From NCBI GenBank assembly GCA_016937995.1, contig JAFGVM010000057.1, forward strand, positions 1 to 64,000: a DNA stretch of 64,000 bases, in the 5' to 3' direction. This stretch comes from Candidatus Delongbacteria bacterium (GTDB taxonomy: Bacteria > UBA4055). The notes beneath the pieces are model-generated. The model searched no databases, was not told where the DNA came from, and saw nothing but the letters and a program-made list of their open reading frames with translations. The position numbers and the translations under genes are program-made. Shown here piece by piece: positions 1 to 64,000 of this stretch (positions are counted from its first letter, which is position 1; every line of letters begins with the position of its first letter).

Positions 1-80
1 CAGTCAGCTAAACATTATTTTTCCTGAAAGACTGGAAAAGTACATCAAATGAGAAAATGCCGTTTACACAAAATTCCTGA

Positions 81-977
81 CACTCCCGTATTGCTCGAGC
101 AACAGGTAATAAAGGAGTAGTATTCTGGGCTGAAGGTGAGTATGATAAAGCAATGGAATATTTCAAAGCAGATCTCGCGATCTGTGAAGAGATAGGTGAT
201 AAGATAGGTTATTCCAGGACCATAGGTAATATGAGCCTTATTTACAGTGAAAAATATGATCTTGCAAATGAATTAGATTGCTATGAAAAAAAATTATCTA
301 TCTGTGAAGAAATAGGAGATATGCAGGGAATTGCGAATGCTTTAGGTGGAATAGGACTAGTACAAGAATGGAAGGGGGAACATGCAACTGCAATGCAAAA
401 TTATCAAAAAAACTTGCAGATATTTGAAGAGCTTGGAGATAAAGAGGGAATTTCTTTAACAACAAGTAATATTGGGAATATTTACTTTGCAAATAAAGAT
501 TATTCAAAAGCTATAGAATATTACGACAGAGCAATTAAAATAGGCAGAGAATTAAGAATAAATTATTATTTATGCAGCTACTTGTATTACAAAGCTAATA
601 CCTTATACAAATTAAAAGATCCATCTGCTATTGCTCTTAACGATGAAGCAGCTAAATTATCAAAAGAAGTAGAAAGAGAAGAAAGTATATTTAAAACAAA
701 AGTTCTCAAATACAAATTAGAATTTATGTTCTCCGATGATATCGATGATAGAAAGAATATAATAGAAAAATTGAAAGAAATTTTAGACAAAGAGGAAGAT
801 AAAGCCACAATTGCTGAACTTAATTATGAAATAGCTTTATTATTATATGAACTAAAATATGATGTTAATGAATATAAAGACAAAGCGATCACACTTTTTA
901 ACGAATTATATAAAGATTGTAAATTTATAGCTTATAAAAATAGAGTTGAAGAATTAAATAGGCTGATAGCTATATAA
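81..977 (+). CDS. TPR-repeat protein, probably 5'-truncated; track ORF starts at 153
   Basis: Repeated TPR-like units (EYDKAMEYFKADLAICEEIGDK, GEHATAMQNYQKNLQIFEELGDK, DYSKAIEYYDRAIKIG). The frame is open back to a stop at 78-80 and TPR-like sequence continues upstream of the ATG. Confidence 0.75.
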   Translation, partial: HSRIARATGNKGVVFWAEGEYDKAMEYFKADLAICEEIGDKIGYSRTIGNMSLIYSEKYDLANELDCYEKKLSICEEIGDMQGIANALGGIGLVQEWKGEHATAMQNYQKNLQIFEELGDKEGISLTTSNIGNIYFANKDYSKAIEYYDRAIKIGRELRINYYLCSYLYYKANTLYKLKDPSAIALNDEAAKLSKEVEREESIFKTKVLKYKLEFMFSDDIDDRKNIIEKLKEILDKEEDKATIAELNYEIALLLYELKYDVNEYKDKAITLFNELYKDCKFIAYKNRVEELNRLIAI

Positions 978-978
978 T

Positions 979-1302
979 ATGGGAAAAGATAACTGCAAAG
1001 GATGCACACAGTGTTGCAAATTATTTCTCGTTTGTTTGAATGAAACGGAATATGAATCATGTTATTACGATTCTATAGTAACTGGTTATGAACATTTAAG
1101 TACATTCAAAGAAGTGGAAGAGAACGGATTAAATATACTTAAAAAGAAAGATGATGGCAGTTGTGTTTATCTGAAGGATAATAAATGTGCGATCTATTCA
1201 AAAAGACCGCAAGTATGCAGAGATTTTTTCTGCGGGTCAGAGAAGAAAGAATTACAGAAGAATATAGAAGAAATAGAGAAGCAATGGACAATGGTCAATT
1301 AA
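979..1302 (+). CDS. YkgJ-like CxxCxxCC cysteine-cluster protein
   Basis: CKGCTQCC ... CVYLKDNKCAIYSKRPQVCRDFFC, the zinc/iron-chelating YkgJ pattern. Confidence 0.8.
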   Translation: MGKDNCKGCTQCCKLFLVCLNETEYESCYYDSIVTGYEHLSTFKEVEENGLNILKKKDDGSCVYLKDNKCAIYSKRPQVCRDFFCGSEKKELQKNIEEIEKQWTMVN

Positions 1303-1333
1303 CCGATAAATTACAAGCACACCAAGAATGTAG

Positions 1334-1453
1334 GGTAGAGCCCCTGTGCTCTACCGGGCAGGGAATTAAAATAAAACAAGATTGCCACGGATTTTTAAAA
1401 TCCTCGCAATGATAAAAGAAAGATCCTGTCCCGATAAATCGGAAAGAATGACG
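1334..1453. repeat. Compound palindromic intergenic repeat
   Basis: Hairpins GGTAGAGC/GCTCTACC (1334-1355), ATTGCCACGGATTTTTAAAATCCTCGCAAT (1381-1410), CCGATaaATCGG (1431-1442) flanked by AAGAAAGATCCTG/AGAATGACG. Confidence 0.8.
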
Positions 1454-1561
1454 AAGAAAAAATAGAAAGAAAAGCACCAAAAGGTCACTATTTGATCGTT
1501 AGGGAATGTTATATTGCTCTCATAGAAAAATTGAGAACGATAAAACTGGAGGAAACATAGT

Positions 1562-2404
1562 ATGAGTAAAGATAACGAGACACTTGCAATATTTGACAAT
1601 TTTAAGATCAGAAGAACTTATGATGAGAAAAAAGAGTTATGGTATTTCTCTGTCATAGATATTGTTGCAGCTTTAACAGAACAGACTGATTATCAAATTG
1701 CCCGAAAATATTGGAATAAGCTGAAAGGACGATTAGTTAAAGAGGGAAATGAGTCGGTGACAAATTGTCACCAACTGAAATTACAGGCTACCGATGGGAA
1801 ATTTTATAAAACAGATGTTGCTGATGTTGAAACACTTTTAAGACTGATACAATCTGTACCGTCAAAAAAAGCTGAACCGATAAAATTATGGCTTGCAAAG
1901 GTTGGATATGAAAGAATGCAGGAAATGACAGATCCTGAATTAGCTCTAAACAGATCAAGAGAATACTGGCAGGATCACGGCAGAAGCGAAAAATGGATCC
2001 AGCAAAGAATGATGGGACAGGAAACAAGAAATAAATTGACTGATTACTGGAATGAACATGAGGTCAAAAAAGGAGAAGAATTTGCAATTCTAACTAATAT
2101 TATACATAAAGAATGGTCGGATATATCAGTAAAAGAGCATAAAGATATAAAAGGATTAAACAGACAGAATTTAAGAGACCATATGAGTGAAGCTGAGCTT
2201 ATTTTTACAGCTTTAGCTGAATTGTCTACAAGAAATATAGCAGAAGCAGAGGAATCAACAGGCTTAGAAGAAAATAAGGATTCTGCGGTGAAAGGTGGAA
2301 AGATTTCAAAAGATGCAAGGATCGCTCTGGAAAATAAAACAGGTAAATCGGTTGTTACAGATCAGAATTTCATAAAAGGTGGAAAGAAGAAAAAGAAGAA
2401 ATAA
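1562..2404 (+). CDS. dinD: DinD-like DNA-damage-inducible protein with Bro-N-type N-terminus
   Basis: FKIRRTYDEKKELWYFSVIDIVAALTE...YWNKLKGRL...LKLQATDGKFYKTDVADVETLLRLIQSVPSKKAEPIKLWLAKVG...RMMGQETRNKLTDYW. Confidence 0.85.
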   Translation: MSKDNETLAIFDNFKIRRTYDEKKELWYFSVIDIVAALTEQTDYQIARKYWNKLKGRLVKEGNESVTNCHQLKLQATDGKFYKTDVADVETLLRLIQSVPSKKAEPIKLWLAKVGYERMQEMTDPELALNRSREYWQDHGRSEKWIQQRMMGQETRNKLTDYWNEHEVKKGEEFAILTNIIHKEWSDISVKEHKDIKGLNRQNLRDHMSEAELIFTALAELSTRNIAEAEESTGLEENKDSAVKGGKISKDARIALENKTGKSVVTDQNFIKGGKKKKKK

Positions 2405-2466
2405 TAGATAACTTTACCAGATAAATAAGATTCAAAATAAGATCACAAAGCGGGAAAGATAGTGAT

Positions 2467-2509
2467 GGGTTGTGGGTCTTGGGTTGTGGGTCTTGGGTTG
2501 TGGGTTGTG
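2467..2509. repeat. G/T-rich tandem repeat, about 3 units of GGGTTGTGGGTCTT
   Basis: gggttgtgggtcttgggttgtgggtcttgggttgtgggttgtgag read directly. Confidence 0.9.
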
Positions 2510-2562
2510 AGCTGGCTCAAGGATTCGCTGGGTTTAAGGTAATGGAGGATGATAATTTTTAT

Positions 2563-3915
2563 CTAAACAATAAAACTTAGCAGCTCATTCAGATCAGAGA
2601 TATATGTTACTTTCTTCGCGAATTTCTTTGTTTCGTTTTTACTGGCATTTGGAATAAAAATTTTCTCAAATCCCAGCTTCACTGCTTCATTTACTCTTTG
2701 TTCTATCCCTGATACCGCTCTGATCTCACCGTTCAGTCCTACCTCTCCACAGAAAACACTTTTCTTGGGTATAATAATATTCCTGAAAGAAGATATCAAA
2801 GAGATTGCGACAGACATATCTGCACCAGGATCATTAAGCTTACCACCACCTGTGATATTCAGAAAAACATCCTGACTGAGAATATGAAGACCGATCTTTT
2901 TATCAAGAACAGCAAGTATCTTACTAAGTCTTTTAATATCAAAACCGACACAGTTTCTCTGTGGGTTTCCAAAGTTAGAATCAGAAACTAATGCCTGTAT
3001 CTCAATAAGCAGAGGTCTTGTACCTTCCATAGCCGCTGTAATGGACGTTCCGGTATTCTGAGTGATTTCCTCATTTAAAAAATACTGAGAAGGATTAAGA
3101 ACTTCAACGAGACCCTCCTTTCTCATCTCGAACATCCCGATCTCATTGGTCGATCCGAAACGGTTCTTGATCGTTCTTAGAATTCTGAATCTGTGATATC
3201 TGTCTCCTTCAAAGTAAAGAACTGTATCGACCATATGCTCAATTATCTTAGGTCCTGCTATTGCCCCGTCCTTCGTTACATGACCTACAAGGAAGAAGGA
3301 TATATTAAGCTGTTTTGCCAGCATTACAAGTTTTGCTGCTGCTGATCTTATCTGACCTACTGATCCCGGTGTTGATTCTGTACCGGGGTCATAGACAGTC
3401 TGGATCGAATCAATGATAACTACCTGAGGTTTATTTTCTTCGATCCATTCAGATATCTTATCAAGGTTATTTTCGCAAAAAATATAGAAAGAGTCATCAT
3501 CAGATTCAATTCGCTGAGATCTGTGCTTTATCTGATGCAAAGATTCCTCACCTGAGACATACAAAGTAGAAATATCCTTGCCGCATAAGTTCGCAGCAAG
3601 TTGGAGCATGAGTGTTGATTTACCGATCCCGGGATCACCGCCGATCAGGGAGACCATACCTGATAAAATACCGCCACCCAGTACCCTGTCAAGTTCTGAA
3701 ATATTGCATGAAATTCTATCAAGTTCATCAATTTTAATATCTTTGAGTTTTACTGGTTTATTATCTTTGATCAAAGAGGTAGGCTTGTTAGTGATCTTAC
3801 TTTCTTTAAATTCCTTCAAAGTTCCCCATTCATTGCATGAAGGGCATTTGCCGAGCCATTTTACAGTATCAAATCCGCACTCAGTGCATACAAATTTAGT
3901 TTTATCTTTAGCCAT
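2563..3915 (-). CDS. radA: DNA repair protein RadA
   Basis: N-terminal zinc finger CTECGFDTVKWLGKCPSCNEWGT, Walker A GGDPGIGKST, KNRFGSTNE motif, Lon-like C-terminus. Confidence 0.97.
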   Translation of the reverse strand: MAKDKTKFVCTECGFDTVKWLGKCPSCNEWGTLKEFKESKITNKPTSLIKDNKPVKLKDIKIDELDRISCNISELDRVLGGGILSGMVSLIGGDPGIGKSTLMLQLAANLCGKDISTLYVSGEESLHQIKHRSQRIESDDDSFYIFCENNLDKISEWIEENKPQVVIIDSIQTVYDPGTESTPGSVGQIRSAAAKLVMLAKQLNISFFLVGHVTKDGAIAGPKIIEHMVDTVLYFEGDRYHRFRILRTIKNRFGSTNEIGMFEMRKEGLVEVLNPSQYFLNEEITQNTGTSITAAMEGTRPLLIEIQALVSDSNFGNPQRNCVGFDIKRLSKILAVLDKKIGLHILSQDVFLNITGGGKLNDPGADMSVAISLISSFRNIIIPKKSVFCGEVGLNGEIRAVSGIEQRVNEAVKLGFEKIFIPNASKNETKKFAKKVTYISDLNELLSFIV

Positions 3916-3981
3916 GTTTACTCCGATGTTTACTCCGCTGGTTGAAACTTGCGGTTAGGGTTGTTATATCCCTTGGGATAA

Positions 3982-6018
3982 TTATAGTAAATCCTTGTAT
4001 TTTCGATACCCTAATTCTACTAAGAATATAAGCAGCATCAAAATGAAAAAGTATAAATTCCTTACAAGTTTAATTTTAGTATTTTCTGTAACGATCTTAG
4101 TCTTTCCGATCAAGCTATTGAAATAATCTTTTGCTTTAAAAATAGGTATCAATTTACCGTTTGATCTATCAGCAATATCCTGCATAAGGTCCATATTTGC
4201 ACCCAAAGAAGATAACTCCTGATCATTTTCAATTATTTTAAACTCTCTTTTCGTAAACATGAAAACTTTATTATCACGGATCATTGAAATATCAGCTGTG
4301 TACAGACCGGGTTCCATGATATTAACATTTGCGGAATACTTATCATTCTTAAATGAAAACTCAGATTCAGCTTTATTCTCAATAATTGTAAGTTTAACAG
4401 TTTCATTCTTCAAAGGTCTAAGATTGTCATCAAATATCTTTCCTTCAAAGTTTATTATTTCACCGCTTGAATATACAGACTTCTGAGGAGTTATCTTTAT
4501 CTGTTCAGAAGTTTTATCAATGGACAAATATTCGATAACATTAAGAAAGAATTTCTCAAGTTCTGAATTAACCCCGTCAAGATCAAATACATCAAAATTA
4601 TTCCAGAAATATCTCATGTTGACTAAAACAGTGTTCTTTTTTGTATCGATCGATCTGAAAGAAGAATGGGCAGAATTATTATCCAAAATATCTAAGATCG
4701 GGATAAAAGGTCTTTCGCCGGGTATGAAACCAGCATCGAATTCTATTGACGGAAGGTCATTTAAAGTTATGTGTTCATCATCATACATATAAAGAAAACT
4801 GTTCAGATCATTTTTATTATTTGACAGAAAACCTTTTTTGTAGACCGGTCTAAAATTGTTCAACGATAATCCCTCAAGTTCATTGAGTTTACTGCGTTCA
4901 GTTTTTTCTGTAATAAAAATAAGCTTAGAGTTGAATTTACCGATCATCTCATCAAGTTTAGGGTAAGTTCTTTTATCAGGATATGAATAAAGCAATATCA
5001 GATCAAAATTTTTATCACTGATCACAGAAGGATCATCAGCCGGATCAAATAGCTGATAACTGAAATTATGTTTTGAGAAAATATCCAGTATAAATTTAAG
5101 GTCCAGAGAAAGATTGCCATAAACGATCAGGATATTCTGTGCAAGATTCGAGATCTTTTGAAATATCTTTCTGGAATTATTGTACAGATTTTCTTCATTG
5201 TTAAGTTTGTTTATAGAAAATTCGATCGATTTAAAGTTCTGATCGTTAGAATTTAAGATCACTGGGATTCTTTTTAGAGATCCGTTTTCCGGAACATTCT
5301 CAATAATATTTTTAACAACTTTACCGTTTTCTTTAACAGAGAGCCGGAATTTATCTTCACTTGAAATACCGTTGATTCCAACGATTACCTCATAGCTGAT
5401 ATCTGAATTCTGTGGGATAATATCCTCGTAAGAAATGTCATTTATGAAAATATCGACCAGATCGGGTTTGCTTCTGGTGTGAATAAAGTTAATAGGCAGA
5501 GTGTTTGAAAGAGAATTATTACTGTAGTCCGTAAAATTACCGTCAGTTATCACTATGATATTCTCATACTGTTCATCTGGACTACCGTGTCTAAAGTGTT
5601 TAAGGTCCGATATTTTATCCACTTTGGTAAAATTATCAGTATTGTCAAATTCTGATATACCGTTCAGGGTCCTTGTACTGTCCCCGAATAAATAGCTTTG
5701 AAAAATATCATCCCTGGAGATATATTCAATCATTTGTTTTATTGAATCTGCTTCAGTCGAATCACTCCGGACTATTGAAATTGAGTTGTCAAAAAGCACG
5801 ATGTTCTTTGGTCTAATGGTCTTATCTGTTGATAATGTGAGTACAGGATCAAATAATAGTAAAAGTATTTGAAAAAGTAATAATGACCTTAAAAAGACCA
5901 TCACTCCAGTTCTTATTTTTTTTAATCCAGATCCTTTGTAATACCAGAGTGAAAAATATATGATCACAGGTATTGATAAGATCAAAAATATGCCGGGGAA
6001 ACGAAGATCGATATTCAT
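3982..6018 (-). CDS. Membrane protein with VWA-like extracytoplasmic region
   Basis: N-terminal TM segments, KNIVLFDNSISIVRSDS and ENIIVITDGNFTD (VWA-like), C-terminal TM helix. Confidence 0.6.
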   Translation of the reverse strand: MNIDLRFPGIFLILSIPVIIYFSLWYYKGSGLKKIRTGVMVFLRSLLLFQILLLLFDPVLTLSTDKTIRPKNIVLFDNSISIVRSDSTEADSIKQMIEYISRDDIFQSYLFGDSTRTLNGISEFDNTDNFTKVDKISDLKHFRHGSPDEQYENIIVITDGNFTDYSNNSLSNTLPINFIHTRSKPDLVDIFINDISYEDIIPQNSDISYEVIVGINGISSEDKFRLSVKENGKVVKNIIENVPENGSLKRIPVILNSNDQNFKSIEFSINKLNNEENLYNNSRKIFQKISNLAQNILIVYGNLSLDLKFILDIFSKHNFSYQLFDPADDPSVISDKNFDLILLYSYPDKRTYPKLDEMIGKFNSKLIFITEKTERSKLNELEGLSLNNFRPVYKKGFLSNNKNDLNSFLYMYDDEHITLNDLPSIEFDAGFIPGERPFIPILDILDNNSAHSSFRSIDTKKNTVLVNMRYFWNNFDVFDLDGVNSELEKFFLNVIEYLSIDKTSEQIKITPQKSVYSSGEIINFEGKIFDDNLRPLKNETVKLTIIENKAESEFSFKNDKYSANVNIMEPGLYTADISMIRDNKVFMFTKREFKIIENDQELSSLGANMDLMQDIADRSNGKLIPIFKAKDYFNSLIGKTKIVTENTKIKLVRNLYFFILMLLIFLVELGYRKYKDLL

Positions 6019-6039
6019 ATCAGTAGCAAATAAAATTAT

Positions 6040-6078
6040 AAAAAAAATACGGCGGATTATTTCCGCCGTATTTTTTTA
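6040..6078 (-). terminator. Rho-independent terminator-like hairpin
   Basis: TACGGCGGA/TCCGCCGTA stem with flanking A and T tracts. Confidence 0.8.
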
Positions 6079-6089
6079 TGGTTAAATTG

Positions 6090-7400
6090 TTAATCAAGGT
6101 CAATTTTGGTATCCTCTTCAATATCATCTCCTTCTGTATTCAGTTCGGAGAAATCAAAACCGCTCTTAAGTAATTGTTTTTTTTGCAGAGGTTTATTTTC
6201 AGGTTCTTCAATGAGAATTTCTTCCGGTTCTTTTTCGGAATTTCCAAAATCGAGATCAAGGTCATCAAGAGGTTCCTGAACTTCCGGCTCGGGAGTAGTA
6301 ACTGGTTTTGTTTTTAACGTCTTAGTCTGTACTTCAGGCTTAACAGCTTTCTTTTCTGAAACTTCCTCTTTTCCATAAGGAGTTTCAAATTTGTCCAGAA
6401 GTACCATCATGATCTCTTCAATGACCTTGTCAATATTATTTCCTTTTGCCTCAACATTAACAATAGATGCAATATCCAGAAAGAAGGTTTCGTATTTTTC
6501 GTATAGACCGCCTTTTTTTCCTATGAATAGAAGTCCTAAGAGTATAAGGATCACCAAAGCCATTACTGCGATTATTATAATAGAAATAATTCCCATTCCG
6601 GAAGATGATTCTTCGGTCAGTCCATCAGCCTCGCTTACAATAAATTCATCAGAGTCATAACCGCTGTCGTCAGTTAAAGCAACTTCGGAACTGTCGTCGG
6701 GATCCTCCGTTTTATCAGCTAAAGCCGCTCCGGTTTCAAATCCGCTGGATTTTACAGTTATGAACAATTGATTGATCTTACTTTTTCCAACAGCTCTGTA
6801 AAGAGATATCTCTTTCTCAAAATTCTCACTTCTAACCAGTGAAATTTCTAAAGTATTAGTACCTTTTTTGAATTTCAGATCTGTGTCCGATAGTATCCCT
6901 ATAAGTTCACTGTCGTAGTCAGCATTGAATTTTCCTGAGTAATCTTTTATCGAGTTCAGATATACGATCTGTGACGGTTTGTCAGGAGACAGGTTTACAG
7001 CTGTGTATGTTGAAAAAAGTGTGTCATTCTCAACAATTTGAATTTCAGGAAGGTATTTAGCAGACAAATAGATCTTTTCAGTTTTACCGATATTTTTTTT
7101 AACGAAAGTAAAGCTGGTTTTATACAATTTATCTATTTCTTTGTCTTCATCATTAACCAGTCTGATGTCATAGATCAGTTCAATATTACCGGCATTATTT
7201 TTCTTAAGTACGAATGGTTTTTTTATCTCACTCTGGTATTCATATGTTTCATAATTCTTCAGTTCTAACTGAACTTTACCATACTCTCCGTCACCAAACT
7301 GGAAATTTCTTTTCTTGGAAAATTCCAGCTTCTGAATACTGAACAGCATTTGAGTCAGTATCAAAATCGAGACAAGGGAAAAAGATAATTTTTTGAACAT
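6090..7400 (-). CDS. Hypothetical single-pass membrane protein with acidic C-terminal tail; start refined from 7457
   Basis: Signal-like MFKKLSFSLVSILILTQMLFS. GGAGGATGAA ribosome-binding site lies immediately upstream of the ATG at 7400. TM segment GIISIIIIAVMALVILILLGLLFIG. Confidence 0.65.
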   Translation of the reverse strand: MFKKLSFSLVSILILTQMLFSIQKLEFSKKRNFQFGDGEYGKVQLELKNYETYEYQSEIKKPFVLKKNNAGNIELIYDIRLVNDEDKEIDKLYKTSFTFVKKNIGKTEKIYLSAKYLPEIQIVENDTLFSTYTAVNLSPDKPSQIVYLNSIKDYSGKFNADYDSELIGILSDTDLKFKKGTNTLEISLVRSENFEKEISLYRAVGKSKINQLFITVKSSGFETGAALADKTEDPDDSSEVALTDDSGYDSDEFIVSEADGLTEESSSGMGIISIIIIAVMALVILILLGLLFIGKKGGLYEKYETFFLDIASIVNVEAKGNNIDKVIEEIMMVLLDKFETPYGKEEVSEKKAVKPEVQTKTLKTKPVTTPEPEVQEPLDDLDLDFGNSEKEPEEILIEEPENKPLQKKQLLKSGFDFSELNTEGDDIEEDTKIDLD

Positions 7401-7434
7401 TTCATCCTCCATAGGAATATTGTTTATTTTCGGT

Positions 7435-9858
7435 TCAGATGACCTCTGTGGGATCAATATCGACCGAAACCTTTACGTTCGACCTGGTTCTATAATTTTT
7501 TAAAGCGTTGTTAATTGCGGATCTGAGAATATTACCATTACTGTCGAGCTCTATGTCGGTTTTAATGATAATGTTCATCCGGTATATATTATTAACTTTT
7601 AATATCATCCTGTCAACAGGTTTATAAATTAATATTTTGTTATCCTCTTTTTTCAGTAATCTATAGAGTTCCATTGATGCTGTCTTTACTTCATTATGGT
7701 CCTTGGAAGAGAACATTATCTTCGCCATCTTGAAATACGGAGGATATCCTGCAAGCTTTCTATTTTCCAACTCATACTTAATGAAACCAATATAATCATG
7801 TTTTCTTGCAAATTCAAGCACATGATTCATTTCGTTGTAAGTCTGGATCAGCACCTGTCCCTTAATTTCACCTCTTCCGGCCCTGCCGGATACCTGAGTG
7901 ATCAGCTGAAAAGCTCTTTCATCAGACCTGAAATCAGGAAATATCAGTTCAGTATCAACATTTACGATACAAACCAGACTGACATTATGAAAATCAAGTC
8001 CTTTTGCTATCATCTGTGTTCCCACTAAGATCGATCTCTTAGTGTTCTCGAACTCATTTAAGATTTTAAAATGACTCTCTTTCTTTCTTGTGGAATCCTG
8101 ATCCATCCGTAATATTTTTATATCCGGGAACAACTTGCCCAGTTCAAAAGCAACCTGTTCTGTTCCAATACCCTTAAAAGATATATTAGATTTACCGCAA
8201 ATTCCACAATAATCTTTTGCTTTTTCATAGTATCCGCAATGATGACAGATCAGCTGTTTTGAATTTAAATGATAAGTCAGTGAAACAGAACAGTTCGGGC
8301 ATGAACTCACACTTCCGCAGGATTCACATATCAGATGTGTGGAATAACCTCTTCTGTTCTGAAGTACGATTATCTGCCGGTCGCTCATCAATTCCCTTCT
8401 AAATACTTCTATCACCGAATCTTCAAAAATATTATAGAACTGCTTTCTCTTTACGACCTTTATCTCGGGTAATTTGGATATGCCGATCCTTTTAGTTAAT
8501 TTGAGGAGAGAAAATTTATTTCTTTCAGCATTGAAAATTGATTCTATAGACGGTGTTGCTGATCCCAGAATGACCGGAATGTTATTCAACTTTCCTCTCA
8601 AAATAGCCATATCACGGGCATTGTATCTCGGGGAGGGATCGATCTGTTTATATGCACTCTCATGCTCTTCATCAACAATTATCAAACCCAGATCACTTAA
8701 AGGAGCAAAAATGGCCGATCTAGGACCGATAACGATCGGGTATTTATTATCTTTAATGCCTTTCCAGCTGTCATATTTTTCACCTTCCGACAACCTGCTG
8801 TGCAAAATTGCAATATCATTACTGAAGACCTCTCTGAATCTTTTCACAGTTTGAGGGGTCAATGATATTTCAGGTATCAGGACGATAACTGATCTGTTAT
8901 TTTTTCTCACTTTTTTTATAGCTTCAATGTATACTGCAGTTTTACCGCTACCGGTCAATCCGTATATTAAAAATGTTTGAAAGATATTCTCATCCAGGAC
9001 ATTGTTTATCTTTTCTACACACTCGTTCTGTTCGTCGGTCAGTAAAAATTCTTTGGGAGGATCAATTTTATCTGTAAGTTCGATGCTTAATCTGATATTT
9101 TCCTTCCTTACCTTATTACACAATCCCAGTGAAACGGATCTGTTTATTATATGGTCTGAAAAATTATACAGTTTACCTGCTTCTTTTTGTAGTATCCCCA
9201 TACCGTTTTGAGCAATAAAATCATAAAATTCATCGATCCTTTTGGTTGTCTTTACGTCCGGTTTTGGTATAACGGGTACAATAAAATTCAGATATTGAGC
9301 CTTATCAGGATGTTCCAAAGTATTAATGATATTAATGTATTCTCTTCTTACGAGCGAAGTAATGTTCTTATCGAAGTCAGGTGAATTGATATGATCAGAG
9401 AGCACACTGTACTTAGTCCGGAGTGATTTTTCCAGATACTCAATTATTCTGATTTGTTCAGAATTTAGATCAGACTTTTCTATGGGTCGATCTAAATTTA
9501 ATTCTACGAATTTTTTTCTGTTACCGTATAAAGCTGCAGGAAGGACCTGTTTTAGTACTTCACCGTATGAGGATAAATAATAATTTGAGATCCATTTGCA
9601 GAACACGAGCATTTCATTGTTGAAAACTGGAGTTTCATCCAAAACCGATTCGACAGTTGTGAGCTTATAATCAGGTTTTACCTCAACCAGGGATGTGATC
9701 ACACCGATCATTTTACGGTTATTAAAGTTAGCCTTAACCCTCCGTCCGATCAAAGTATCACTGACGGCTGCTGTTCTTACAGCGTAAGTGAATTCCTTAT
9801 CCAGAGGTATGGGGAATGAAATATTAACGTAGATATTATCGATAGTGCTTATCCCAAT
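7435..9858 (-). CDS. priA: Primosomal protein N' (PriA helicase); N-terminus extended past the track start at 9753
   Basis: GLTGSGKTAVYIEAI, DEEHESAYKQ, zinc-binding CESCGSVSSCPNCS...CHHCGYYEKAKDYCGICG. Upstream in frame is IYVNISFPIPLDKEFTYAV, typical of the PriA N-terminus. The exact start codon is unknown. Confidence 0.93.
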   Translation of the reverse strand: MGISTIDNIYVNISFPIPLDKEFTYAVRTAAVSDTLIGRRVKANFNNRKMIGVITSLVEVKPDYKLTTVESVLDETPVFNNEMLVFCKWISNYYLSSYGEVLKQVLPAALYGNRKKFVELNLDRPIEKSDLNSEQIRIIEYLEKSLRTKYSVLSDHINSPDFDKNITSLVRREYINIINTLEHPDKAQYLNFIVPVIPKPDVKTTKRIDEFYDFIAQNGMGILQKEAGKLYNFSDHIINRSVSLGLCNKVRKENIRLSIELTDKIDPPKEFLLTDEQNECVEKINNVLDENIFQTFLIYGLTGSGKTAVYIEAIKKVRKNNRSVIVLIPEISLTPQTVKRFREVFSNDIAILHSRLSEGEKYDSWKGIKDNKYPIVIGPRSAIFAPLSDLGLIIVDEEHESAYKQIDPSPRYNARDMAILRGKLNNIPVILGSATPSIESIFNAERNKFSLLKLTKRIGISKLPEIKVVKRKQFYNIFEDSVIEVFRRELMSDRQIIVLQNRRGYSTHLICESCGSVSSCPNCSVSLTYHLNSKQLICHHCGYYEKAKDYCGICGKSNISFKGIGTEQVAFELGKLFPDIKILRMDQDSTRKKESHFKILNEFENTKRSILVGTQMIAKGLDFHNVSLVCIVNVDTELIFPDFRSDERAFQLITQVSGRAGRGEIKGQVLIQTYNEMNHVLEFARKHDYIGFIKYELENRKLAGYPPYFKMAKIMFSSKDHNEVKTASMELYRLLKKEDNKILIYKPVDRMILKVNNIYRMNIIIKTDIELDSNGNILRSAINNALKNYRTRSNVKVSVDIDPTEVI

Positions 9859-10070
9859 GTCTAATACATCATACAGTCAGATAAAGTAATTACAAAAGTA
9901 AAGATTAACAAGTAATAACAATTTTAAAATTTAATAATCTAATTCATCCTGAATCAGTTACAAAGAAATAAAATAATTTGCATTTGCTAAAACTTACATC
10001 TATGTTTATTTTAGTCATGTGAAATAAAATAGATTTGAAAAATCACGGTTTTAATTTATCAGAGGGATTA

Positions 10071-12155
10071 ATGATGGCAGATAAGAATACATATACTTTC
10101 GGTTTATATGGAAGATGTCCGGTTTGTAAAGAGATCACTTCAGAAGCGTGTGATGGATGTGGTTCCAAAAACTCTTTTACTGATTCCAGTAAACAAGGGA
10201 TCGTGATCTGTACAAAATGCAAGATGGAACACAGCATTGAATGTGAAAAGAAGAGTTGCAATAAACAGATAAAAGTCTTAAAAACTCCTAAAAATGAAGA
10301 TGAAAGAAAGCGGATAGATGAATTTATTTACAGAAAGCAGCATAAAGACATGGACAAACGCCAATTTACTATCAAAGAATCTCCCAAAAAAACAATAGTC
10401 AAAGCAGTTCAGGTCCCTATCGAAGATAAAATTGAAAAATCAGGTATTATTAAACTGGATGAGGGAATGGAAGAGCTATTGGCTGGAACCAGGAAGAGTG
10501 TTCTTGAAAAAACTACCGTTGAACCTTTGTCTAAATCTGAGGATCTAAAACCTGATCAAAGTGCTGTTAATACCGGCTTCAAAAAGGATACTTTTATACA
10601 GGACGAAAGTTCTATAAGGGAAGAACCTGCTGATAAAGTAGAACCTGAAATAGAACCTGAACCGGTTCGGGATGATAAGAAACCACTGATCGATATTGAT
10701 AATAATGATGTTATAATGGATAAAGATTTTGAACATAAAGCCGTTGAAATAAAACCTAAAGTGTCTGAACCGATCGAGATCAAGAAAGAAGAGCCTGTTA
10801 AAGACATTCCTCTTGAAAAAGATCAGCTTGATGATAATCTTGAGGGTGAAATAAATTTAAATGTTTCAGCTACCGAATCAAAGGATGAGGAACTATCCTC
10901 TGAAGTCAAGCAGGAGCTTGATCTGATCAAAGATTACTGGTACAAAAAGGAATTGACTGAAAAAGAGGAGAAGAAGGAAGAAGAAAGAAGGATAGTCAAT
11001 CAATTCTATGATGAACAGGATGATACTGTTCTTGATAAAAAGATCAACTTTGAAAATGTGTACAATGAAACAAGTTATTTTGACTGTAAGGTCTGCGGAA
11101 GGGAAGAAAAAAAGATAACATGTGACCAATGTGGTCAAAGTAATCAGTTCTCGCTTAACTATGACGCACTTAGCTGTAAATGCGGTAATCAGGTAAAGGT
11201 TATGACCTGTGAGTGTGGAGCAAAGCACGGTCACAGTGATTTTTATCTTATCTCGGAAGGTATTAAATGGCAGTATTCAAAATCCAAAAGTTATTACAAC
11301 TACAGAAAAGGAAGACTGCTGGTATTTTCAACATGTCCGACCTGTAATGCTTTTTCAGTAGAAAAATGTAAGGTCTGCGGAAGTAAAGTGAATTTTGGTG
11401 CACCGAATAAGAACAATGAAGTATACTGTAAAAACTGTGGTACGGTAAATCAGTTCCTTTGTGAGAACAGGAATTGTGATAACTCTGTAAAATCGCTTAA
11501 AAACCCAAGTTCGATCGAAGAAAAGCTTGATCTTTTGAACGAAGTAATGAACTTCAAAACCAGAATAAATGAAAAGAAGGTTAAGTACACAGAACCGGGA
11601 GGAGATAAAAAAGTTGCAAGCTCATCTCAGGGTATTTCTATCGGGAATGTGTCATCTACTCCGGATTTCTCGAACTCATTCATAGAAGAGTTCGATTCTA
11701 AGACAAGGGATCTTATAACGAATTCATTTATAGAGGAAGTTGAAACTGAAGTTAAACAGAGAAAGAAAGTAGACGAAGAAGTAAAAACTTTCAACAGGGA
11801 TAACTTTGCTCCGAGAGCTCCGGGAATATCTCTTGGTGGAGCAAAACCTGAAGATGATGAGGAGCAGGAAAATGTAATTTCGTTCGATGATTCAGGAAAG
11901 GGGATAGGTTTTTATATCTTACTTGTGGTCATTGTTGCGGTAATTGCAGGCGGTGGATGGTGGGGATATAACAACTTCCTTAAAAAAGGACCTGATCCTG
12001 TAATTGAACCGAAACCAAAAGAAGTGTCCGTAGAAAAACCAATCGTTAAAGATATTCCGGCTGTTATTGATTCTACTACAGTTGTAGTAACAGATTCAAC
12101 AGCTGTAGTAGATTCGACTAAAATGGTTGACGGACATGTAGAAGATAAAAAATAG
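10071..12155 (+). CDS. Multi-zinc-ribbon protein with C-terminal TM anchor
   Basis: CPVC...CDGCG...CTKC, CKVCG...CDQCG...CKCG...CECG, CPTC...CKVCG...CKNCG; TM segment IGFYILLVVIVAVIAGGGWWGY. Confidence 0.65.
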   Translation: MMADKNTYTFGLYGRCPVCKEITSEACDGCGSKNSFTDSSKQGIVICTKCKMEHSIECEKKSCNKQIKVLKTPKNEDERKRIDEFIYRKQHKDMDKRQFTIKESPKKTIVKAVQVPIEDKIEKSGIIKLDEGMEELLAGTRKSVLEKTTVEPLSKSEDLKPDQSAVNTGFKKDTFIQDESSIREEPADKVEPEIEPEPVRDDKKPLIDIDNNDVIMDKDFEHKAVEIKPKVSEPIEIKKEEPVKDIPLEKDQLDDNLEGEINLNVSATESKDEELSSEVKQELDLIKDYWYKKELTEKEEKKEEERRIVNQFYDEQDDTVLDKKINFENVYNETSYFDCKVCGREEKKITCDQCGQSNQFSLNYDALSCKCGNQVKVMTCECGAKHGHSDFYLISEGIKWQYSKSKSYYNYRKGRLLVFSTCPTCNAFSVEKCKVCGSKVNFGAPNKNNEVYCKNCGTVNQFLCENRNCDNSVKSLKNPSSIEEKLDLLNEVMNFKTRINEKKVKYTEPGGDKKVASSSQGISIGNVSSTPDFSNSFIEEFDSKTRDLITNSFIEEVETEVKQRKKVDEEVKTFNRDNFAPRAPGISLGGAKPEDDEEQENVISFDDSGKGIGFYILLVVIVAVIAGGGWWGYNNFLKKGPDPVIEPKPKEVSVEKPIVKDIPAVIDSTTVVVTDSTAVVDSTKMVDGHVEDKK

Positions 12156-12229
12156 TATTTCAATGGATGCAATGGATTAGATACAATTCAATACATACGA
12201 AAAAAGAAAAAAAATAATTAGGAGGAAAA

Positions 12230-12787
12230 ATGAAAAAGATCAAATTAGTTCTATTGGTATGTTTACTCTTTGTAGCATCAATGGTAAATGCTGATACTTA
12301 CGGAAAGCAGAATTCTTTCGGACTTAATCCGTTTGGTTTATTGTTCAACATCTATTCCGGTGAATATGGAAGATTCATGGATGCTGCCGGTACAACAGAA
12401 ATAAATGTACCTTTCTACTTCTTCAGCTATGAAGATTTTACTGCATTAGGATTAGGTGCTAAGTACAGGATGTATAAAGACGGAAACGGAGAAGGTGTAT
12501 TCTACGGTGGTGGATTGACTATTGATTCATGGACTTGGGAAGATATTTATTGGTACGATTCAGTATCAATGACATGGAAAACAGAGGATACAACTTGGTT
12601 AACAATTACTCCTTTAGGTGAATTAGGATACAGATGGTCTTGGCCAAATGGATGGACTATTGCACCTTCATTAGAGTTAGGATTTGCAGTTTCTACCTTT
12701 GATGGAAATGATGACTGGGGTGATTTGGATTATGGTGCTCAAGGTTTGCATTGGGGTCTTAATTTAGGGGTTGCTTACATGTTCTAA
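12230..12787 (+). CDS. Secreted or outer-membrane beta-barrel-like protein
   Basis: Signal peptide MKKIKLVLLVCLLFVASMVNA, alternating aromatic strands, strong GGAGGAAAA RBS. Confidence 0.6.
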   Translation: MKKIKLVLLVCLLFVASMVNADTYGKQNSFGLNPFGLLFNIYSGEYGRFMDAAGTTEINVPFYFFSYEDFTALGLGAKYRMYKDGNGEGVFYGGGLTIDSWTWEDIYWYDSVSMTWKTEDTTWLTITPLGELGYRWSWPNGWTIAPSLELGFAVSTFDGNDDWGDLDYGAQGLHWGLNLGVAYMF

Positions 12788-12803
12788 ACGTAGAACAAAT
12801 TTT

Positions 12804-12833
12804 AAAGCCGGAATTTATATCCGGCTTTTTTTT
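12804..12833 (+). terminator. Rho-independent terminator-like hairpin
   Basis: AAAGCCGG/CCGGCTTT stem followed by a T run. Confidence 0.85.
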
Positions 12834-12855
12834 ATTTAACTGATTAGGATATATA

Positions 12856-13098
12856 ATGAAAAGGATAATAGCAATAATCTGTATACTGTTGATCATTGTT
12901 TCGTGTACTCAAGTCAAAGAAAAGAAAGCTGTAACTACTACAACTAAAAAAGATGCAGTCAAAGTTGAGAAGAATGCTGCACAGCAATTTGTGGATACTC
13001 AAAAAAGTTACATAGATAAAACAAAAGAAAAAGTTGAAAAAAATCAAAAAGCACAGGATGATCAGAAAAAAGAACTGGATAACATTATGGGCAAATAG
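12856..13098 (+). CDS. Small Lys-rich lipoprotein
   Basis: Lipobox-like MKRIIAIICILLIIVSC; charged helical remainder. Confidence 0.65.
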   Translation: MKRIIAIICILLIIVSCTQVKEKKAVTTTTKKDAVKVEKNAAQQFVDTQKSYIDKTKEKVEKNQKAQDDQKKELDNIMGK

Positions 13099-13100
13099 AT

Positions 13101-14846
13101 CTATTTGATTCCGCTGTAAACTAATCCTTTCTTTGCGTTAACAGTAACGAGTGTACCGCTCTTTAAGATATCAGCAGCACTTTCTGCGTTAGCAATAACA
13201 GGTATATCGACCGCCTTTCCGACTATTACGGATTCAGAATTATCAAATTCCTCTTCAGTGATCAATGCGGAAGCATTTTTTATCAGATGGAGTATTTTTT
13301 CAGTTGTCGAAGAAATAACAAGCACGTTACCTGCCGTAAAATTCCTTATTCCTGAGCCGTCTTTTGAAATAACGCACACATTTCCGGAAGAGGATAATTT
13401 ATTTAATCCTTTACCTTCAATCAGAACATCACCGACCACCTGAACTTTCATCGTGTTAGTTGTACCTCTGACATTTATAGGTGTGCCACCTGTAATAACA
13501 ACAAGATCACCGGATCTGATCAGTTTTGCATCCATTGAACTTTTTATAGCATGTTCAAAAAGTTCGTCAGTTGTACTTTTTAATTCTGTTAAAAGCGGTG
13601 TTACACCCCAGGAAATCGAAAGTTGATTATATACTTTGTTATTGATAGTCGTGGCAATGATCGGACAGTCCGGTCTGTATTTTGACACAGTTCTGGCTGT
13701 ATTGCCTGATTTCGTAACGGTAATGATGGCTGCAGCGCTTACAGAATGAGCAGTAGAACACGTTGCATATCCTATTGCATTTGTTACATTGTCAGATTGT
13801 TTTATAAAATTTTCTCTGAATTTTTTCTGATAGTCAATATCCTCCTCAGCTTTTTCAGCGATCATTGCCATAACTCTCACTACTTCTACAGGATAGCTCC
13901 CGATAGAAGTTTCACCTGACAGCATTATCGCACTTGTCCTGTCATAAACTGCATTGGCAACATCAGTGATCTCTGCTCTGGTAGGTCTTGGATTTCTAAT
14001 CATGGAATCAAGCATTTGGGTAGCAGTAATAACAGGCTTAGAAAGTTTGTAGCATTTTTTAATTATATCTTTCTGAATGCCTGGAATTTCTTCGAAAGGT
14101 ATTTCAACTCCCATATCCCCACGAGCGATCATAATACCGTCAGCGATCCTGACTATATCCATTATATTATCTACTCCGTCCCTGTTTTCGATCTTGGCAA
14201 TGATCTTAATATCATCTCCGCCATTCTCATTAACGAAATTTCTAATAGTTTTAATATCTGAATGATCACTAACAAATGATGCCGCTATAAAATCGATATC
14301 ATTTTTTATACCGAACAGAAGATCTTTTTTATCAACTTCGCTAAGATACGGTAATTTCACCTTCGTTCCGGGAACGTTCACACCCTTCTTATTTTTTACT
14401 TCCCCGCCATTTATTACTTCACAGATAATATCAGGACCGTTTACTTTTACGACTTTCAACTCAATCAAACCATCATCTATCATGATCTTATTACCTTTAT
14501 CTATGTCATCAGGAAGTCCTTTATAAGTTATTGATACTTCATTCTGATTGCCGATTATATCACGGGTTGTCAAAGTAAAACTATCATTCTTATGTAAAAT
14601 GATCGATGAATTCTCAAAGTCCTTTATTCTAATTTCAGGACCTTTAGTATCAAGAAGGATGCCCACCGGCATTTTCATTTCTTCTCTGACCTCTTTGACC
14701 ATGTCTATCATTTTCTGATGTTGAGCATAATCTCCATGAGAAAAATTAATACGGGCTACGTTCATTCCCTTCAGGATCATATTTTTTAAAACTTTTTTTG
14801 AATCTGTGGCAGGTCCAAGAGTGCATATTATTTTTGTTCTTTTCAT
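13101..14846 (-). CDS. pyk: Pyruvate kinase with extra C-terminal domain
   Basis: MKRTKIICTLGPATDSKK, GDMGVEIPFEEIPGIQKDII, KPVITATQMLDSM; about 100 extra C-terminal residues. Confidence 0.97.
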   Translation of the reverse strand: MKRTKIICTLGPATDSKKVLKNMILKGMNVARINFSHGDYAQHQKMIDMVKEVREEMKMPVGILLDTKGPEIRIKDFENSSIILHKNDSFTLTTRDIIGNQNEVSITYKGLPDDIDKGNKIMIDDGLIELKVVKVNGPDIICEVINGGEVKNKKGVNVPGTKVKLPYLSEVDKKDLLFGIKNDIDFIAASFVSDHSDIKTIRNFVNENGGDDIKIIAKIENRDGVDNIMDIVRIADGIMIARGDMGVEIPFEEIPGIQKDIIKKCYKLSKPVITATQMLDSMIRNPRPTRAEITDVANAVYDRTSAIMLSGETSIGSYPVEVVRVMAMIAEKAEEDIDYQKKFRENFIKQSDNVTNAIGYATCSTAHSVSAAAIITVTKSGNTARTVSKYRPDCPIIATTINNKVYNQLSISWGVTPLLTELKSTTDELFEHAIKSSMDAKLIRSGDLVVITGGTPINVRGTTNTMKVQVVGDVLIEGKGLNKLSSSGNVCVISKDGSGIRNFTAGNVLVISSTTEKILHLIKNASALITEEEFDNSESVIVGKAVDIPVIANAESAADILKSGTLVTVNAKKGLVYSGIK

Positions 14847-14848
14847 TT

Positions 14849-15808
14849 TTATTCTCCTGATCTGAAGAACATTCCTACAGATAATGAATATCCGTTAATG
14901 AATGAAGCAGAATCAATTACAGATTTTCCTTCAGGTTGAACTTTATGTATCTTCAAAACACCTTGTCCTGTAGCAACATTTATTAAGTTGTTTTTTCGGT
15001 CAATTTCTATGACCGTACCAGGTGTATGTGAATTCTCTGAAATATCAAATGAAGTTTCGATGATCTTTAATCTTTTATCGTTAAATAAACAAAAAGCTCC
15101 GGGTTTTGGAGCAAGACCTCTTACCTGATTATGAATAGATTCAGCAGAATGATTCCAGTTTATTTTAAAGTGTTCGGGGAAGATCTTTGGAGCATCAATG
15201 GTTACAGCAGTTGAAATATCCTGTGAAGTTGTTTGATAATCAGCGTTGAAAATATTTTTGATCACTGCCGGCAAAAAATTACTTCCCTCAACTTTAAGTT
15301 TGTCATAAAGTATCCCGAAATTGTCTCTTTCTTCTATTATAATTTCTTTCTGAGCTATAATATTACCACTGTCGACCTGATCATTATTTAGAAAAAATAC
15401 TGTAAGTCCGGTTTTTTTATCTCCATTGAACAAAGCATGATTTATCGGTGCAGCACCTCTGTAATTAGGTAAAAGGGAAGCATGAAGATTTATAGATCCC
15501 AGAGGTGGAATTTCAAGCACTTTCTTTGGTAAAATCCTGAAAGCGACAACAACATAAAGATCAGCATTCAGTTCCTTAAGTTGTCCGATAAAATCATTAT
15601 CTCTCATTTTCTCAGGTTGAAGGACAGGTAGACCGAGATCGAGAGCAGTTTGTTTTACGGGTGTAAAACTTACTTTCTTTCCTCTTCCTCTCTGTTTATC
15701 AGGTTGAGTTACCACTGCTTTAATTTCTATGCCGGATCTGTGAATTGCCTGTAACGAATCCACAGCAAAGTCAGGTGTTCCCATGAATATGATCGATCTT
15801 TTAGACAT
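14849..15808 (-). CDS. fmt: Methionyl-tRNA formyltransferase
   Basis: FMGTPDFAVDSLQ, NLHASLLPNYRGAAPINHALFNGD, PKPGAF. Confidence 0.96.
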   Translation of the reverse strand: MSKRSIIFMGTPDFAVDSLQAIHRSGIEIKAVVTQPDKQRGRGKKVSFTPVKQTALDLGLPVLQPEKMRDNDFIGQLKELNADLYVVVAFRILPKKVLEIPPLGSINLHASLLPNYRGAAPINHALFNGDKKTGLTVFFLNNDQVDSGNIIAQKEIIIEERDNFGILYDKLKVEGSNFLPAVIKNIFNADYQTTSQDISTAVTIDAPKIFPEHFKINWNHSAESIHNQVRGLAPKPGAFCLFNDKRLKIIETSFDISENSHTPGTVIEIDRKNNLINVATGQGVLKIHKVQPEGKSVIDSASFINGYSLSVGMFFRSGE

Positions 15809-15817
15809 ATCAGTAAG

Positions 15818-15850
15818 AAGAAAGATCCTGAAATAAATTCAGAATGACGG
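15818..15850. repeat. Palindromic repeat copy AAGAAAGATCCTGAAATAAATTCAGAATGACGG
   Basis: CTGAA/TTCAG hairpin. Flanks match the copy at 1416-1453. Confidence 0.7.
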
Positions 15851-15853
15851 TAA

Positions 15854-16048
15854 TTAACCGATTTCCTCAATTCCTTTATTAGTTATCTTCAGCAATTTTC
15901 CTTCAGCATCTGAAAGTTGTTTTCTACAGAAATCCAGAAGTTTTTTCCCCTCTTCGAAATATTCAAATGTTTTATCAAGAGGAATATCCCCGGATTCAAG
16001 CTTTTCCATTATTTCATTCAGTTTTTTAATAGCTTCTTCATATTTCAT
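15854..16048 (-). CDS. xseB: Exodeoxyribonuclease VII small subunit
   Basis: YEEAIKKLNEIMEKLESGDIPLDKTFEYFEEGKKLLDFCRKQL. Confidence 0.93.
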   Translation of the reverse strand: MKYEEAIKKLNEIMEKLESGDIPLDKTFEYFEEGKKLLDFCRKQLSDAEGKLLKITNKGIEEIG

Positions 16049-16060
16049 TATATTTTTCCT

Positions 16061-17809
16061 CTATTTCTTTTTAACGGAAATATTCAACTCATCCAATTGA
16101 TCCTGAGATACTTCAGATGGTGCTTTTGTCAATGGACAGTTTAAACTTTTTGCTTTAGGGAATGCGATCACTTCTCTAATAGTTTCTTCTCCTGTCATGA
16201 CCTGCAGCAGTCTATCAAGTCCGGGTGCAATTCCTGCATGAGGGGGAGCTCCATATTTAAAAGCTTTTAACATAAATCCGAATTTGTCTTCTATCTCCTC
16301 ATTGGTCAGATCTAATCTTTTGAAGATCTTTTCCTGGATATCCCTGTCGTGGATCCTTACACTTCCTGAGGCAAGTTCAACTCCGTTCAGGACAAGATCA
16401 TAACTTTTACTCAGTACATTACCGGGATCATTCTCAATTTTATCGATATCTTCTTCTTTAGGCATTGTGAACATATGATGCATAGCATCCCATCGATCAG
16501 CTTCCTCATTGTATTCAAACATCGGGAAATCGGTTACCCAGCAGAATTTGAAATCTTTCGGATCGGTCAATCCAAGTTCATTTCCAAATCTGTTTCTCAA
16601 GCCACCGAGTACTTTGTTCACAGTTGAAGTTCTATCGGCACCGAAAAAGATCATTGCGTTACCATTTACCTCTGCAAGTTCAATGATTGTTCTTTTATCA
16701 TCATCTGTCAGAAATTTCTCGATCCCTGCTTCAAATTTTCCGTCTACCAGTTTAACGAATGCCAATCCTTTTGCCCCGAGGTGTTTCGCGTAGTCCTCAT
16801 ACTTCCCGATCTGCTTTCTGCTAAGGTCTTCCTTTCCTTCAACAGCAATGAATTTAACACATTCAGCATTTTTGAAAACTCCAAATTCTGAGTTTCTGGT
16901 AATATCTGTAATATTCTTAAGTTTTAGCCCAAACCTAAGGTCAGGTTTATCCACACCGTATTCCTCCATAGAGACAGAATAAGGTATTCTTTCAAAAGGT
17001 ACAGGAATTTCAATTCCCATTGATTCACTGAATATCTGATGCATTAAACCTTCTGTTAAAGAAAAAATGTAATTCTCATCAACAAAACTCGCTTCAATAT
17101 CGATTTGGGTGAATTCCGGTTGTCTGTCACCTCTGGCATCTTCGTCTCTGTAACATCTTGCGATCTGGAAATATTTATCCATTCCGGAGACCATTAAAAG
17201 CTGCTTGAATATCTGTGGTGATTGCGGAAGGGCGTAGAAACTTCCCGGAAATAATCTGGCAGGAACCAGATAATCTCTTGCTCCTTCAGGTGTACTTTTT
17301 GTGAAAGTTGGAGTTTCTATTTCCAAAAAACCTTTTTCAGACAGAAAATTTCTTGTAGCCATTGTTACTTTATGACGTAGTATCAAATTTCTGGTCATTA
17401 CTTCTGATCTCAGGTCCAGATACCGGTATTCTAATCTAAGTTCTTCTTTGGCATCAGATCTGCCTTTTAAAAAATTGAATGGAGGTGTAATTGATTCGTT
17501 CTCGATTTTTATATTATTTGCATCAATTTCTATTTCACCTGTTGCAAGATTACGGTTAGCATCAGGTTTTACTTTTACGACTCCATCAATAGACACAACA
17601 AATTCATTTCTGCATTTGGATGCAAGTTCAATAATATCCTGCGAAACTTTAGCCGGGTCAAAAATAACCTGTGTTATACCATACCTGTCTCGAAGATCAA
17701 AAAATAATAAACCACCAAGATTTCTATATTTATGTACCCATCCGGATAAAGTGACATTTTTATTTTCATCATTTTTTCTCAGTTCACCACAATTGTGTGT
17801 TCTCTTCAT
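16061..17809 (-). CDS. aspS: Aspartyl-tRNA synthetase
   Basis: GWVHKYRNLGGLLFFDLRDRYG, RYLDLR, FTQIDIEASF, GIAPGLDRLLQVM. Confidence 0.97.
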   Translation of the reverse strand: MKRTHNCGELRKNDENKNVTLSGWVHKYRNLGGLLFFDLRDRYGITQVIFDPAKVSQDIIELASKCRNEFVVSIDGVVKVKPDANRNLATGEIEIDANNIKIENESITPPFNFLKGRSDAKEELRLEYRYLDLRSEVMTRNLILRHKVTMATRNFLSEKGFLEIETPTFTKSTPEGARDYLVPARLFPGSFYALPQSPQIFKQLLMVSGMDKYFQIARCYRDEDARGDRQPEFTQIDIEASFVDENYIFSLTEGLMHQIFSESMGIEIPVPFERIPYSVSMEEYGVDKPDLRFGLKLKNITDITRNSEFGVFKNAECVKFIAVEGKEDLSRKQIGKYEDYAKHLGAKGLAFVKLVDGKFEAGIEKFLTDDDKRTIIELAEVNGNAMIFFGADRTSTVNKVLGGLRNRFGNELGLTDPKDFKFCWVTDFPMFEYNEEADRWDAMHHMFTMPKEEDIDKIENDPGNVLSKSYDLVLNGVELASGSVRIHDRDIQEKIFKRLDLTNEEIEDKFGFMLKAFKYGAPPHAGIAPGLDRLLQVMTGEETIREVIAFPKAKSLNCPLTKAPSEVSQDQLDELNISVKKK

Positions 17810-17960
17810 AAATTATTTTCTCCAAAATATCGTGTTTTATCAGCACCTGAAAAATAAAGTGATTATAACATAAAATCAATATATATAAAATTCATTTATT
17901 TAAGTTGCACCTGAGCAGACATTTGATTAAATTAAAAAGATAGAAAATTGGGGATCGAAT

Positions 17961-18473
17961 ATGAGGATCATAAATTTAACACTTTTACTGGCACTTATCG
18001 TTCTCACCGGTTGCAAAATTACAGGCCAGTATATTATAGATCAAAGCGGTGAAGGTACAGGTAAGATCATAGTTGAGAATTTCAACAAAAATATCTTTTT
18101 AGCAAGATTACGTGAAGACGAAAAGTATAAAAAAATTGAGATCACGTCTATTGATTCGATCGATCCGGACCTTTTTCATGTAAACATCAAGTGGGAAAAA
18201 TTTGAAGATGTCTTCAAGAGCATGAAGAAACTTGAGGACGGGAATATAGAATTGAATCTGGGGACTTATGAATTTCCTATAACTGTCAAGATCGATGGAG
18301 TGATAGATCCAAAAAAATCTACCGGTGAATTATTAGAACCTGATAAAATGGAATTCAAGTACAGTAAAGCGATCCTCACATATCTACCTGAGGAAAATTT
18401 CAGCTTTATGACCTTTTTACTGATTACTCTTGCTGTCCTGATCATTTATTTTTTGTTGTTCAGAAGAAAGTAA
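17961..18473 (+). CDS. Lipoprotein with C-terminal TM helix
   Basis: Lipobox LLLALIVLTGC; C-terminal FMTFLLITLAVLIIYFLLFRRK. Confidence 0.6.
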   Translation: MRIINLTLLLALIVLTGCKITGQYIIDQSGEGTGKIIVENFNKNIFLARLREDEKYKKIEITSIDSIDPDLFHVNIKWEKFEDVFKSMKKLEDGNIELNLGTYEFPITVKIDGVIDPKKSTGELLEPDKMEFKYSKAILTYLPEENFSFMTFLLITLAVLIIYFLLFRRK

Positions 18474-18523
18474 TGAAGATGGGGAATGTGCTATTTATTT
18501 AGATAAAAAAAACAAATATTGTC

Positions 18524-18552
18524 TTGACAAATAACAAAAAGCAAAGTAACTT
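18524..18552 (+). promoter_or_regulatory. Sigma70-like promoter upstream of the exbB homologue
   Basis: TTGACA - 17 nt - TAACTT. Confidence 0.6.
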
Positions 18553-18636
18553 AATGGCTCGAATTCAGGCTTCTATAAGCAGGGATTAAAATGGGAAAAT
18601 TATAACTAAATGAAATAAAAAAAAACGGAGGAAAAA

Positions 18637-19245
18637 ATGACTGAATATTTTGTTAAAGGTGGACCTTTTATGTGGCCGATCCTGATTATCTTTATTATTG
18701 GAATAGTAATCAGCCTTTACAAACTTTTCTCTCTACTAGGAACTGGAAAAAATGCCGGTGAATTAATGAAGGAAGTAAAGAAAGCATTAGCTTCACAGGG
18801 AACTGAAGGAGCATTAAGATTAGTTCAAGGCGGAAAACCTGTGGAAGAACTTATCAACGCAGGACTTAAGAATGTTAAGAACGGTATTGATAACGTAGAA
18901 AAAGCAATTGTAAACGAAGGTGGAATTCAGTCAACTTATCTATATAGCGGTATGATATGGATGTCTTCAGTAGTAGGTCTTGCACCGATGCTTGGTTTCC
19001 TTGGAACTGTTTGGGGAATGGTTGGAGCAATGGATGCGATCGCTGCTGCGAACGATATTTCTCCATCGATCGTTGCTGGTGGTATTTCAGAAGCACTTTT
19101 AACTACTGCATTCGGTCTTGTAGTTGCTATTATTATTCAGACTGTTCAAGGTGTGTTCCAGTCGATCATTGATAGCAGAGTTCTTGACATGGAAGAGACA
19201 AGTGTTGCTTTGATCGAAACATTAGTTGAAAACGAATCTAACTAA
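18637..19245 (+). CDS. exbB: MotA/TolQ/ExbB proton channel family protein
   Basis: GLAPMLGFLGTVWGMVGAMDAIAAANDISPSIVAGGISEALLTTAFGLVVAI. Confidence 0.93.
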   Translation: MTEYFVKGGPFMWPILIIFIIGIVISLYKLFSLLGTGKNAGELMKEVKKALASQGTEGALRLVQGGKPVEELINAGLKNVKNGIDNVEKAIVNEGGIQSTYLYSGMIWMSSVVGLAPMLGFLGTVWGMVGAMDAIAAANDISPSIVAGGISEALLTTAFGLVVAIIIQTVQGVFQSIIDSRVLDMEETSVALIETLVENESN

Positions 19246-19264
19246 AAAATAAGAGAGAATACCA

Positions 19265-19681
19265 ATGCTTAAAAAACCTGAAAGAAAGGTTGGGGAATTC
19301 AATGCATCTTCGATGGCGGATATTACTTTCTTGTTGCTTATATTCTTTCTAGTTACGACTACTATATCATCGGATAAAGGAATAAAATTTGTTCTGCCTC
19401 AAAAAGCGGATCAAACTGAGGGTGTTAAGGTTAAAGGGGTTGTGAATATCCTTTTAAACGACGATGATGATGTTCTTCTTGGAAAGAAAGGAAAAGAAGA
19501 AGAGGTCAATATTCAGCAGGTAAGAGACAGATTACAAGTTCTAAGCAGGGAAATTGCGGCAAATGGAGATTCCATTATTGTTTCAATAAAGGTTACTCCG
19601 GGATCGACTTACAAGAATTATATAGAGATCCTTGACCAGGTAAAAAGTGCCAATATAAATAGAATATCCCTAGCACAATAA
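19265..19681 (+). CDS. exbD: ExbD/TolR family protein
   Basis: SMADITFLLLIFFLVTTTI with ExbD-like periplasmic domain. Confidence 0.92.
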   Translation: MLKKPERKVGEFNASSMADITFLLLIFFLVTTTISSDKGIKFVLPQKADQTEGVKVKGVVNILLNDDDDVLLGKKGKEEEVNIQQVRDRLQVLSREIAANGDSIIVSIKVTPGSTYKNYIEILDQVKSANINRISLAQ

Positions 19682-19700
19682 AATTCAAAATGGAAGAATT

Positions 19701-20105
19701 ATGATAGGTAGTAAAAAGAAAACAGAGTCAGGACAAATATCGACTGCATCTATGCCTGATATTATCTTCATGCTTTTGATCTTTTTCATGGTGAGTACTG
19801 TGTTCCGTGAGTTTAGGGGGATTCCTGTAAAAATACCTTCTGCAGTAAATGCGAATAAGATCGAGGGAAAGAGAAATATTACTTATTGTTATATAGATGT
19901 GAACAAAAGGATAAGTGTTGATGATAAATTGGTGACAACTAAAGAGTTAACACCGATGATGTATCTTAAACGTACTCAAAATCCAAGAGTGATAGTTTCT
20001 CTTAAGATTGATGAGAATGCGAAAAATTCAATACTTGATCAAGTTCAAAAATCTTTACAGGAAGCTGATGCAAGAAGAATTGTATATGCATCTACATCCA
20101 AATAA
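19701..20105 (+). CDS. Second ExbD/TolR family protein
   Basis: SMPDIIFMLLIFFMVSTVFREFRGIPVKIP. Confidence 0.9.
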   Translation: MIGSKKKTESGQISTASMPDIIFMLLIFFMVSTVFREFRGIPVKIPSAVNANKIEGKRNITYCYIDVNKRISVDDKLVTTKELTPMMYLKRTQNPRVIVSLKIDENAKNSILDQVQKSLQEADARRIVYASTSK

Positions 20106-20157
20106 TTGGGAAGAGAAATCATATAGTTAATGTATTGAAAATGAATCAGGAGTAATA

Positions 20158-20826
20158 ATGGCTCATAAAGTAGGAAAGTTACACGATAAGGCTTTGAAAT
20201 TGGAAGAGATTTCGACCATTGTTGTGTTCGTTCTTCTGACATTTGTATTCGCGATTTTTCATAAATTTGAGACCAAAGTGATTGAAGAGGGTATCAGAGA
20301 AATTGATATTGTGGTTGAAAAGGTTGAAATAACAGAGCAGGTCAAGAAAACTATCAAGCCGGCTGCTGTTAAAATACCTATAGCAGTAGAAGATGAGGAT
20401 GAAATTGATGAGGATAATGAAATTGAGATCGAAACAACAGATTTTGAATTCAACGATCCACCTCCACCACCTCCACCACCTCCTTCTGTAGATGAAGAAG
20501 AAATATTTGATTTTTTTGCGATACAGGAAAAACCGGAAATGATGCCGGGTGAAGCACAAAAAATATCAAGCTATATTTACAAAAATTATCCACCTCTTGC
20601 TAAACGAAGCGGAGTGTCAGGTAAAGTGAGATTGAAATGGGTTGTAAATAAAGACGGTATTCCAACTGATATCACAATTGTTAAAGAAAAACCAAAAGAT
20701 ATGGGATTCGGTCAAGTGGCGGAAAAGGCTATCCAGGCCGCAAGATTTAAACCTGGTATGCAAAGGGATAAACCGGTCGCTGTCCGAATGAGTCAGTGGA
20801 TAAGTTTTAAAACGAGCACAAAATAG
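20158..20826 (+). CDS. tonB: TonB family energy transducer
   Basis: TM anchor, DPPPPPPPPPSVDEEE proline run, YPPLAKRSGVSGKVRLKWVVNKDG...FKPGMQRDKPVAVRM. Confidence 0.92.
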   Translation: MAHKVGKLHDKALKLEEISTIVVFVLLTFVFAIFHKFETKVIEEGIREIDIVVEKVEITEQVKKTIKPAAVKIPIAVEDEDEIDEDNEIEIETTDFEFNDPPPPPPPPPSVDEEEIFDFFAIQEKPEMMPGEAQKISSYIYKNYPPLAKRSGVSGKVRLKWVVNKDGIPTDITIVKEKPKDMGFGQVAEKAIQAARFKPGMQRDKPVAVRMSQWISFKTSTK

Positions 20827-20833
20827 CTAATGT

Positions 20834-20865
20834 AAAGGTCTGAAATATTCAGACCTTTATTTTTT
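20834..20865 (+). terminator. Rho-independent terminator-like hairpin
   Basis: AAAGGTCTGAA/TTCAGACCTTT stem followed by T-rich tail. Confidence 0.85.
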
Positions 20866-20895
20866 GATTACGTTATTATTAAGAGGGAAATATTC

Positions 20896-22176
20896 ATGAA
20901 TATTTTAGTAATAGGTTCAGGCGGGAGAGAACATTCTATACTAAAAAAACTATCAGAGAGCAAAAAAGTAAGCAGGTTATATTGTTTGCCGGGTAATGCC
21001 GGGACATCAGAACTGGCTGAAAATATTGGATCACAGTTTATGGCTCAGGATAAGTTAATTGAATTTGTAAAGAACAATTCAATTGATCTGACCGTGATAG
21101 GACCGGAACAACCATTGATAGAAGGTTATGCAGACCGGTTCATAAAAGAGGGGCTCAATGTATTCGGTCCGGAAAGTAAAGCAGCTGTTATAGAAGGCAG
21201 TAAAGCATTCTCTAAAGATCTGATGCACAAATATAATATACCTACAGCAAATTATAAAAATTTTACAGATTACGATCAAGCAAAAGAATATCTGTCTAAA
21301 CAAACTGTTCCTATTGTGATCAAGGTAAGCGGAATAGCAGCAGGAAAGGGTGCGATAGTGTGTTTGACCAGAGAAGAAGCTGAAAAGACATTAAAAAGTA
21401 TGATGGTGGACAAAGAATTCGGAGAAGCAGGTGATGAGGTAGTTATCGAAGAGTTCTTAACCGGAGAAGAGGCATCAATTTTTGCAGTATCTGACGGGAA
21501 TTATTATAAAATACTTCCAACAGCACAGGACCATAAAGCTATCTTTGATGGGGATAAAGGGCCTAATACAGGGGGAATGGGAAGTTACTCACCTGCTCCT
21601 ATTATAAATGATGAATTAATGGAAGATATACAAAAAAGTATTATTGCCCCTACATTTGATGCTATGAAAAGCGAAAACAGAACCTACAAGGGAGTTCTGT
21701 TTGTTGGATTAATGATCACCGGGGAAGGTCCAAAAGTGATAGAATATAACTGCCGTTTCGGTGATCCGGAAACACAGGTCATATTACCGAAGTATGACGG
21801 TGATCTTGCAGAGCTGTTAATGGAAGCAGCAACATCCAAATTTACAGGCAATGAGATATTGCCTGCAAAAAATGAGCATTATTTATGTCTGGTCTTAGCA
21901 TCAGGTGGATATCCGTCTTCATATGTTAAAGGTTATACAATAGATGGTTTGGATCGTAGAGATGAAAATACAAGTGTTATCCATGCAGGAACAAAAGTAG
22001 AAAATGAAAAAATTGTGACTTCCGGAGGAAGAGTTCTGGGTATTGTATCAAGAGGAAATACTTTGAAGGAAGCTAAGGAAAGATCATACAATTTTGCTGA
22101 TCAAATAAAATTTAAAGATAAATACTGCAGAAATGATATCGGGGATAAAGGTATTAACAGGTATGATAATAAATAG
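20896..22176 (+). CDS. purD: Phosphoribosylamine-glycine ligase
   Basis: MNILVIGSGGREHSILKKL, FVKNNSIDLTVIGPEQPLIEG, NTGGMGSYSPAP, EYNCRFGDPETQVILP. Confidence 0.97.
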   Translation: MNILVIGSGGREHSILKKLSESKKVSRLYCLPGNAGTSELAENIGSQFMAQDKLIEFVKNNSIDLTVIGPEQPLIEGYADRFIKEGLNVFGPESKAAVIEGSKAFSKDLMHKYNIPTANYKNFTDYDQAKEYLSKQTVPIVIKVSGIAAGKGAIVCLTREEAEKTLKSMMVDKEFGEAGDEVVIEEFLTGEEASIFAVSDGNYYKILPTAQDHKAIFDGDKGPNTGGMGSYSPAPIINDELMEDIQKSIIAPTFDAMKSENRTYKGVLFVGLMITGEGPKVIEYNCRFGDPETQVILPKYDGDLAELLMEAATSKFTGNEILPAKNEHYLCLVLASGGYPSSYVKGYTIDGLDRRDENTSVIHAGTKVENEKIVTSGGRVLGIVSRGNTLKEAKERSYNFADQIKFKDKYCRNDIGDKGINRYDNK

Positions 22177-22336
22177 ATAGATCTGTTCTGTTCTTGTTAA
22201 ACATATTTCAAAATCCAGTTGAATATATGATACTATAAATTTGCTTTTTGCTAATAAATTGTTATATTAATAGTAAGATGCTTTCCTTGATGCCATGATC
22301 CGAAATGATTTTCTAATTCTTAATTCGGAGGTCAAA

Positions 22337-23008
22337 ATGAGCTGGAATGTAGGCCATATCGCAGAAAAGAACAACAAATTAGCACAAATATCGGTATTGA
22401 TAGTATTTGCAATTTTAACATTTGTTTTTGCCATATTTCATAAATTTGAAACGGGTGTCATAAATACGGATATAAAGATCTCTGATATAGACATTATTGA
22501 CGTTGATATAACAGTACAGCCAGACGTAAAGCAAAGGGTTGAACCGGTCTCCTCAAAGATCCCGATCGCAGCAGAGGATGATGAAGAAGTTGAGGATGAT
22601 CCTCTTTTAGATATTCCGGACACTGAATTCGATGCCAGCAGTTTACCACCGCCACCTCCAGATTTTGCCGGGGGTGATGAGGAGATATTTGATTTTTTTG
22701 CAATTCAGGAAAAACCTGAGATGAATGACAGATCAAGAAAGAAATTATCTGAATTTATTTTTAAAAATTATCCACCGTTGGCAAAAATTAGTGGCGTATC
22801 CGGTAATGTTCTTCTAAGTTTTATTTGTTCCAAGGAAGGTATACCGACAAAAATTGAAATTGTCAGAGAAAAACCAAAGGATATGGGTTTTGGTGAAGTA
22901 GCTATTAAAGCTTTACAACAAGCAGTATTTTCTCCGGGAATGCAGAGAGATAAACCCGTAGCAGTCAGAATGAAATTCCCAATTAAATTTACAACTAAGA
23001 AAAATTAA
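22337..23008 (+). CDS. Second TonB family protein, paralogous to 20158-20826; start refined
   Basis: Shares EEIFDFFAIQEKPEM, YPPLAKISGVSGNV, EKPKDMGFGEVAIKALQQAVFSPGMQRDKPVAVRM. RBS GGAGG upstream of the ATG at 22337. Confidence 0.88.
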   Translation: MSWNVGHIAEKNNKLAQISVLIVFAILTFVFAIFHKFETGVINTDIKISDIDIIDVDITVQPDVKQRVEPVSSKIPIAAEDDEEVEDDPLLDIPDTEFDASSLPPPPPDFAGGDEEIFDFFAIQEKPEMNDRSRKKLSEFIFKNYPPLAKISGVSGNVLLSFICSKEGIPTKIEIVREKPKDMGFGEVAIKALQQAVFSPGMQRDKPVAVRMKFPIKFTTKKN

Positions 23009-23084
23009 GGAAAAGCAATATTCAATTTTCAATAAAATTGTCTACAAAATAGATTTTCCAACAAGTTCACTAAGTTATATTTTA

Positions 23085-23110
23085 GGTAGCCGATGCTACC
23101 GTTTTTATTT
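23085..23110 (+). terminator. Rho-independent terminator-like hairpin
   Basis: GGTAGC-cgat-GCTACC followed by GTTTTTATTT. Confidence 0.75.
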
Positions 23111-23235
23111 GTAAAACTTAATTGCATAATTCTGTTTACGTATTTATATTCTATTACAAAAATGAAGTAACGTATCAGGGTACATTGATAAATAAAGACC
23201 TGATCGTATTAAATATCAGGAATATTGGAGGAAAA

Positions 23236-24141
23236 ATGAGAAGATTATTAGCGTTATTTATGATCATAATGTCTTTCAGTTTGTTTTCACAAAGTGATCT
23301 GTCCGCTGAAGAAATGGCAATGTTCAAAAGTAATGTTGTTGTTCCGTTGCCCTCAGAAATAATAATGGCATTGGACAGACTTTCCGAAGTAAATTGGAAA
23401 GAGATCGTTAGTTATGATTATACAGCTAACTATGCTGAAAATTATAAGATCGCATTAAACCTGGGTGTAAGGGTGGCTCAGGGATTTATAGCGATCCAGG
23501 CGGAAGATCGTAAAAACACGGGTGAAATGTTCAGTGTCAGTAGAGATCTTGCTGAAAATTTTGGAGCTAACAGCGAGATGTTCATAGATAAAGACCAGAT
23601 ATCTAACCTTCTGAATGAAGGTAAGTGGATGGATCTAAGAGGGATACTTGACGGTATTCATTTAGAGATAAAAGTGGAAATGAAAAAATATGATCCTGAT
23701 TATGTTGCTTTAGCTAGTGTTGGTGGTTGGATCGAAGGTTTGGAAGTTGTTTCAAAAGCATTATTATCGAACTATTCAGAAGATGCATCCACAATATTGT
23801 ATCAACCTGAATTGATAGAGCATCTTGCTTCAGAGATCCTTAGTATAAAGGATATTAATAAAAATAACCCTGAAGTAAAACTTATCAACGAAGAAATGCC
23901 TAAGATACAAAAATTATGCGATATGGGTTATGGTAATCCTATACCTGTTGAGAACATTAAACAGCTATCAGATATAAGCAGTAATCTGATAAAGGTTATT
24001 ATTACCGAGACAAAAAAAGAAGAGAAAATTGACAAAGAAAAGGAAGAGAGTAAAATAGCAGGGTTTCCTGTAGCGGTATTTGTTGCATTATTAGTTGTTT
24101 TCTTTGTTATCCTGAAAAAGAAAAAGAAAGGAGGAAAATAA
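23236..24141 (+). CDS. Secreted protein with C-terminal TM and Lys-rich end; start refined from 23122
   Basis: Signal peptide MRRLLALFMIIMSFSLFSQS preceded by GGAGG; C-terminal AGFPVAVFVALLVVFFVILKKKKKGGK. Confidence 0.6.
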   Translation: MRRLLALFMIIMSFSLFSQSDLSAEEMAMFKSNVVVPLPSEIIMALDRLSEVNWKEIVSYDYTANYAENYKIALNLGVRVAQGFIAIQAEDRKNTGEMFSVSRDLAENFGANSEMFIDKDQISNLLNEGKWMDLRGILDGIHLEIKVEMKKYDPDYVALASVGGWIEGLEVVSKALLSNYSEDASTILYQPELIEHLASEILSIKDINKNNPEVKLINEEMPKIQKLCDMGYGNPIPVENIKQLSDISSNLIKVIITETKKEEKIDKEKEESKIAGFPVAVFVALLVVFFVILKKKKKGGK

Positions 24142-24629
24142 TGAAATTTGATCGATTGAGATTAGAAAGATACTTTTTAATTCTCTTATCAGTTTTATTG
24201 ATAAATACTTCTTCTTACGTTTACTGCCAGGATGATGATTGGGAGGATGAGAGTGAGACAGATATAGAATATTTATCGGGTGAGTCAAAAAAGGAAATGA
24301 TGGTTAAAGAATATTACACTAACGGTGATGTAAAATCAGGATACTTCAGTGAAAATAAAAATGTTTATGCAACCTTTACTTTATACAAAGGTAACTCATA
24401 TGCATTCTCAATAGGAGCTGCCGATAATGCTGAACCTCTTAAAGCTTCTTTATACGGAAATAATTTCGTAGATAAAATATTTTCTGAAAATATTGAGACA
24501 AACAATTATAAGGTATTTTATTTCACTCCGGACAAAAGTGGTACCTACTATATGAAGGTTGAATCCAAAGAAGAAAAAGACAGTGATTCGGAATGGATGT
24601 ATTTCTACGGTTTTAAACAGGTTAAGTAA
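24141..24629 (+). CDS. Secreted hypothetical protein
   Basis: N-terminal hydrophobic signal. Start overlaps the previous stop (coupled). Confidence 0.55.
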   Translation: MKFDRLRLERYFLILLSVLLINTSSYVYCQDDDWEDESETDIEYLSGESKKEMMVKEYYTNGDVKSGYFSENKNVYATFTLYKGNSYAFSIGAADNAEPLKASLYGNNFVDKIFSENIETNNYKVFYFTPDKSGTYYMKVESKEEKDSDSEWMYFYGFKQVK

Positions 24630-24641
24630 AGTGTTTTATAC

Positions 24642-24666
24642 AGGCAGGCTTGACCTGCCTTTTTAA
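24642..24666 (+). terminator. Rho-independent terminator-like hairpin
   Basis: AGGCAGG-cttga-CCTGCCT followed by TTTTT. Confidence 0.8.
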
Positions 24667-24680
24667 TTTAGATTATAAAT

Positions 24681-25979
24681 ATGAATAAGATTAAACGATA
24701 TATTAACAGAGAATCTCTCAGCTGGGCTTTGTATGACTGGGCAAATTCTGCATTTGCCACAACGGTAATGGCAGTATTTTTCCCATTATTTTTTAATGAT
24801 TACTGGAGTAAAGGAGTTGATACGGTAGATACAACTGCCAGATTAGGATTTGCAAATTCAGCAGTAGGTGTATTGATTATGTTCTCTGCTCCTATACTGG
24901 GGTTCATCTCTGATAACAGCTCTCTTAAGAAAAGGTTTCTTCTTATCATGACACTCTTGGGATCTCTATCAACATTTTTCCTGTTCTTTGTGGGGCAGGG
25001 GGTGTGGTTGGTTGCACTGATCCTCTATATCCTGGCGGCTATAGGATTCAGCGGAGGAAATATATTTTATGATGCACTGCTGACCTCTGTTGCCAACAAA
25101 AACAGATATAATTTTGTTTCAAGTCTTGGATATTCGCTCGGATATTTAGGCGGGGGGATTTTATTGGCCTTAAATATCTTCATGTCTTTGAATCCGGGTA
25201 AATTCGGAATAGAAAGCAGCGCATATGCTGTCAGATATTCCTTCATTACTGTAGGGCTTTGGTGGCTATTATTCTCTATCCCACTGTTCAGTCTTGTGAT
25301 CGAGAAAAAAAATAAACGGAACAGAGTATTTGATTCTTTCAAACAGAGTTTTACAAGTGTTCTTAAAACGTTCAAAGAGATTAAAAATTATAAACCCATT
25401 CTATATTTCCTGATAGCTTACTGGTTATACATTGATGGTGTGGATACAATAGTAAGAATGGCCATGGACTTTGGAATATCATTAGATCTTCAAAGGGACA
25501 GTATGATCAAAGCATTCCTTCTTACTCAATTCATCGGTTTTCCTGCTGCACTCCTTTTCGGAGTATTTGCAAAAGGAAAAAAAGGTGCAAGGAATGGTAT
25601 ATATCTGACATTGGTAATATATTTGACAGTATCTATTTTTGGTGCATTATTGGATACAGAGACTGAATTTTTTATTCTTGCAGGTGTTATAGGTCTTGTC
25701 CAGGGAGGGATTCAAGCTTTAAGCAGGTCATATTTCGCAGAGATAATTCCAAAGGAAAGAGCAGGAGAGTTCTTTGGTTTTTATAACATGATAGGAAAAT
25801 TCGCAGTAGTGCTTGGTCCTTTGTTGATCGGTACTACAGGTTTGATGCTTAGAAAATTCGGATTTAACAGTGAAATGGCAACAAGAGGCGGTATATTTTC
25901 GGTATCACTGTTCTTTATCGCAGGCGGAATTATGTATCATCATGCTGTCAGGGTTGAAAAAAGGGATTCACAATATTAA
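24681..25979 (+). CDS. UMF1/Atg22-like MFS transporter
   Basis: SWALYDWANSAFATTVMAVFFPLFFNDYWS; GGIQALSRSYFAEIIPKERAGEFFGFYNMIGKFAVVLGP. Confidence 0.88.
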   Translation: MNKIKRYINRESLSWALYDWANSAFATTVMAVFFPLFFNDYWSKGVDTVDTTARLGFANSAVGVLIMFSAPILGFISDNSSLKKRFLLIMTLLGSLSTFFLFFVGQGVWLVALILYILAAIGFSGGNIFYDALLTSVANKNRYNFVSSLGYSLGYLGGGILLALNIFMSLNPGKFGIESSAYAVRYSFITVGLWWLLFSIPLFSLVIEKKNKRNRVFDSFKQSFTSVLKTFKEIKNYKPILYFLIAYWLYIDGVDTIVRMAMDFGISLDLQRDSMIKAFLLTQFIGFPAALLFGVFAKGKKGARNGIYLTLVIYLTVSIFGALLDTETEFFILAGVIGLVQGGIQALSRSYFAEIIPKERAGEFFGFYNMIGKFAVVLGPLLIGTTGLMLRKFGFNSEMATRGGIFSVSLFFIAGGIMYHHAVRVEKRDSQY

Positions 25980-25989
25980 TACTCAAAGC

Positions 25990-26018
25990 TTGACAAATAT
26001 TCATCAGTTAGTTATTAT
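25990..26018 (+). promoter_or_regulatory. Sigma70-like promoter upstream of metG
   Basis: TTGACA - 17 nt - TATTAT. Confidence 0.6.
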
Positions 26019-26052
26019 AGTGCAACTTTAATGATAAATTACAGGTAAAAAA

Positions 26053-27927
26053 ATGAAAAAATATTTTACAACACCAATATATTATGTAAATGGAAAACCT
26101 CATCTCGGACATGCATATACAACAATTCTGACGGATGCTTTTACAAAATATTATAAGCTTTTTGGATATGATACAAAATTCATCACAGGAGTTGATGAAC
26201 ACGGTCAGAAAGTTTATGAAGCTGCAGTCAAAATGGGAATGACCCCAAAAGAATATGTTGATGGTCTTATACCTGCCTTCACACAATTATTTGAAAAATG
26301 TGATATTGACTATGATATTTTCTATAGAACTACGAATGAAAAACATTACAAAAAAGTACAGACTATCCTTCAAGGTTTGTACGATAAAGGTGATATTTAT
26401 AAGGATCATTACGAAGGTCAGTATTGTACTACCTGTGAAACATTCGTGACTGATAAAGACCTTATTGACGAAAAATGTCCGGAATGCGGAAAGGAGACTA
26501 CCTTATTAAAGGAGGAGAATTATTTCTTTAATATGGCTAAATATGCTGAGGAGTATGAAAAATATATTAATGAAAGGGATGATTTTATCTATCCGAAATT
26601 CCGAAAGAATGAGGTACTCGGAATATTAAAAAAGGGTCTGAATCCACTCTGTATTTCAAGAAAAAAAGAAAAAATGCCATGGGGTATACCATTACCTTTC
26701 GATGATCAATTTGTAACCTACGTTTGGTTCGATGCGCTTACGAACTACACGAATGGTATTGGATATCTGGAGGATGAAGATAAATTCAATGCCTATTGGC
26801 CTACTACAACGCATATGATGGCAAAGGATATACTTCTTCAACATACGATCTATTGGCCTACAATGCTGCTGGCAATGGGTGTAGAACTTCCCAAGAGTAT
26901 GCTTATTCACGGATGGTGGATGGGAGAGGGTGGTAAAAAGATGAGTAAATCACTCGGAAATGTGATCGATCCGACAGAACTTATTGATACTTACGGTTCG
27001 TCATCTTTCAGATTCTATGTTCTCAGAGAGATGTCCTTAGGGCATGATGGAGTATTTACAAAAGAATTCTTCATCAACAGACATAATACTGAACTTGCAA
27101 ATGACTTCGGAAATCTTTTAAACAGAGCAAGTCATATGATAGCAAAGAATTTTGAAAGTAAGATCCCTGAGTGTAATAAAAAAACTGAATTCTGCGGCCC
27201 ATTTATTAATGAATTCAATGATTTGATGAAAACGGTAGAACCGCTTATATATGACTTTGAGCTTAACAAGGCTCTTGATAACATCATGAGAATGATCAGG
27301 AATACAAATAAATACATGGAAGATACAGCACCATGGAAACTGATCAAAGAAGATAAAGAGCTTTGCGGTTCGGTTCTGTATAATGCTCTTGAATCAGTGA
27401 GAATTACAAGTTTATTGCTTTCTCCGGTAATACCTAAGAAATTTGAAGAGATAAAAGATATTTTTAAAGGTGATCTGGATATGACTTTGGAATATGGGAA
27501 ACTTGAACCAGGTAAGAAGATCAATAAAGCTGTTTCTCTGTTCCCTAAGATAGACAAAGAAAAGGAAGAGAAAAAGGAACCGGTAAAAGTTGTAGATGAT
27601 AATCTGATCGGAATAGAAGATTTCGGTAAAGTTGAGATAAAGACAGGTAAGATCATTAAATCTGATAATGTTGAAGGCAGTGATAGATTGTTATTGACCG
27701 AAGTTGATCTTGGGAATGGTGATATCAGGCAGATCGTTGCAGGGATAGCAAAATTTTATCACCCTGAAGATATTTTGAATAAACATATTCTGGTTGCTTC
27801 AAATCTTAAACCTGTTACTATTATGGGTTTTGAGAGTCAGGGAATGTTACTTTCTGTTAAGTCAGGGAAAAATCTTAGACTGGTTGAGGTTGATCCGGAG
27901 TTGTCGCTCGGCAAGAAATTAGTTTAA
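26053..27927 (+). CDS. metG: Methionyl-tRNA synthetase with C-terminal tRNA-binding domain
   Basis: TTPIYYVNGKPHLGHAYTTILTDAF, KMSKSLGNVIDP, C-terminal DFGKVEIKTGKIIKSDNVEGSDRLL. Confidence 0.97.
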   Translation: MKKYFTTPIYYVNGKPHLGHAYTTILTDAFTKYYKLFGYDTKFITGVDEHGQKVYEAAVKMGMTPKEYVDGLIPAFTQLFEKCDIDYDIFYRTTNEKHYKKVQTILQGLYDKGDIYKDHYEGQYCTTCETFVTDKDLIDEKCPECGKETTLLKEENYFFNMAKYAEEYEKYINERDDFIYPKFRKNEVLGILKKGLNPLCISRKKEKMPWGIPLPFDDQFVTYVWFDALTNYTNGIGYLEDEDKFNAYWPTTTHMMAKDILLQHTIYWPTMLLAMGVELPKSMLIHGWWMGEGGKKMSKSLGNVIDPTELIDTYGSSSFRFYVLREMSLGHDGVFTKEFFINRHNTELANDFGNLLNRASHMIAKNFESKIPECNKKTEFCGPFINEFNDLMKTVEPLIYDFELNKALDNIMRMIRNTNKYMEDTAPWKLIKEDKELCGSVLYNALESVRITSLLLSPVIPKKFEEIKDIFKGDLDMTLEYGKLEPGKKINKAVSLFPKIDKEKEEKKEPVKVVDDNLIGIEDFGKVEIKTGKIIKSDNVEGSDRLLLTEVDLGNGDIRQIVAGIAKFYHPEDILNKHILVASNLKPVTIMGFESQGMLLSVKSGKNLRLVEVDPELSLGKKLV

Positions 27928-27937
27928 CAACTTTATG

Positions 27938-27963
27938 GGCGTATCGATATACGCTCTTTTTTT
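27938..27963 (+). terminator. Rho-independent terminator-like hairpin
   Basis: GCGTAT-cgat-ATACGC followed by a T run. Confidence 0.75.
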
Positions 27964-27987
27964 ATAACCAAAATAAATAATTCGTTG

Positions 27988-28103
27988 GGGAGACCTCTTG
28001 CGGTCTCCCACATAATGTTTTAATTCGCCAAGCGGGAAGGCGTGGAAGCCTTCCCATACGAAATTATAAAACATTTGACATTCCGTGTTGGTTATTGAAT
28101 ATT
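27988..28103. repeat. Compound palindromic intergenic repeat
   Basis: Hairpins GGGAGACC/GGTCTCCC (27988-28009) and GGGAAGGC/GCCTTCCC (28034-28055). 28074-28103 is the reverse complement of AATATTCAATAACCAACACGGAATGTCAAA, matching 58673-58708 in opposite orientation. Confidence 0.8.
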
Positions 28104-28132
28104 GTGAAATATTTCAGAAAAATATTTCACAA
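28102..28132. repeat. Perfect 13-bp inverted repeat
   Basis: TTGTGAAATATTT-CAGAA-AAATATTTCACAA. Confidence 0.9.
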
Positions 28133-28206
28133 GGTCACTATTTGACCGGATGTCTTTTGTATATTGCAATAAAGTAGGTCGTTTATGCACTAATGAATAC
28201 CGCACA

Positions 28207-28234
28207 GACTTCTGACTTCTGACTTCTGACTTCT
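28207..28234. repeat. Tandem repeat GACTTCT x4
   Basis: gacttctgacttctgacttctgacttct read directly. Confidence 0.95.
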
Positions 28235-28267
28235 AAATTCTAACTTAAAAAGTGAGGACTTTTTCAA

Positions 28268-28642
28268 ATGTGTGAATATAATAACAGGAATACAGGCACT
28301 ATCGGGGAGGATATTGCGGCTGGTTATCTTTCAACTCTGGGATATGAGATAATTAAAAGAAATTTTCAATATTCTAATTTTGGTGAAATAGATATAATTG
28401 CAAAAGATAAAAACGTTCTCGTTTTTGTAGAGGTGAAAGCGAATAGAACATCCCAATTCGGAAATCCTGTTCTGCGTGTAGGAATATCTAAGCAGAGACA
28501 GATATATAAAGTTGCACAAATTTACATGTTATATAATAATATTAGAAATACAGACTGCCGCTTTGATGTAATAGCTATAGAAATGGGTTATGAAAAGAAT
28601 GAGATCACGCATATTGAGAACGCTTTCAGTATTGTTCTATAG
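28268..28642 (+). CDS. yraN: YraN/UPF0102 family endonuclease-like protein
   Basis: GTIGEDIAAGYLSTLGYEIIKRNFQYSNFGEIDIIAKDKNVLVFVEVKANRT. Confidence 0.92.
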   Translation: MCEYNNRNTGTIGEDIAAGYLSTLGYEIIKRNFQYSNFGEIDIIAKDKNVLVFVEVKANRTSQFGNPVLRVGISKQRQIYKVAQIYMLYNNIRNTDCRFDVIAIEMGYEKNEITHIENAFSIVL

Positions 28643-28738
28643 TATGATCAATTCAGACTAAAAAAAAGACCGGCTATGATGGGAGCTGTGTTCGATATTT
28701 ATGAAAGAAATTCATATAATAAAACATTTTAACTTTTC

Positions 28739-28767
28739 TTGACATTACCTATGTCATTGCGTATTTT
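28739..28767 (+). promoter_or_regulatory. Sigma70-like promoter upstream of the aminotransferase
   Basis: TTGACA - 17 nt - TATTTT. Confidence 0.55.
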
Positions 28768-28802
28768 TTCTTTCCTGAAAATAAAACAATGGAGATATAC
28801 AA

Positions 28803-29999
28803 ATGGGAAGATTATCACTGTCAAACCGTAATGAGATCATGCAGGAAAGTCCTATCAGAAAACTTGCACCTTATGCGGAAGCTGCTAAATTAAAAAGGAT
28901 CAATGTTTATCACCTAAACATTGGGCAACCAGATATTAAAACCCCTGACGAAATGATAAATGCATATCATACGATCCCTCCTGTTATAAAGTACGGACCT
29001 AGTGAAGGAACTTTGAGTTATAGAAAAAAACTGGCTGAATATTACAATAGAGTCGGAATAAAAGTAGATGAAACAAATATCTTTGTGACAACAGGTGGAA
29101 GTGAAGCTATAATTTTTACTCTATTATCAGCTTTATCACCTGGTGATGAAGTCATTATACCGGAGCCTTTCTACACGAACTATAACGGTTTTGCTGTGAT
29201 GGCAGGTGTTAATGTTGTACCTATTACTACAAGTATTGATACAGGATTTGATCTTCCTGAAATCTCTGAATTTAAAAGCAAGTTGACTGATAAGACCAAA
29301 GCGATAGTTATCTGTAATCCGGGTAATCCGACCGGTGCTGTATTTTGTAAAGATAAATTACAAAAATTAGTTGATTTTGCCAGGGATAATGACCTTTATG
29401 TTATCTCTGATGAAGTTTATAGAGAGTTCACATATGATTGTAAGGCTACTTCGATACTTGAATTTGAGAATTTTGAGGAGAATGCAATTTTAATAGATTC
29501 AACTTCAAAACGTTATTCTGCTTGCGGTTCCAGGATCGGAAACATTGTAACAAGGAATAAAGAACTTCTTAAACTCGTACTTAAATTTGGACAGGCAAGA
29601 CTTTGTCCTCCAAGTATTGATCAGACTGCAGCAGAAGCAGCAGTTGATGTTCCCCAGTCATATTTCGATGAAGTATTGGTAGAATATAAAAAAAGAAGAG
29701 ATCTTGCATTTCAAGAATTATCAAAAATACCTGATGTAACTGTTTCAATGCCGAAAGGAGCTTTCTATATGATAGTGGGCTTACCTGTGGAAGACGCCGA
29801 TGAATTTGCAAAGTGGTTACTGTCTGAATTTAATGTAAATAATGAAACGACTATGGTGGCTCCTGTATCAGGTTTCTATGCAACTCCTGGTTTGGGAAAA
29901 AATCAGATAAGAATTGCATATATTCTAAACACTGAAGATCTAAAAAAGGCTATCAATATACTTAAACTTGGGCTTGAAGAGTATAGAAGGAAACAATAA
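28803..29999 (+). CDS. Class I/II PLP-dependent aminotransferase, aspartate aminotransferase-like
   Basis: YHLNIGQPDIKTPDEM, KYGPSEGTLSYRKKLAEYY, CNPGNPTGAVF, SKRYSACGSRIGNI. Confidence 0.92.
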   Translation: MGRLSLSNRNEIMQESPIRKLAPYAEAAKLKRINVYHLNIGQPDIKTPDEMINAYHTIPPVIKYGPSEGTLSYRKKLAEYYNRVGIKVDETNIFVTTGGSEAIIFTLLSALSPGDEVIIPEPFYTNYNGFAVMAGVNVVPITTSIDTGFDLPEISEFKSKLTDKTKAIVICNPGNPTGAVFCKDKLQKLVDFARDNDLYVISDEVYREFTYDCKATSILEFENFEENAILIDSTSKRYSACGSRIGNIVTRNKELLKLVLKFGQARLCPPSIDQTAAEAAVDVPQSYFDEVLVEYKKRRDLAFQELSKIPDVTVSMPKGAFYMIVGLPVEDADEFAKWLLSEFNVNNETTMVAPVSGFYATPGLGKNQIRIAYILNTEDLKKAINILKLGLEEYRRKQ

Positions 30000-30262
30000 T
30001 GTTCGGTAAGAAGGTTCAGAAGAGAGAGTTCGGTTATAGACCGGTTCATTCTGACATGACAAAGAATGACACACCTTTAAGAGAGAGGATAAAGTTCACA
30101 ACTTTCTCCTCTCAGGATAAAAGAAGCTCTAAAAGAAGGACCATAATACTGATCCTGTTTTTAATTTTGATTATTGCTGTGATCGTTAATTTCGGGATAT
30201 CAACCCTGTCGATAGAAGAAATAAAGATCAAGGAAACAGAATTTGAGAAGATTACCCCCTAA
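29999..30262 (+). CDS. Small single-TM hypothetical protein
   Basis: RRTIILILFLILIIAVIVNFGI TM helix; overlaps flanking genes in the same strand. Confidence 0.55.
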   Translation: MFGKKVQKREFGYRPVHSDMTKNDTPLRERIKFTTFSSQDKRSSKRRTIILILFLILIIAVIVNFGISTLSIEEIKIKETEFEKITP

Positions 30263-30776
30263 TACACTTAGCATAATTGATGAATATTTTACTTTTTTCG
30301 ATTCAACAAATGCCAAGATAGATAAGATTGTTAAAAAGCACGAAAAAAATCTGTCATGCAAAAAGGGATGTACTTATTGCTGCATGAATATTTCTGTTCT
30401 GCCGATAGAGTTTTATGCAATTGGAAAAATGATCCTGAAGGCGAAAAAACAAATAACTGTGAACAGGCATAAAAGGTGTGCATTTCTGCAGGATAATCTT
30501 TGTATGATATATAAATACAGACCTATCATATGCAGAACCCACGGACTACCTTTATCACATAGGGACAGCCATGATCCAGGAAGGGTAAATGTTTCAATTT
30601 GTGAAATGAACTTTGTTGATAAAATACCGAAATTTAATCTGGATAATACTCTTGACATGGATGAAATAAATTTAAAACTGTATAGATTAAATGAGAAGTT
30701 CATATCGAAATTTAAGACCAGAATGTCAGCAAGGATACCTCTGGTTAAAGTTGCTGCTTACGTAAAAGGTAGATGA
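30243..30776 (+). CDS. YkgJ-like cysteine-cluster protein, TTG start
   Basis: CKKGCTYCC ... RCAFLQDNLCMIYKYRPIICRTHGLPL. Confidence 0.78.
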   Translation: MRRLPPNTLSIIDEYFTFFDSTNAKIDKIVKKHEKNLSCKKGCTYCCMNISVLPIEFYAIGKMILKAKKQITVNRHKRCAFLQDNLCMIYKYRPIICRTHGLPLSHRDSHDPGRVNVSICEMNFVDKIPKFNLDNTLDMDEINLKLYRLNEKFISKFKTRMSARIPLVKVAAYVKGR

Positions 30777-30834
30777 TCAATTTCCAATTATAAGGCAGGA
30801 TCAGGCCCAAATTCCGTCAGGAAGGTTTTGTTTT

Positions 30835-31869
30835 TTAACAAAAGTAGAAATAATGTTTGTTTTGTAAAAAATTGTTTTCATCAAAGAAAACGGCGATATT
30901 TTTCAGATCATCCGGACCCGAAACAGTTACAATTATCTGTAATTTGTCAATATTTTTGATAGTACGGTAGTCTTCTATACAGGTACCATAAATAGTCTCA
31001 CCGATCTTTTTTAAATTATTACTTACCCATCTAAAAGGGATATCAAATTTATCATGAAGTATTTTAACCAGTTTTTTTCCTTTTGATCCGGTCCCCCATA
31101 CAACTAGAGTCTTTTCCCTGTTATGATCAAGTTCAAAAAAATACTTAAGCTTCAGGTCAAAGAACTGCTGATCCTTATATCTCGGATCATTTCTGGAAAT
31201 TCTTGCGGGATGATCTCTCCAATAATGTAATAATTCATTATATGAACGTACTTTTAAACCGTATTTATAAAACCGGAATGCAAGATCATAATCTTCAGGA
31301 TAGATATTTGTATTGAAAGCTTTACATCTGATTAGATCATCTCTATGAACAAGCCAGCAGGATGATTGAATAACACATTCCCTGTATATTTCATTATAAC
31401 AATCTTCATTCAAAATAAGATGATTAAGCCATTTTTCATATTTCTTATAACCATCTCCAATTTCAGTATCAGAAAAACATTTTACCGGTCCCGTAATTAC
31501 ATGACCTTTCCCTGATGCGAGATACAACTTCTTCATTTTTTCCAATTTATACTCGGTCATAAGGTCATCAGAATCCATTCTGGTAATAAGATCACCTCTG
31601 CTATGAATAAAGGCTGTTTTTAAAGCAGTAATAATGCCATCTCCTTCTTCATTTTGAAGAACAGTGATCCTGCGGTCTTTATTTGAAAAATCTTCTAAAA
31701 TCTGTTGGCTAGAATCTTCTGAATGGTCATTTACTACGATCAATTCCCAATTATTCTCTGTTTGATCCAGTATTGAGTTTATGGTCATAGTAAGAAATTG
31801 TTCAGAGTTTCTTACAGGCATTAATATTGAGATAAGTGGTTTTATTTTTGATGAGTTATCAGTCATTTG
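30835..31869 (-). CDS. Family 2 glycosyltransferase; start refined from 31890
   Basis: KPLISILMPVRNSEQFLTMTINSILDQTENNWELIVVNDHSEDSS. The ATG at 31869 overlaps the upstream stop. Confidence 0.9.
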   Translation of the reverse strand, partial: QMTDNSSKIKPLISILMPVRNSEQFLTMTINSILDQTENNWELIVVNDHSEDSSQQILEDFSNKDRRITVLQNEEGDGIITALKTAFIHSRGDLITRMDSDDLMTEYKLEKMKKLYLASGKGHVITGPVKCFSDTEIGDGYKKYEKWLNHLILNEDCYNEIYRECVIQSSCWLVHRDDLIRCKAFNTNIYPEDYDLAFRFYKYGLKVRSYNELLHYWRDHPARISRNDPRYKDQQFFDLKLKYFFELDHNREKTLVVWGTGSKGKKLVKILHDKFDIPFRWVSNNLKKIGETIYGTCIEDYRTIKNIDKLQIIVTVSGPDDLKNIAVFFDENNFLQNKHYFYFC

Positions 31870-32308
31870 CGTAAAGATTTTCAGGTTCAACCTTTACCTG
31901 TACAGAGGTGATTTCCGAGATTGCCAGGTCCAGTTGAAGAGAATCAAGAGTTCCGTTTAAGGACTGCAGTATTTCACCATTTTTTATAAATTTATATGTT
32001 GGGACGCACTTTATTTTGTTTTCTTTTGCGAATTTGTAATTTTTATCTACATCAATATGTGCAAAAGTTATACTGTCTTTAAAAGTTTCAGCTGTTTTGT
32101 TGAGAATACTTTTATAGTGGTTATTTACTTTGTCACTATCTCTGAAATAACCCACTATAATAAGTTCATCATTATTTTTGATCATTTTATTGTAACTTTT
32201 CCTGTTAAGGTCAAGAAGGTAATTTTTTATCTTTTTATCAGTAGTATCTTCCCTGCATGAAAACAAGGTTAAAAATAAAATGATATATGTTATTTTAAAA
32301 AGTCTCAT
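31859..32308 (-). CDS. Thioredoxin-fold lipoprotein lacking an N-terminal CxxC
   Basis: Lipobox IILFLTLFSC; ELIIVGYFRDSDKVNNH...FAHIDVDKNYKFAKENKIKCVPTYKFIKNGEIL. Confidence 0.65.
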   Translation of the reverse strand: MRLFKITYIILFLTLFSCREDTTDKKIKNYLLDLNRKSYNKMIKNNDELIIVGYFRDSDKVNNHYKSILNKTAETFKDSITFAHIDVDKNYKFAKENKIKCVPTYKFIKNGEILQSLNGTLDSLQLDLAISEITSVQVKVEPENLYAND

Positions 32309-32619
32309 TATCGATCAACTAACATTCTTATTATGTTGTGAGTAATAGGTTCAATGATCTTATAATTTATCTTATTCCCATTCTTAACACCTTCGATTAT
32401 ACCATGTTTTCTAAGAACAGCCAGTTGTTGAGAAACAATTGGTTGAGGCTCAGCTACACAATTTACTAAACTTTTTACAATTCCTTTTTTTTCATAAATT
32501 GCAATGAGCAGTTTAAGTCTAACAGAATGTCCGATTGCTTTTACGATCTCAGCTTCTCTTTCTAGACAGGAACTAAGAATAAAATGAAAATTTCCACATT
32601 TATCTTTTTTCGAGTTCAT
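32308..32619 (-). CDS. ArsR-family HTH regulator
   Basis: AEIVKAIGHSVRLKLLIAIYEKKGIVKSLVNCVAEPQPIVSQQLAVLRKHGIIEGVKNGNKINYKI. Confidence 0.88.
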   Translation of the reverse strand: MNSKKDKCGNFHFILSSCLEREAEIVKAIGHSVRLKLLIAIYEKKGIVKSLVNCVAEPQPIVSQQLAVLRKHGIIEGVKNGNKINYKIIEPITHNIIRMLVDR

Positions 32620-33349
32620 GTAATTCTCCCTTTAAATTTTTGATCTCCTCCATTATCCTCTCCGAAATGAGTTTCCAGGTTTCTGGTTTATTCTCCATTT
32701 TAAAAAATTCGTCAAAGAAAATAGGTTCTCCGATAATCACTCTAACTTTCTTACCTACTCTTGGCATAGATTTCCCGACAGGTAATATGTCTCTTATACC
32801 CTCATGATAACATGGTATAGCCTTAACTTTTGATTCATAAATCCTTTTTCCAACACCACCTTTTCCAGGTAAAAGATCTCCAGATCTACTTCTGGTCCCT
32901 TCAGGAAATATATGTACAATTCCACCATTTATGAGTTTTTGAGTAACTAATTTTTGGGCAAATTGATCAATACCTTTTCCCCTTTCCAGAGGAATGCATT
33001 TTACAAAATTCATATACATGGACATGAACCAGTTTTTGTAGAAATTACCATATTCTGGAGTGTGGTATGGGAGGTATTTATAATTCAACATACCTTTTTT
33101 GAGAAAAACTATACAATCGATAAATCCTGAATCGAACATAGTTGTATGGTTAGATGCAAAAACGTAAGGTGCTTTTTCTCTCTGGATAATATCCTTTCCA
33201 TAGAATCTGCTGCTGTTCAAGATATACATCCAGATCCAGATGAAAATACTTGTAAGAAAAGTAAATATCTTCGACATGATCCTGAAGATCAAATTTTCTT
33301 TAGGCACCTTCCATTTTTCAACAACTCTATTTGAAGTTTTTTCTGTCAT
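32600..33349 (-). CDS. plsC: 1-acyl-sn-glycerol-3-phosphate acyltransferase
   Basis: FASNHTTMFDSGF (HX4D), VHIFPEGTRSRSGDLLPGKGGVGK. Confidence 0.9.
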   Translation of the reverse strand: MTEKTSNRVVEKWKVPKENLIFRIMSKIFTFLTSIFIWIWMYILNSSRFYGKDIIQREKAPYVFASNHTTMFDSGFIDCIVFLKKGMLNYKYLPYHTPEYGNFYKNWFMSMYMNFVKCIPLERGKGIDQFAQKLVTQKLINGGIVHIFPEGTRSRSGDLLPGKGGVGKRIYESKVKAIPCYHEGIRDILPVGKSMPRVGKKVRVIIGEPIFFDEFFKMENKPETWKLISERIMEEIKNLKGELHELEKR

Positions 33350-33882
33350 TAATTAACACTTTTTCCATATTTGAACAGATCTCCTGCCTGATAGATATCC
33401 ATCTGAACCTGTGAGAAAGGTGTTGCCTGCAATACTGTTGTAGCATTAACTGTGATAATTCCTTTTTCAAGATCGATCTCCAGATCATCACCCATTTTTA
33501 TCTTTTCAGCTTCTTCACCTGCCCATAATATCGGCATTCCTGAGTTTATTGCATTTCTTTCGTATATTGCACCAAAAGATTTTCCGATGATCAATTGAAT
33601 CCCGTTAGCTCTAAAGCAATCTACAGCCTGTTGTCTTGAAGATCCCGAACCGAAATTTTCTCCGATGATCAAAATTTCGTTATTATGATCATCTTCTGCA
33701 AATCTTTCATAACCTTCCAGGTTATCGAAAGAATATTTTCCCATTTCGTTTATATCTGTAATGGTAAGATACCTGTTATGAAAGATCATATCGGTATCAA
33801 CATCAGGTATAAGCATACCATCTTTACCTTTTACAACATAAGCCTTGCCCTTAATAACAGTCGGTTTCATATGTTTCCCCAT
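33349..33882 (-). CDS. leuD: 3-isopropylmalate dehydratase small subunit or homoaconitase-like LeuD
   Basis: VDTDMIFHNRYLTITDINEMGKYSF, ILIIGENFGSGSSRQQAVDCFRANGIQLIIGKSFGAIYERNAINSGMPIL. Confidence 0.9.
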   Translation of the reverse strand: MGKHMKPTVIKGKAYVVKGKDGMLIPDVDTDMIFHNRYLTITDINEMGKYSFDNLEGYERFAEDDHNNEILIIGENFGSGSSRQQAVDCFRANGIQLIIGKSFGAIYERNAINSGMPILWAGEEAEKIKMGDDLEIDLEKGIITVNATTVLQATPFSQVQMDIYQAGDLFKYGKSVN

Positions 33883-33925
33883 TTAAATTTATTGCTATAT
33901 AGATTTTTTCCACATTTATGTGAAT

Positions 33926-33954
33926 AATATATCTCTATATTTAATGCTTGTCAA
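33926..33954 (-). promoter_or_regulatory. Sigma70-like promoter upstream of leuD
   Basis: On the minus strand, TTGACA - 17 nt - TATATT. Confidence 0.65.
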
Positions 33955-34076
33955 GAAAATATTCTTAAAGTAAAACAGTAAGAAAAATAAATTGCATGAG
34001 CTGTGTTAAATAAAAGAATATTTAGATTTGCAAATATCATGCTTTAAAGTTACAATTAACATGTTGAAGAATTTAG

Positions 34077-34859
34077 TTGCATGGTAAAGTTATGAAATAC
34101 AAAATAATATTGATAATAGTTCTGAATTTGTTCCTGTCAGCCAGAGAATTACAGAGTCTGAATCTCTTTAATAAAGAATTTTATTTTTTTGATGGTTTTG
34201 AAAATAATTTGCAAATATACACTGACAATGGAAAGTTGATCAAAGAAGTGGATATGTCCAATATAAACAAAAATTCAATTTCAGATTTCTTTATCAGATA
34301 CAACAGCATAAACAGTTATTTGTTCGATTCAATTTCAGGAGTATTATATTTTCTGGATGAAAATTATAATTTGAGTTATTCTTTTGATCTGACTGAGATA
34401 TTTAAGCTAAAGTTGAATGCCGAGATATATCCTGCAAATTACAACTCATTGATATTAGCCTCAGAAGATCTTGAAAAGTATTACATACTTGAGAATAAGG
34501 AAATGAGTGAGATAATATTTCTGTCAGATGATCCTGTTGATTATTCTTATTCATCGAACAGTCTCTTTATTTTGTTTTCAGATAAAGTGGAGGTGTATTC
34601 CTATGAAGGGATATACCAAAGATCGTTTCCATTGAAAGAATTAATTGAACCGTCCAAAATATTTATTTCTGGTAAAAATCTGTTTGTGAAGCATAAAGAT
34701 GGAATAGACAGGATCAATTGCTCAATAAATTTTAAAATTACAGGCGAAGATTATCAAACCCGAATAATAAATGAGAGCAATATTCAGGACTTCGCTATTG
34801 TTTCAAACAATGCAGCATTATTGATAAATAATAAAATTATTTTCAGGACATTAGAGTGA
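34077..34859 (+). CDS. Secreted hypothetical protein
   Basis: N-terminal signal YKIILIIVLNLFLSARE; overlaps the start of rsgA. Start may be at 34092. Confidence 0.55.
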   Translation: MHGKVMKYKIILIIVLNLFLSARELQSLNLFNKEFYFFDGFENNLQIYTDNGKLIKEVDMSNINKNSISDFFIRYNSINSYLFDSISGVLYFLDENYNLSYSFDLTEIFKLKLNAEIYPANYNSLILASEDLEKYYILENKEMSEIIFLSDDPVDYSYSSNSLFILFSDKVEVYSYEGIYQRSFPLKELIEPSKIFISGKNLFVKHKDGIDRINCSINFKITGEDYQTRIINESNIQDFAIVSNNAALLINNKIIFRTLE

Positions 34860-35788
34860 CGGAAAAAGGCTTAGTTCTATATGGTAACGGAGTAGATTAC
34901 ACAGTTATTGTTGATGATAAGGAAATTATCGCAAGGTTGCGCGGTAAGCTATTGCATACAACAAAAAGATCACATCATCCGGTCTGTTCCGGTGATTATG
35001 TTAAACTGATAAAAGAAAAAGATGACTACCAAATATCAGAGATCCTTCCAAGAAAGAATAAAATTTCAAGACCTTCCAATTATCAGATCAGAAAAGAACA
35101 GGTCATAGCTGCCAATATTGATTATCTTTTCCTGATAGTATCAGTATACTCTCCCAGGTTCAATACCGGATTTATTGACAGGATATTAACTTATAGTAAT
35201 ATGCAGCAGATCGAAACCATTATCGTGGTAAATAAAGTCGATCTCGGAGTTTCAGATTATGAGCTTGAATGTATTGAAGGATATAAAAAGATAGGTTATA
35301 AAGTGATAGGAACATCAACAAAAGAAAATACAAATATTGACAAGATAGAAGAGTTAACTTCAGGAAACATAACTGCATTCATTGGCAATTCAGGAGTTGG
35401 GAAATCATCAATTTTAAATTCTATAGATCCAACGGTAATGCAGAAGGTTAATGAAACATCTACATATTCTCTGAAAGGGAAACATACAACCAAACAAAGC
35501 AGATTATTTCCAATAAGGAACGGAGGGTATATAATGGATACTCCAGGGATCAGGGAATTTGGGCTTTGGAACATAGAATGGGATGAGCTGAAGAATTATT
35601 TTCCAGAGATACATGCTCTCAGCAGTAAATGCAAATTTCATAACTGCTTACACAAAAATGAACCCGGATGTGCTGTAAGAAATGCTGCAGAAAATGAAAG
35701 TATCCCTGATTTTAGGTATGAAAATTATCTTAGAATTCTTGATACTCTTTATGAGAACAGGAATATATATTTCAAAAAAGATGAATAA
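34856..35788 (+). CDS. rsgA: Ribosome small-subunit-dependent GTPase A, GTG start
   Basis: ANIDYLFLIVSVYSPRFN, NKVDL, GNSGVGKSSILN, DTPGIREFGLW, C-terminal zinc motif CKFHNCLHKNEPGCAV. Confidence 0.96.
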   Translation: MTEKGLVLYGNGVDYTVIVDDKEIIARLRGKLLHTTKRSHHPVCSGDYVKLIKEKDDYQISEILPRKNKISRPSNYQIRKEQVIAANIDYLFLIVSVYSPRFNTGFIDRILTYSNMQQIETIIVVNKVDLGVSDYELECIEGYKKIGYKVIGTSTKENTNIDKIEELTSGNITAFIGNSGVGKSSILNSIDPTVMQKVNETSTYSLKGKHTTKQSRLFPIRNGGYIMDTPGIREFGLWNIEWDELKNYFPEIHALSSKCKFHNCLHKNEPGCAVRNAAENESIPDFRYENYLRILDTLYENRNIYFKKDE

Positions 35789-35791
35789 AAA

Positions 35792-35815
35792 AAGACAGGT
35801 TTGACCTGTCTTAAA
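35792..35815 (+). terminator. Rho-independent terminator-like hairpin
   Basis: AAGACAGGT-ttg-ACCTGTCTT. Confidence 0.75.
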
Positions 35816-35871
35816 TTATTGTGTTAATAAAAACTCCGGAAATACTTAAGAATCATTGCACCTCTTAATTT

Positions 35872-35979
35872 TTACTTTTTTACCTTTTTTACAACAGCTT
35901 TTTTTCTCTTTTGTCTTGTTTTTCCGGCAGTACCTCTATTGATCTTGCCTTTTCTGCTGCTTAGATCTCCTTTACCCAT
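35872..35979 (-). CDS. 30S ribosomal protein bTHX, 35 aa, absent from the ORF track
   Basis: Translation of the reverse complement: MGKGDLSSRKGKINRGTAGKTRQKRKKAVVKKVKK*; matches the MGKGDxxSRxGKxxxGxxGKxR bTHX pattern; AGAGG RBS-like sequence upstream. Confidence 0.85.
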   Translation of the reverse strand: MGKGDLSSRKGKINRGTAGKTRQKRKKAVVKKVKK

Positions 35980-36127
35980 TGTAAACCTCTCTAAAGTATT
36001 ATTTTGATTTGCCTTAAACATAAAGTATTATGGTGATTAATTCCACTTAAAAAATAATTTTTTCCATTTGTTTAATTAACTGATTTTATTATCTTGAAAG
36101 TAATAAATTTTTCATCGGGAGATAGAA

Positions 36128-36307
36128 ATGGAACTGTATGACCTTGTAATGCCGCTGGGGATTATAACATATGTGCTGATAATTCTGGCTATTTTAACCG
36201 GAAGAAGAATCATAAAACTTCATCCCAAATGGCATAAGATCATTGCTGTATTAGCACTTGTATTTGCAACTTTACATGCTGCAATTGTCATTTCTTATAA
36301 CATATAA
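36128..36307 (+). CDS. 59-aa two-TM membrane protein, absent from the ORF track
   Basis: MELYDLVMPLGIITYVLIILAILTGRRIIKLHPKWHKIIAVLALVFATLHAAIVISYNI*; GGGAG RBS upstream. Confidence 0.65.
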   Translation: MELYDLVMPLGIITYVLIILAILTGRRIIKLHPKWHKIIAVLALVFATLHAAIVISYNI

Positions 36308-36323
36308 ACCAAATGGAGACATC

Positions 36324-36689
36324 ATGAAAAAGATATTCATTTTAATGATCATTACAGGGTTTTTAATGGTCATTTCGGCACATTCTGCATCAAAAGTAGA
36401 AGCCAAATACAATTTCGAGAACAAATTACTCACAGTTAATTTTACACATTCTGTAAAAGACAACACAAAACATTTTATTGAAGAAGTGAAAATTGATCTG
36501 AACGGAAAAGAGATCATCTCTCAAATGTTAAGTTCTCAGGATGATAATGTGAAGGGTGAACTCCTTTTTAAGATCAATGATACGAAGTTAGGAGATGTGA
36601 TCAATATTAGCGCTAAGTGTAACAAAGGTGGAACCAGGAAATTTGAACTTGTTTTGAAAAAAGAGAATGAAGTGAAAGAAATAAAATAA
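36324..36689 (+). CDS. Secreted beta-rich hypothetical protein; start refined
   Basis: Signal MKKIFILMIITGFLMVISAHSA; RBS GGAG upstream of the ATG at 36324. Confidence 0.6.
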   Translation: MKKIFILMIITGFLMVISAHSASKVEAKYNFENKLLTVNFTHSVKDNTKHFIEEVKIDLNGKEIISQMLSSQDDNVKGELLFKINDTKLGDVINISAKCNKGGTRKFELVLKKENEVKEIK

Positions 36690-36716
36690 TAATACATCAA
36701 AGTTTTACATATTATT

Positions 36717-37211
36717 CTACCCAATTATACCTTTGAGATGTTTTACATATTTTGCAGCTCCACCTTTTTGATATCCGGTTTTACCTAGAAGTTTTTCGTT
36801 ATTATCCAGTAAAATTATAGTTGGATAACCTCTGATATCAAATTTTCTGGCAAGTGACTTATTTTGTTTTTTTAATTCATTTGATTGTTTGATCGATCTT
36901 GGGAAATCTAACTTAACAAGGATCAGATTTTTATCTGCGTAATTCTGAAAATCTTTTTTGCTGAAAACTTCATTATCTAATTTGATACACCAACCACACC
37001 AATCTGATCCCGTAAAATCCAATAAAAGTTTTTTCCCTGACTTCTTTGCTTTGGATACAGCAGCTGAATAACTTGTTTCCCAATTACCCATGGCAGGAGA
37101 GTATAATGCCTGTATTTTTTCGGAAGTGCTGCTCCTATTGATATAATTCTCGTATGCATAGTATACACCGATCAAAACGATACCGACCAGTAAAATATGT
37201 TGAATTTTCAT
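36717..37211 (-). CDS. Exported thioredoxin-family protein
   Basis: LLLDFTGSDWCGWCIKLDNEVFSKKDFQNYADKNLILVKLDFPR. Confidence 0.88.
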   Translation of the reverse strand: MKIQHILLVGIVLIGVYYAYENYINRSSTSEKIQALYSPAMGNWETSYSAAVSKAKKSGKKLLLDFTGSDWCGWCIKLDNEVFSKKDFQNYADKNLILVKLDFPRSIKQSNELKKQNKSLARKFDIRGYPTIILLDNNEKLLGKTGYQKGGAAKYVKHLKGIIG

Positions 37212-37225
37212 GTATTATCCACTTG

Positions 37226-37576
37226 CTATATTTTTAAACTTTTATCTAAGAAATACTGAAATTCCAAAGTTCTGCCTTCAGGGTCTTTACCCCAGAAATG
37301 ATAGATGTTGAACTTAGGATTTAGAACCGGTTCGGTTGTTGATATATCTTTCAGTCTGGTGTATGCTTCATCTACTTTAGGCTGCGATTCATAAAAAAAT
37401 GTAATACACGGATCCACTTCTTCTTTTTCTCCCTGACAGAATCCAAGAAGAAAATTTTCATGTTTCAGAATAATGCATTGTCCCTGATCATACCATAATT
37501 CCATTCCGATACGATCAATATAGAAATTTCTTATCATCTCAAGATCATTAGTTCTAAAAAATATTAAACCAGCCAT
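37226..37576 (-). CDS. Glyoxalase/VOC-family protein
   Basis: LIFFRTNDLEMIRNFYIDRIGMELWYDQGQCIILKHENFLLGFCQ...KDPEGRTLEFQ. Confidence 0.85.
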   Translation of the reverse strand: MAGLIFFRTNDLEMIRNFYIDRIGMELWYDQGQCIILKHENFLLGFCQGEKEEVDPCITFFYESQPKVDEAYTRLKDISTTEPVLNPKFNIYHFWGKDPEGRTLEFQYFLDKSLKI

Positions 37577-37592
37577 TTAACACCATCCAAAA

Positions 37593-37841
37593 TTATAGTT
37601 CGAGCTCAACAAGTTTTGCAGTTACTTTCTCAATTGCAGTCAGTTCATTAATTATCTCATTTTTACCTTCACCGACAAATTCTATCATGATAAATCCAAC
37701 TTCAGAACACTGATCAAGAACTCCATCGTGAATGCCGAGCCTGGTTTTGATACTGCAACCGTATTTTGTAAGAATTTCCTGCACGCTTACTGCAGAAGCA
37801 TGCCTTTTACCGATAAGAATAAGAATTATTGATTTTTTCAT
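37593..37841 (-). CDS. Small ACT-like protein (TM1266-type pattern)
   Basis: ILILIGKRHASAVSVQEILTKYGCSIKTRLGIHDG...EVGFIMIEFVG. Confidence 0.55.
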   Translation of the reverse strand: MKKSIILILIGKRHASAVSVQEILTKYGCSIKTRLGIHDGVLDQCSEVGFIMIEFVGEGKNEIINELTAIEKVTAKLVELEL

Positions 37842-37862
37842 GTGTTACCTCCGTAATACAAT

Positions 37863-38174
37863 TTAGTTTATCAGGTTGAAGTATCTTTCAAGTAACTCTT
37901 CCAACTCTGTCATTGCAAAATTCCTACTGAATCTCTTGCTTTCTTTTCCCTCTACGAAAACGATTACAGACGGGACAGTAAAAACTGTGTATTGTCCGCA
38001 AATCTCTTCAGATTCTTTTGTATTAACAAATACGAACTTGAAATCATTGTATTTTTCAACAAGCTCTTTCACTTTAGGTTTCAACACCTTACAGACATTG
38101 CACTCATCATGTGAGAAGTAAGCTACAGTTACGATTTTATCTGAAACGATATTGTTAAAATCATTAATTTTCAA
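37863..38174 (-). CDS. Thioredoxin-family protein
   Basis: VAYFSHDECNVCKVLKPKVKELVEKYNDFKFVFVNTKESEEICGQYTVFTVPSVIVFVEGKE. Confidence 0.85.
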   Translation of the reverse strand: MKINDFNNIVSDKIVTVAYFSHDECNVCKVLKPKVKELVEKYNDFKFVFVNTKESEEICGQYTVFTVPSVIVFVEGKESKRFSRNFAMTELEELLERYFNLIN

Positions 38175-38892
38175 TTTTCAATTTTCCACTTTCAATTGTT
38201 TCTTGAACCAGCTTTCCCCAAACAACATATCCTTCAGCATTTAAATGTAGTCCATCATGTGTGTACTCAGGTTTCAGCAGATTGTTTTCTGAAAGAACCT
38301 TGTTCAGGTCTAAAAAAAGTATTTCCTTTTCCTCGGCATATTTCTTTAATTCTGCATTTATTTTTGTGACCAGAGGATTATTATGCTCATGGCTGTAGTA
38401 CATTCCATTATTGTAAATTACAGATTGAAGAACAGGTTTTATCTCATTCTTCAATAAAATATTCATGATCTCTTTTATATTTGCTATTATTTCCTCAGTT
38501 GGTAACCGTCTGGTAAGATCATTGATACCCCCAAGAAAAAAACATGCTTTAGGTTTAACTTTAAGAACGCTTTCCATTCTGCTCAGCATTCCTTCAGTTA
38601 TATCTCCGTTAATACCTCTGTTGACAATATCTTTTCTTTCAAGTAATTCGTTCCAATCGATCCCTGCAGTGATCGAATTTCCCAGCATTACTATATCGGC
38701 TTGTTTATTGAAAAGCATAAAATTTTCTACTCCGGGTTTATATTTTGGATTGTCTGTATAGTGATATTCCGTCTGAATATTAAGTTTTCCTGCCAAATAC
38801 TGTATTGTTCTTTTCCATAGACCTCCTTCTAATATCAGGATCACTGTTATCAGGAGCAAAAAGATATTTGTAATTAACAAGAATTTTTTCAT
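38164..38892 (-). CDS. GDSL/SGNH hydrolase
   Basis: ADIVMLGNSITAGIDWNELL, GINGDITEGMLSR, FFLGGINDL, THDGLHLNAEGYVVW. Confidence 0.88.
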   Translation of the reverse strand: MKKFLLITNIFLLLITVILILEGGLWKRTIQYLAGKLNIQTEYHYTDNPKYKPGVENFMLFNKQADIVMLGNSITAGIDWNELLERKDIVNRGINGDITEGMLSRMESVLKVKPKACFFLGGINDLTRRLPTEEIIANIKEIMNILLKNEIKPVLQSVIYNNGMYYSHEHNNPLVTKINAELKKYAEEKEILFLDLNKVLSENNLLKPEYTHDGLHLNAEGYVVWGKLVQETIESGKLKIEN

Positions 38893-38906
38893 ACGTACAA
38901 TATAAA

Positions 38907-38940
38907 CAAAAAAGAAGTCATTTAGCAGACTTCTTTTTTG
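38907..38940 (-). terminator. Rho-independent terminator downstream of ppdK
   Basis: Perfect 13-bp stem CAAAAAAGAAGTC/GACTTCTTTTTTG. Confidence 0.85.
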
Positions 38941-38959
38941 TTTATTGATAACTTAACCA

Positions 38960-41641
38960 TTAATGGGAATGTTCATGGTCGTGGTCATGTCCGCAATCAC
39001 AACCTTCATCTTCGCAGTCACAGTCATGATCATGTGGCGGATACATTATAGCAGCATGAGCAGCGGCAAGTCTTGCGATAGGTACTCTGTAAGGAGAACA
39101 ACTAACTTCATCAAGTCCTATAACATGACAGAATACAACAGAATCAGGGTCACCACCGTGTTCACCGCAGATACCTATATGAATGTCCGGATTAGCTTCT
39201 TTTGCTGTTATTACACAATGCTCCATGAGTTTACCAACTCCTTCCTGATCTATAGTCTGGAACGGATCTTTTTCATAAATTCCAAGCTCGACATATTTAG
39301 TTAGGAATGAAGCAGCATCATCTCTACTGAATCCGCAAGTCATCTGAGTAAGGTCATTTGTACCAAAACTCATAAATTCACAGTGCGGTGCGAACTCATC
39401 AGCGGTCAAAGCTGCCCTAGGAACCTCGATCATAGTTCCAATTTTATAATCAACCTTATTACCAACCTGTAATTCTTCAGCCACTTTTTCAATAACTTTT
39501 TTAACATTTAAATATTCTTCAACTTTACCTGTCAGTGGTATTTCGATCCATGGTTTTGCACCCGGAACGGTTAGAGCAGCTTTGAAAATAGCCCTTGCCT
39601 GCATAGCAGGGATCTCAGGATATTTAACAGCCAATCTGCAACCTCTGAATCCAAGCATAGGATTGAATTCATGAAGACTTTCAATAGTGGATCTCAGTTC
39701 TTCAACAGATACATTGATCTCAGCTGCAACATCCTCTATATCTTTTTCTTCCTTTGGTAAGAACTCGTGCAAAGGAGGATCAAGTAGTCTGATTATCATA
39801 GGTTTGCCTTCAAGTACTTTGAAGATATCTTCAAAATCTTTCTGCTGGAAAGGTTCGATCTTAGCTAATGCTTTTTCTCTTTCAACCTGTTCTTTTGCAA
39901 CTATCATTTCTCTTACAGCCTTAATTCTGGAAGCTTCAAAGAACATATGTTCTGTACGGCAGAGGCCAATTCCCTCAGCTCCAAATTTTACAGCAACTTT
40001 TGTATCTTCAGGAGTATCCGAATTAGCTTTTATCAGCATTACTCTAAATTTATCGGCCATTTCCATCAAAGCACCAAAATCACCGGATAATTCAGGTTCA
40101 GTGACCGGCACACTACCTTCGTAAACAGCTCCGGTTGACCCATCTAAAGTTATTACATCGCCATGATTAAAAACTTTTCCATTGAATTCCAATGTTCTCG
40201 CATGCTCATCGATCTTAGCAGTTGAACATCCTGCAACACAACATTTACCCATTCCTCTTGCAACTACGGCTGCGTGAGAGGTCATTCCACCCCTGGCGGT
40301 AAGAATACCGTTAGAAGCATTCATACCAATAAGGTCCTCAGGAGAAGTTTCATTTCTAACAAGGATAACATCTTCACCGGATTCATTTAATTCGTGAGCA
40401 AGATGTGCATCGAACACAACCTTACCAACAGCAGCACCAGGTGATGCAGGTAATCCAATTGCAAGCGGGGTTAATTCTTTTACAGCTACAGGATCCAGAT
40501 GAGGGTGTAACAACTGATCCAACTGGGCTGGTTCAACTCTCATTACAGCCTGTTCTTCATCGATCAATCCCTCTTTTACCATTTCAACTGCCATTCTGAC
40601 AGCAGCAGCAGCAGTTCTTTTACCATTACGGGTTTGAAGCATCCATAATTTACCTTCTTCAATAGTAAATTCCATGTCCTGCATATCTGTATAATGTTTT
40701 TCAAGGTTATCTCTGTATGATACCAATTCGTTGTAAATAGCTTCATTCTGATCTTTTAGTGCCTGAATTTCCAAAGGTGTTCTAATACCTGCAACAACAT
40801 CTTCTCCCTGGGCATTCATCAGATACTCACCATAGAATTTATTTTCTCCGGTACTAGGATTTCTGGTAAAACATACTCCTGTTCCACTGGTATTACCTTT
40901 ATTTCCAAAGACCATAACCTGAACATTTACAGCAGTTCCGGCCAAACCCTTTAGATCGTTCAATTTTCTATATAAGATCGCTCTGTCGTTATTCCATGAT
41001 CCGAATACGGCTTCAACAGACATTTTTAACTGCTCAAACGGGTCCTGAGGGAATAATTTACCTGCTGTTTTTTGTATTGCGGCTTTGTATCTTTCAATAA
41101 CTTTTTGAAGGTCGTCAGCAGACAGGTCAGTGTCAAATTCAACCCCTTTTTCATTTTTTACTGTATGAAGTTCCTTCTCAAAGATTTCACCATCAATACC
41201 CATTACAACATTTCCGAACATTTGAATAAATCTTCTATATGAGTCGTATCCAAATCTAGGATTGTTTGTTTTATTGATCAAACCTTTAACAGAAATATCA
41301 TTCATTCCTAAATTTAAAACAGTATCCATCATACCCGGCATTGATACGGCAGCACCGGATCTTACTGACAGTAATAATGGGTCTTCATCATCGCCAAGTT
41401 TTTTACCAAGGCTATCTTCAAGTTGCTTGACATGGATTTTATATTCTTCAATTATTCCGTCAGCGATCTTATTTTGACCGTCTTTATAAAAATCCTGACA
41501 TGCTTCAGTAGTTAAAGTAAATCCGGGAGGAACCGGGATCCCAAGTTTTGTCATTTCAGCCAGGTTTGCTCCCTTACCACCAAGAAGCTCTTTCATTTTA
41601 GCTTCTCCTTCACTGAAGCTATATACAAATTTTTTAACCAT
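38960..41641 (-). CDS. ppdK: Pyruvate, phosphate dikinase
   Basis: GGKGANLAEMTKLGIPVPPGFTLTTEAC, LTARGGMTSHAAVVARGMGKCCV, GIGLCRTEHMFF, MSFGTNDLTQMT. Confidence 0.97.
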   Translation of the reverse strand: MVKKFVYSFSEGEAKMKELLGGKGANLAEMTKLGIPVPPGFTLTTEACQDFYKDGQNKIADGIIEEYKIHVKQLEDSLGKKLGDDEDPLLLSVRSGAAVSMPGMMDTVLNLGMNDISVKGLINKTNNPRFGYDSYRRFIQMFGNVVMGIDGEIFEKELHTVKNEKGVEFDTDLSADDLQKVIERYKAAIQKTAGKLFPQDPFEQLKMSVEAVFGSWNNDRAILYRKLNDLKGLAGTAVNVQVMVFGNKGNTSGTGVCFTRNPSTGENKFYGEYLMNAQGEDVVAGIRTPLEIQALKDQNEAIYNELVSYRDNLEKHYTDMQDMEFTIEEGKLWMLQTRNGKRTAAAAVRMAVEMVKEGLIDEEQAVMRVEPAQLDQLLHPHLDPVAVKELTPLAIGLPASPGAAVGKVVFDAHLAHELNESGEDVILVRNETSPEDLIGMNASNGILTARGGMTSHAAVVARGMGKCCVAGCSTAKIDEHARTLEFNGKVFNHGDVITLDGSTGAVYEGSVPVTEPELSGDFGALMEMADKFRVMLIKANSDTPEDTKVAVKFGAEGIGLCRTEHMFFEASRIKAVREMIVAKEQVEREKALAKIEPFQQKDFEDIFKVLEGKPMIIRLLDPPLHEFLPKEEKDIEDVAAEINVSVEELRSTIESLHEFNPMLGFRGCRLAVKYPEIPAMQARAIFKAALTVPGAKPWIEIPLTGKVEEYLNVKKVIEKVAEELQVGNKVDYKIGTMIEVPRAALTADEFAPHCEFMSFGTNDLTQMTCGFSRDDAASFLTKYVELGIYEKDPFQTIDQEGVGKLMEHCVITAKEANPDIHIGICGEHGGDPDSVVFCHVIGLDEVSCSPYRVPIARLAAAHAAIMYPPHDHDCDCEDEGCDCGHDHDHEHSH

Positions 41642-41772
41642 TTTATTCTCCTTTTAATTTATAAAACATACAGAGTTGAACCTGTTCATTATTTCACAGT
41701 AAAGCATACTAAAAATAAAAACTTATGCCTCTTAAGTCAATAATATTCTGACGAAAATACGATAGTAGTTGC

Positions 41773-41903
41773 TAAAAATATTGATATTTTTTATGGGCAT
41801 CGACCATATTGGAATTTTTTTAGATGCACTATTAAGTATAAATAGCGGCAGTTCTATACTTTATACGCTTCATAAAAAAGAAAACATTCCATCAATATTT
41901 TTA
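41773..41903. repeat. Long inverted-repeat-bounded segment, possible structured RNA
   Basis: TAAAAATATTGAT (41773-41785) pairs perfectly with ATCAATATTTTTA (41891-41903); internal hairpin AAGTATA/TATACTT (41834-41861). Confidence 0.55.
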
Positions 41904-42065
41904 AAATAAATTCGACTGATATTATGAAATAAATTTGATCAAAATTGTAGGATCATACCTGAAAGTCAAATTGAGTTATGTTTTTTTATCAAAAATCTCA
42001 GCATTTGGAACTACTTTCTATAAAACATGCAATAAAAAAATAAATAAATATAAATGATTTTTTTC

Positions 42066-42094
42066 TTGCCAAAACGACTTTTTTATGTTACCTT
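42066..42094 (+). promoter_or_regulatory. Sigma70-like promoter upstream of rpoD
   Basis: TTGCCA - 17 nt - TACCTT. Confidence 0.45.
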
Positions 42095-42155
42095 TGAAGA
42101 CCTTGTCAGTTAGGCACAGGCGTAATTTAATTTATATAAAAGAGGGTAATGCTAT

Positions 42156-43016
42156 ATGATGTACGTGGGATACCGCTCAAACAAATCACTGAACGAATAT
42201 TTAAAAGAGATAAGCAGGGAGAATCTATTAACTGCTGCTCAGGAAGTTGAACTTACCAAGATAATGCGTAATAATAAGGGTATTAAATCCCAGAGAGCAA
42301 AAGACAAAATGGTAAAATGTAACCTGAGATTCGTTGTATCTGTTGCAAAGCAATATAAAAATCAGGGTTTAAGTTTCAATGACCTGATCAATGAGGGAAA
42401 TTTAGGATTAATAAAAGCAGCTTCAAGATTTGATGAGACTAAAGGTTATAAATTTATTTCTTATGCAGTATGGTGGATCAGGCAATCAATACTTCAGGCC
42501 CTTGCAGAACAGTCCAGAGTTGTAAGACTTCCATCAAATAAAATTTCAGTCCTTAATAAAATTCATAAGACACGCTCCAGATTACAGAATAAATATGAGA
42601 GAGAACCGACAGTTGAAGAAATTGCGGGTATAATGGATGTTTCTGAAGAAGAAGTTTATAATACTTTAAAAATATCAGGCCAGCATCTGTCGATTGATTC
42701 ACCTATTAAAGACGGAGAAGATAACAGACTTATTGATGTTCTTAAAAGTGATCAGAGCCCAATGCCGGATTCAGATCTAACTGACTTTTCATTGAGTGTT
42801 GAGATCGAGAGAGCTTTAGAAACTTTATCACCTAGGGAGAAGGAAGTTATCACAATGTATTTTGGTATTGAAAGATATGAACCGCTTACTCTTGAGGAGA
42901 TCGGACAGGAGCTTAATCTTACGAGAGAGAGGATCCGTCAGATCAAGGAAAAAGCACTTCATAGATTGAGACATAAATCCAGATCTAAGACACTGAAGAT
43001 GTACTTAGACAGATAA
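42156..43016 (+). CDS. rpoD: Primary-type RNA polymerase sigma factor, short, lacking region 1.1
   Basis: DLINEGNLGLIKAASRFDETKGYKFISYAVWWIRQSILQALAEQSRVVRLP; LTLEEIGQELNLTRERIRQIKEKALHRLRH. Confidence 0.95.
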   Translation: MMYVGYRSNKSLNEYLKEISRENLLTAAQEVELTKIMRNNKGIKSQRAKDKMVKCNLRFVVSVAKQYKNQGLSFNDLINEGNLGLIKAASRFDETKGYKFISYAVWWIRQSILQALAEQSRVVRLPSNKISVLNKIHKTRSRLQNKYEREPTVEEIAGIMDVSEEEVYNTLKISGQHLSIDSPIKDGEDNRLIDVLKSDQSPMPDSDLTDFSLSVEIERALETLSPREKEVITMYFGIERYEPLTLEEIGQELNLTRERIRQIKEKALHRLRHKSRSKTLKMYLDR

Positions 43017-43040
43017 AGTTCATAAGTTATAAAAATATAA

Positions 43041-43069
43041 AAAGCCGATCAATTTGATCGGCTTTTTTT
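43041..43069. terminator. Bidirectional terminator between rpoD and valS
   Basis: AAAGCCGATCAA/TTGATCGGCTTT with T run. Confidence 0.88.
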
Positions 43070-43085
43070 ATATGTCTACGAAAAC

Positions 43086-45722
43086 TTAACCCAGATTCTC
43101 TAAACTATTTTTCAATTTCTCTATAGCATCAAGGTTATTTGCAAGTTTGTCTTTTTCTTTAGAAATAACCTGCTCAGGTGCATTTGAAACGAACTGATCG
43201 TTAGCCAACTTCTTATTGATACCAAAATTGATACCATCAAGTCTTTTGATCTCTTTTTCGATCTTCTCTTTCTCAGCATCTATATCAATAATATCCTCCA
43301 GTGGAATAAATATCTCTGTTCCACTTACTACAAAACTGGAAGCTAATTTAGGAGCTTCAACATTTGCATCAAAAATGATCTCACCGATCTTTCCTAGGAA
43401 TTTGATGATCGCACTGAAGTGACTAAGTGAAGTATCGTCAGATTTTAAAACGATATTCAATTCCTTAGAAGGCGCAATATTATTTTCAGCCCTGACATTT
43501 CTAACTTTGCTGATGATCTCTTTAATTATTTCCATTAACTCTTCATCCTTTAATGATACCAGATCTTTATTAAAATCAGGTAATGATGAAAGCATAATTG
43601 AATCATTCACATCTCTATTTTCAATACCCATCCATAGCTCCTCAGTTATGAACGGCATGAATGGATGAAGCAGTTTTAAAGCAATATCGAATACGTAGAA
43701 AGCATTTTCGAGAACTGATCTTTTTGCTTCAGCATCATCTGATTGAAGTCTTGATTTCGCCATTTCAATATACCAGTCACAAAGATCGTTCCAAAGGAAT
43801 TCATAAACCGCTTTTACAGCCTCATTCGGATGAAATTCTTTTATTTTATTCTCAGTTATTTCAAGTGTCTGCTGTAATCTTGAATTTATCCATCTGTCCT
43901 CAGGTGAGTCAAGGTGGATCTTTGGTTCAAGCTTTCCATCAAACTTTTCTCTGTGCATCATCAGAAACCTTGAAGCGTTCCATACTTTATTTGCAAAATT
44001 CCTTCCAAGGTCACATTTTTCTTTAGAGAAAAGAACATCATTTCCGGTTGGAGTTAATCTTATTAATGTGAATCTGAAAGCATCAGATCCATATTCATCA
44101 ATGATCTCAAGTGGATCAGGAGAATTTCCAAGAGACTTACTCATTTTACGACCCTGCTCATCTCTTACAACTCCATGAAAATAAACATCATGGAAAGGGA
44201 TATCATTCTTATATTCCATACCGGCTATTATCATTCTGGCAACCCAGAAGAAAATAATATCAGGTGCAGTAACTAATAAGTTGGTAGGGTAGAAGTAATC
44301 CTCTTCCTCTTTGTTGGTATGAACTCCGAAAGGCCATAACCAGCTAGAAGCCCAGGTGTCGAGAACATCATTGTCCTGATATATACCATCACTTTTACCG
44401 CAGTTTGAGCAAGTTGAAGGTTTTTCTTTTTCAACCATGATAACATCATTACAACCGGGTTTTGAACAATAATATGCCGGGATCCTGTGTCCCCACCATA
44501 ATTGTCTGGAGATACACCAGTCCTGAATATTATCCAGCCAGTGATAATAAGTTTTTTCCCACCTTTCCGGGTGAAATTTTATCTTACCCTGTTTAACTAT
44601 TTCAATAGCGGGTTTGACAAGCTCATCCATCCCAAGATACCACTGTTCACTCATAAGATATTCTATCGGAACTTTTCCTCTTTCACTGATACTTACCTGA
44701 TGAACGTGATCTTTGATCTGCTCTACAAGACCCATCTCGGTAAGTTTTTCAACTACCTTTTTTCTTGCTACGTATCTGTCAAGTCCTATGAATCCCTCAG
44801 GGACCTGATTATTCATAGTCGCATCTTTATTGATGACAGTGATCATCTTAAGATCATGTTTTTTGCCGAGAATATAATCATTTGGATCGTGAGCAGGAGT
44901 GATTTTTACTGCACCTGTACCTTTTTCCGGATCTGCATATTCATCTGCTATAATTGGCAATTCTCTGTCCATGAAAGGTAATATTGCAGTTTTACCGATC
45001 AGATGCTTAAGCTTCTCATTTTCCGGATGGATAGCTATTGCAGTATCACCGAACATAGTCTCCGGTCTTGTAGTTGCGATAGTTACAAACTCATCACTGT
45101 CCTTAACAGGATACTTGAAGTACCAAAGTTTTCCATTTTTCTCCTCAAAAAGAACTTCTTCATCAGAGATAACTGATTGTGATACAGGACACCAGTTTAC
45201 AAGTCTGTAACCTTTGTAAATATGACCTTTTTTGTATAAATCTATGAACGTATCGATAACTCTCTCGTAATACATATCATCCATAGTAAATCTTTCTCTT
45301 TCCCAGTCACATGCACAACCGATCTTTTTCAGCTGCTGAATGATAATTCCACCATGTTCATCTTTCCACTTCTGAGCTTCTTCAAGGAATTTTTCTCTAC
45401 CGAGTTCTTCTTTTTTGATACCCTGATCAGCCAGTTTTGCGACAACTTTATTTTCTGTTGCAATAGATGCATGGTCTGTTCCGGGGATCCAGATAGTCTC
45501 AAAGCCTTTAAGCTTGTGCCATCTGATATAAATATCCTGGATAGTATTATTTAAAACATGACCAACGTGTAATATTCCGGTAACATTCGGCGGTGGGATC
45601 ACTATTGTGTAAGGTGTTTTATTTTTATTGATCTTTCCTTTAAATAATCCTTTCTTGATCCAGCTGTTATATAATCTTGCCTCAATATTTTTCGGATCAT
45701 ATGTTTTATTTATTTCTGACAT
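43086..45722 (-). CDS. valS: Valyl-tRNA synthetase
   Basis: PPPNVTGILHVGHVLNNTIQD, IPGTDHASIATENKV, GRKMSKSLGNSPDPLEII. Confidence 0.97.
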   Translation of the reverse strand: MSEINKTYDPKNIEARLYNSWIKKGLFKGKINKNKTPYTIVIPPPNVTGILHVGHVLNNTIQDIYIRWHKLKGFETIWIPGTDHASIATENKVVAKLADQGIKKEELGREKFLEEAQKWKDEHGGIIIQQLKKIGCACDWERERFTMDDMYYERVIDTFIDLYKKGHIYKGYRLVNWCPVSQSVISDEEVLFEEKNGKLWYFKYPVKDSDEFVTIATTRPETMFGDTAIAIHPENEKLKHLIGKTAILPFMDRELPIIADEYADPEKGTGAVKITPAHDPNDYILGKKHDLKMITVINKDATMNNQVPEGFIGLDRYVARKKVVEKLTEMGLVEQIKDHVHQVSISERGKVPIEYLMSEQWYLGMDELVKPAIEIVKQGKIKFHPERWEKTYYHWLDNIQDWCISRQLWWGHRIPAYYCSKPGCNDVIMVEKEKPSTCSNCGKSDGIYQDNDVLDTWASSWLWPFGVHTNKEEEDYFYPTNLLVTAPDIIFFWVARMIIAGMEYKNDIPFHDVYFHGVVRDEQGRKMSKSLGNSPDPLEIIDEYGSDAFRFTLIRLTPTGNDVLFSKEKCDLGRNFANKVWNASRFLMMHREKFDGKLEPKIHLDSPEDRWINSRLQQTLEITENKIKEFHPNEAVKAVYEFLWNDLCDWYIEMAKSRLQSDDAEAKRSVLENAFYVFDIALKLLHPFMPFITEELWMGIENRDVNDSIMLSSLPDFNKDLVSLKDEELMEIIKEIISKVRNVRAENNIAPSKELNIVLKSDDTSLSHFSAIIKFLGKIGEIIFDANVEAPKLASSFVVSGTEIFIPLEDIIDIDAEKEKIEKEIKRLDGINFGINKKLANDQFVSNAPEQVISKEKDKLANNLDAIEKLKNSLENLG

Positions 45723-45750
45723 TATTTTGCTCCTTGCATTAATGAGTTAA

Positions 45751-45779
45751 AATATAATTATTGTTCAAATTATTATCAA
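45751..45779 (-). promoter_or_regulatory. Sigma70-like promoter upstream of valS
   Basis: On the minus strand, TTGATA - 17 nt - TATATT. Confidence 0.55.
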
Positions 45780-45963
45780 GGCTTATTGAAACGAAGTATG
45801 AATTAGATTTTTAAAAGATTTTTAGAAATACTCCATTAGCAATAAGCCTTACGGACGGCTACTGCTTGATAAAAATGATCTTTGGAATAGTTCTGCATGT
45901 TCTCTTCTCTTTTTTAACTACGAGAATATAACATAAGAATTCTGTTTTGGACAAAATTTTTTA

Positions 45964-45998
45964 CAAAAAAAATCCTGCAAGTGTTTAATTCGCAGGAT
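45964..45998 (-). terminator. Rho-independent terminator downstream of ssb
   Basis: On the minus strand, GATCCTGC/GCAGGATT stem followed by TTTTTTT. Confidence 0.75.
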
Positions 45999-46023
45999 CT
46001 TATGATATTATTTATTAGGAAAT

Positions 46024-46458
46024 TTAGAACGGCAGATCATCGATTGGTTCATTATCAGATTCTTTTGAGTTGGTTTCCTGATGATCATCACTATCAGAAT
46101 GTCCGGAATAATTATCTGAGTTATCTTTTCTAGGAGAGAGATTTTTTACTGCATTACCAACTATCTCAGTAATATATTTTCTAACTCCGCTTTCATCATC
46201 CCACGTACGTGTTGATATTTTTCCTTCCAAAAATACTGTCATACCCTTTTTAAGGTACTCACCTGCATATTCAGCCTGTCTGCCAAATAGAACGATATTA
46301 TGCCAGTCAGTTTTCTCTTCCCAGTTATCACCTCTTTTGAATCTCTCACTTGTTGCAATTGAGAATTTACATATTTGAACTCCACTAGGCGTAAATTTTA
46401 CATCAGGGTCTTTACCAAGATTCCCAATTAAAAAAACTTTATTTACACTCGCCATCAC
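46024..46458 (-). CDS. ssb: Single-stranded DNA-binding protein
   Basis: MASVNKVFLIGNLGKDPDVKFTPSGVQICKFSIAT, acidic tail ending EPIDDLPF. Confidence 0.96.
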   Translation of the reverse strand: MMASVNKVFLIGNLGKDPDVKFTPSGVQICKFSIATSERFKRGDNWEEKTDWHNIVLFGRQAEYAGEYLKKGMTVFLEGKISTRTWDDESGVRKYITEIVGNAVKNLSPRKDNSDNYSGHSDSDDHQETNSKESDNEPIDDLPF

Positions 46459-46465
46459 ACTCTCC

Positions 46466-47389
46466 TCATTTTTTCTTTATGTCTAAAATATTATCTAAAT
46501 TTATTCCGGCAGTTAAGTTGAATTCAGTATCGAGCTCACCGTTTATCAGGTAAGTAAAATCAAAATAATAAGCATTGAACGGTATGGACAGCCCAAGTGA
46601 TGTCCCTGCAAATTTTTCTATTTTTTCATTAGAACCGATTTCTTTATCAGCAAAACTAAAATCATATCCTGCTCTGATCAAAAAATGTTCTTTAGGCTGA
46701 AATTCCAAACCTGCACCGTAAGTGTAGTAATCAGCAAAATAATAACTTGCCTGAAGTCCGACTTCCAGAGGTAGTTTAGTAAGTTTATTTGCGATCCCGA
46801 ATTTTAACGAAGTAGGCAGATCTTCCTTGGTCTCGTTAAATGCATCAAATTGAAATCCCAGATTGTATACCCCTGCACCGATATTGACCTTTCCGCCAAA
46901 AAAATCATTAAGGAAAGTAATATCCACTGCCATACCGGAAGATGAGTAATCTTCGATAGAGCTGTAGAAATATTTTATGTTCAAACCTGTTGCCAGACCA
47001 TCAATAATTTTTGCTGTTGAAGCCATTAGCATCAGATCGTAGGGATGGTATTCAGTATTATTTTCAATATCTAAGAACTTTCCATAATCCAGATAGGCTA
47101 CTGAGAACGCTACAGGAATGTTCTTATAAACTTCTGGATAAACAAAAGTGGTATTGGTAAGATTGATATCGGAAAAATAATTGCTGTACGACAGGTTTGC
47201 AAGCATATCATCAGAATACAATAATCCTGCAGGATTGGAATATACTGAGAATGAACTTTTATTCATGGCAATATCGCTTTTTCTGAGTGCACTGCTTCTG
47301 GAGTCAATGTTCGATTCTGAAATTAAAAAAATTTCAGCAAATGTAAACTTGGCTGAAAGTAATATTAAAATAAATAAGATCCTATTCAT
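46466..47389 (-). CDS. PorV/PorQ-like outer-membrane beta-barrel protein; start refined from 47467
   Basis: Signal MNRILFILILLSAKFTFA; SALRKSDIAMNKSSFSVYSNPAGLLYSDDMLANLSYSNYF; repeated beta strands. Confidence 0.72.
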   Translation of the reverse strand: MNRILFILILLSAKFTFAEIFLISESNIDSRSSALRKSDIAMNKSSFSVYSNPAGLLYSDDMLANLSYSNYFSDINLTNTTFVYPEVYKNIPVAFSVAYLDYGKFLDIENNTEYHPYDLMLMASTAKIIDGLATGLNIKYFYSSIEDYSSSGMAVDITFLNDFFGGKVNIGAGVYNLGFQFDAFNETKEDLPTSLKFGIANKLTKLPLEVGLQASYYFADYYTYGAGLEFQPKEHFLIRAGYDFSFADKEIGSNEKIEKFAGTSLGLSIPFNAYYFDFTYLINGELDTEFNLTAGINLDNILDIKKK

Positions 47390-47628
47390 TTCTGTTCTTG
47401 TAATTAACCGTATGTAGTTCAAATTAATCTCCATATCAATATATTGTTTAAGTACATAATAAGTCAAGCAGTTTATTTTGACTGATTACAGGTTAATAGG
47501 TTAAACATTGTTTGACACGATACTGTTTCATTAATAAACCTCAAGGAATGATCAGATAAATAAAATCTTGGAATATGAGGACTAATTAATTATGTTTACT
47601 GGTGAGTTTAACAAAGAAGAAAAGTGCT

Positions 47629-48339
47629 ATGAATATCGCAATTGAAATAAAAGATCTGGTAAAAAAATATAAAAAATTAGCTGCACTTGATAAATTAGAT
47701 ATCAACATTAAAGAGAATTCTATCACTGCTTTCATTGGTCCTAACGGTAGCGGTAAGACCACTTTGCTTAAATTACTTCTTAATATCGTGAATACTTCTG
47801 GTGGAGAAGTAAGATTTGTTAAACAGTACAAGACAGGTTTTTTATCGGATGAATTTACTCCATATGAGCATCTGACTGTCAGAGATAACCTTAAAGCATT
47901 TGCAAAATTAAAAAAAATACCAAAGAGAGTAATTTCAGAAGAGGTTGAAAGGGTCTTGCTGATCACATTTTTAACAGATGAAAAGAATAAACTATTCAAA
48001 GATCTCTCTTCAGGAATGAAAAAGAAATTTCATTTTGGATTAGCTTTACTAGGAAAACCTGAGCTATTGATCCTTGATGAACCTTTCAGTGCCCTTGACC
48101 TTGTCGGCAGAAAAGATTTTATTGCTATTTTGAAATATCTTAAAGAGAAAAGAGATACAACGATCATTTTAAGCTCACACGATCTGACTAGCATAAGTGA
48201 CTTTTGTGATGAGATAATTTTTATGAAAAAAGGTAAGATAATTTTAGAAACAGACAGTTCGGAATCTTTATCATCATTGAATGAAAAATATATGGAGTTT
48301 TTTCAAGATGATATAGATCAGGCCCTCTCAAATCTTTAG
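47629..48339 (+). CDS. ABC transporter ATP-binding protein; start refined from 47602
   Basis: IGPNGSGKTTLLKLLLN, DLSSGMKKKFHFGLALLGKPELLILDEPFSALD. Confidence 0.93.
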   Translation: MNIAIEIKDLVKKYKKLAALDKLDINIKENSITAFIGPNGSGKTTLLKLLLNIVNTSGGEVRFVKQYKTGFLSDEFTPYEHLTVRDNLKAFAKLKKIPKRVISEEVERVLLITFLTDEKNKLFKDLSSGMKKKFHFGLALLGKPELLILDEPFSALDLVGRKDFIAILKYLKEKRDTTIILSSHDLTSISDFCDEIIFMKKGKIILETDSSESLSSLNEKYMEFFQDDIDQALSNL

Positions 48340-48485
48340 TCACTTGATCTATTTTACAAAGATCCTCATCTTGAAAAATCAATTTTCCCTGAACTATCTT
48401 GTTCGCTACATTTTGATAGTAATAATTTTTTTTTCTTGTGCAAATAGCATAATTACTTTATTTTAAAGTGAATATTGATTCAGTC

Positions 48486-48514
48486 TTGATAAATGATACT
48501 TAAAATTATAAATA
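48486..48514 (+). promoter_or_regulatory. Sigma70-like promoter upstream of the C10 peptidase gene
   Basis: TTGATA - 17 nt - TAAATA. Confidence 0.45.
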
Positions 48515-48535
48515 TTTCTATAGATAGGATGCGAT

Positions 48536-51500
48536 ATGAAAAGTTTAATATCAATAATACTGGTACTGTGTGTCTCTCTTTCTGCTGCTTTTGTAGATAA
48601 GGATAGAGCACAAAAAGTTGCAGTAAATTTCTATAAGAACCGCTGTCCTGAAGTGACTGCTAAATCAGGTGCAAATGTTGTGAAAGTCATTGAAAATGTG
48701 TATATGGGAGAAGTGACCAGATACACTGTTAAATTCGAACAAGGTTTTGTGATCATTACTTCAAATGATCAACTAAAACCTATTTTAGCATATTCAGACC
48801 ACGGAACTGTTCCAGACCCTGATAAATTGGGTGGTCAGAATTTTAAAGAATGGATCGAAAACTATGACAGACAGCTTTATTGTGGAAAATCCAGTAAATA
48901 TGTTGATGAAGCTGCCGTTCAACAGTGGATAGATATTGAGAACAATGTTTTTCCAAAGTCTTACAATATAGTTGTTGATAGACTCGTAGAGAGTAAGTGG
49001 GATCAAATATATCCCTGGAACGATCAATGTCCTGAAAAGGACAACACATGGACTTATGTTGGTTGCATAGCTACTACAATGGCACAAATGCTAAATTATC
49101 ATCAATGGCCTGTTACCGGAGAAGGAACAGTTTCATATGATTGGAATGGAACAACTTTATCTGCAGATTTTTCAACTTTAAATTTTGATTATTCAATGAT
49201 GAAAGATGAAATTGTGATCGAATGGGGATTATATCCTGAATATTGGGAATCCATGAATATGAACCAATCTGAATTGGATATGCTGGCAAGTCTTTCTTAT
49301 AATATGGGACTTTCGGTTGAAATGGATTATGGTACAACTGCCGATGGTGGTTCGGGACAAACCGCATTAGGTGTTGCAGATGCTTTCATGGATCATTGGA
49401 AAGCAGCTTCTTCTGTTTTTTATAGTTTAGGTACACCATTATTACCAGAAGAAGACGCTGCACTAATACGATCTGAACTTGACGCAAAAAGACCCTGGTT
49501 CTGGGCAGGTGGTCTTCATGCATTCTTACTCGACGGTTATACCAGTGATTACTGGTATCATTTTAACTTCGGCTGGGGTGGAGATTATGACGGTTGGTTC
49601 CAGAGAACTTTTATAATTCCAGGAGGAGTTGGTTCCTGTGATACTGGCGGGGGAGATTTCACTGCAAGTCAGATAGGTATAACATATGTGCCTTTGAACG
49701 ATCCTTTTACAGCATGGCCTGCACCGGAAAATTTTACGGGACAATTATTGAACGATTCAGATGTTCAGCTAACCTGGACAAAACCTTCTACAGGTAACCC
49801 ACTTAGTTACAATATTTATAGATCTGTGGATCACACTGAGCAAAAATTGATCAACAATACAATATCTCTATCCTACAGTGATCTAAATTTGTCAGCTGAA
49901 GACTATGCTTATTCTGTTAAGGCAGTTTATTCTGACGGAGAATCACATTTTACCGATACATACTATGTTCAGATTACCGAGCAAGAAGAATACCCAATAG
50001 CTGAAAATCTGTCTGCGACACCTGTCGGAAGGACCAGTATTGATATAGAATGGACAAAACCATATACCGGTATTATTTTCTTTGAAGAGGATTTTGAAAC
50101 CGGTATGACAGGATGGGTTCAAAAACAATCTGTAGCTGCCGGTGTTAAATCACCTTCTAGAGATTATTTCAAAGATAATATTGATGGCTGGATGTTAGTT
50201 GACTATAGCACATTCAACTCAGATGAATACATTCATAGTGGATATAACGCAACAGGACTTTCTTATTCTGCAGGTTCAAATGGGAATGGTCCATGGAGTT
50301 GGAACTTCACACCGGAATTTACTTTATCTTCCAACGGATTTATCAGTTTTTGGATATGGTATAAGAATAACGAAACAGAAGGATGGCTTACTAACATTAG
50401 AGGTTATTTGTATACGGGCGATTTTACTGAGGCAAACACAATTCAAGCTGAAGCTAATTTGACAAATATATTCTCTTGGGATGGTTCAGTTCTTGGCGAA
50501 GCTGGGAATAATCTCTATGATTCGGAAGTATTTTTCGATATTTCTGCTTACACAGGCACATATAGATTCGGTTGGGCTTATGAGTATACTAATGGTTATC
50601 AGTTAGCTATAGATGATGTCATTTGTGGAAGTAATCAGGGTGGAACTGATGAACCAACAGGATATGAAATTTACAGAAATAACACTTTGGAAGCTACAAT
50701 AAATGATCCAGAAGCAATTTTCTGGTCGGATACTAATTTTGCTGACGGAGATAATGAATATTTTATAAGAGTGCTTTATCCTACAGGACAATCGATCCCA
50801 TCAGACAGGGTAACAGCTTTTATCGACGCAAATCCCAAACCTGATTTTCTAACAGGTGTTTTTAATGATCTAAGCAATGATGTTGAATTGAACTGGTATA
50901 TGCCATACGGAACACCTCCTCACTGGTCAGCATATATTGCTCCAGAAAATTGTACTACGACAGTTGATTATTTAGATGATACTGATTGTGCAAGAAGAAG
51001 AGTTGAATTCAGAGCAGAGGAGTTAGGGCTCTATTATCCAGTTACAATTGATTCTTTAGCAGCGGGATTTTATGAATGGGAAGATGAACCGTGGAATGGT
51101 AATACCTTTGTTATCAGACTATGGGAAGGTCATCCTATTGATGGAGGTGTACTGCAATATGAATCCGGTACACTTACTGCAATTTCCGGAGAAATATACA
51201 AAATAGGTTTACCGATGCAGGTTGTGGTAAACGGGGAATGGAATGTTGAAGTAGAGGCATTGGACGTAACGACCGGTCACCCATCAACTCTTGCTGGTCC
51301 TTCGACTTCTGGAATAAACAGTTATTTTTACTATACTCAAGAGAGTTCGTACAATTATTATGTTTCATCCGGTGGAGAACCTTTGACATACTGTATGATA
51401 GCTCATGTTACAAGTGGAGACCCCGATCCAATTGTTAAATCTGGTTGGACAGCAGAAAAAGAACTCGTTGAAAAATTACCAATGATCGACAATAGGGTTA

Positions 51501-51979
51501 GAAAAATTGCAGACCTGAAAATTTCAGGAAAAGGATTGGACTATTATAAAATTTATAGAAATGATGTGATAATCGGTACTTCTACAACTACAAGCTATAC
51601 AGATAACTCTCTTGTATACGGAACTTATACATATTATGTAACAGCCTGCTATTTAAATCCGGTAGGTGAGTCAGATGGAAGTAATACTGTTGAAGTAATT
51701 GGTGGAATTGATCCTCCGGGACCTTTTCTTAATCCGGTTCCAAGTGTTTTAGGGAATACATTAACAATATCATGGGATCCCTTAGCCGAAGCAACAGGAT
51801 ATAATATCTATTCGTCAACAGATCCCTATGGAACATTCACTTTGGAAGATTCAGTAGTTGGTACGACATGGGAATCAACAATAATGCTGGATAAGAAATT
51901 CTTTTGCATAACAGCAACAAATGAAATGAAAGAACCTATGAAAGAAATTAGGGTGAAACAACCGGGTCTAGTTAAGTAA
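48536..51979 (+). CDS. C10 (streptopain-like) peptidase with FN3 and jelly-roll-like domains
   Basis: Signal peptide, I69-like propeptide, catalytic region VGCIATTMAQMLNYHQWP, GGLHAFLLDGYTSDYWYHFNFGWGGDYDGWF; multiple FN3 motifs. Confidence 0.9.
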   Translation: MKSLISIILVLCVSLSAAFVDKDRAQKVAVNFYKNRCPEVTAKSGANVVKVIENVYMGEVTRYTVKFEQGFVIITSNDQLKPILAYSDHGTVPDPDKLGGQNFKEWIENYDRQLYCGKSSKYVDEAAVQQWIDIENNVFPKSYNIVVDRLVESKWDQIYPWNDQCPEKDNTWTYVGCIATTMAQMLNYHQWPVTGEGTVSYDWNGTTLSADFSTLNFDYSMMKDEIVIEWGLYPEYWESMNMNQSELDMLASLSYNMGLSVEMDYGTTADGGSGQTALGVADAFMDHWKAASSVFYSLGTPLLPEEDAALIRSELDAKRPWFWAGGLHAFLLDGYTSDYWYHFNFGWGGDYDGWFQRTFIIPGGVGSCDTGGGDFTASQIGITYVPLNDPFTAWPAPENFTGQLLNDSDVQLTWTKPSTGNPLSYNIYRSVDHTEQKLINNTISLSYSDLNLSAEDYAYSVKAVYSDGESHFTDTYYVQITEQEEYPIAENLSATPVGRTSIDIEWTKPYTGIIFFEEDFETGMTGWVQKQSVAAGVKSPSRDYFKDNIDGWMLVDYSTFNSDEYIHSGYNATGLSYSAGSNGNGPWSWNFTPEFTLSSNGFISFWIWYKNNETEGWLTNIRGYLYTGDFTEANTIQAEANLTNIFSWDGSVLGEAGNNLYDSEVFFDISAYTGTYRFGWAYEYTNGYQLAIDDVICGSNQGGTDEPTGYEIYRNNTLEATINDPEAIFWSDTNFADGDNEYFIRVLYPTGQSIPSDRVTAFIDANPKPDFLTGVFNDLSNDVELNWYMPYGTPPHWSAYIAPENCTTTVDYLDDTDCARRRVEFRAEELGLYYPVTIDSLAAGFYEWEDEPWNGNTFVIRLWEGHPIDGGVLQYESGTLTAISGEIYKIGLPMQVVVNGEWNVEVEALDVTTGHPSTLAGPSTSGINSYFYYTQESSYNYYVSSGGEPLTYCMIAHVTSGDPDPIVKSGWTAEKELVEKLPMIDNRVRKIADLKISGKGLDYYKIYRNDVIIGTSTTTSYTDNSLVYGTYTYYVTACYLNPVGESDGSNTVEVIGGIDPPGPFLNPVPSVLGNTLTISWDPLAEATGYNIYSSTDPYGTFTLEDSVVGTTWESTIMLDKKFFCITATNEMKEPMKEIRVKQPGLVK

Positions 51980-52098
51980 AGTAACAGTTTGATTTGGTCG
52001 AGATCAAATATATCCAACTTTATTTTATCTTGACTTTTGAGTTAAAATATTTATATTTTGGCTACTGATAATAAAAAAAAGCTTCAAAGGAGCACAAA

Positions 52099-52368
52099 AT
52101 GAAAAGAATATTGGCAATAATTTTTATCATGGCATTATCACTTAATGTTTACGCACAAGTTGACTATGACAAAGAGATAAAAGCGCAAGAAGAGAAGATA
52201 GCTAAGATCGAAACAGATATTACAGATATCGAAGCTAAGATAAAAGCGTCAAAAGAGAAGATTAAGACTACAGAAGAAAAGATCGAAAAATTAAAAAATG
52301 ACAAAAAAGAAATAGAGAATAACATTAAAAAATTAGAACAAGAGATCGAAACACTAAAGAACAAATAA
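52099..52368 (+). CDS. Exported coiled-coil protein
   Basis: Signal MKRILAIIFIMALSLNVYA; heptad-like EEKIAKIETDITDIEAKIKASKEKIKTTEEKIEKLKNDKKEIE. Confidence 0.65.
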   Translation: MKRILAIIFIMALSLNVYAQVDYDKEIKAQEEKIAKIETDITDIEAKIKASKEKIKTTEEKIEKLKNDKKEIENNIKKLEQEIETLKNK

Positions 52369-52389
52369 ACTTACTATTCTCTCTTTATG

Positions 52390-52430
52390 ACTTGAGTTCG
52401 ATCAATATGGTCAAACTCAAGTTTTTTTTT
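52390..52430 (+). terminator. Rho-independent terminator-like hairpin
   Basis: ACTTGAGTT/AACTCAAGT stem followed by T run. Confidence 0.8.
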
Positions 52431-52468
52431 ATCAGGCTGTTAATAATTGAAATAATAACGGACTAATC

Positions 52469-53320
52469 ATGGAAGTAGTTAGTTTAAGTAAGATACTTGA
52501 ATTGATCGATAAATTACCTAACTATCCAAAAGATATTCACCAGATAAATAAAAATCTCAAAACTGACAACGATGATTTCACTCCCGTAATTAATTACGTT
52601 AATTCAAATAAAATATTCTCAAAAATATTTAATAATTTTATTCCTGAATCAAAAAGAGAGCTGGGCTTATCTGAGAACCTGCCTAGCATAATTAATAAAC
52701 TTGGCGTAACTAATCTAAGAAATGTTTTGTATACATGCTCGGTATTAGCATTAAATGAAAATGAACAAACCGCTCTTGTCCTAAAAAAAATCATAATAGC
52801 AGCACATATCAGCAGAGATATTATCGAGAAGATAAATCTGTTCAGAAAAACAAAACATAATCCTGAAAATTTTTATCTTTATGCATTATTCCATGATGTT
52901 GGAGAATTATTCGCAACAATGTACTTTCAGGAAGAGCTGGTTCAGACAGTGTTTGATTCAAATGAATCAATAGACCTTGATGACATTAATGATGTTGTGC
53001 ATCACAACGAGATCGGGTATATGATGATAAACAAGTGGGAGCTGCCTTCAATTTTTTCATATATTTGTCTGAATCACACTAAACTGGAATACCGTAAATT
53101 TACAGCTGATTTTATTTTTATCATAAATGTTCTGGCTGTTGCAGATGCTTTAGCTATGGAGATATTTGATTTTAAGAAACCGCTTATTAATAACTGGGAT
53201 GTTGGTCATTCAATATATAAGGTAGGACTTAGAGAGGATGATGTTTATACTGAGGCCGGTATTATTGGAGCTGTAAATAATAAGATCCCGAAGATTTTAT
53301 CGTTATACAATCTAAAATAA
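52469..53320 (+). CDS. HDOD-domain protein
   Basis: ENLPSIINKLGVTNLRNVLYTCSVLAL...LYALFHDVGELFATMYF...HHNEIGYMMINKWELPSIFSYICLNH. Confidence 0.75.
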   Translation: MEVVSLSKILELIDKLPNYPKDIHQINKNLKTDNDDFTPVINYVNSNKIFSKIFNNFIPESKRELGLSENLPSIINKLGVTNLRNVLYTCSVLALNENEQTALVLKKIIIAAHISRDIIEKINLFRKTKHNPENFYLYALFHDVGELFATMYFQEELVQTVFDSNESIDLDDINDVVHHNEIGYMMINKWELPSIFSYICLNHTKLEYRKFTADFIFIINVLAVADALAMEIFDFKKPLINNWDVGHSIYKVGLREDDVYTEAGIIGAVNNKIPKILSLYNLK

Positions 53321-53379
53321 AACACTCGTTTTTAGATAAGGAAGACCGTATGAAACTCAGAAAAAATAATTTAAATGTA

Positions 53380-54618
53380 TTATTCAAAGATGTCGGTTAT
53401 CCCGACTGCTTTTATATAGGATTTAAGATGAGATGCAGCTTCATTGATTTTTTGTATACAGGCAAATGAATTACATGCAATATATTTTACACCTTGCTGA
53501 GTATAGTTACCTAGAAATTTATCAGTGATATTTTTACGCGTATCGTAATTTTCAATGTTATACAACTCGGAAGCTCCGCAACATTTATCATCATTAAAGT
53601 GAATGATATTATCCTTATGAAAAACAGAATCCACAGTAGAAACGATCAGATCTTTTATATTCTGCTCCTTATAAGTTCTGAGCATTGCATGTGTTGAAAT
53701 TTTCTCAGAGAATCTGGGACTCAGAGGAATATTTTCTTTTCTTATAAACTCGATGGAATTCATCACAGGGATCTTAAAATTTCCGACTTCAAGAAAATTA
53801 CGGTATTGATTGTTAAGCATTTCCGTACAATTTGAGCATTGGGTTATTATAGCCGAAACATCTTTTAAATTGTTGAAAATATTCAAATTTTTAAGAGCAT
53901 TATTTTTAGCCAGTTTTATTGATCCATTATCCAGCAAAGGTGAACCGCAACAAACCTGATTTTCAGGGATTAGAACTTCAATTCCATTTCTCCTCAGGAT
54001 ACCGATCAAATGATCTGAAGTCTCGGGATAATTAAAATTTCCACCACATCCAAGGAACAAAGCAACTCTTTTTTTCTGTTCTCCTACAAGCTCATGTCTA
54101 TTATTCATATTGAAAAAGAACCTTTCAGGTAAAGGTGGTAGAATTGCGGAATTAGGTAACTTTAGAATGTTGTATACAAATTTTCCAATAAAATTACGTG
54201 TGTTCAAATCATTTTTATTTATAACTTTTCTAAAATATCTTAAAATCTTATGGGATAAATTACTCAATGGTATGCTTGAGTTAAACAGATACTTCAGAAA
54301 TGTTACCCTGAAGTATCTTGTTTTACTTAGATTAATGTCAACTTTAGCAGCTGTTATCAGATCAGCATAATTAACATTTGCAGGACAGATTTCTACACAT
54401 TTCCTGCAATTTAAACAGGCATACATTTTACCGGAGAGATTTTTAGTGAAATTAAGTTCTTCCGAGATAAGTCCATGGATCAAACTTATTCTGCCTCTCG
54501 TCGAAGATGATTCTGTACCTTCTTCAAGAAAAACAGGGCAAACCGTCCTGCAGGTTCCGCAAAGAGTACAGATATCGGTCTCAGCAGAATACTTTTTTAA
54601 ATATTTTAAATCCGCCAT
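53380..54618 (-). CDS. Iron-sulfur oxidoreductase with 4Fe-4S and CCG-like domains, GlcF-like
   Basis: CTLCGTCRTVCPVF, CLNCRKCVEICPANV, FLGCGGNFNYPE, VCCGSPLL, DKCCGASELY. Confidence 0.85.
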   Translation of the reverse strand: MADLKYLKKYSAETDICTLCGTCRTVCPVFLEEGTESSSTRGRISLIHGLISEELNFTKNLSGKMYACLNCRKCVEICPANVNYADLITAAKVDINLSKTRYFRVTFLKYLFNSSIPLSNLSHKILRYFRKVINKNDLNTRNFIGKFVYNILKLPNSAILPPLPERFFFNMNNRHELVGEQKKRVALFLGCGGNFNYPETSDHLIGILRRNGIEVLIPENQVCCGSPLLDNGSIKLAKNNALKNLNIFNNLKDVSAIITQCSNCTEMLNNQYRNFLEVGNFKIPVMNSIEFIRKENIPLSPRFSEKISTHAMLRTYKEQNIKDLIVSTVDSVFHKDNIIHFNDDKCCGASELYNIENYDTRKNITDKFLGNYTQQGVKYIACNSFACIQKINEAASHLKSYIKAVGITDIFE

Positions 54619-55661
54619 TCAGGTTTTTCCAGGTAAATATTTTCTAATATTGAAGTCTTATCAAGGGTTTCTGAATACAAATCTAGACTGATATCCAGAT
54701 AAAATAACCTTTCGTTAGTTTGAAATTCCTCAGGCAACTTAACAAAGTCCTTCAGAGTAGTTATAATATAATCAGCTCCAGTTTCCAGAATAGCATTAAT
54801 GTCGTTTATTGAGTAATAGTGATGGTCTGAGAATGATCTTTTACCGGAAACTTTCATATTCTCGAAGGAAGAATAGAAATTATCAGGGTCACCTATGCCA
54901 CAAAACAGATAAATATTTTTATCATGAATGCTATCCAAAAGAATTTCTTGCTGATTATTTTTTATTCTATCAGCATTGACATAAGAGATCAAAACTTTTT
55001 TCCCGTACTTTTTCAGGTATTTCAATTTCGGAATTAACTTTTTATCAAGAGAATTAACTTTTGAAAGAATTAAAATATCCGCGGAATTAAGTCTGAAAAT
55101 AAAATCCCGTAAAATACCAAAGGGGAGAAGAAACTTATTGCCAAGAAACCTTCTTTCATCCACAAGAACTATATCGATGTCCTTCTTGATCTTCCTATGC
55201 TGGAATGCATCATCAAGAACAATAAATTCCGGATCGAAATTCTCTATGGCAAAGTTTGATGCTGATACTCTGTCAGGATCACAAATTGTTGGAACACCGG
55301 TCGAAGAAGCTATAATTAAAGGTTCATCTCCAGAATTAACTACATTTCCCAGAAGAGTTTTACCGTCATGAACAACGATCTGATCGCTGCTTTTCCTTTT
55401 ATAACCCCTAGATACTACAACTGTCCTTTTACCAGCTTTTAACAACTCATGCACAAGACTGATAACAGTTGGGGTTTTCCCTGTACCTCCGACAGTAATA
55501 TTTCCAACAGATATGATCTTTCCGGGAACTTTGTATGATCTGAATATTTTCAGTTCGTAAAGTGAGTGCCTTAAATAAACTGCGATAGAATACAACGTTG
55601 TAAATATCAAAAGTAAAGGAGATAGTAAAAAAAAGTATATTTTGTTTTTAAAAAGTCCCAT
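54606..55661 (-). CDS. lpxK: Tetraacyldisaccharide 4'-kinase
   Basis: KIISVGNITVGGTGKTPTVISLVHELLKAGKRTVVVSRGYKRK; VLDDAFQHRKIKKDIDIVLVD. Confidence 0.94.
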   Translation of the reverse strand: MGLFKNKIYFFLLSPLLLIFTTLYSIAVYLRHSLYELKIFRSYKVPGKIISVGNITVGGTGKTPTVISLVHELLKAGKRTVVVSRGYKRKSSDQIVVHDGKTLLGNVVNSGDEPLIIASSTGVPTICDPDRVSASNFAIENFDPEFIVLDDAFQHRKIKKDIDIVLVDERRFLGNKFLLPFGILRDFIFRLNSADILILSKVNSLDKKLIPKLKYLKKYGKKVLISYVNADRIKNNQQEILLDSIHDKNIYLFCGIGDPDNFYSSFENMKVSGKRSFSDHHYYSINDINAILETGADYIITTLKDFVKLPEEFQTNERLFYLDISLDLYSETLDKTSILENIYLEKPEWRI

Positions 55662-55673
55662 AAGCTGTTAAAA

Positions 55674-56447
55674 TTATTTCAAAGTGTACCAGTCCAATTC
55701 TGCTACTATTGATCCAAAGAAAAGTTTTGTCTCCATTTTAGCAGGCATTTTTTTATCATCATCGGTCAACCATACCTGAACTTTTCCATCCTTTTTAAAA
55801 ACACCGCCATCGGCCATTATAGGCTCTACCACTATACATTCGAATTTGCCTGCCTTTGTCTTGATCTTTTCCTTCCTCAGGACAAGAACTTTTATGTTAT
55901 AGATCTTAGTATTATCAGTTGCAGGTATTAATATTTCCTGCCCAAGTTTCAGATCCTGCATTCTTACAAAGAATAGAGATGAAAGTGCATCTATTACATT
56001 TGGAGGGATCTTAATTTCTTTTCTTTTATTTTTTTTCCCTTTTCGAACTCTGAAATAATTCGCAGTGTGATTTTCCTGATCATAATCAATTTCAATGTCA
56101 ACGTGGTAAGATCCTTCCCTTAGGTGTTTTTCGAAACGCACTGATCTAAGTGAGTCTTTATCGAAGTATGATCTTGTCCAGTCTCGGACCTTGTATATCC
56201 AGTTGAACGCATCTCTTGATTTTGCAGTTGTTTTAAAAATGAAACAATCGTTACCTTTGTAATGTTTATTTTCTCTTACTTCAATGGTCGCATAACCTGC
56301 AAGCATGAAACCGTAATTTACCTCAAAATGAAGATATTCACCATTTTGAAAAGGAAAGGTTCTCACCTTTAAAGAATCATCTTTTACCTGAGAATAAGCC
56401 CCGGTAAGATAAATAATAAGAAATATGTAGATTGATTTTTTTATCAT
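55674..56447 (-). CDS. DUF3108-like periplasmic protein
   Basis: FPFQNGEYLHFEVNYGFMLAGYATIEV...KTTAKSRDAFNWIYKVRDWTRSYFDKDSL...FECIVVEPIM...VWLTDDDKKMPAKMETKLFFGSI. Confidence 0.75.
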   Translation of the reverse strand: MIKKSIYIFLIIYLTGAYSQVKDDSLKVRTFPFQNGEYLHFEVNYGFMLAGYATIEVRENKHYKGNDCFIFKTTAKSRDAFNWIYKVRDWTRSYFDKDSLRSVRFEKHLREGSYHVDIEIDYDQENHTANYFRVRKGKKNKRKEIKIPPNVIDALSSLFFVRMQDLKLGQEILIPATDNTKIYNIKVLVLRKEKIKTKAGKFECIVVEPIMADGGVFKKDGKVQVWLTDDDKKMPAKMETKLFFGSIVAELDWYTLK

Positions 56448-56452
56448 AGGTT

Positions 56453-56839
56453 TTATGAGATAATGGCCCTATTCCCGTCAGTTTTGATTACTTCAGCAAG
56501 TTCTTTTCCTGAATAATTGTTTCTTTTAGTCAGGAATGAAAGGATCATGGAAATATTAATACCTGAAACTGTAACGATCCTGTCACTGGATGAAGAAACC
56601 TTTCTTGATGCAATAAAACAACTTCCTCCAGGAAAATCAGTTGCGAGAATGTAAAAACTGTCAGGATCAGATTTTGTTATATCCTCGATCATCTTAATTA
56701 TATCTTGAAGGGAGAGGTCCTTATTAGATATTGTGGAAATAAATTCAGGTGAAAAATTCCCGACGATCTTTTTTGCAATATTTAACAATTCTTTCCCGAG
56801 TTCACCGTGGGATATTATGATCATTTTATTCATAATCAT
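56453..56839 (-). CDS. PTS mannose-family EIIA-like protein
   Basis: MIIISHGELGKELLNIAKKIVG...FYILATDFPGGSCFIASRKV...VSGINISMILSFL. Confidence 0.75.
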   Translation of the reverse strand: MIMNKMIIISHGELGKELLNIAKKIVGNFSPEFISTISNKDLSLQDIIKMIEDITKSDPDSFYILATDFPGGSCFIASRKVSSSSDRIVTVSGINISMILSFLTKRNNYSGKELAEVIKTDGNRAIIS

Positions 56840-57800
56840 TACTTAAGTAAGAGTTTAATTTTTTCTGTTTTTTCATTTTATTGATAAGAAGTTTATTGAA
56901 TTCTTTAGCAGCATTGTAACCATATACTTTCAGGTGAAGGTTCAAAGCTATGGTTTCAGCAATAACAGTTATGTTCTTACCTGGATAAATAGGTAATTTG
57001 ATCCTTGGTATATCAACACCGAGTATTTTTATGCTGTTGTCATTTTCTCCGACCCTTTCATAATTTTCATTTGCTTTCCAGTCTTCAAGAAGTATCACCA
57101 TCTCGACTCTTTTTTGTATCCTGATCGCTCTTGTTCCGAAAATCTCTTTAACATTCAGTATACCAATTCCACGGATCTCCATGAACGGGGTGTAATCTCC
57201 ATGATTTCTGCCGATCAGTACCTGCTCACCCCGTTTTGTTATAGTTACGACGTCATCCGCTACAAGTCTGTGTCCTCTCTCTACAAGGTCAAGGGCTATC
57301 TCACTTTTTCCTATACTGCTTCGACCCATGATAAGCAGACCGGTACCGTACACATCGACAAGAGTGCCATGAATTTGTGTTGAAGGAGCAAATCTATTAT
57401 CTAAAAATTCGATGGTTTTGTGGTAAAGGGAGTGAAAATATATTGCTGTTTTGAAAAGAGGGATATTATTTTTTTCACACATTTTTACGAATTCAGGATG
57501 TATCCTTTTTTTCCCCTGACAGATTATTCCCGGAATATCAAACGTACAGAACTTTTCTATATTTTTTGTATCGTTCTTTTTAATTCTTTCATTGATGTAA
57601 TTTACCTCTGTCGGGGCAAAGACCTGTAAATATTCAAATTTGAATCCTTTGAAGTATCCTGTTAAAGCAAGACCAGGTTTGTTCAATCCGCTTTTAGTGA
57701 TCTTTTTATCAGTCCCGAGAATATTTTTTATCATCGGGATCAGTTTTAGAGTGGTCTTAGTATTTTCATAAAAACATTTTACAGATATGGATTTTTGCAT
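56826..57800 (-). CDS. hprK: HPr kinase/phosphorylase
   Basis: GLLIMGRSSIGKSEIALDLVERGHRLVADDVV; EIRGIGILNVKEIFGTRAIR. Confidence 0.95.
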   Translation of the reverse strand: MQKSISVKCFYENTKTTLKLIPMIKNILGTDKKITKSGLNKPGLALTGYFKGFKFEYLQVFAPTEVNYINERIKKNDTKNIEKFCTFDIPGIICQGKKRIHPEFVKMCEKNNIPLFKTAIYFHSLYHKTIEFLDNRFAPSTQIHGTLVDVYGTGLLIMGRSSIGKSEIALDLVERGHRLVADDVVTITKRGEQVLIGRNHGDYTPFMEIRGIGILNVKEIFGTRAIRIQKRVEMVILLEDWKANENYERVGENDNSIKILGVDIPRIKLPIYPGKNITVIAETIALNLHLKVYGYNAAKEFNKLLINKMKKQKKLNSYLSNDYE

Positions 57801-57825
57801 AATAAACCTCAGAATTTATTATTTC

Positions 57826-57948
57826 CAGACTGTTGAAAAGCTTCGCATATCTTCATCCCAATCATATTTCTTTTCATGTCGCTTGGGTCATACAAGCTCA
57901 ATTAAGAAATAAATTTGCTCTTTGATCTGCTTGTTTTTGAACAGTCTG
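57826..57948. repeat. Inverted-repeat-bounded intergenic element
   Basis: CAGACTGTT (57826-57834) and AACAGTCTG (57940-57948) are perfect reverse complements. Confidence 0.6.
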
Positions 57949-58107
57949 TGCTCATTTTGACAAACTCGATGCAATATGTCGAACACTGTCCTTATAAATT
58001 TAAGTAACATTCAGTAGTATAACAATAAAAATATATTGGGTAAACGGATCATTTTGTATTATCTTACGGGTTGTATTTGGTTTAATAATGAATGTGAGAA
58101 ATATATC

Positions 58108-58671
58108 ATGCCTGAAACGACTAATAAACTTAAAGATCATTTTAAAGGAATTCTTTCTGATATCGGTGAAGATCTGAACAGGGACGGATTACGGACAACT
58201 CCAGAGAGAGCGGCCAAAGCTTTCAGATTCCTTACGAAAGGATACTCTGAAGATATTGATAAAGTTGTAAATGGAGCTATTTTTGAAACTTCAAACGATG
58301 ATATGGTGATCGTAAAGGATATTGAACTTTATTCTCTTTGCGAACATCATTTGCTCCCGTTCATAGGTAAATGTCATGTCGCATACATACCGAATGGTAA
58401 AGTCCTTGGATTATCTAAAGTCGCAAGGATCGTTGACGTATTTTCAAGAAGGCTTCAAATACAGGAAAATCTTGTAAGGCAGATCGCTGAAACTATCCTG
58501 AAATATACAGATGCAGAGGGTGTAGGTGTTGTAATTGAAGCTCAACATTTATGCATGATGATGAGAGGTGTTGAGAAGCAAAATTCTGTCATGACAACTT
58601 CGTGTATGCTGGGTTCGTTCAGGGACGAAAATGCTACACGATCAGAGTTTCTAAGCCTGATAGGAAAATGA
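58108..58671 (+). CDS. folE: GTP cyclohydrolase I; start refined from 58036
   Basis: [79 protein letters not shown]. Confidence 0.96.
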
Positions 58672-58672
58672 T

Positions 58673-58824
58673 GAATATTCAATAATCAACACGGAATGTT
58701 CAATATCCAAGGGAAACTGTAGGGGACGATTTCTTTTCGTCCCCAAACATCCCGTAAAGACGTGATTTATCACGTCTCGTATAAAAAAAATAGATTGCCA
58801 CGGATTATAAATAATCCTCGCAAT
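58673..58824. repeat. Compound palindromic intergenic repeat with three hairpins
   Basis: GAATATTCAATAATCAACACGGAATGTTC; hairpins GGGGACGA/TCGTCCCC (58722-58744), AGACGTGAT/ATCACGTCT (58758-58777), ATTGCCACGGATT...AATCCTCGCAAT (58794-58824). Confidence 0.85.
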
Positions 58825-58838
58825 GACAAAGGAAAGTA

Positions 58839-59555
58839 ATGAATAAAGCAGCGTTAATAACCGGTGCAGCAAAAAGAATCGGAGCACAAATTGCTATTGA
58901 ACTGGCAAGATCTGGATATGATATTGCTCTGCATTATAATTCATCCGAGCAAGATGCTCTACAAACCCAGAAAACAATTCTTGAAAATGGAGTTCAATGC
59001 AGTCTGTTCAAAGGTGACTTAGGAGATAAAATCTACTTGTCAGAGTTGATCAAAGTTGCCTATTCTACTTTCCCTAATTTATCAGTATTGGTAAATAACG
59101 CATCCATATTCAAAAGAGCATCTATTACGGATACTAAATTTGAAATGTTTGAAGAACTTATAGATGTTAATCTCAAAGCACCTTATTTTCTGATCAAAGA
59201 ATTTTCATCAATGTGCGGTTCAGGCAATGTTGTAAATATCCTGGACACAAAGATAACAAAGAGTCAAAATGTTTATGCTGCGTATATCTTGTCAAGAAAA
59301 TCTTTGGCATATCTGACAGAAATGGCAGCTGTTGAATTTGCACCCGGTATAAGAGTAAACGGAATTTGTCCCGGCCTTATCCTGCCGGCTGTTAACGAAA
59401 GTAAAGAGTATGTTGAACGACTATCACAAAAGAACCTGCTTAAGAGAAAAGGATCTCCTGAAAATATTACTTCTACAGTGAAATTTATTCTCGAGAATGA
59501 TTTTCTGACCGGAGAGATCATTAAGGTAGATGGAGGAGAGAACTTGATATGGTAA
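58839..59555 (+). CDS. SDR-family reductase, possibly pteridine/dihydromonapterin reductase-like
   Basis: AALITGAAKRIGAQIAIELARSGYDIALHYNSSEQDA; VLVNNASIFKRASI; YAAYILSRKSLAYLTEMAAVEFAPGIRVNGICPGLI. Lies between folE and folB. Confidence 0.85.
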   Translation: MNKAALITGAAKRIGAQIAIELARSGYDIALHYNSSEQDALQTQKTILENGVQCSLFKGDLGDKIYLSELIKVAYSTFPNLSVLVNNASIFKRASITDTKFEMFEELIDVNLKAPYFLIKEFSSMCGSGNVVNILDTKITKSQNVYAAYILSRKSLAYLTEMAAVEFAPGIRVNGICPGLILPAVNESKEYVERLSQKNLLKRKGSPENITSTVKFILENDFLTGEIIKVDGGENLIW

Positions 59556-59890
59556 TATCAATCAAGAATATCAAAGCTGATGTAATTGTTGGAACTTTGG
59601 ATCAGGAGAGAATGTACCCTCAAACGATCGAATTGGATATTGAATTTGAATATGATGCAGGTAAGGCAGCAGAAACAGATGATTTTAATTATGCCGTAGA
59701 TTATAAGGAATTAACAGATGAAATCCTTGAATATCTTAAAGGAACTAAGTTTTATCTGATAGAAACTTTAGTGAGCAGGATCACAGAAAAGCTGAAGAAC
59801 AAAGAACATATTACTTCAGGAAAAGTAATCTTACGAAAACCTAAAGCATTGAATTGTGCTGAATATGTAAGTGTTGAAGGAACATTTTAG
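59549..59890 (+). CDS. folB: Dihydroneopterin aldolase
   Basis: IKADVIVGTLDQERMYPQTIELDIEFEYDAGKAAETDDFNYAVDYKELTDEILEYL...FYLIETLVSRI. Confidence 0.9.
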   Translation: MVISIKNIKADVIVGTLDQERMYPQTIELDIEFEYDAGKAAETDDFNYAVDYKELTDEILEYLKGTKFYLIETLVSRITEKLKNKEHITSGKVILRKPKALNCAEYVSVEGTF

Positions 59891-59958
59891 TGTTTGTTAG
59901 TTATAAGTAAATAGCTTATATTGTCGCAAATTTAGAATTAAGTAAAAGGAGATAAAAA

Positions 59959-60588
59959 ATGAAGAAATTAACTATGATGATATTTCTGTTGGCAATGGTG
60001 TCAATGTATTCTCAGGGTAAAATTGGAGCAATAAAAGCGGGAATGTTCTTTCCGGGAGCTTGTGAAGGTGGATTTGATCTAGGTATTGAATATGGATTAC
60101 ATATAGATACAAATCTGGATGTGTCAGTTGAAATGGACTGGTTTAAAAAAGATTTCGAAGATAAAGAGATCAAGGATGAATATGAAAATGTTCCGGGTTT
60201 AACAGCAACCGATCTAAGGACCCTAAGTGAAACAACGATTTATGATTTCCCTGTCCTGGTTATGGTTACTGCGAAATTTCCAATTAATTTTAACTATAAA
60301 TGGTTTGCAACAGGTGGATTAGGAGCTGAAATGCTCTACGCTTCTTATACAACTTTTGATGATGATGATAAATCAGAGCTTGCTTTCGATTTTAACTGGC
60401 GACTGGGTGGTGGTATGATTTATAACCTTGGTGAAAGATCTGAAGTTTTGGCAGAAGTTGGATACCATTATTCAAAACCAAGCTATGAGTATGAAGATGA
60501 TTATGCCGGTACTACATATACTTTTAAAAGAGAATATGACATGAGTGGTATCTTCGGCAGAATGGGTGTAAGGTTTTTCTTTAACTAA
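59959..60588 (+). CDS. Outer-membrane beta-barrel-like protein
   Basis: Signal peptide and C-terminal aromatic strand GVRFFFN. Confidence 0.65.
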   Translation: MKKLTMMIFLLAMVSMYSQGKIGAIKAGMFFPGACEGGFDLGIEYGLHIDTNLDVSVEMDWFKKDFEDKEIKDEYENVPGLTATDLRTLSETTIYDFPVLVMVTAKFPINFNYKWFATGGLGAEMLYASYTTFDDDDKSELAFDFNWRLGGGMIYNLGERSEVLAEVGYHYSKPSYEYEDDYAGTTYTFKREYDMSGIFGRMGVRFFFN

Positions 60589-60613
60589 CGAAGAATAATA
60601 AGGATGTGATTTT

Positions 60614-61741
60614 ATGAAATATGGTAATTTTTTGTTTTCAAGTGAATCGGTAACAGAAGGTCATCCTGATAAGATAGCTGACCAGATTTCTGATGCTATT
60701 CTTGATGCAGCATTAAGAGATGACCCTATGAGCAGGGTCGCGATAGAAACTTTCGTAACTACCGGACTGGTTGTAGTAGGTGGGGAAATGACTACTAAAA
60801 CATATATAGATATACCTACAACAGTCAGAAATACGATCAAAGAGATCGGTTACGATGATTCCAGAATGGGTTTTGATTATAATACTTGCGGTGTAATTTC
60901 CACAATAGATCAGCAAAGTCCGGATATTGCTCTCGGAGTTGACAGGGATGGAGCAGGTGATCAGGGTTTAATGTTCGGGTTCGCTTGTAACGAAACCCCG
61001 GAGTATATGCCACTACCGATCGTTCTTGCTCACAAACTTACTAAGAAGCTGTCTCAATGCAGAAAAGAAGGTAATCTGGAATTCTTAAGGCCTGATGGAA
61101 AGTCTCAGGTATCAGTTGACTATAAAGACTGGAAACCTGAATCAATAAATACAGTTGTAGTATCAACTCAACATTCAGATACGATCAGTCATTCAGATCT
61201 TAGCTCAAAGGTAAAAAAACACGTTATCGAACCGGTTATTTCAGAGATGTTCGAAACACATGACTATAAAACCTATATCAATCCAACAGGACATTTTGTT
61301 ATTGGTGGTCCTATGGGTGATGCCGGACTTACCGGTAGAAAGATCATTGTCGATACATACGGAGGTTATGCAAGACACGGTGGAGGTGCTTTTAGCGGAA
61401 AAGATGCTACAAAGGTTGACAGATCAGCTGCTTATATGGCACGATATATTGCAAAAAATATTGTAGCGTCAGGACTCGCAGAAAAACTTGAGATACAACT
61501 TGCTTATGCAATTGGTGTAGCAGAACCAGTTTCAATAATGGCTGAAACTTTCAGGACAGGAAAGGTTAGCGGTGAGGATATCGTAAAGCTGATCAGAAAG
61601 CATTTTGACCTTACACCGAAAGGTATTATTAAGAAATTAGACTTAAGAAAACCTGTGTTCAAAGAAACAGCTGCTTATGGTCATTTTGGAAGGGATCAGT
61701 TCAGTTGGGAAAAACTTGATATGGTGGATAAACTGGCATAG
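60614..61741 (+). CDS. metK: S-adenosylmethionine synthetase
   Basis: [84 protein letters not shown]. Confidence 0.98.
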
Positions 61742-61742
61742 C

Positions 61743-61806
61743 AATAATCAATGTCCAACACGGAATATCCAATTATGAAGGGATTTGTAAGGGCACAACA
61801 ATTTGT
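61743..61806. repeat. Copy of the AATAATCAA...AACACGGAATRTYCAAT repeat module
   Basis: AATAATCAATGTCCAACACGGAATATCCAATTATGAAGGGATTTGTAAGGGCAC aligns with 58680-58728. Confidence 0.7.
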
Positions 61807-61827
61807 GACCGATACACATAAAAGAAC

Positions 61828-62370
61828 ATGAAAAAACTTTTTATAATAATATTACTTCTCAACTTTATAGCCTTATTTTCAGGTGAGTTCGACCTGTTCA
61901 AAGAAAAAAAGGCGCAGGATCAAAGTTTGTACAAGGACCTGAAACACAATAAAATAAGATTGTCCTATACTCTGTTCCCTGCAAGCTACAATAAAATTGG
62001 TTTTGCAGTAGAAGAATACATAACGAAAAGACTTGGTTTTATGATCGAAGCTGATTTTTCAGATGAAGGATCAACCATGAAGGAAAAAGCTGAGATAATA
62101 ATTGCAGGATCTTACCGTCTTACAAAAAGAGTTAGAACTTGGGTCTTTCAGGGAAATTTAGGTCTTTCGTTCAATGATGATGTTGCTTATGATAATGGTA
62201 TGAGCAAAGGATTCAGGACTAATCATATGTACGGCAGATTTACAGTTGAATACTTATTCAAGAACGGATTAGGATTTGACTTTTCCATGGTTGGAAGAAT
62301 GCCAATAGAATTTGATATTAATGAGGATATGTCACCTCAACATTCCATAGGAATACTTTTTAATTTCTAA
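61828..62370 (+). CDS. Secreted or outer-membrane protein
   Basis: Signal MKKLFIIILLLNFIALFSG; beta-strand pattern ending in HSIGILFNF. Confidence 0.55.
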   Translation: MKKLFIIILLLNFIALFSGEFDLFKEKKAQDQSLYKDLKHNKIRLSYTLFPASYNKIGFAVEEYITKRLGFMIEADFSDEGSTMKEKAEIIIAGSYRLTKRVRTWVFQGNLGLSFNDDVAYDNGMSKGFRTNHMYGRFTVEYLFKNGLGFDFSMVGRMPIEFDINEDMSPQHSIGILFNF

Positions 62371-62393
62371 ATAACAAAACCGGCTGAACTAAA

Positions 62394-64000
62394 TTGAAAT
62401 ATTTTACGATACTCATACTGATATTAGCATTATCATTTTTTTATGTTCTTACGATAAAAAACAGTGATTCAGAACCTGAAATTTCGAAAATTAAATTGAT
62501 CTCTGAAATTGACACAAGTTTGATCGCAGAGGTTCCATACAATGATTTTTTAAAAAATATAGACATTGATGTTAAAAATTCATATTTTACAAAGAGTAAT
62601 ATTTTGATCGACAGTATGGAATATTTTGCTGAAGTTTTAGTAGCAAATGAAGATTCTTTGATATTCGAAATACCAAAAGAATTTAAAAATAGTGATATAT
62701 ATGTTGAGTTTAATTCATTTTCAACGGTCAACTCAGGTTCTGTTTCGATAAAGCATGATCAGAAGCTAAAAAAGGTGGTCTTAGAAGAAACTACTTTTAC
62801 AAAACATAGAATTTTTCTTGGCAAGGTGAAGTCAAGCATAGTTGTGCAGCAAAGTAGATCTACTTACATTTTTAATTTTAGATTATTAAGATCAGTTAAA
62901 CCCCGATGGGACAGAAAAAAGAAGAAAAGCATTGTTATATTTGATATTGCTGGTCTAAAAGACAGTCTCATAAGTGATACTACAGCTTTTCCATTACTTT
63001 CAAAAATACGATCCAGATCAAAATATTTTCCAAAAACTTTTTTGCAATCTTTAAATAGATATGAATCAAAAGTTTCATTCTTAAAATGCCTTGATACCTA
63101 TTTAAATCTTGATAATTTTCCACCATATAAGGATGAAAAAACAATAATAATGGATAGTTTGAGATATTCATCTTTGCCTGAGATCTATGATCTGTCAGGA
63201 TATAATACACATTTTTACGGTAGCAGATCTGAAAATGATAACGGGATCATCACAATGTTCAATAACTCTTCTGTTTTCTTTCACGATCCCGGAAGCAACA
63301 GTCATATGATCAAAAAATTTTATAACGATATAAACGAAAATAAAAATGCTGAAAATTTTTACTTTTTAGATCTTAATTGCGAAACAGATGACCATAATTT
63401 ATACTTGAGAAATATTGATTATTTCCTGCGGGAATATTTTTTCTACGTTAAAACCAAAGTGAATCTGAATGACTACATTTTCATATTTATATCAAGTTCC
63501 TCGGATAAAATTTATGAACCTCTTATAACTATGTTCTATTCTGAGGGTAACATTGAGCCTGTAAGAATAACAGCAAGAATAAATTTAACTGATGTTGCCA
63601 AAACGATCCTTAATTATTCAAAATTAAGATCCCCTGATCATTTTAACGGTAATGATCTAAGTTCTACATCAGAAATTGAAAGCAGAATGAGTATTTTAGG
63701 ATCAGAACTCGATACACTGATATTTTATGACGAAAAGTTCATTTACAAAAAACAAAAGTACTCAGAGAATTTTAAATTAGAAACGATAGCTGAAGAAACT
63801 TATATTGTTAGAAAAAAACAGGATATTGAACATGATTACAAAGAAGCTGTTTTACGGGAATACGAAGGTGACTATGTAAAATATTTTATATTCAGAAACA
63901 ACAGTGAAAAGGTGAAGAATTATAATATAAAAATAAATTCGAAAAGCAGATTCGTTCCATTTAATAATATTGAGGATTATTATTCTCAGAAAAAGAAACG
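62394..64000 (+). CDS. Large secreted protein, partial at window end, TTG start; absent from the ORF track
   Basis: Frame from TTG 62394 reads MKYFTILILILALSFFYVLTIKNSDSEPEISKIKL... and I followed it open to the end of the window. Confidence 0.7.
   Translation, partial: MKYFTILILILALSFFYVLTIKNSDSEPEISKIKLISEIDTSLIAEVPYNDFLKNIDIDVKNSYFTKSNILIDSMEYFAEVLVANEDSLIFEIPKEFKNSDIYVEFNSFSTVNSGSVSIKHDQKLKKVVLEETTFTKHRIFLGKVKSSIVVQQSRSTYIFNFRLLRSVKPRWDRKKKKSIVIFDIAGLKDSLISDTTAFPLLSKIRSRSKYFPKTFLQSLNRYESKVSFLKCLDTYLNLDNFPPYKDEKTIIMDSLRYSSLPEIYDLSGYNTHFYGSRSENDNGIITMFNNSSVFFHDPGSNSHMIKKFYNDINENKNAENFYFLDLNCETDDHNLYLRNIDYFLREYFFYVKTKVNLNDYIFIFISSSSDKIYEPLITMFYSEGNIEPVRITARINLTDVAKTILNYSKLRSPDHFNGNDLSSTSEIESRMSILGSELDTLIFYDEKFIYKKQKYSENFKLETIAEETYIVRKKQDIEHDYKEAVLREYEGDYVKYFIFRNNSEKVKNYNIKINSKSRFVPFNNIEDYYSQKKK

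Follow-up and report, generated by a model that had tools for sequence, protein, structure and literature searches.

Two consecutive FN3 domains split at the same loop by unrelated inserted domains in a C10 peptidase of Candidatus Delongbacteria

Proteins far more often join domains end to end than insert one domain into another. A C10 peptidase gene in a stretch of 64,000 nucleotides from Candidatus Delongbacteria (contig JAFGVM010000057.1, hereafter the window) raises the question of whether two neighbouring FN3 domains of one protein have each been opened by an inserted domain, and whether the same loop was used twice. A first-pass annotation had proposed this from the sequence. All the motifs it quoted are present in the 1147-aa ORF (Table 1), and the extent it gave to the split domains (49980-51710) agrees closely with the limits found here (49994-50824 for the first and 50825-51706 for the second). 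It had also named the protein a C10 peptidase, correctly so: PF01640 scored 145 bits against a cut-off of 26 over residues 155-355, which places the protein in that family. Besides Inhibitor_I69 and Peptidase C10, Pfam recognised a single clear fn3 in the protein, which is probably secreted. The catalytic domain and the I69 propeptide are shared with streptopain and interpain A; the solved C10 chains align to residues 57-382 or thereabouts only and have no counterpart of the tail with the split FN3 domains. Two tandem paralogues (G000:C14, 44805-52017) display the whole layout and the double-split tail, with 43-51% identity. Named relatives of the tail were mostly from Delongbacteria MAGs, plus one from Cloacimonadota.

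Table 1. Features of the C10 peptidase in the window
Feature	Residues	Position	Strand	Evidence or remark
Whole ORF	1-1147	48536..51979	+	1147 aa, probably secreted C10 peptidase
Propeptide Inhibitor_I69	17-113	48584..48874	+	Pfam E 4.7e-13
Peptidase C10 catalytic domain	155-355	48998..49600	+	Pfam E 3.2e-42; PDB interpain A / streptopain
FN3-1, intact	394-483	49715..49984	+	Pfam fn3 E 2.5e-6 (aa 396-475); pLDDT ~90
FN3-2 N-part, strands A-B, ending ...IDIEWTKPYT	487-511	49994..50068	+	AlphaFold, FN3-1 profile
Insert 1 in FN3-2, cleaved-adhesin-type jelly roll	512-705	50069..50650	+	Profile match to 3m1h, E 3.7e-6
FN3-2 C-part, strands C-C'-E-F-G	706-763	50651..50824	+	AlphaFold, FN3-1 profile
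FN3-3 N-part, strands A-B	764-791	50825..50908	+	Two AlphaFold models, FN3-1 profile
Insert 2 in FN3-3, mostly beta, low-confidence linker at end	792-999	50909..51532	+	hhalign to Cloacimonadota insert
FN3-3 C-part, strands C-C'-E-F-G	1000-1057	51533..51706	+	Two AlphaFold models; 8pn5 FN3 E 2.4e-5
C-terminal FN3-like domain	1058-1147	51707..51976	+	Common to ~30 proteins of the genome

With high confidence, the tail can be described as four FN3-type modules in a row, the second and third of which are split by inserts at the B-C loop, this loop acting as a recurrent acceptor. The halves were scored against a profile built from the intact FN3-1, 87 positions long, with shuffled copies of the halves as controls. 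The N-halves mapped to positions 2-25 and the C-halves to positions 30-87, so that both parts of each split copy matched complementary positions in the right order and the B-C loop alone was left over. C-halves reached a median of 32-33 bits (shuffled copies at most 10.9), while N-halves, weak when taken alone, reached medians of 3-9 bits (shuffled copies at most 5.8). The Pfam fn3 model missed the split copies, its best score being an E value of 0.15 for the N-part of FN3-2, as would be expected with an insert between the two parts. The split was kept in all 15 aligned family members, which come from several genera of a Delongbacteria family, and family-wide loss of either insert was not observed among these C10 homologues. 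The tryptophan of strand B was invariant in each split FN3 across the same alignment.

Predicted structures were in agreement with this mapping. Residues 384-1147 were modelled with AlphaFold (mean pLDDT 73.7, pTM 0.51, range of pTM across models 0.51-0.52; model numbering plus 383 gives protein numbering). In model numbering, FN3-2 consists of strands A (107-114) and B (118-124), then the insert, then C (326-331), C' (334-339), E (346-349), F (355-365) and G (376-380). FN3-3 shows the identical order, and a separate model of FN3-3 agrees, so that the seven-strand succession A-B-C-C'-E-F-G is predicted for both split copies. The FN3 parts mostly had pLDDT values above 75, while insert 2 was partly low and ended in a disordered-looking linker. 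In a Foldseek comparison, four consecutive FN3 domains of fibronectin (1fnf, 368 residues) aligned over 765 model columns; the approximately 400 gap columns equal the summed inserts (194 + 208), as is expected if the inserts are skipped. In the FN3 topology, strand E sits in the A-B-E sheet. The presence of a predicted strand E in the C-part therefore implies that strand B would pair with it across the insert. Separate complete domains, the outcome that the first-pass annotation had set against its own reading, were not seen in the models, as far as pairing can be read from strand order.

Homologues with and without an insert provided a further line of evidence. In another genus of the family, protein G003 C370 is 67% identical to G000 C11 (2699 aa, from the window genome) up to the motif LSWIPPV, in FN3 strand B, and 43% identical from ITGYEIYRN onward; between these flanks lie 203 aa in the former, which contain a cleaved adhesin domain, and 28 aa in the latter. 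For the other kind of insert, the third FN3 of the Cloacimonadota proteins L149 and L150 carries an insert-2-type domain, and that of L152, which is 60-63% identical to them overall, is uninterrupted and recognised by Pfam (fn3, E 7e-9). Pairs with and without thus exist for both kinds of insert and, as sequence comparisons, are direct evidence that the two flanks belong to a single domain. The direction of the change (gain versus loss) does not follow from them. The alternative that the tail consists of complete domains placed side by side, with edge strands or linkers that resemble FN3 halves, can draw on the single clear Pfam FN3 and on the short, weakly scoring N-parts, but this reading was rejected as extremely improbable on account of these homologues, where the same two parts make a continuous FN3, as well as of the complementary profile positions and the strand order in two models. 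Nesting of FN3 domains in the window protein is thus real and well supported, with a junction common to both, and the proposal that one and the same FN3 loop served twice as an insertion site is upheld by the profile mapping, the two models and the homologues lacking an insert at this place.

A comparable arrangement has been described in human PAPP-A (pappalysin-1) by cryo-EM. Its FN3-type domain M1 is discontinuous, with P672-F701 (30 aa) as one piece and L884-G943 (60 aa) as the other, and the beta-sandwich M2 (F702-P883, 182 aa) loops out of it (PMC9579167). Piece sizes in FN3-2 are alike (25 + 58 aa, with an insert of 194 aa), the topology is the same, and the FN3-3 model found its best Foldseek matches in PAPP-A chains (E 2.4e-5). 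The likeness is one of architecture, and no PAPP-A chain was reported among the PDB sequence matches of the window protein profiles. Furthermore, PAPP-A differs from the window protein in that M2 is F5/8C/C2-like and not a cleaved adhesin, in being a metalloprotease, and in having a single such split reported. The nested topology is therefore already known; the novelty lies in its repeated use in two bacterial phyla, where one loop takes up different inserts and natural pairs of proteins that have or lack them occur.

The two inserted domains belong to different families. The suggestion that insert 2 is a second copy of insert 1 was rejected (hhalign probability 0.3%), and the inserts are unrelated. 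Insert 1, previously called jelly-roll-like, does deserve this name given its relationship to gingipain adhesin domains: a profile of its 15 family members matched 3m1h (K3; Table 1) and 4itc (E 0.003), with the alignments confined to the insert, which supports homology with the solved gingipain K domains. Taken alone, the insert of the window protein matched no Pfam family, Cleaved_Adhesin included, and its nested relative in G003 matched the cleaved adhesin family at E 1.4e-32 and gingipain 4itc at E 6.8e-22. Insert-1-type domains were also found alone, outside any FN3 (L059, L069, L080), and are therefore autonomous. Insert 2 measures about 208 aa, the final 35-40 aa or so being a low-confidence linker in the AlphaFold model. 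It gave no match in a PDB sequence search, and Foldseek matches of its model were dominated by FN3 domains; it joins the family of the Cloacimonadota insert 'WITWCND...GTN' (hhalign 93%, E 3e-7). In three relatives, the gene that follows the C10 gene (L035 7152-11123, L036 8172-12113 and L038 7962-11624) encodes a product of 1221-1324 aa with an insert-2-like domain at its start, outside any FN3.

The resemblance of insert 1 to domains of gingipain and HagA of Porphyromonas gingivalis (K domains, PF07675) does not extend to the catalytic domain, which belongs to a different family. An FN3 N-part probably precedes the gingipain K domains. The PDB chain 9isp (PrtH) ends in an FN3 C-part like that of the window protein. 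Gingipain K domains have been described as modular haemagglutinin-adhesin domains, with no mention of fibronectin (PMC5266723). Our search, in which the subscription literature was incompletely covered, found no reports of split FN3 domains in Delongbacteria or Cloacimonadota, nor of an FN3 insertion in gingipains. Concerning function, the inserts might act as spacers or stabilisers of a stalk with no binding role, and the strong divergence of insert 1 among family members (mean column identity 33%) would fit such a role; this is unlikely in view of the adhesin relatives of insert 1, characterised as haemagglutinin-adhesins in the report cited above.

Occurrences of the split FN3 are not peculiar to the window protein, since the B-C loop is occupied in many proteins secreted by Delongbacteria and Cloacimonadota. 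The nested FN3-2 profile matched in 56 of 60 Cloacimonadota genomes, many of the matches covering the C-part alone. A survey of loci from both phyla, with a few from others (L051-L053), yielded 131 distinct FN3 domains with both parts. Their B-C spacing was 14 aa or less in 39 cases, 15-60 aa in 14 and 151-300 aa in 78, with none between; the domain-bearing fraction is inflated, as these loci were mostly collected with a nested query. The common junction and the size gap are not products of this bias. Among the 78 domain-bearing copies, 41 held a type 1 insert, 34 a type 2 insert and three another. None of the loci that were read showed a split at another loop within the C-part. Beyond the three C10 proteins of the window genome, the other FN3 domains read there were intact or held a linker only. 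A charged, low-complexity linker of 20-36 aa, with no domain, occupies the B-C loop in L071 (G000 C11), L050, L052, L062, L131, L140 and L148.

Large secreted Cloacimonadota proteins with a Por_Secre_tail (L149, L150 and L154) have the same order as the window protein, an FN3 with a cleaved adhesin followed by an FN3 with an insert-2-type domain. Proteins of this group differ in other respects: those scanned (L149, L152 and L157) have no C10 domain and carry a T9SS tail in place of the FN3-like C-terminus, though L156 does have a C10 domain. Other combinations were also encountered, with two consecutive type 1 nested FN3 domains in L048/L161 and, in L157 (G038), an insert-2-type domain in each of two consecutive FN3 domains. 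In L155 (G032), compared with L150 and L149, FN3-2 and FN3-3 are seemingly fused into one FN3 without the material between them, an outcome that recombination between FN3 shells could produce.

How the present distribution came about can be read in more than one way. A single split FN3 may have arisen once, been duplicated and had its insert replaced, in which case there was a single opening of the B-C loop. The C-parts of FN3-2 and FN3-3 are 40% identical to each other against 32-37% to FN3-1, and the order of the two inserts recurs in Cloacimonadota, both of which are consistent with this scenario, but alignment scores put the C-parts of FN3-1 and FN3-3 closest, the inserts are unrelated, and empty and linker-only versions exist in close proteins, so that loops would have been gained or emptied repeatedly. 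A single opening thus appears possible but somewhat improbable. Alternatively, split FN3 domains may be ancestral, some lineages having deleted the insert and left a charged linker behind. Several FN3 domains do have a charged linker of 15-60 aa at the B-C loop that resembles the linker following the inserts, both inserts are retained throughout the aligned C10 family, and L155 has the appearance of two FN3 domains joined into one after the intervening material was lost. The short loop of L152, on the other hand, has no remnant. Ancestral splitting followed by losses is a serious possibility, to which we would give slightly less than even weight.

The C-terminal FN3-like domain deserves separate consideration. 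It occurs in about 30 ORFs of the genome, usually 0-40 aa from the stop, with the motif YxVYSSxDPYGxF ... KxFYYIxA, the copy in the window lying at 51719-51976 (aa 1062-1147). No Pfam match to Por_Secre_tail (PF18962) was found in the window protein, which is thus not identified as T9SS cargo by this domain; the genome encodes SprA_N and 55 copies of Por_Secre_tail above the cut-off. The FN3-like domain could be a sorting or anchoring domain beside the T9SS Por_Secre_tail.

Based on the profile mapping and the models, we propose that FN3-2 and FN3-3 would each build strands A-B, leave through the B-C loop into a complete inserted domain, and then return to the FN3 to build strands C-C'-E-F-G. 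The B-C loop would be a recurrent acceptor site that can be empty, filled by a short charged linker or filled by a whole domain. In the most likely functional reading, which is about as probable as not, the FN3 domains may form a stalk with the inserts attached to its side at both of their ends, where they would serve as binding domains bringing the protease to its protein substrate or to a surface. Adhesion is favoured here because insert 1 is related to gingipain adhesin domains. More tentatively, and with some reservation, the B-C loop may be a cassette site in Delongbacteria and Cloacimonadota, and perhaps in gingipains, where unrelated binding domains are gained, lost and exchanged while the FN3 shell is kept.

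The split also explains why annotation misses these FN3 domains, as Pfam sees neither half clearly, and invites a fresh look at the adhesin region of gingipains, which may consist of nested FN3 domains. Natural pairs in which one site either holds or lacks an insert are of value for studying domain insertion. A single loop of a very common module has been reused again and again, by at least two unrelated insert families with pairs for both, and the B-C loop appears as an acceptor that tolerates whole domains. If the cassette site is true, the surfaces of these proteins would diversify by swapping loop-held domains.
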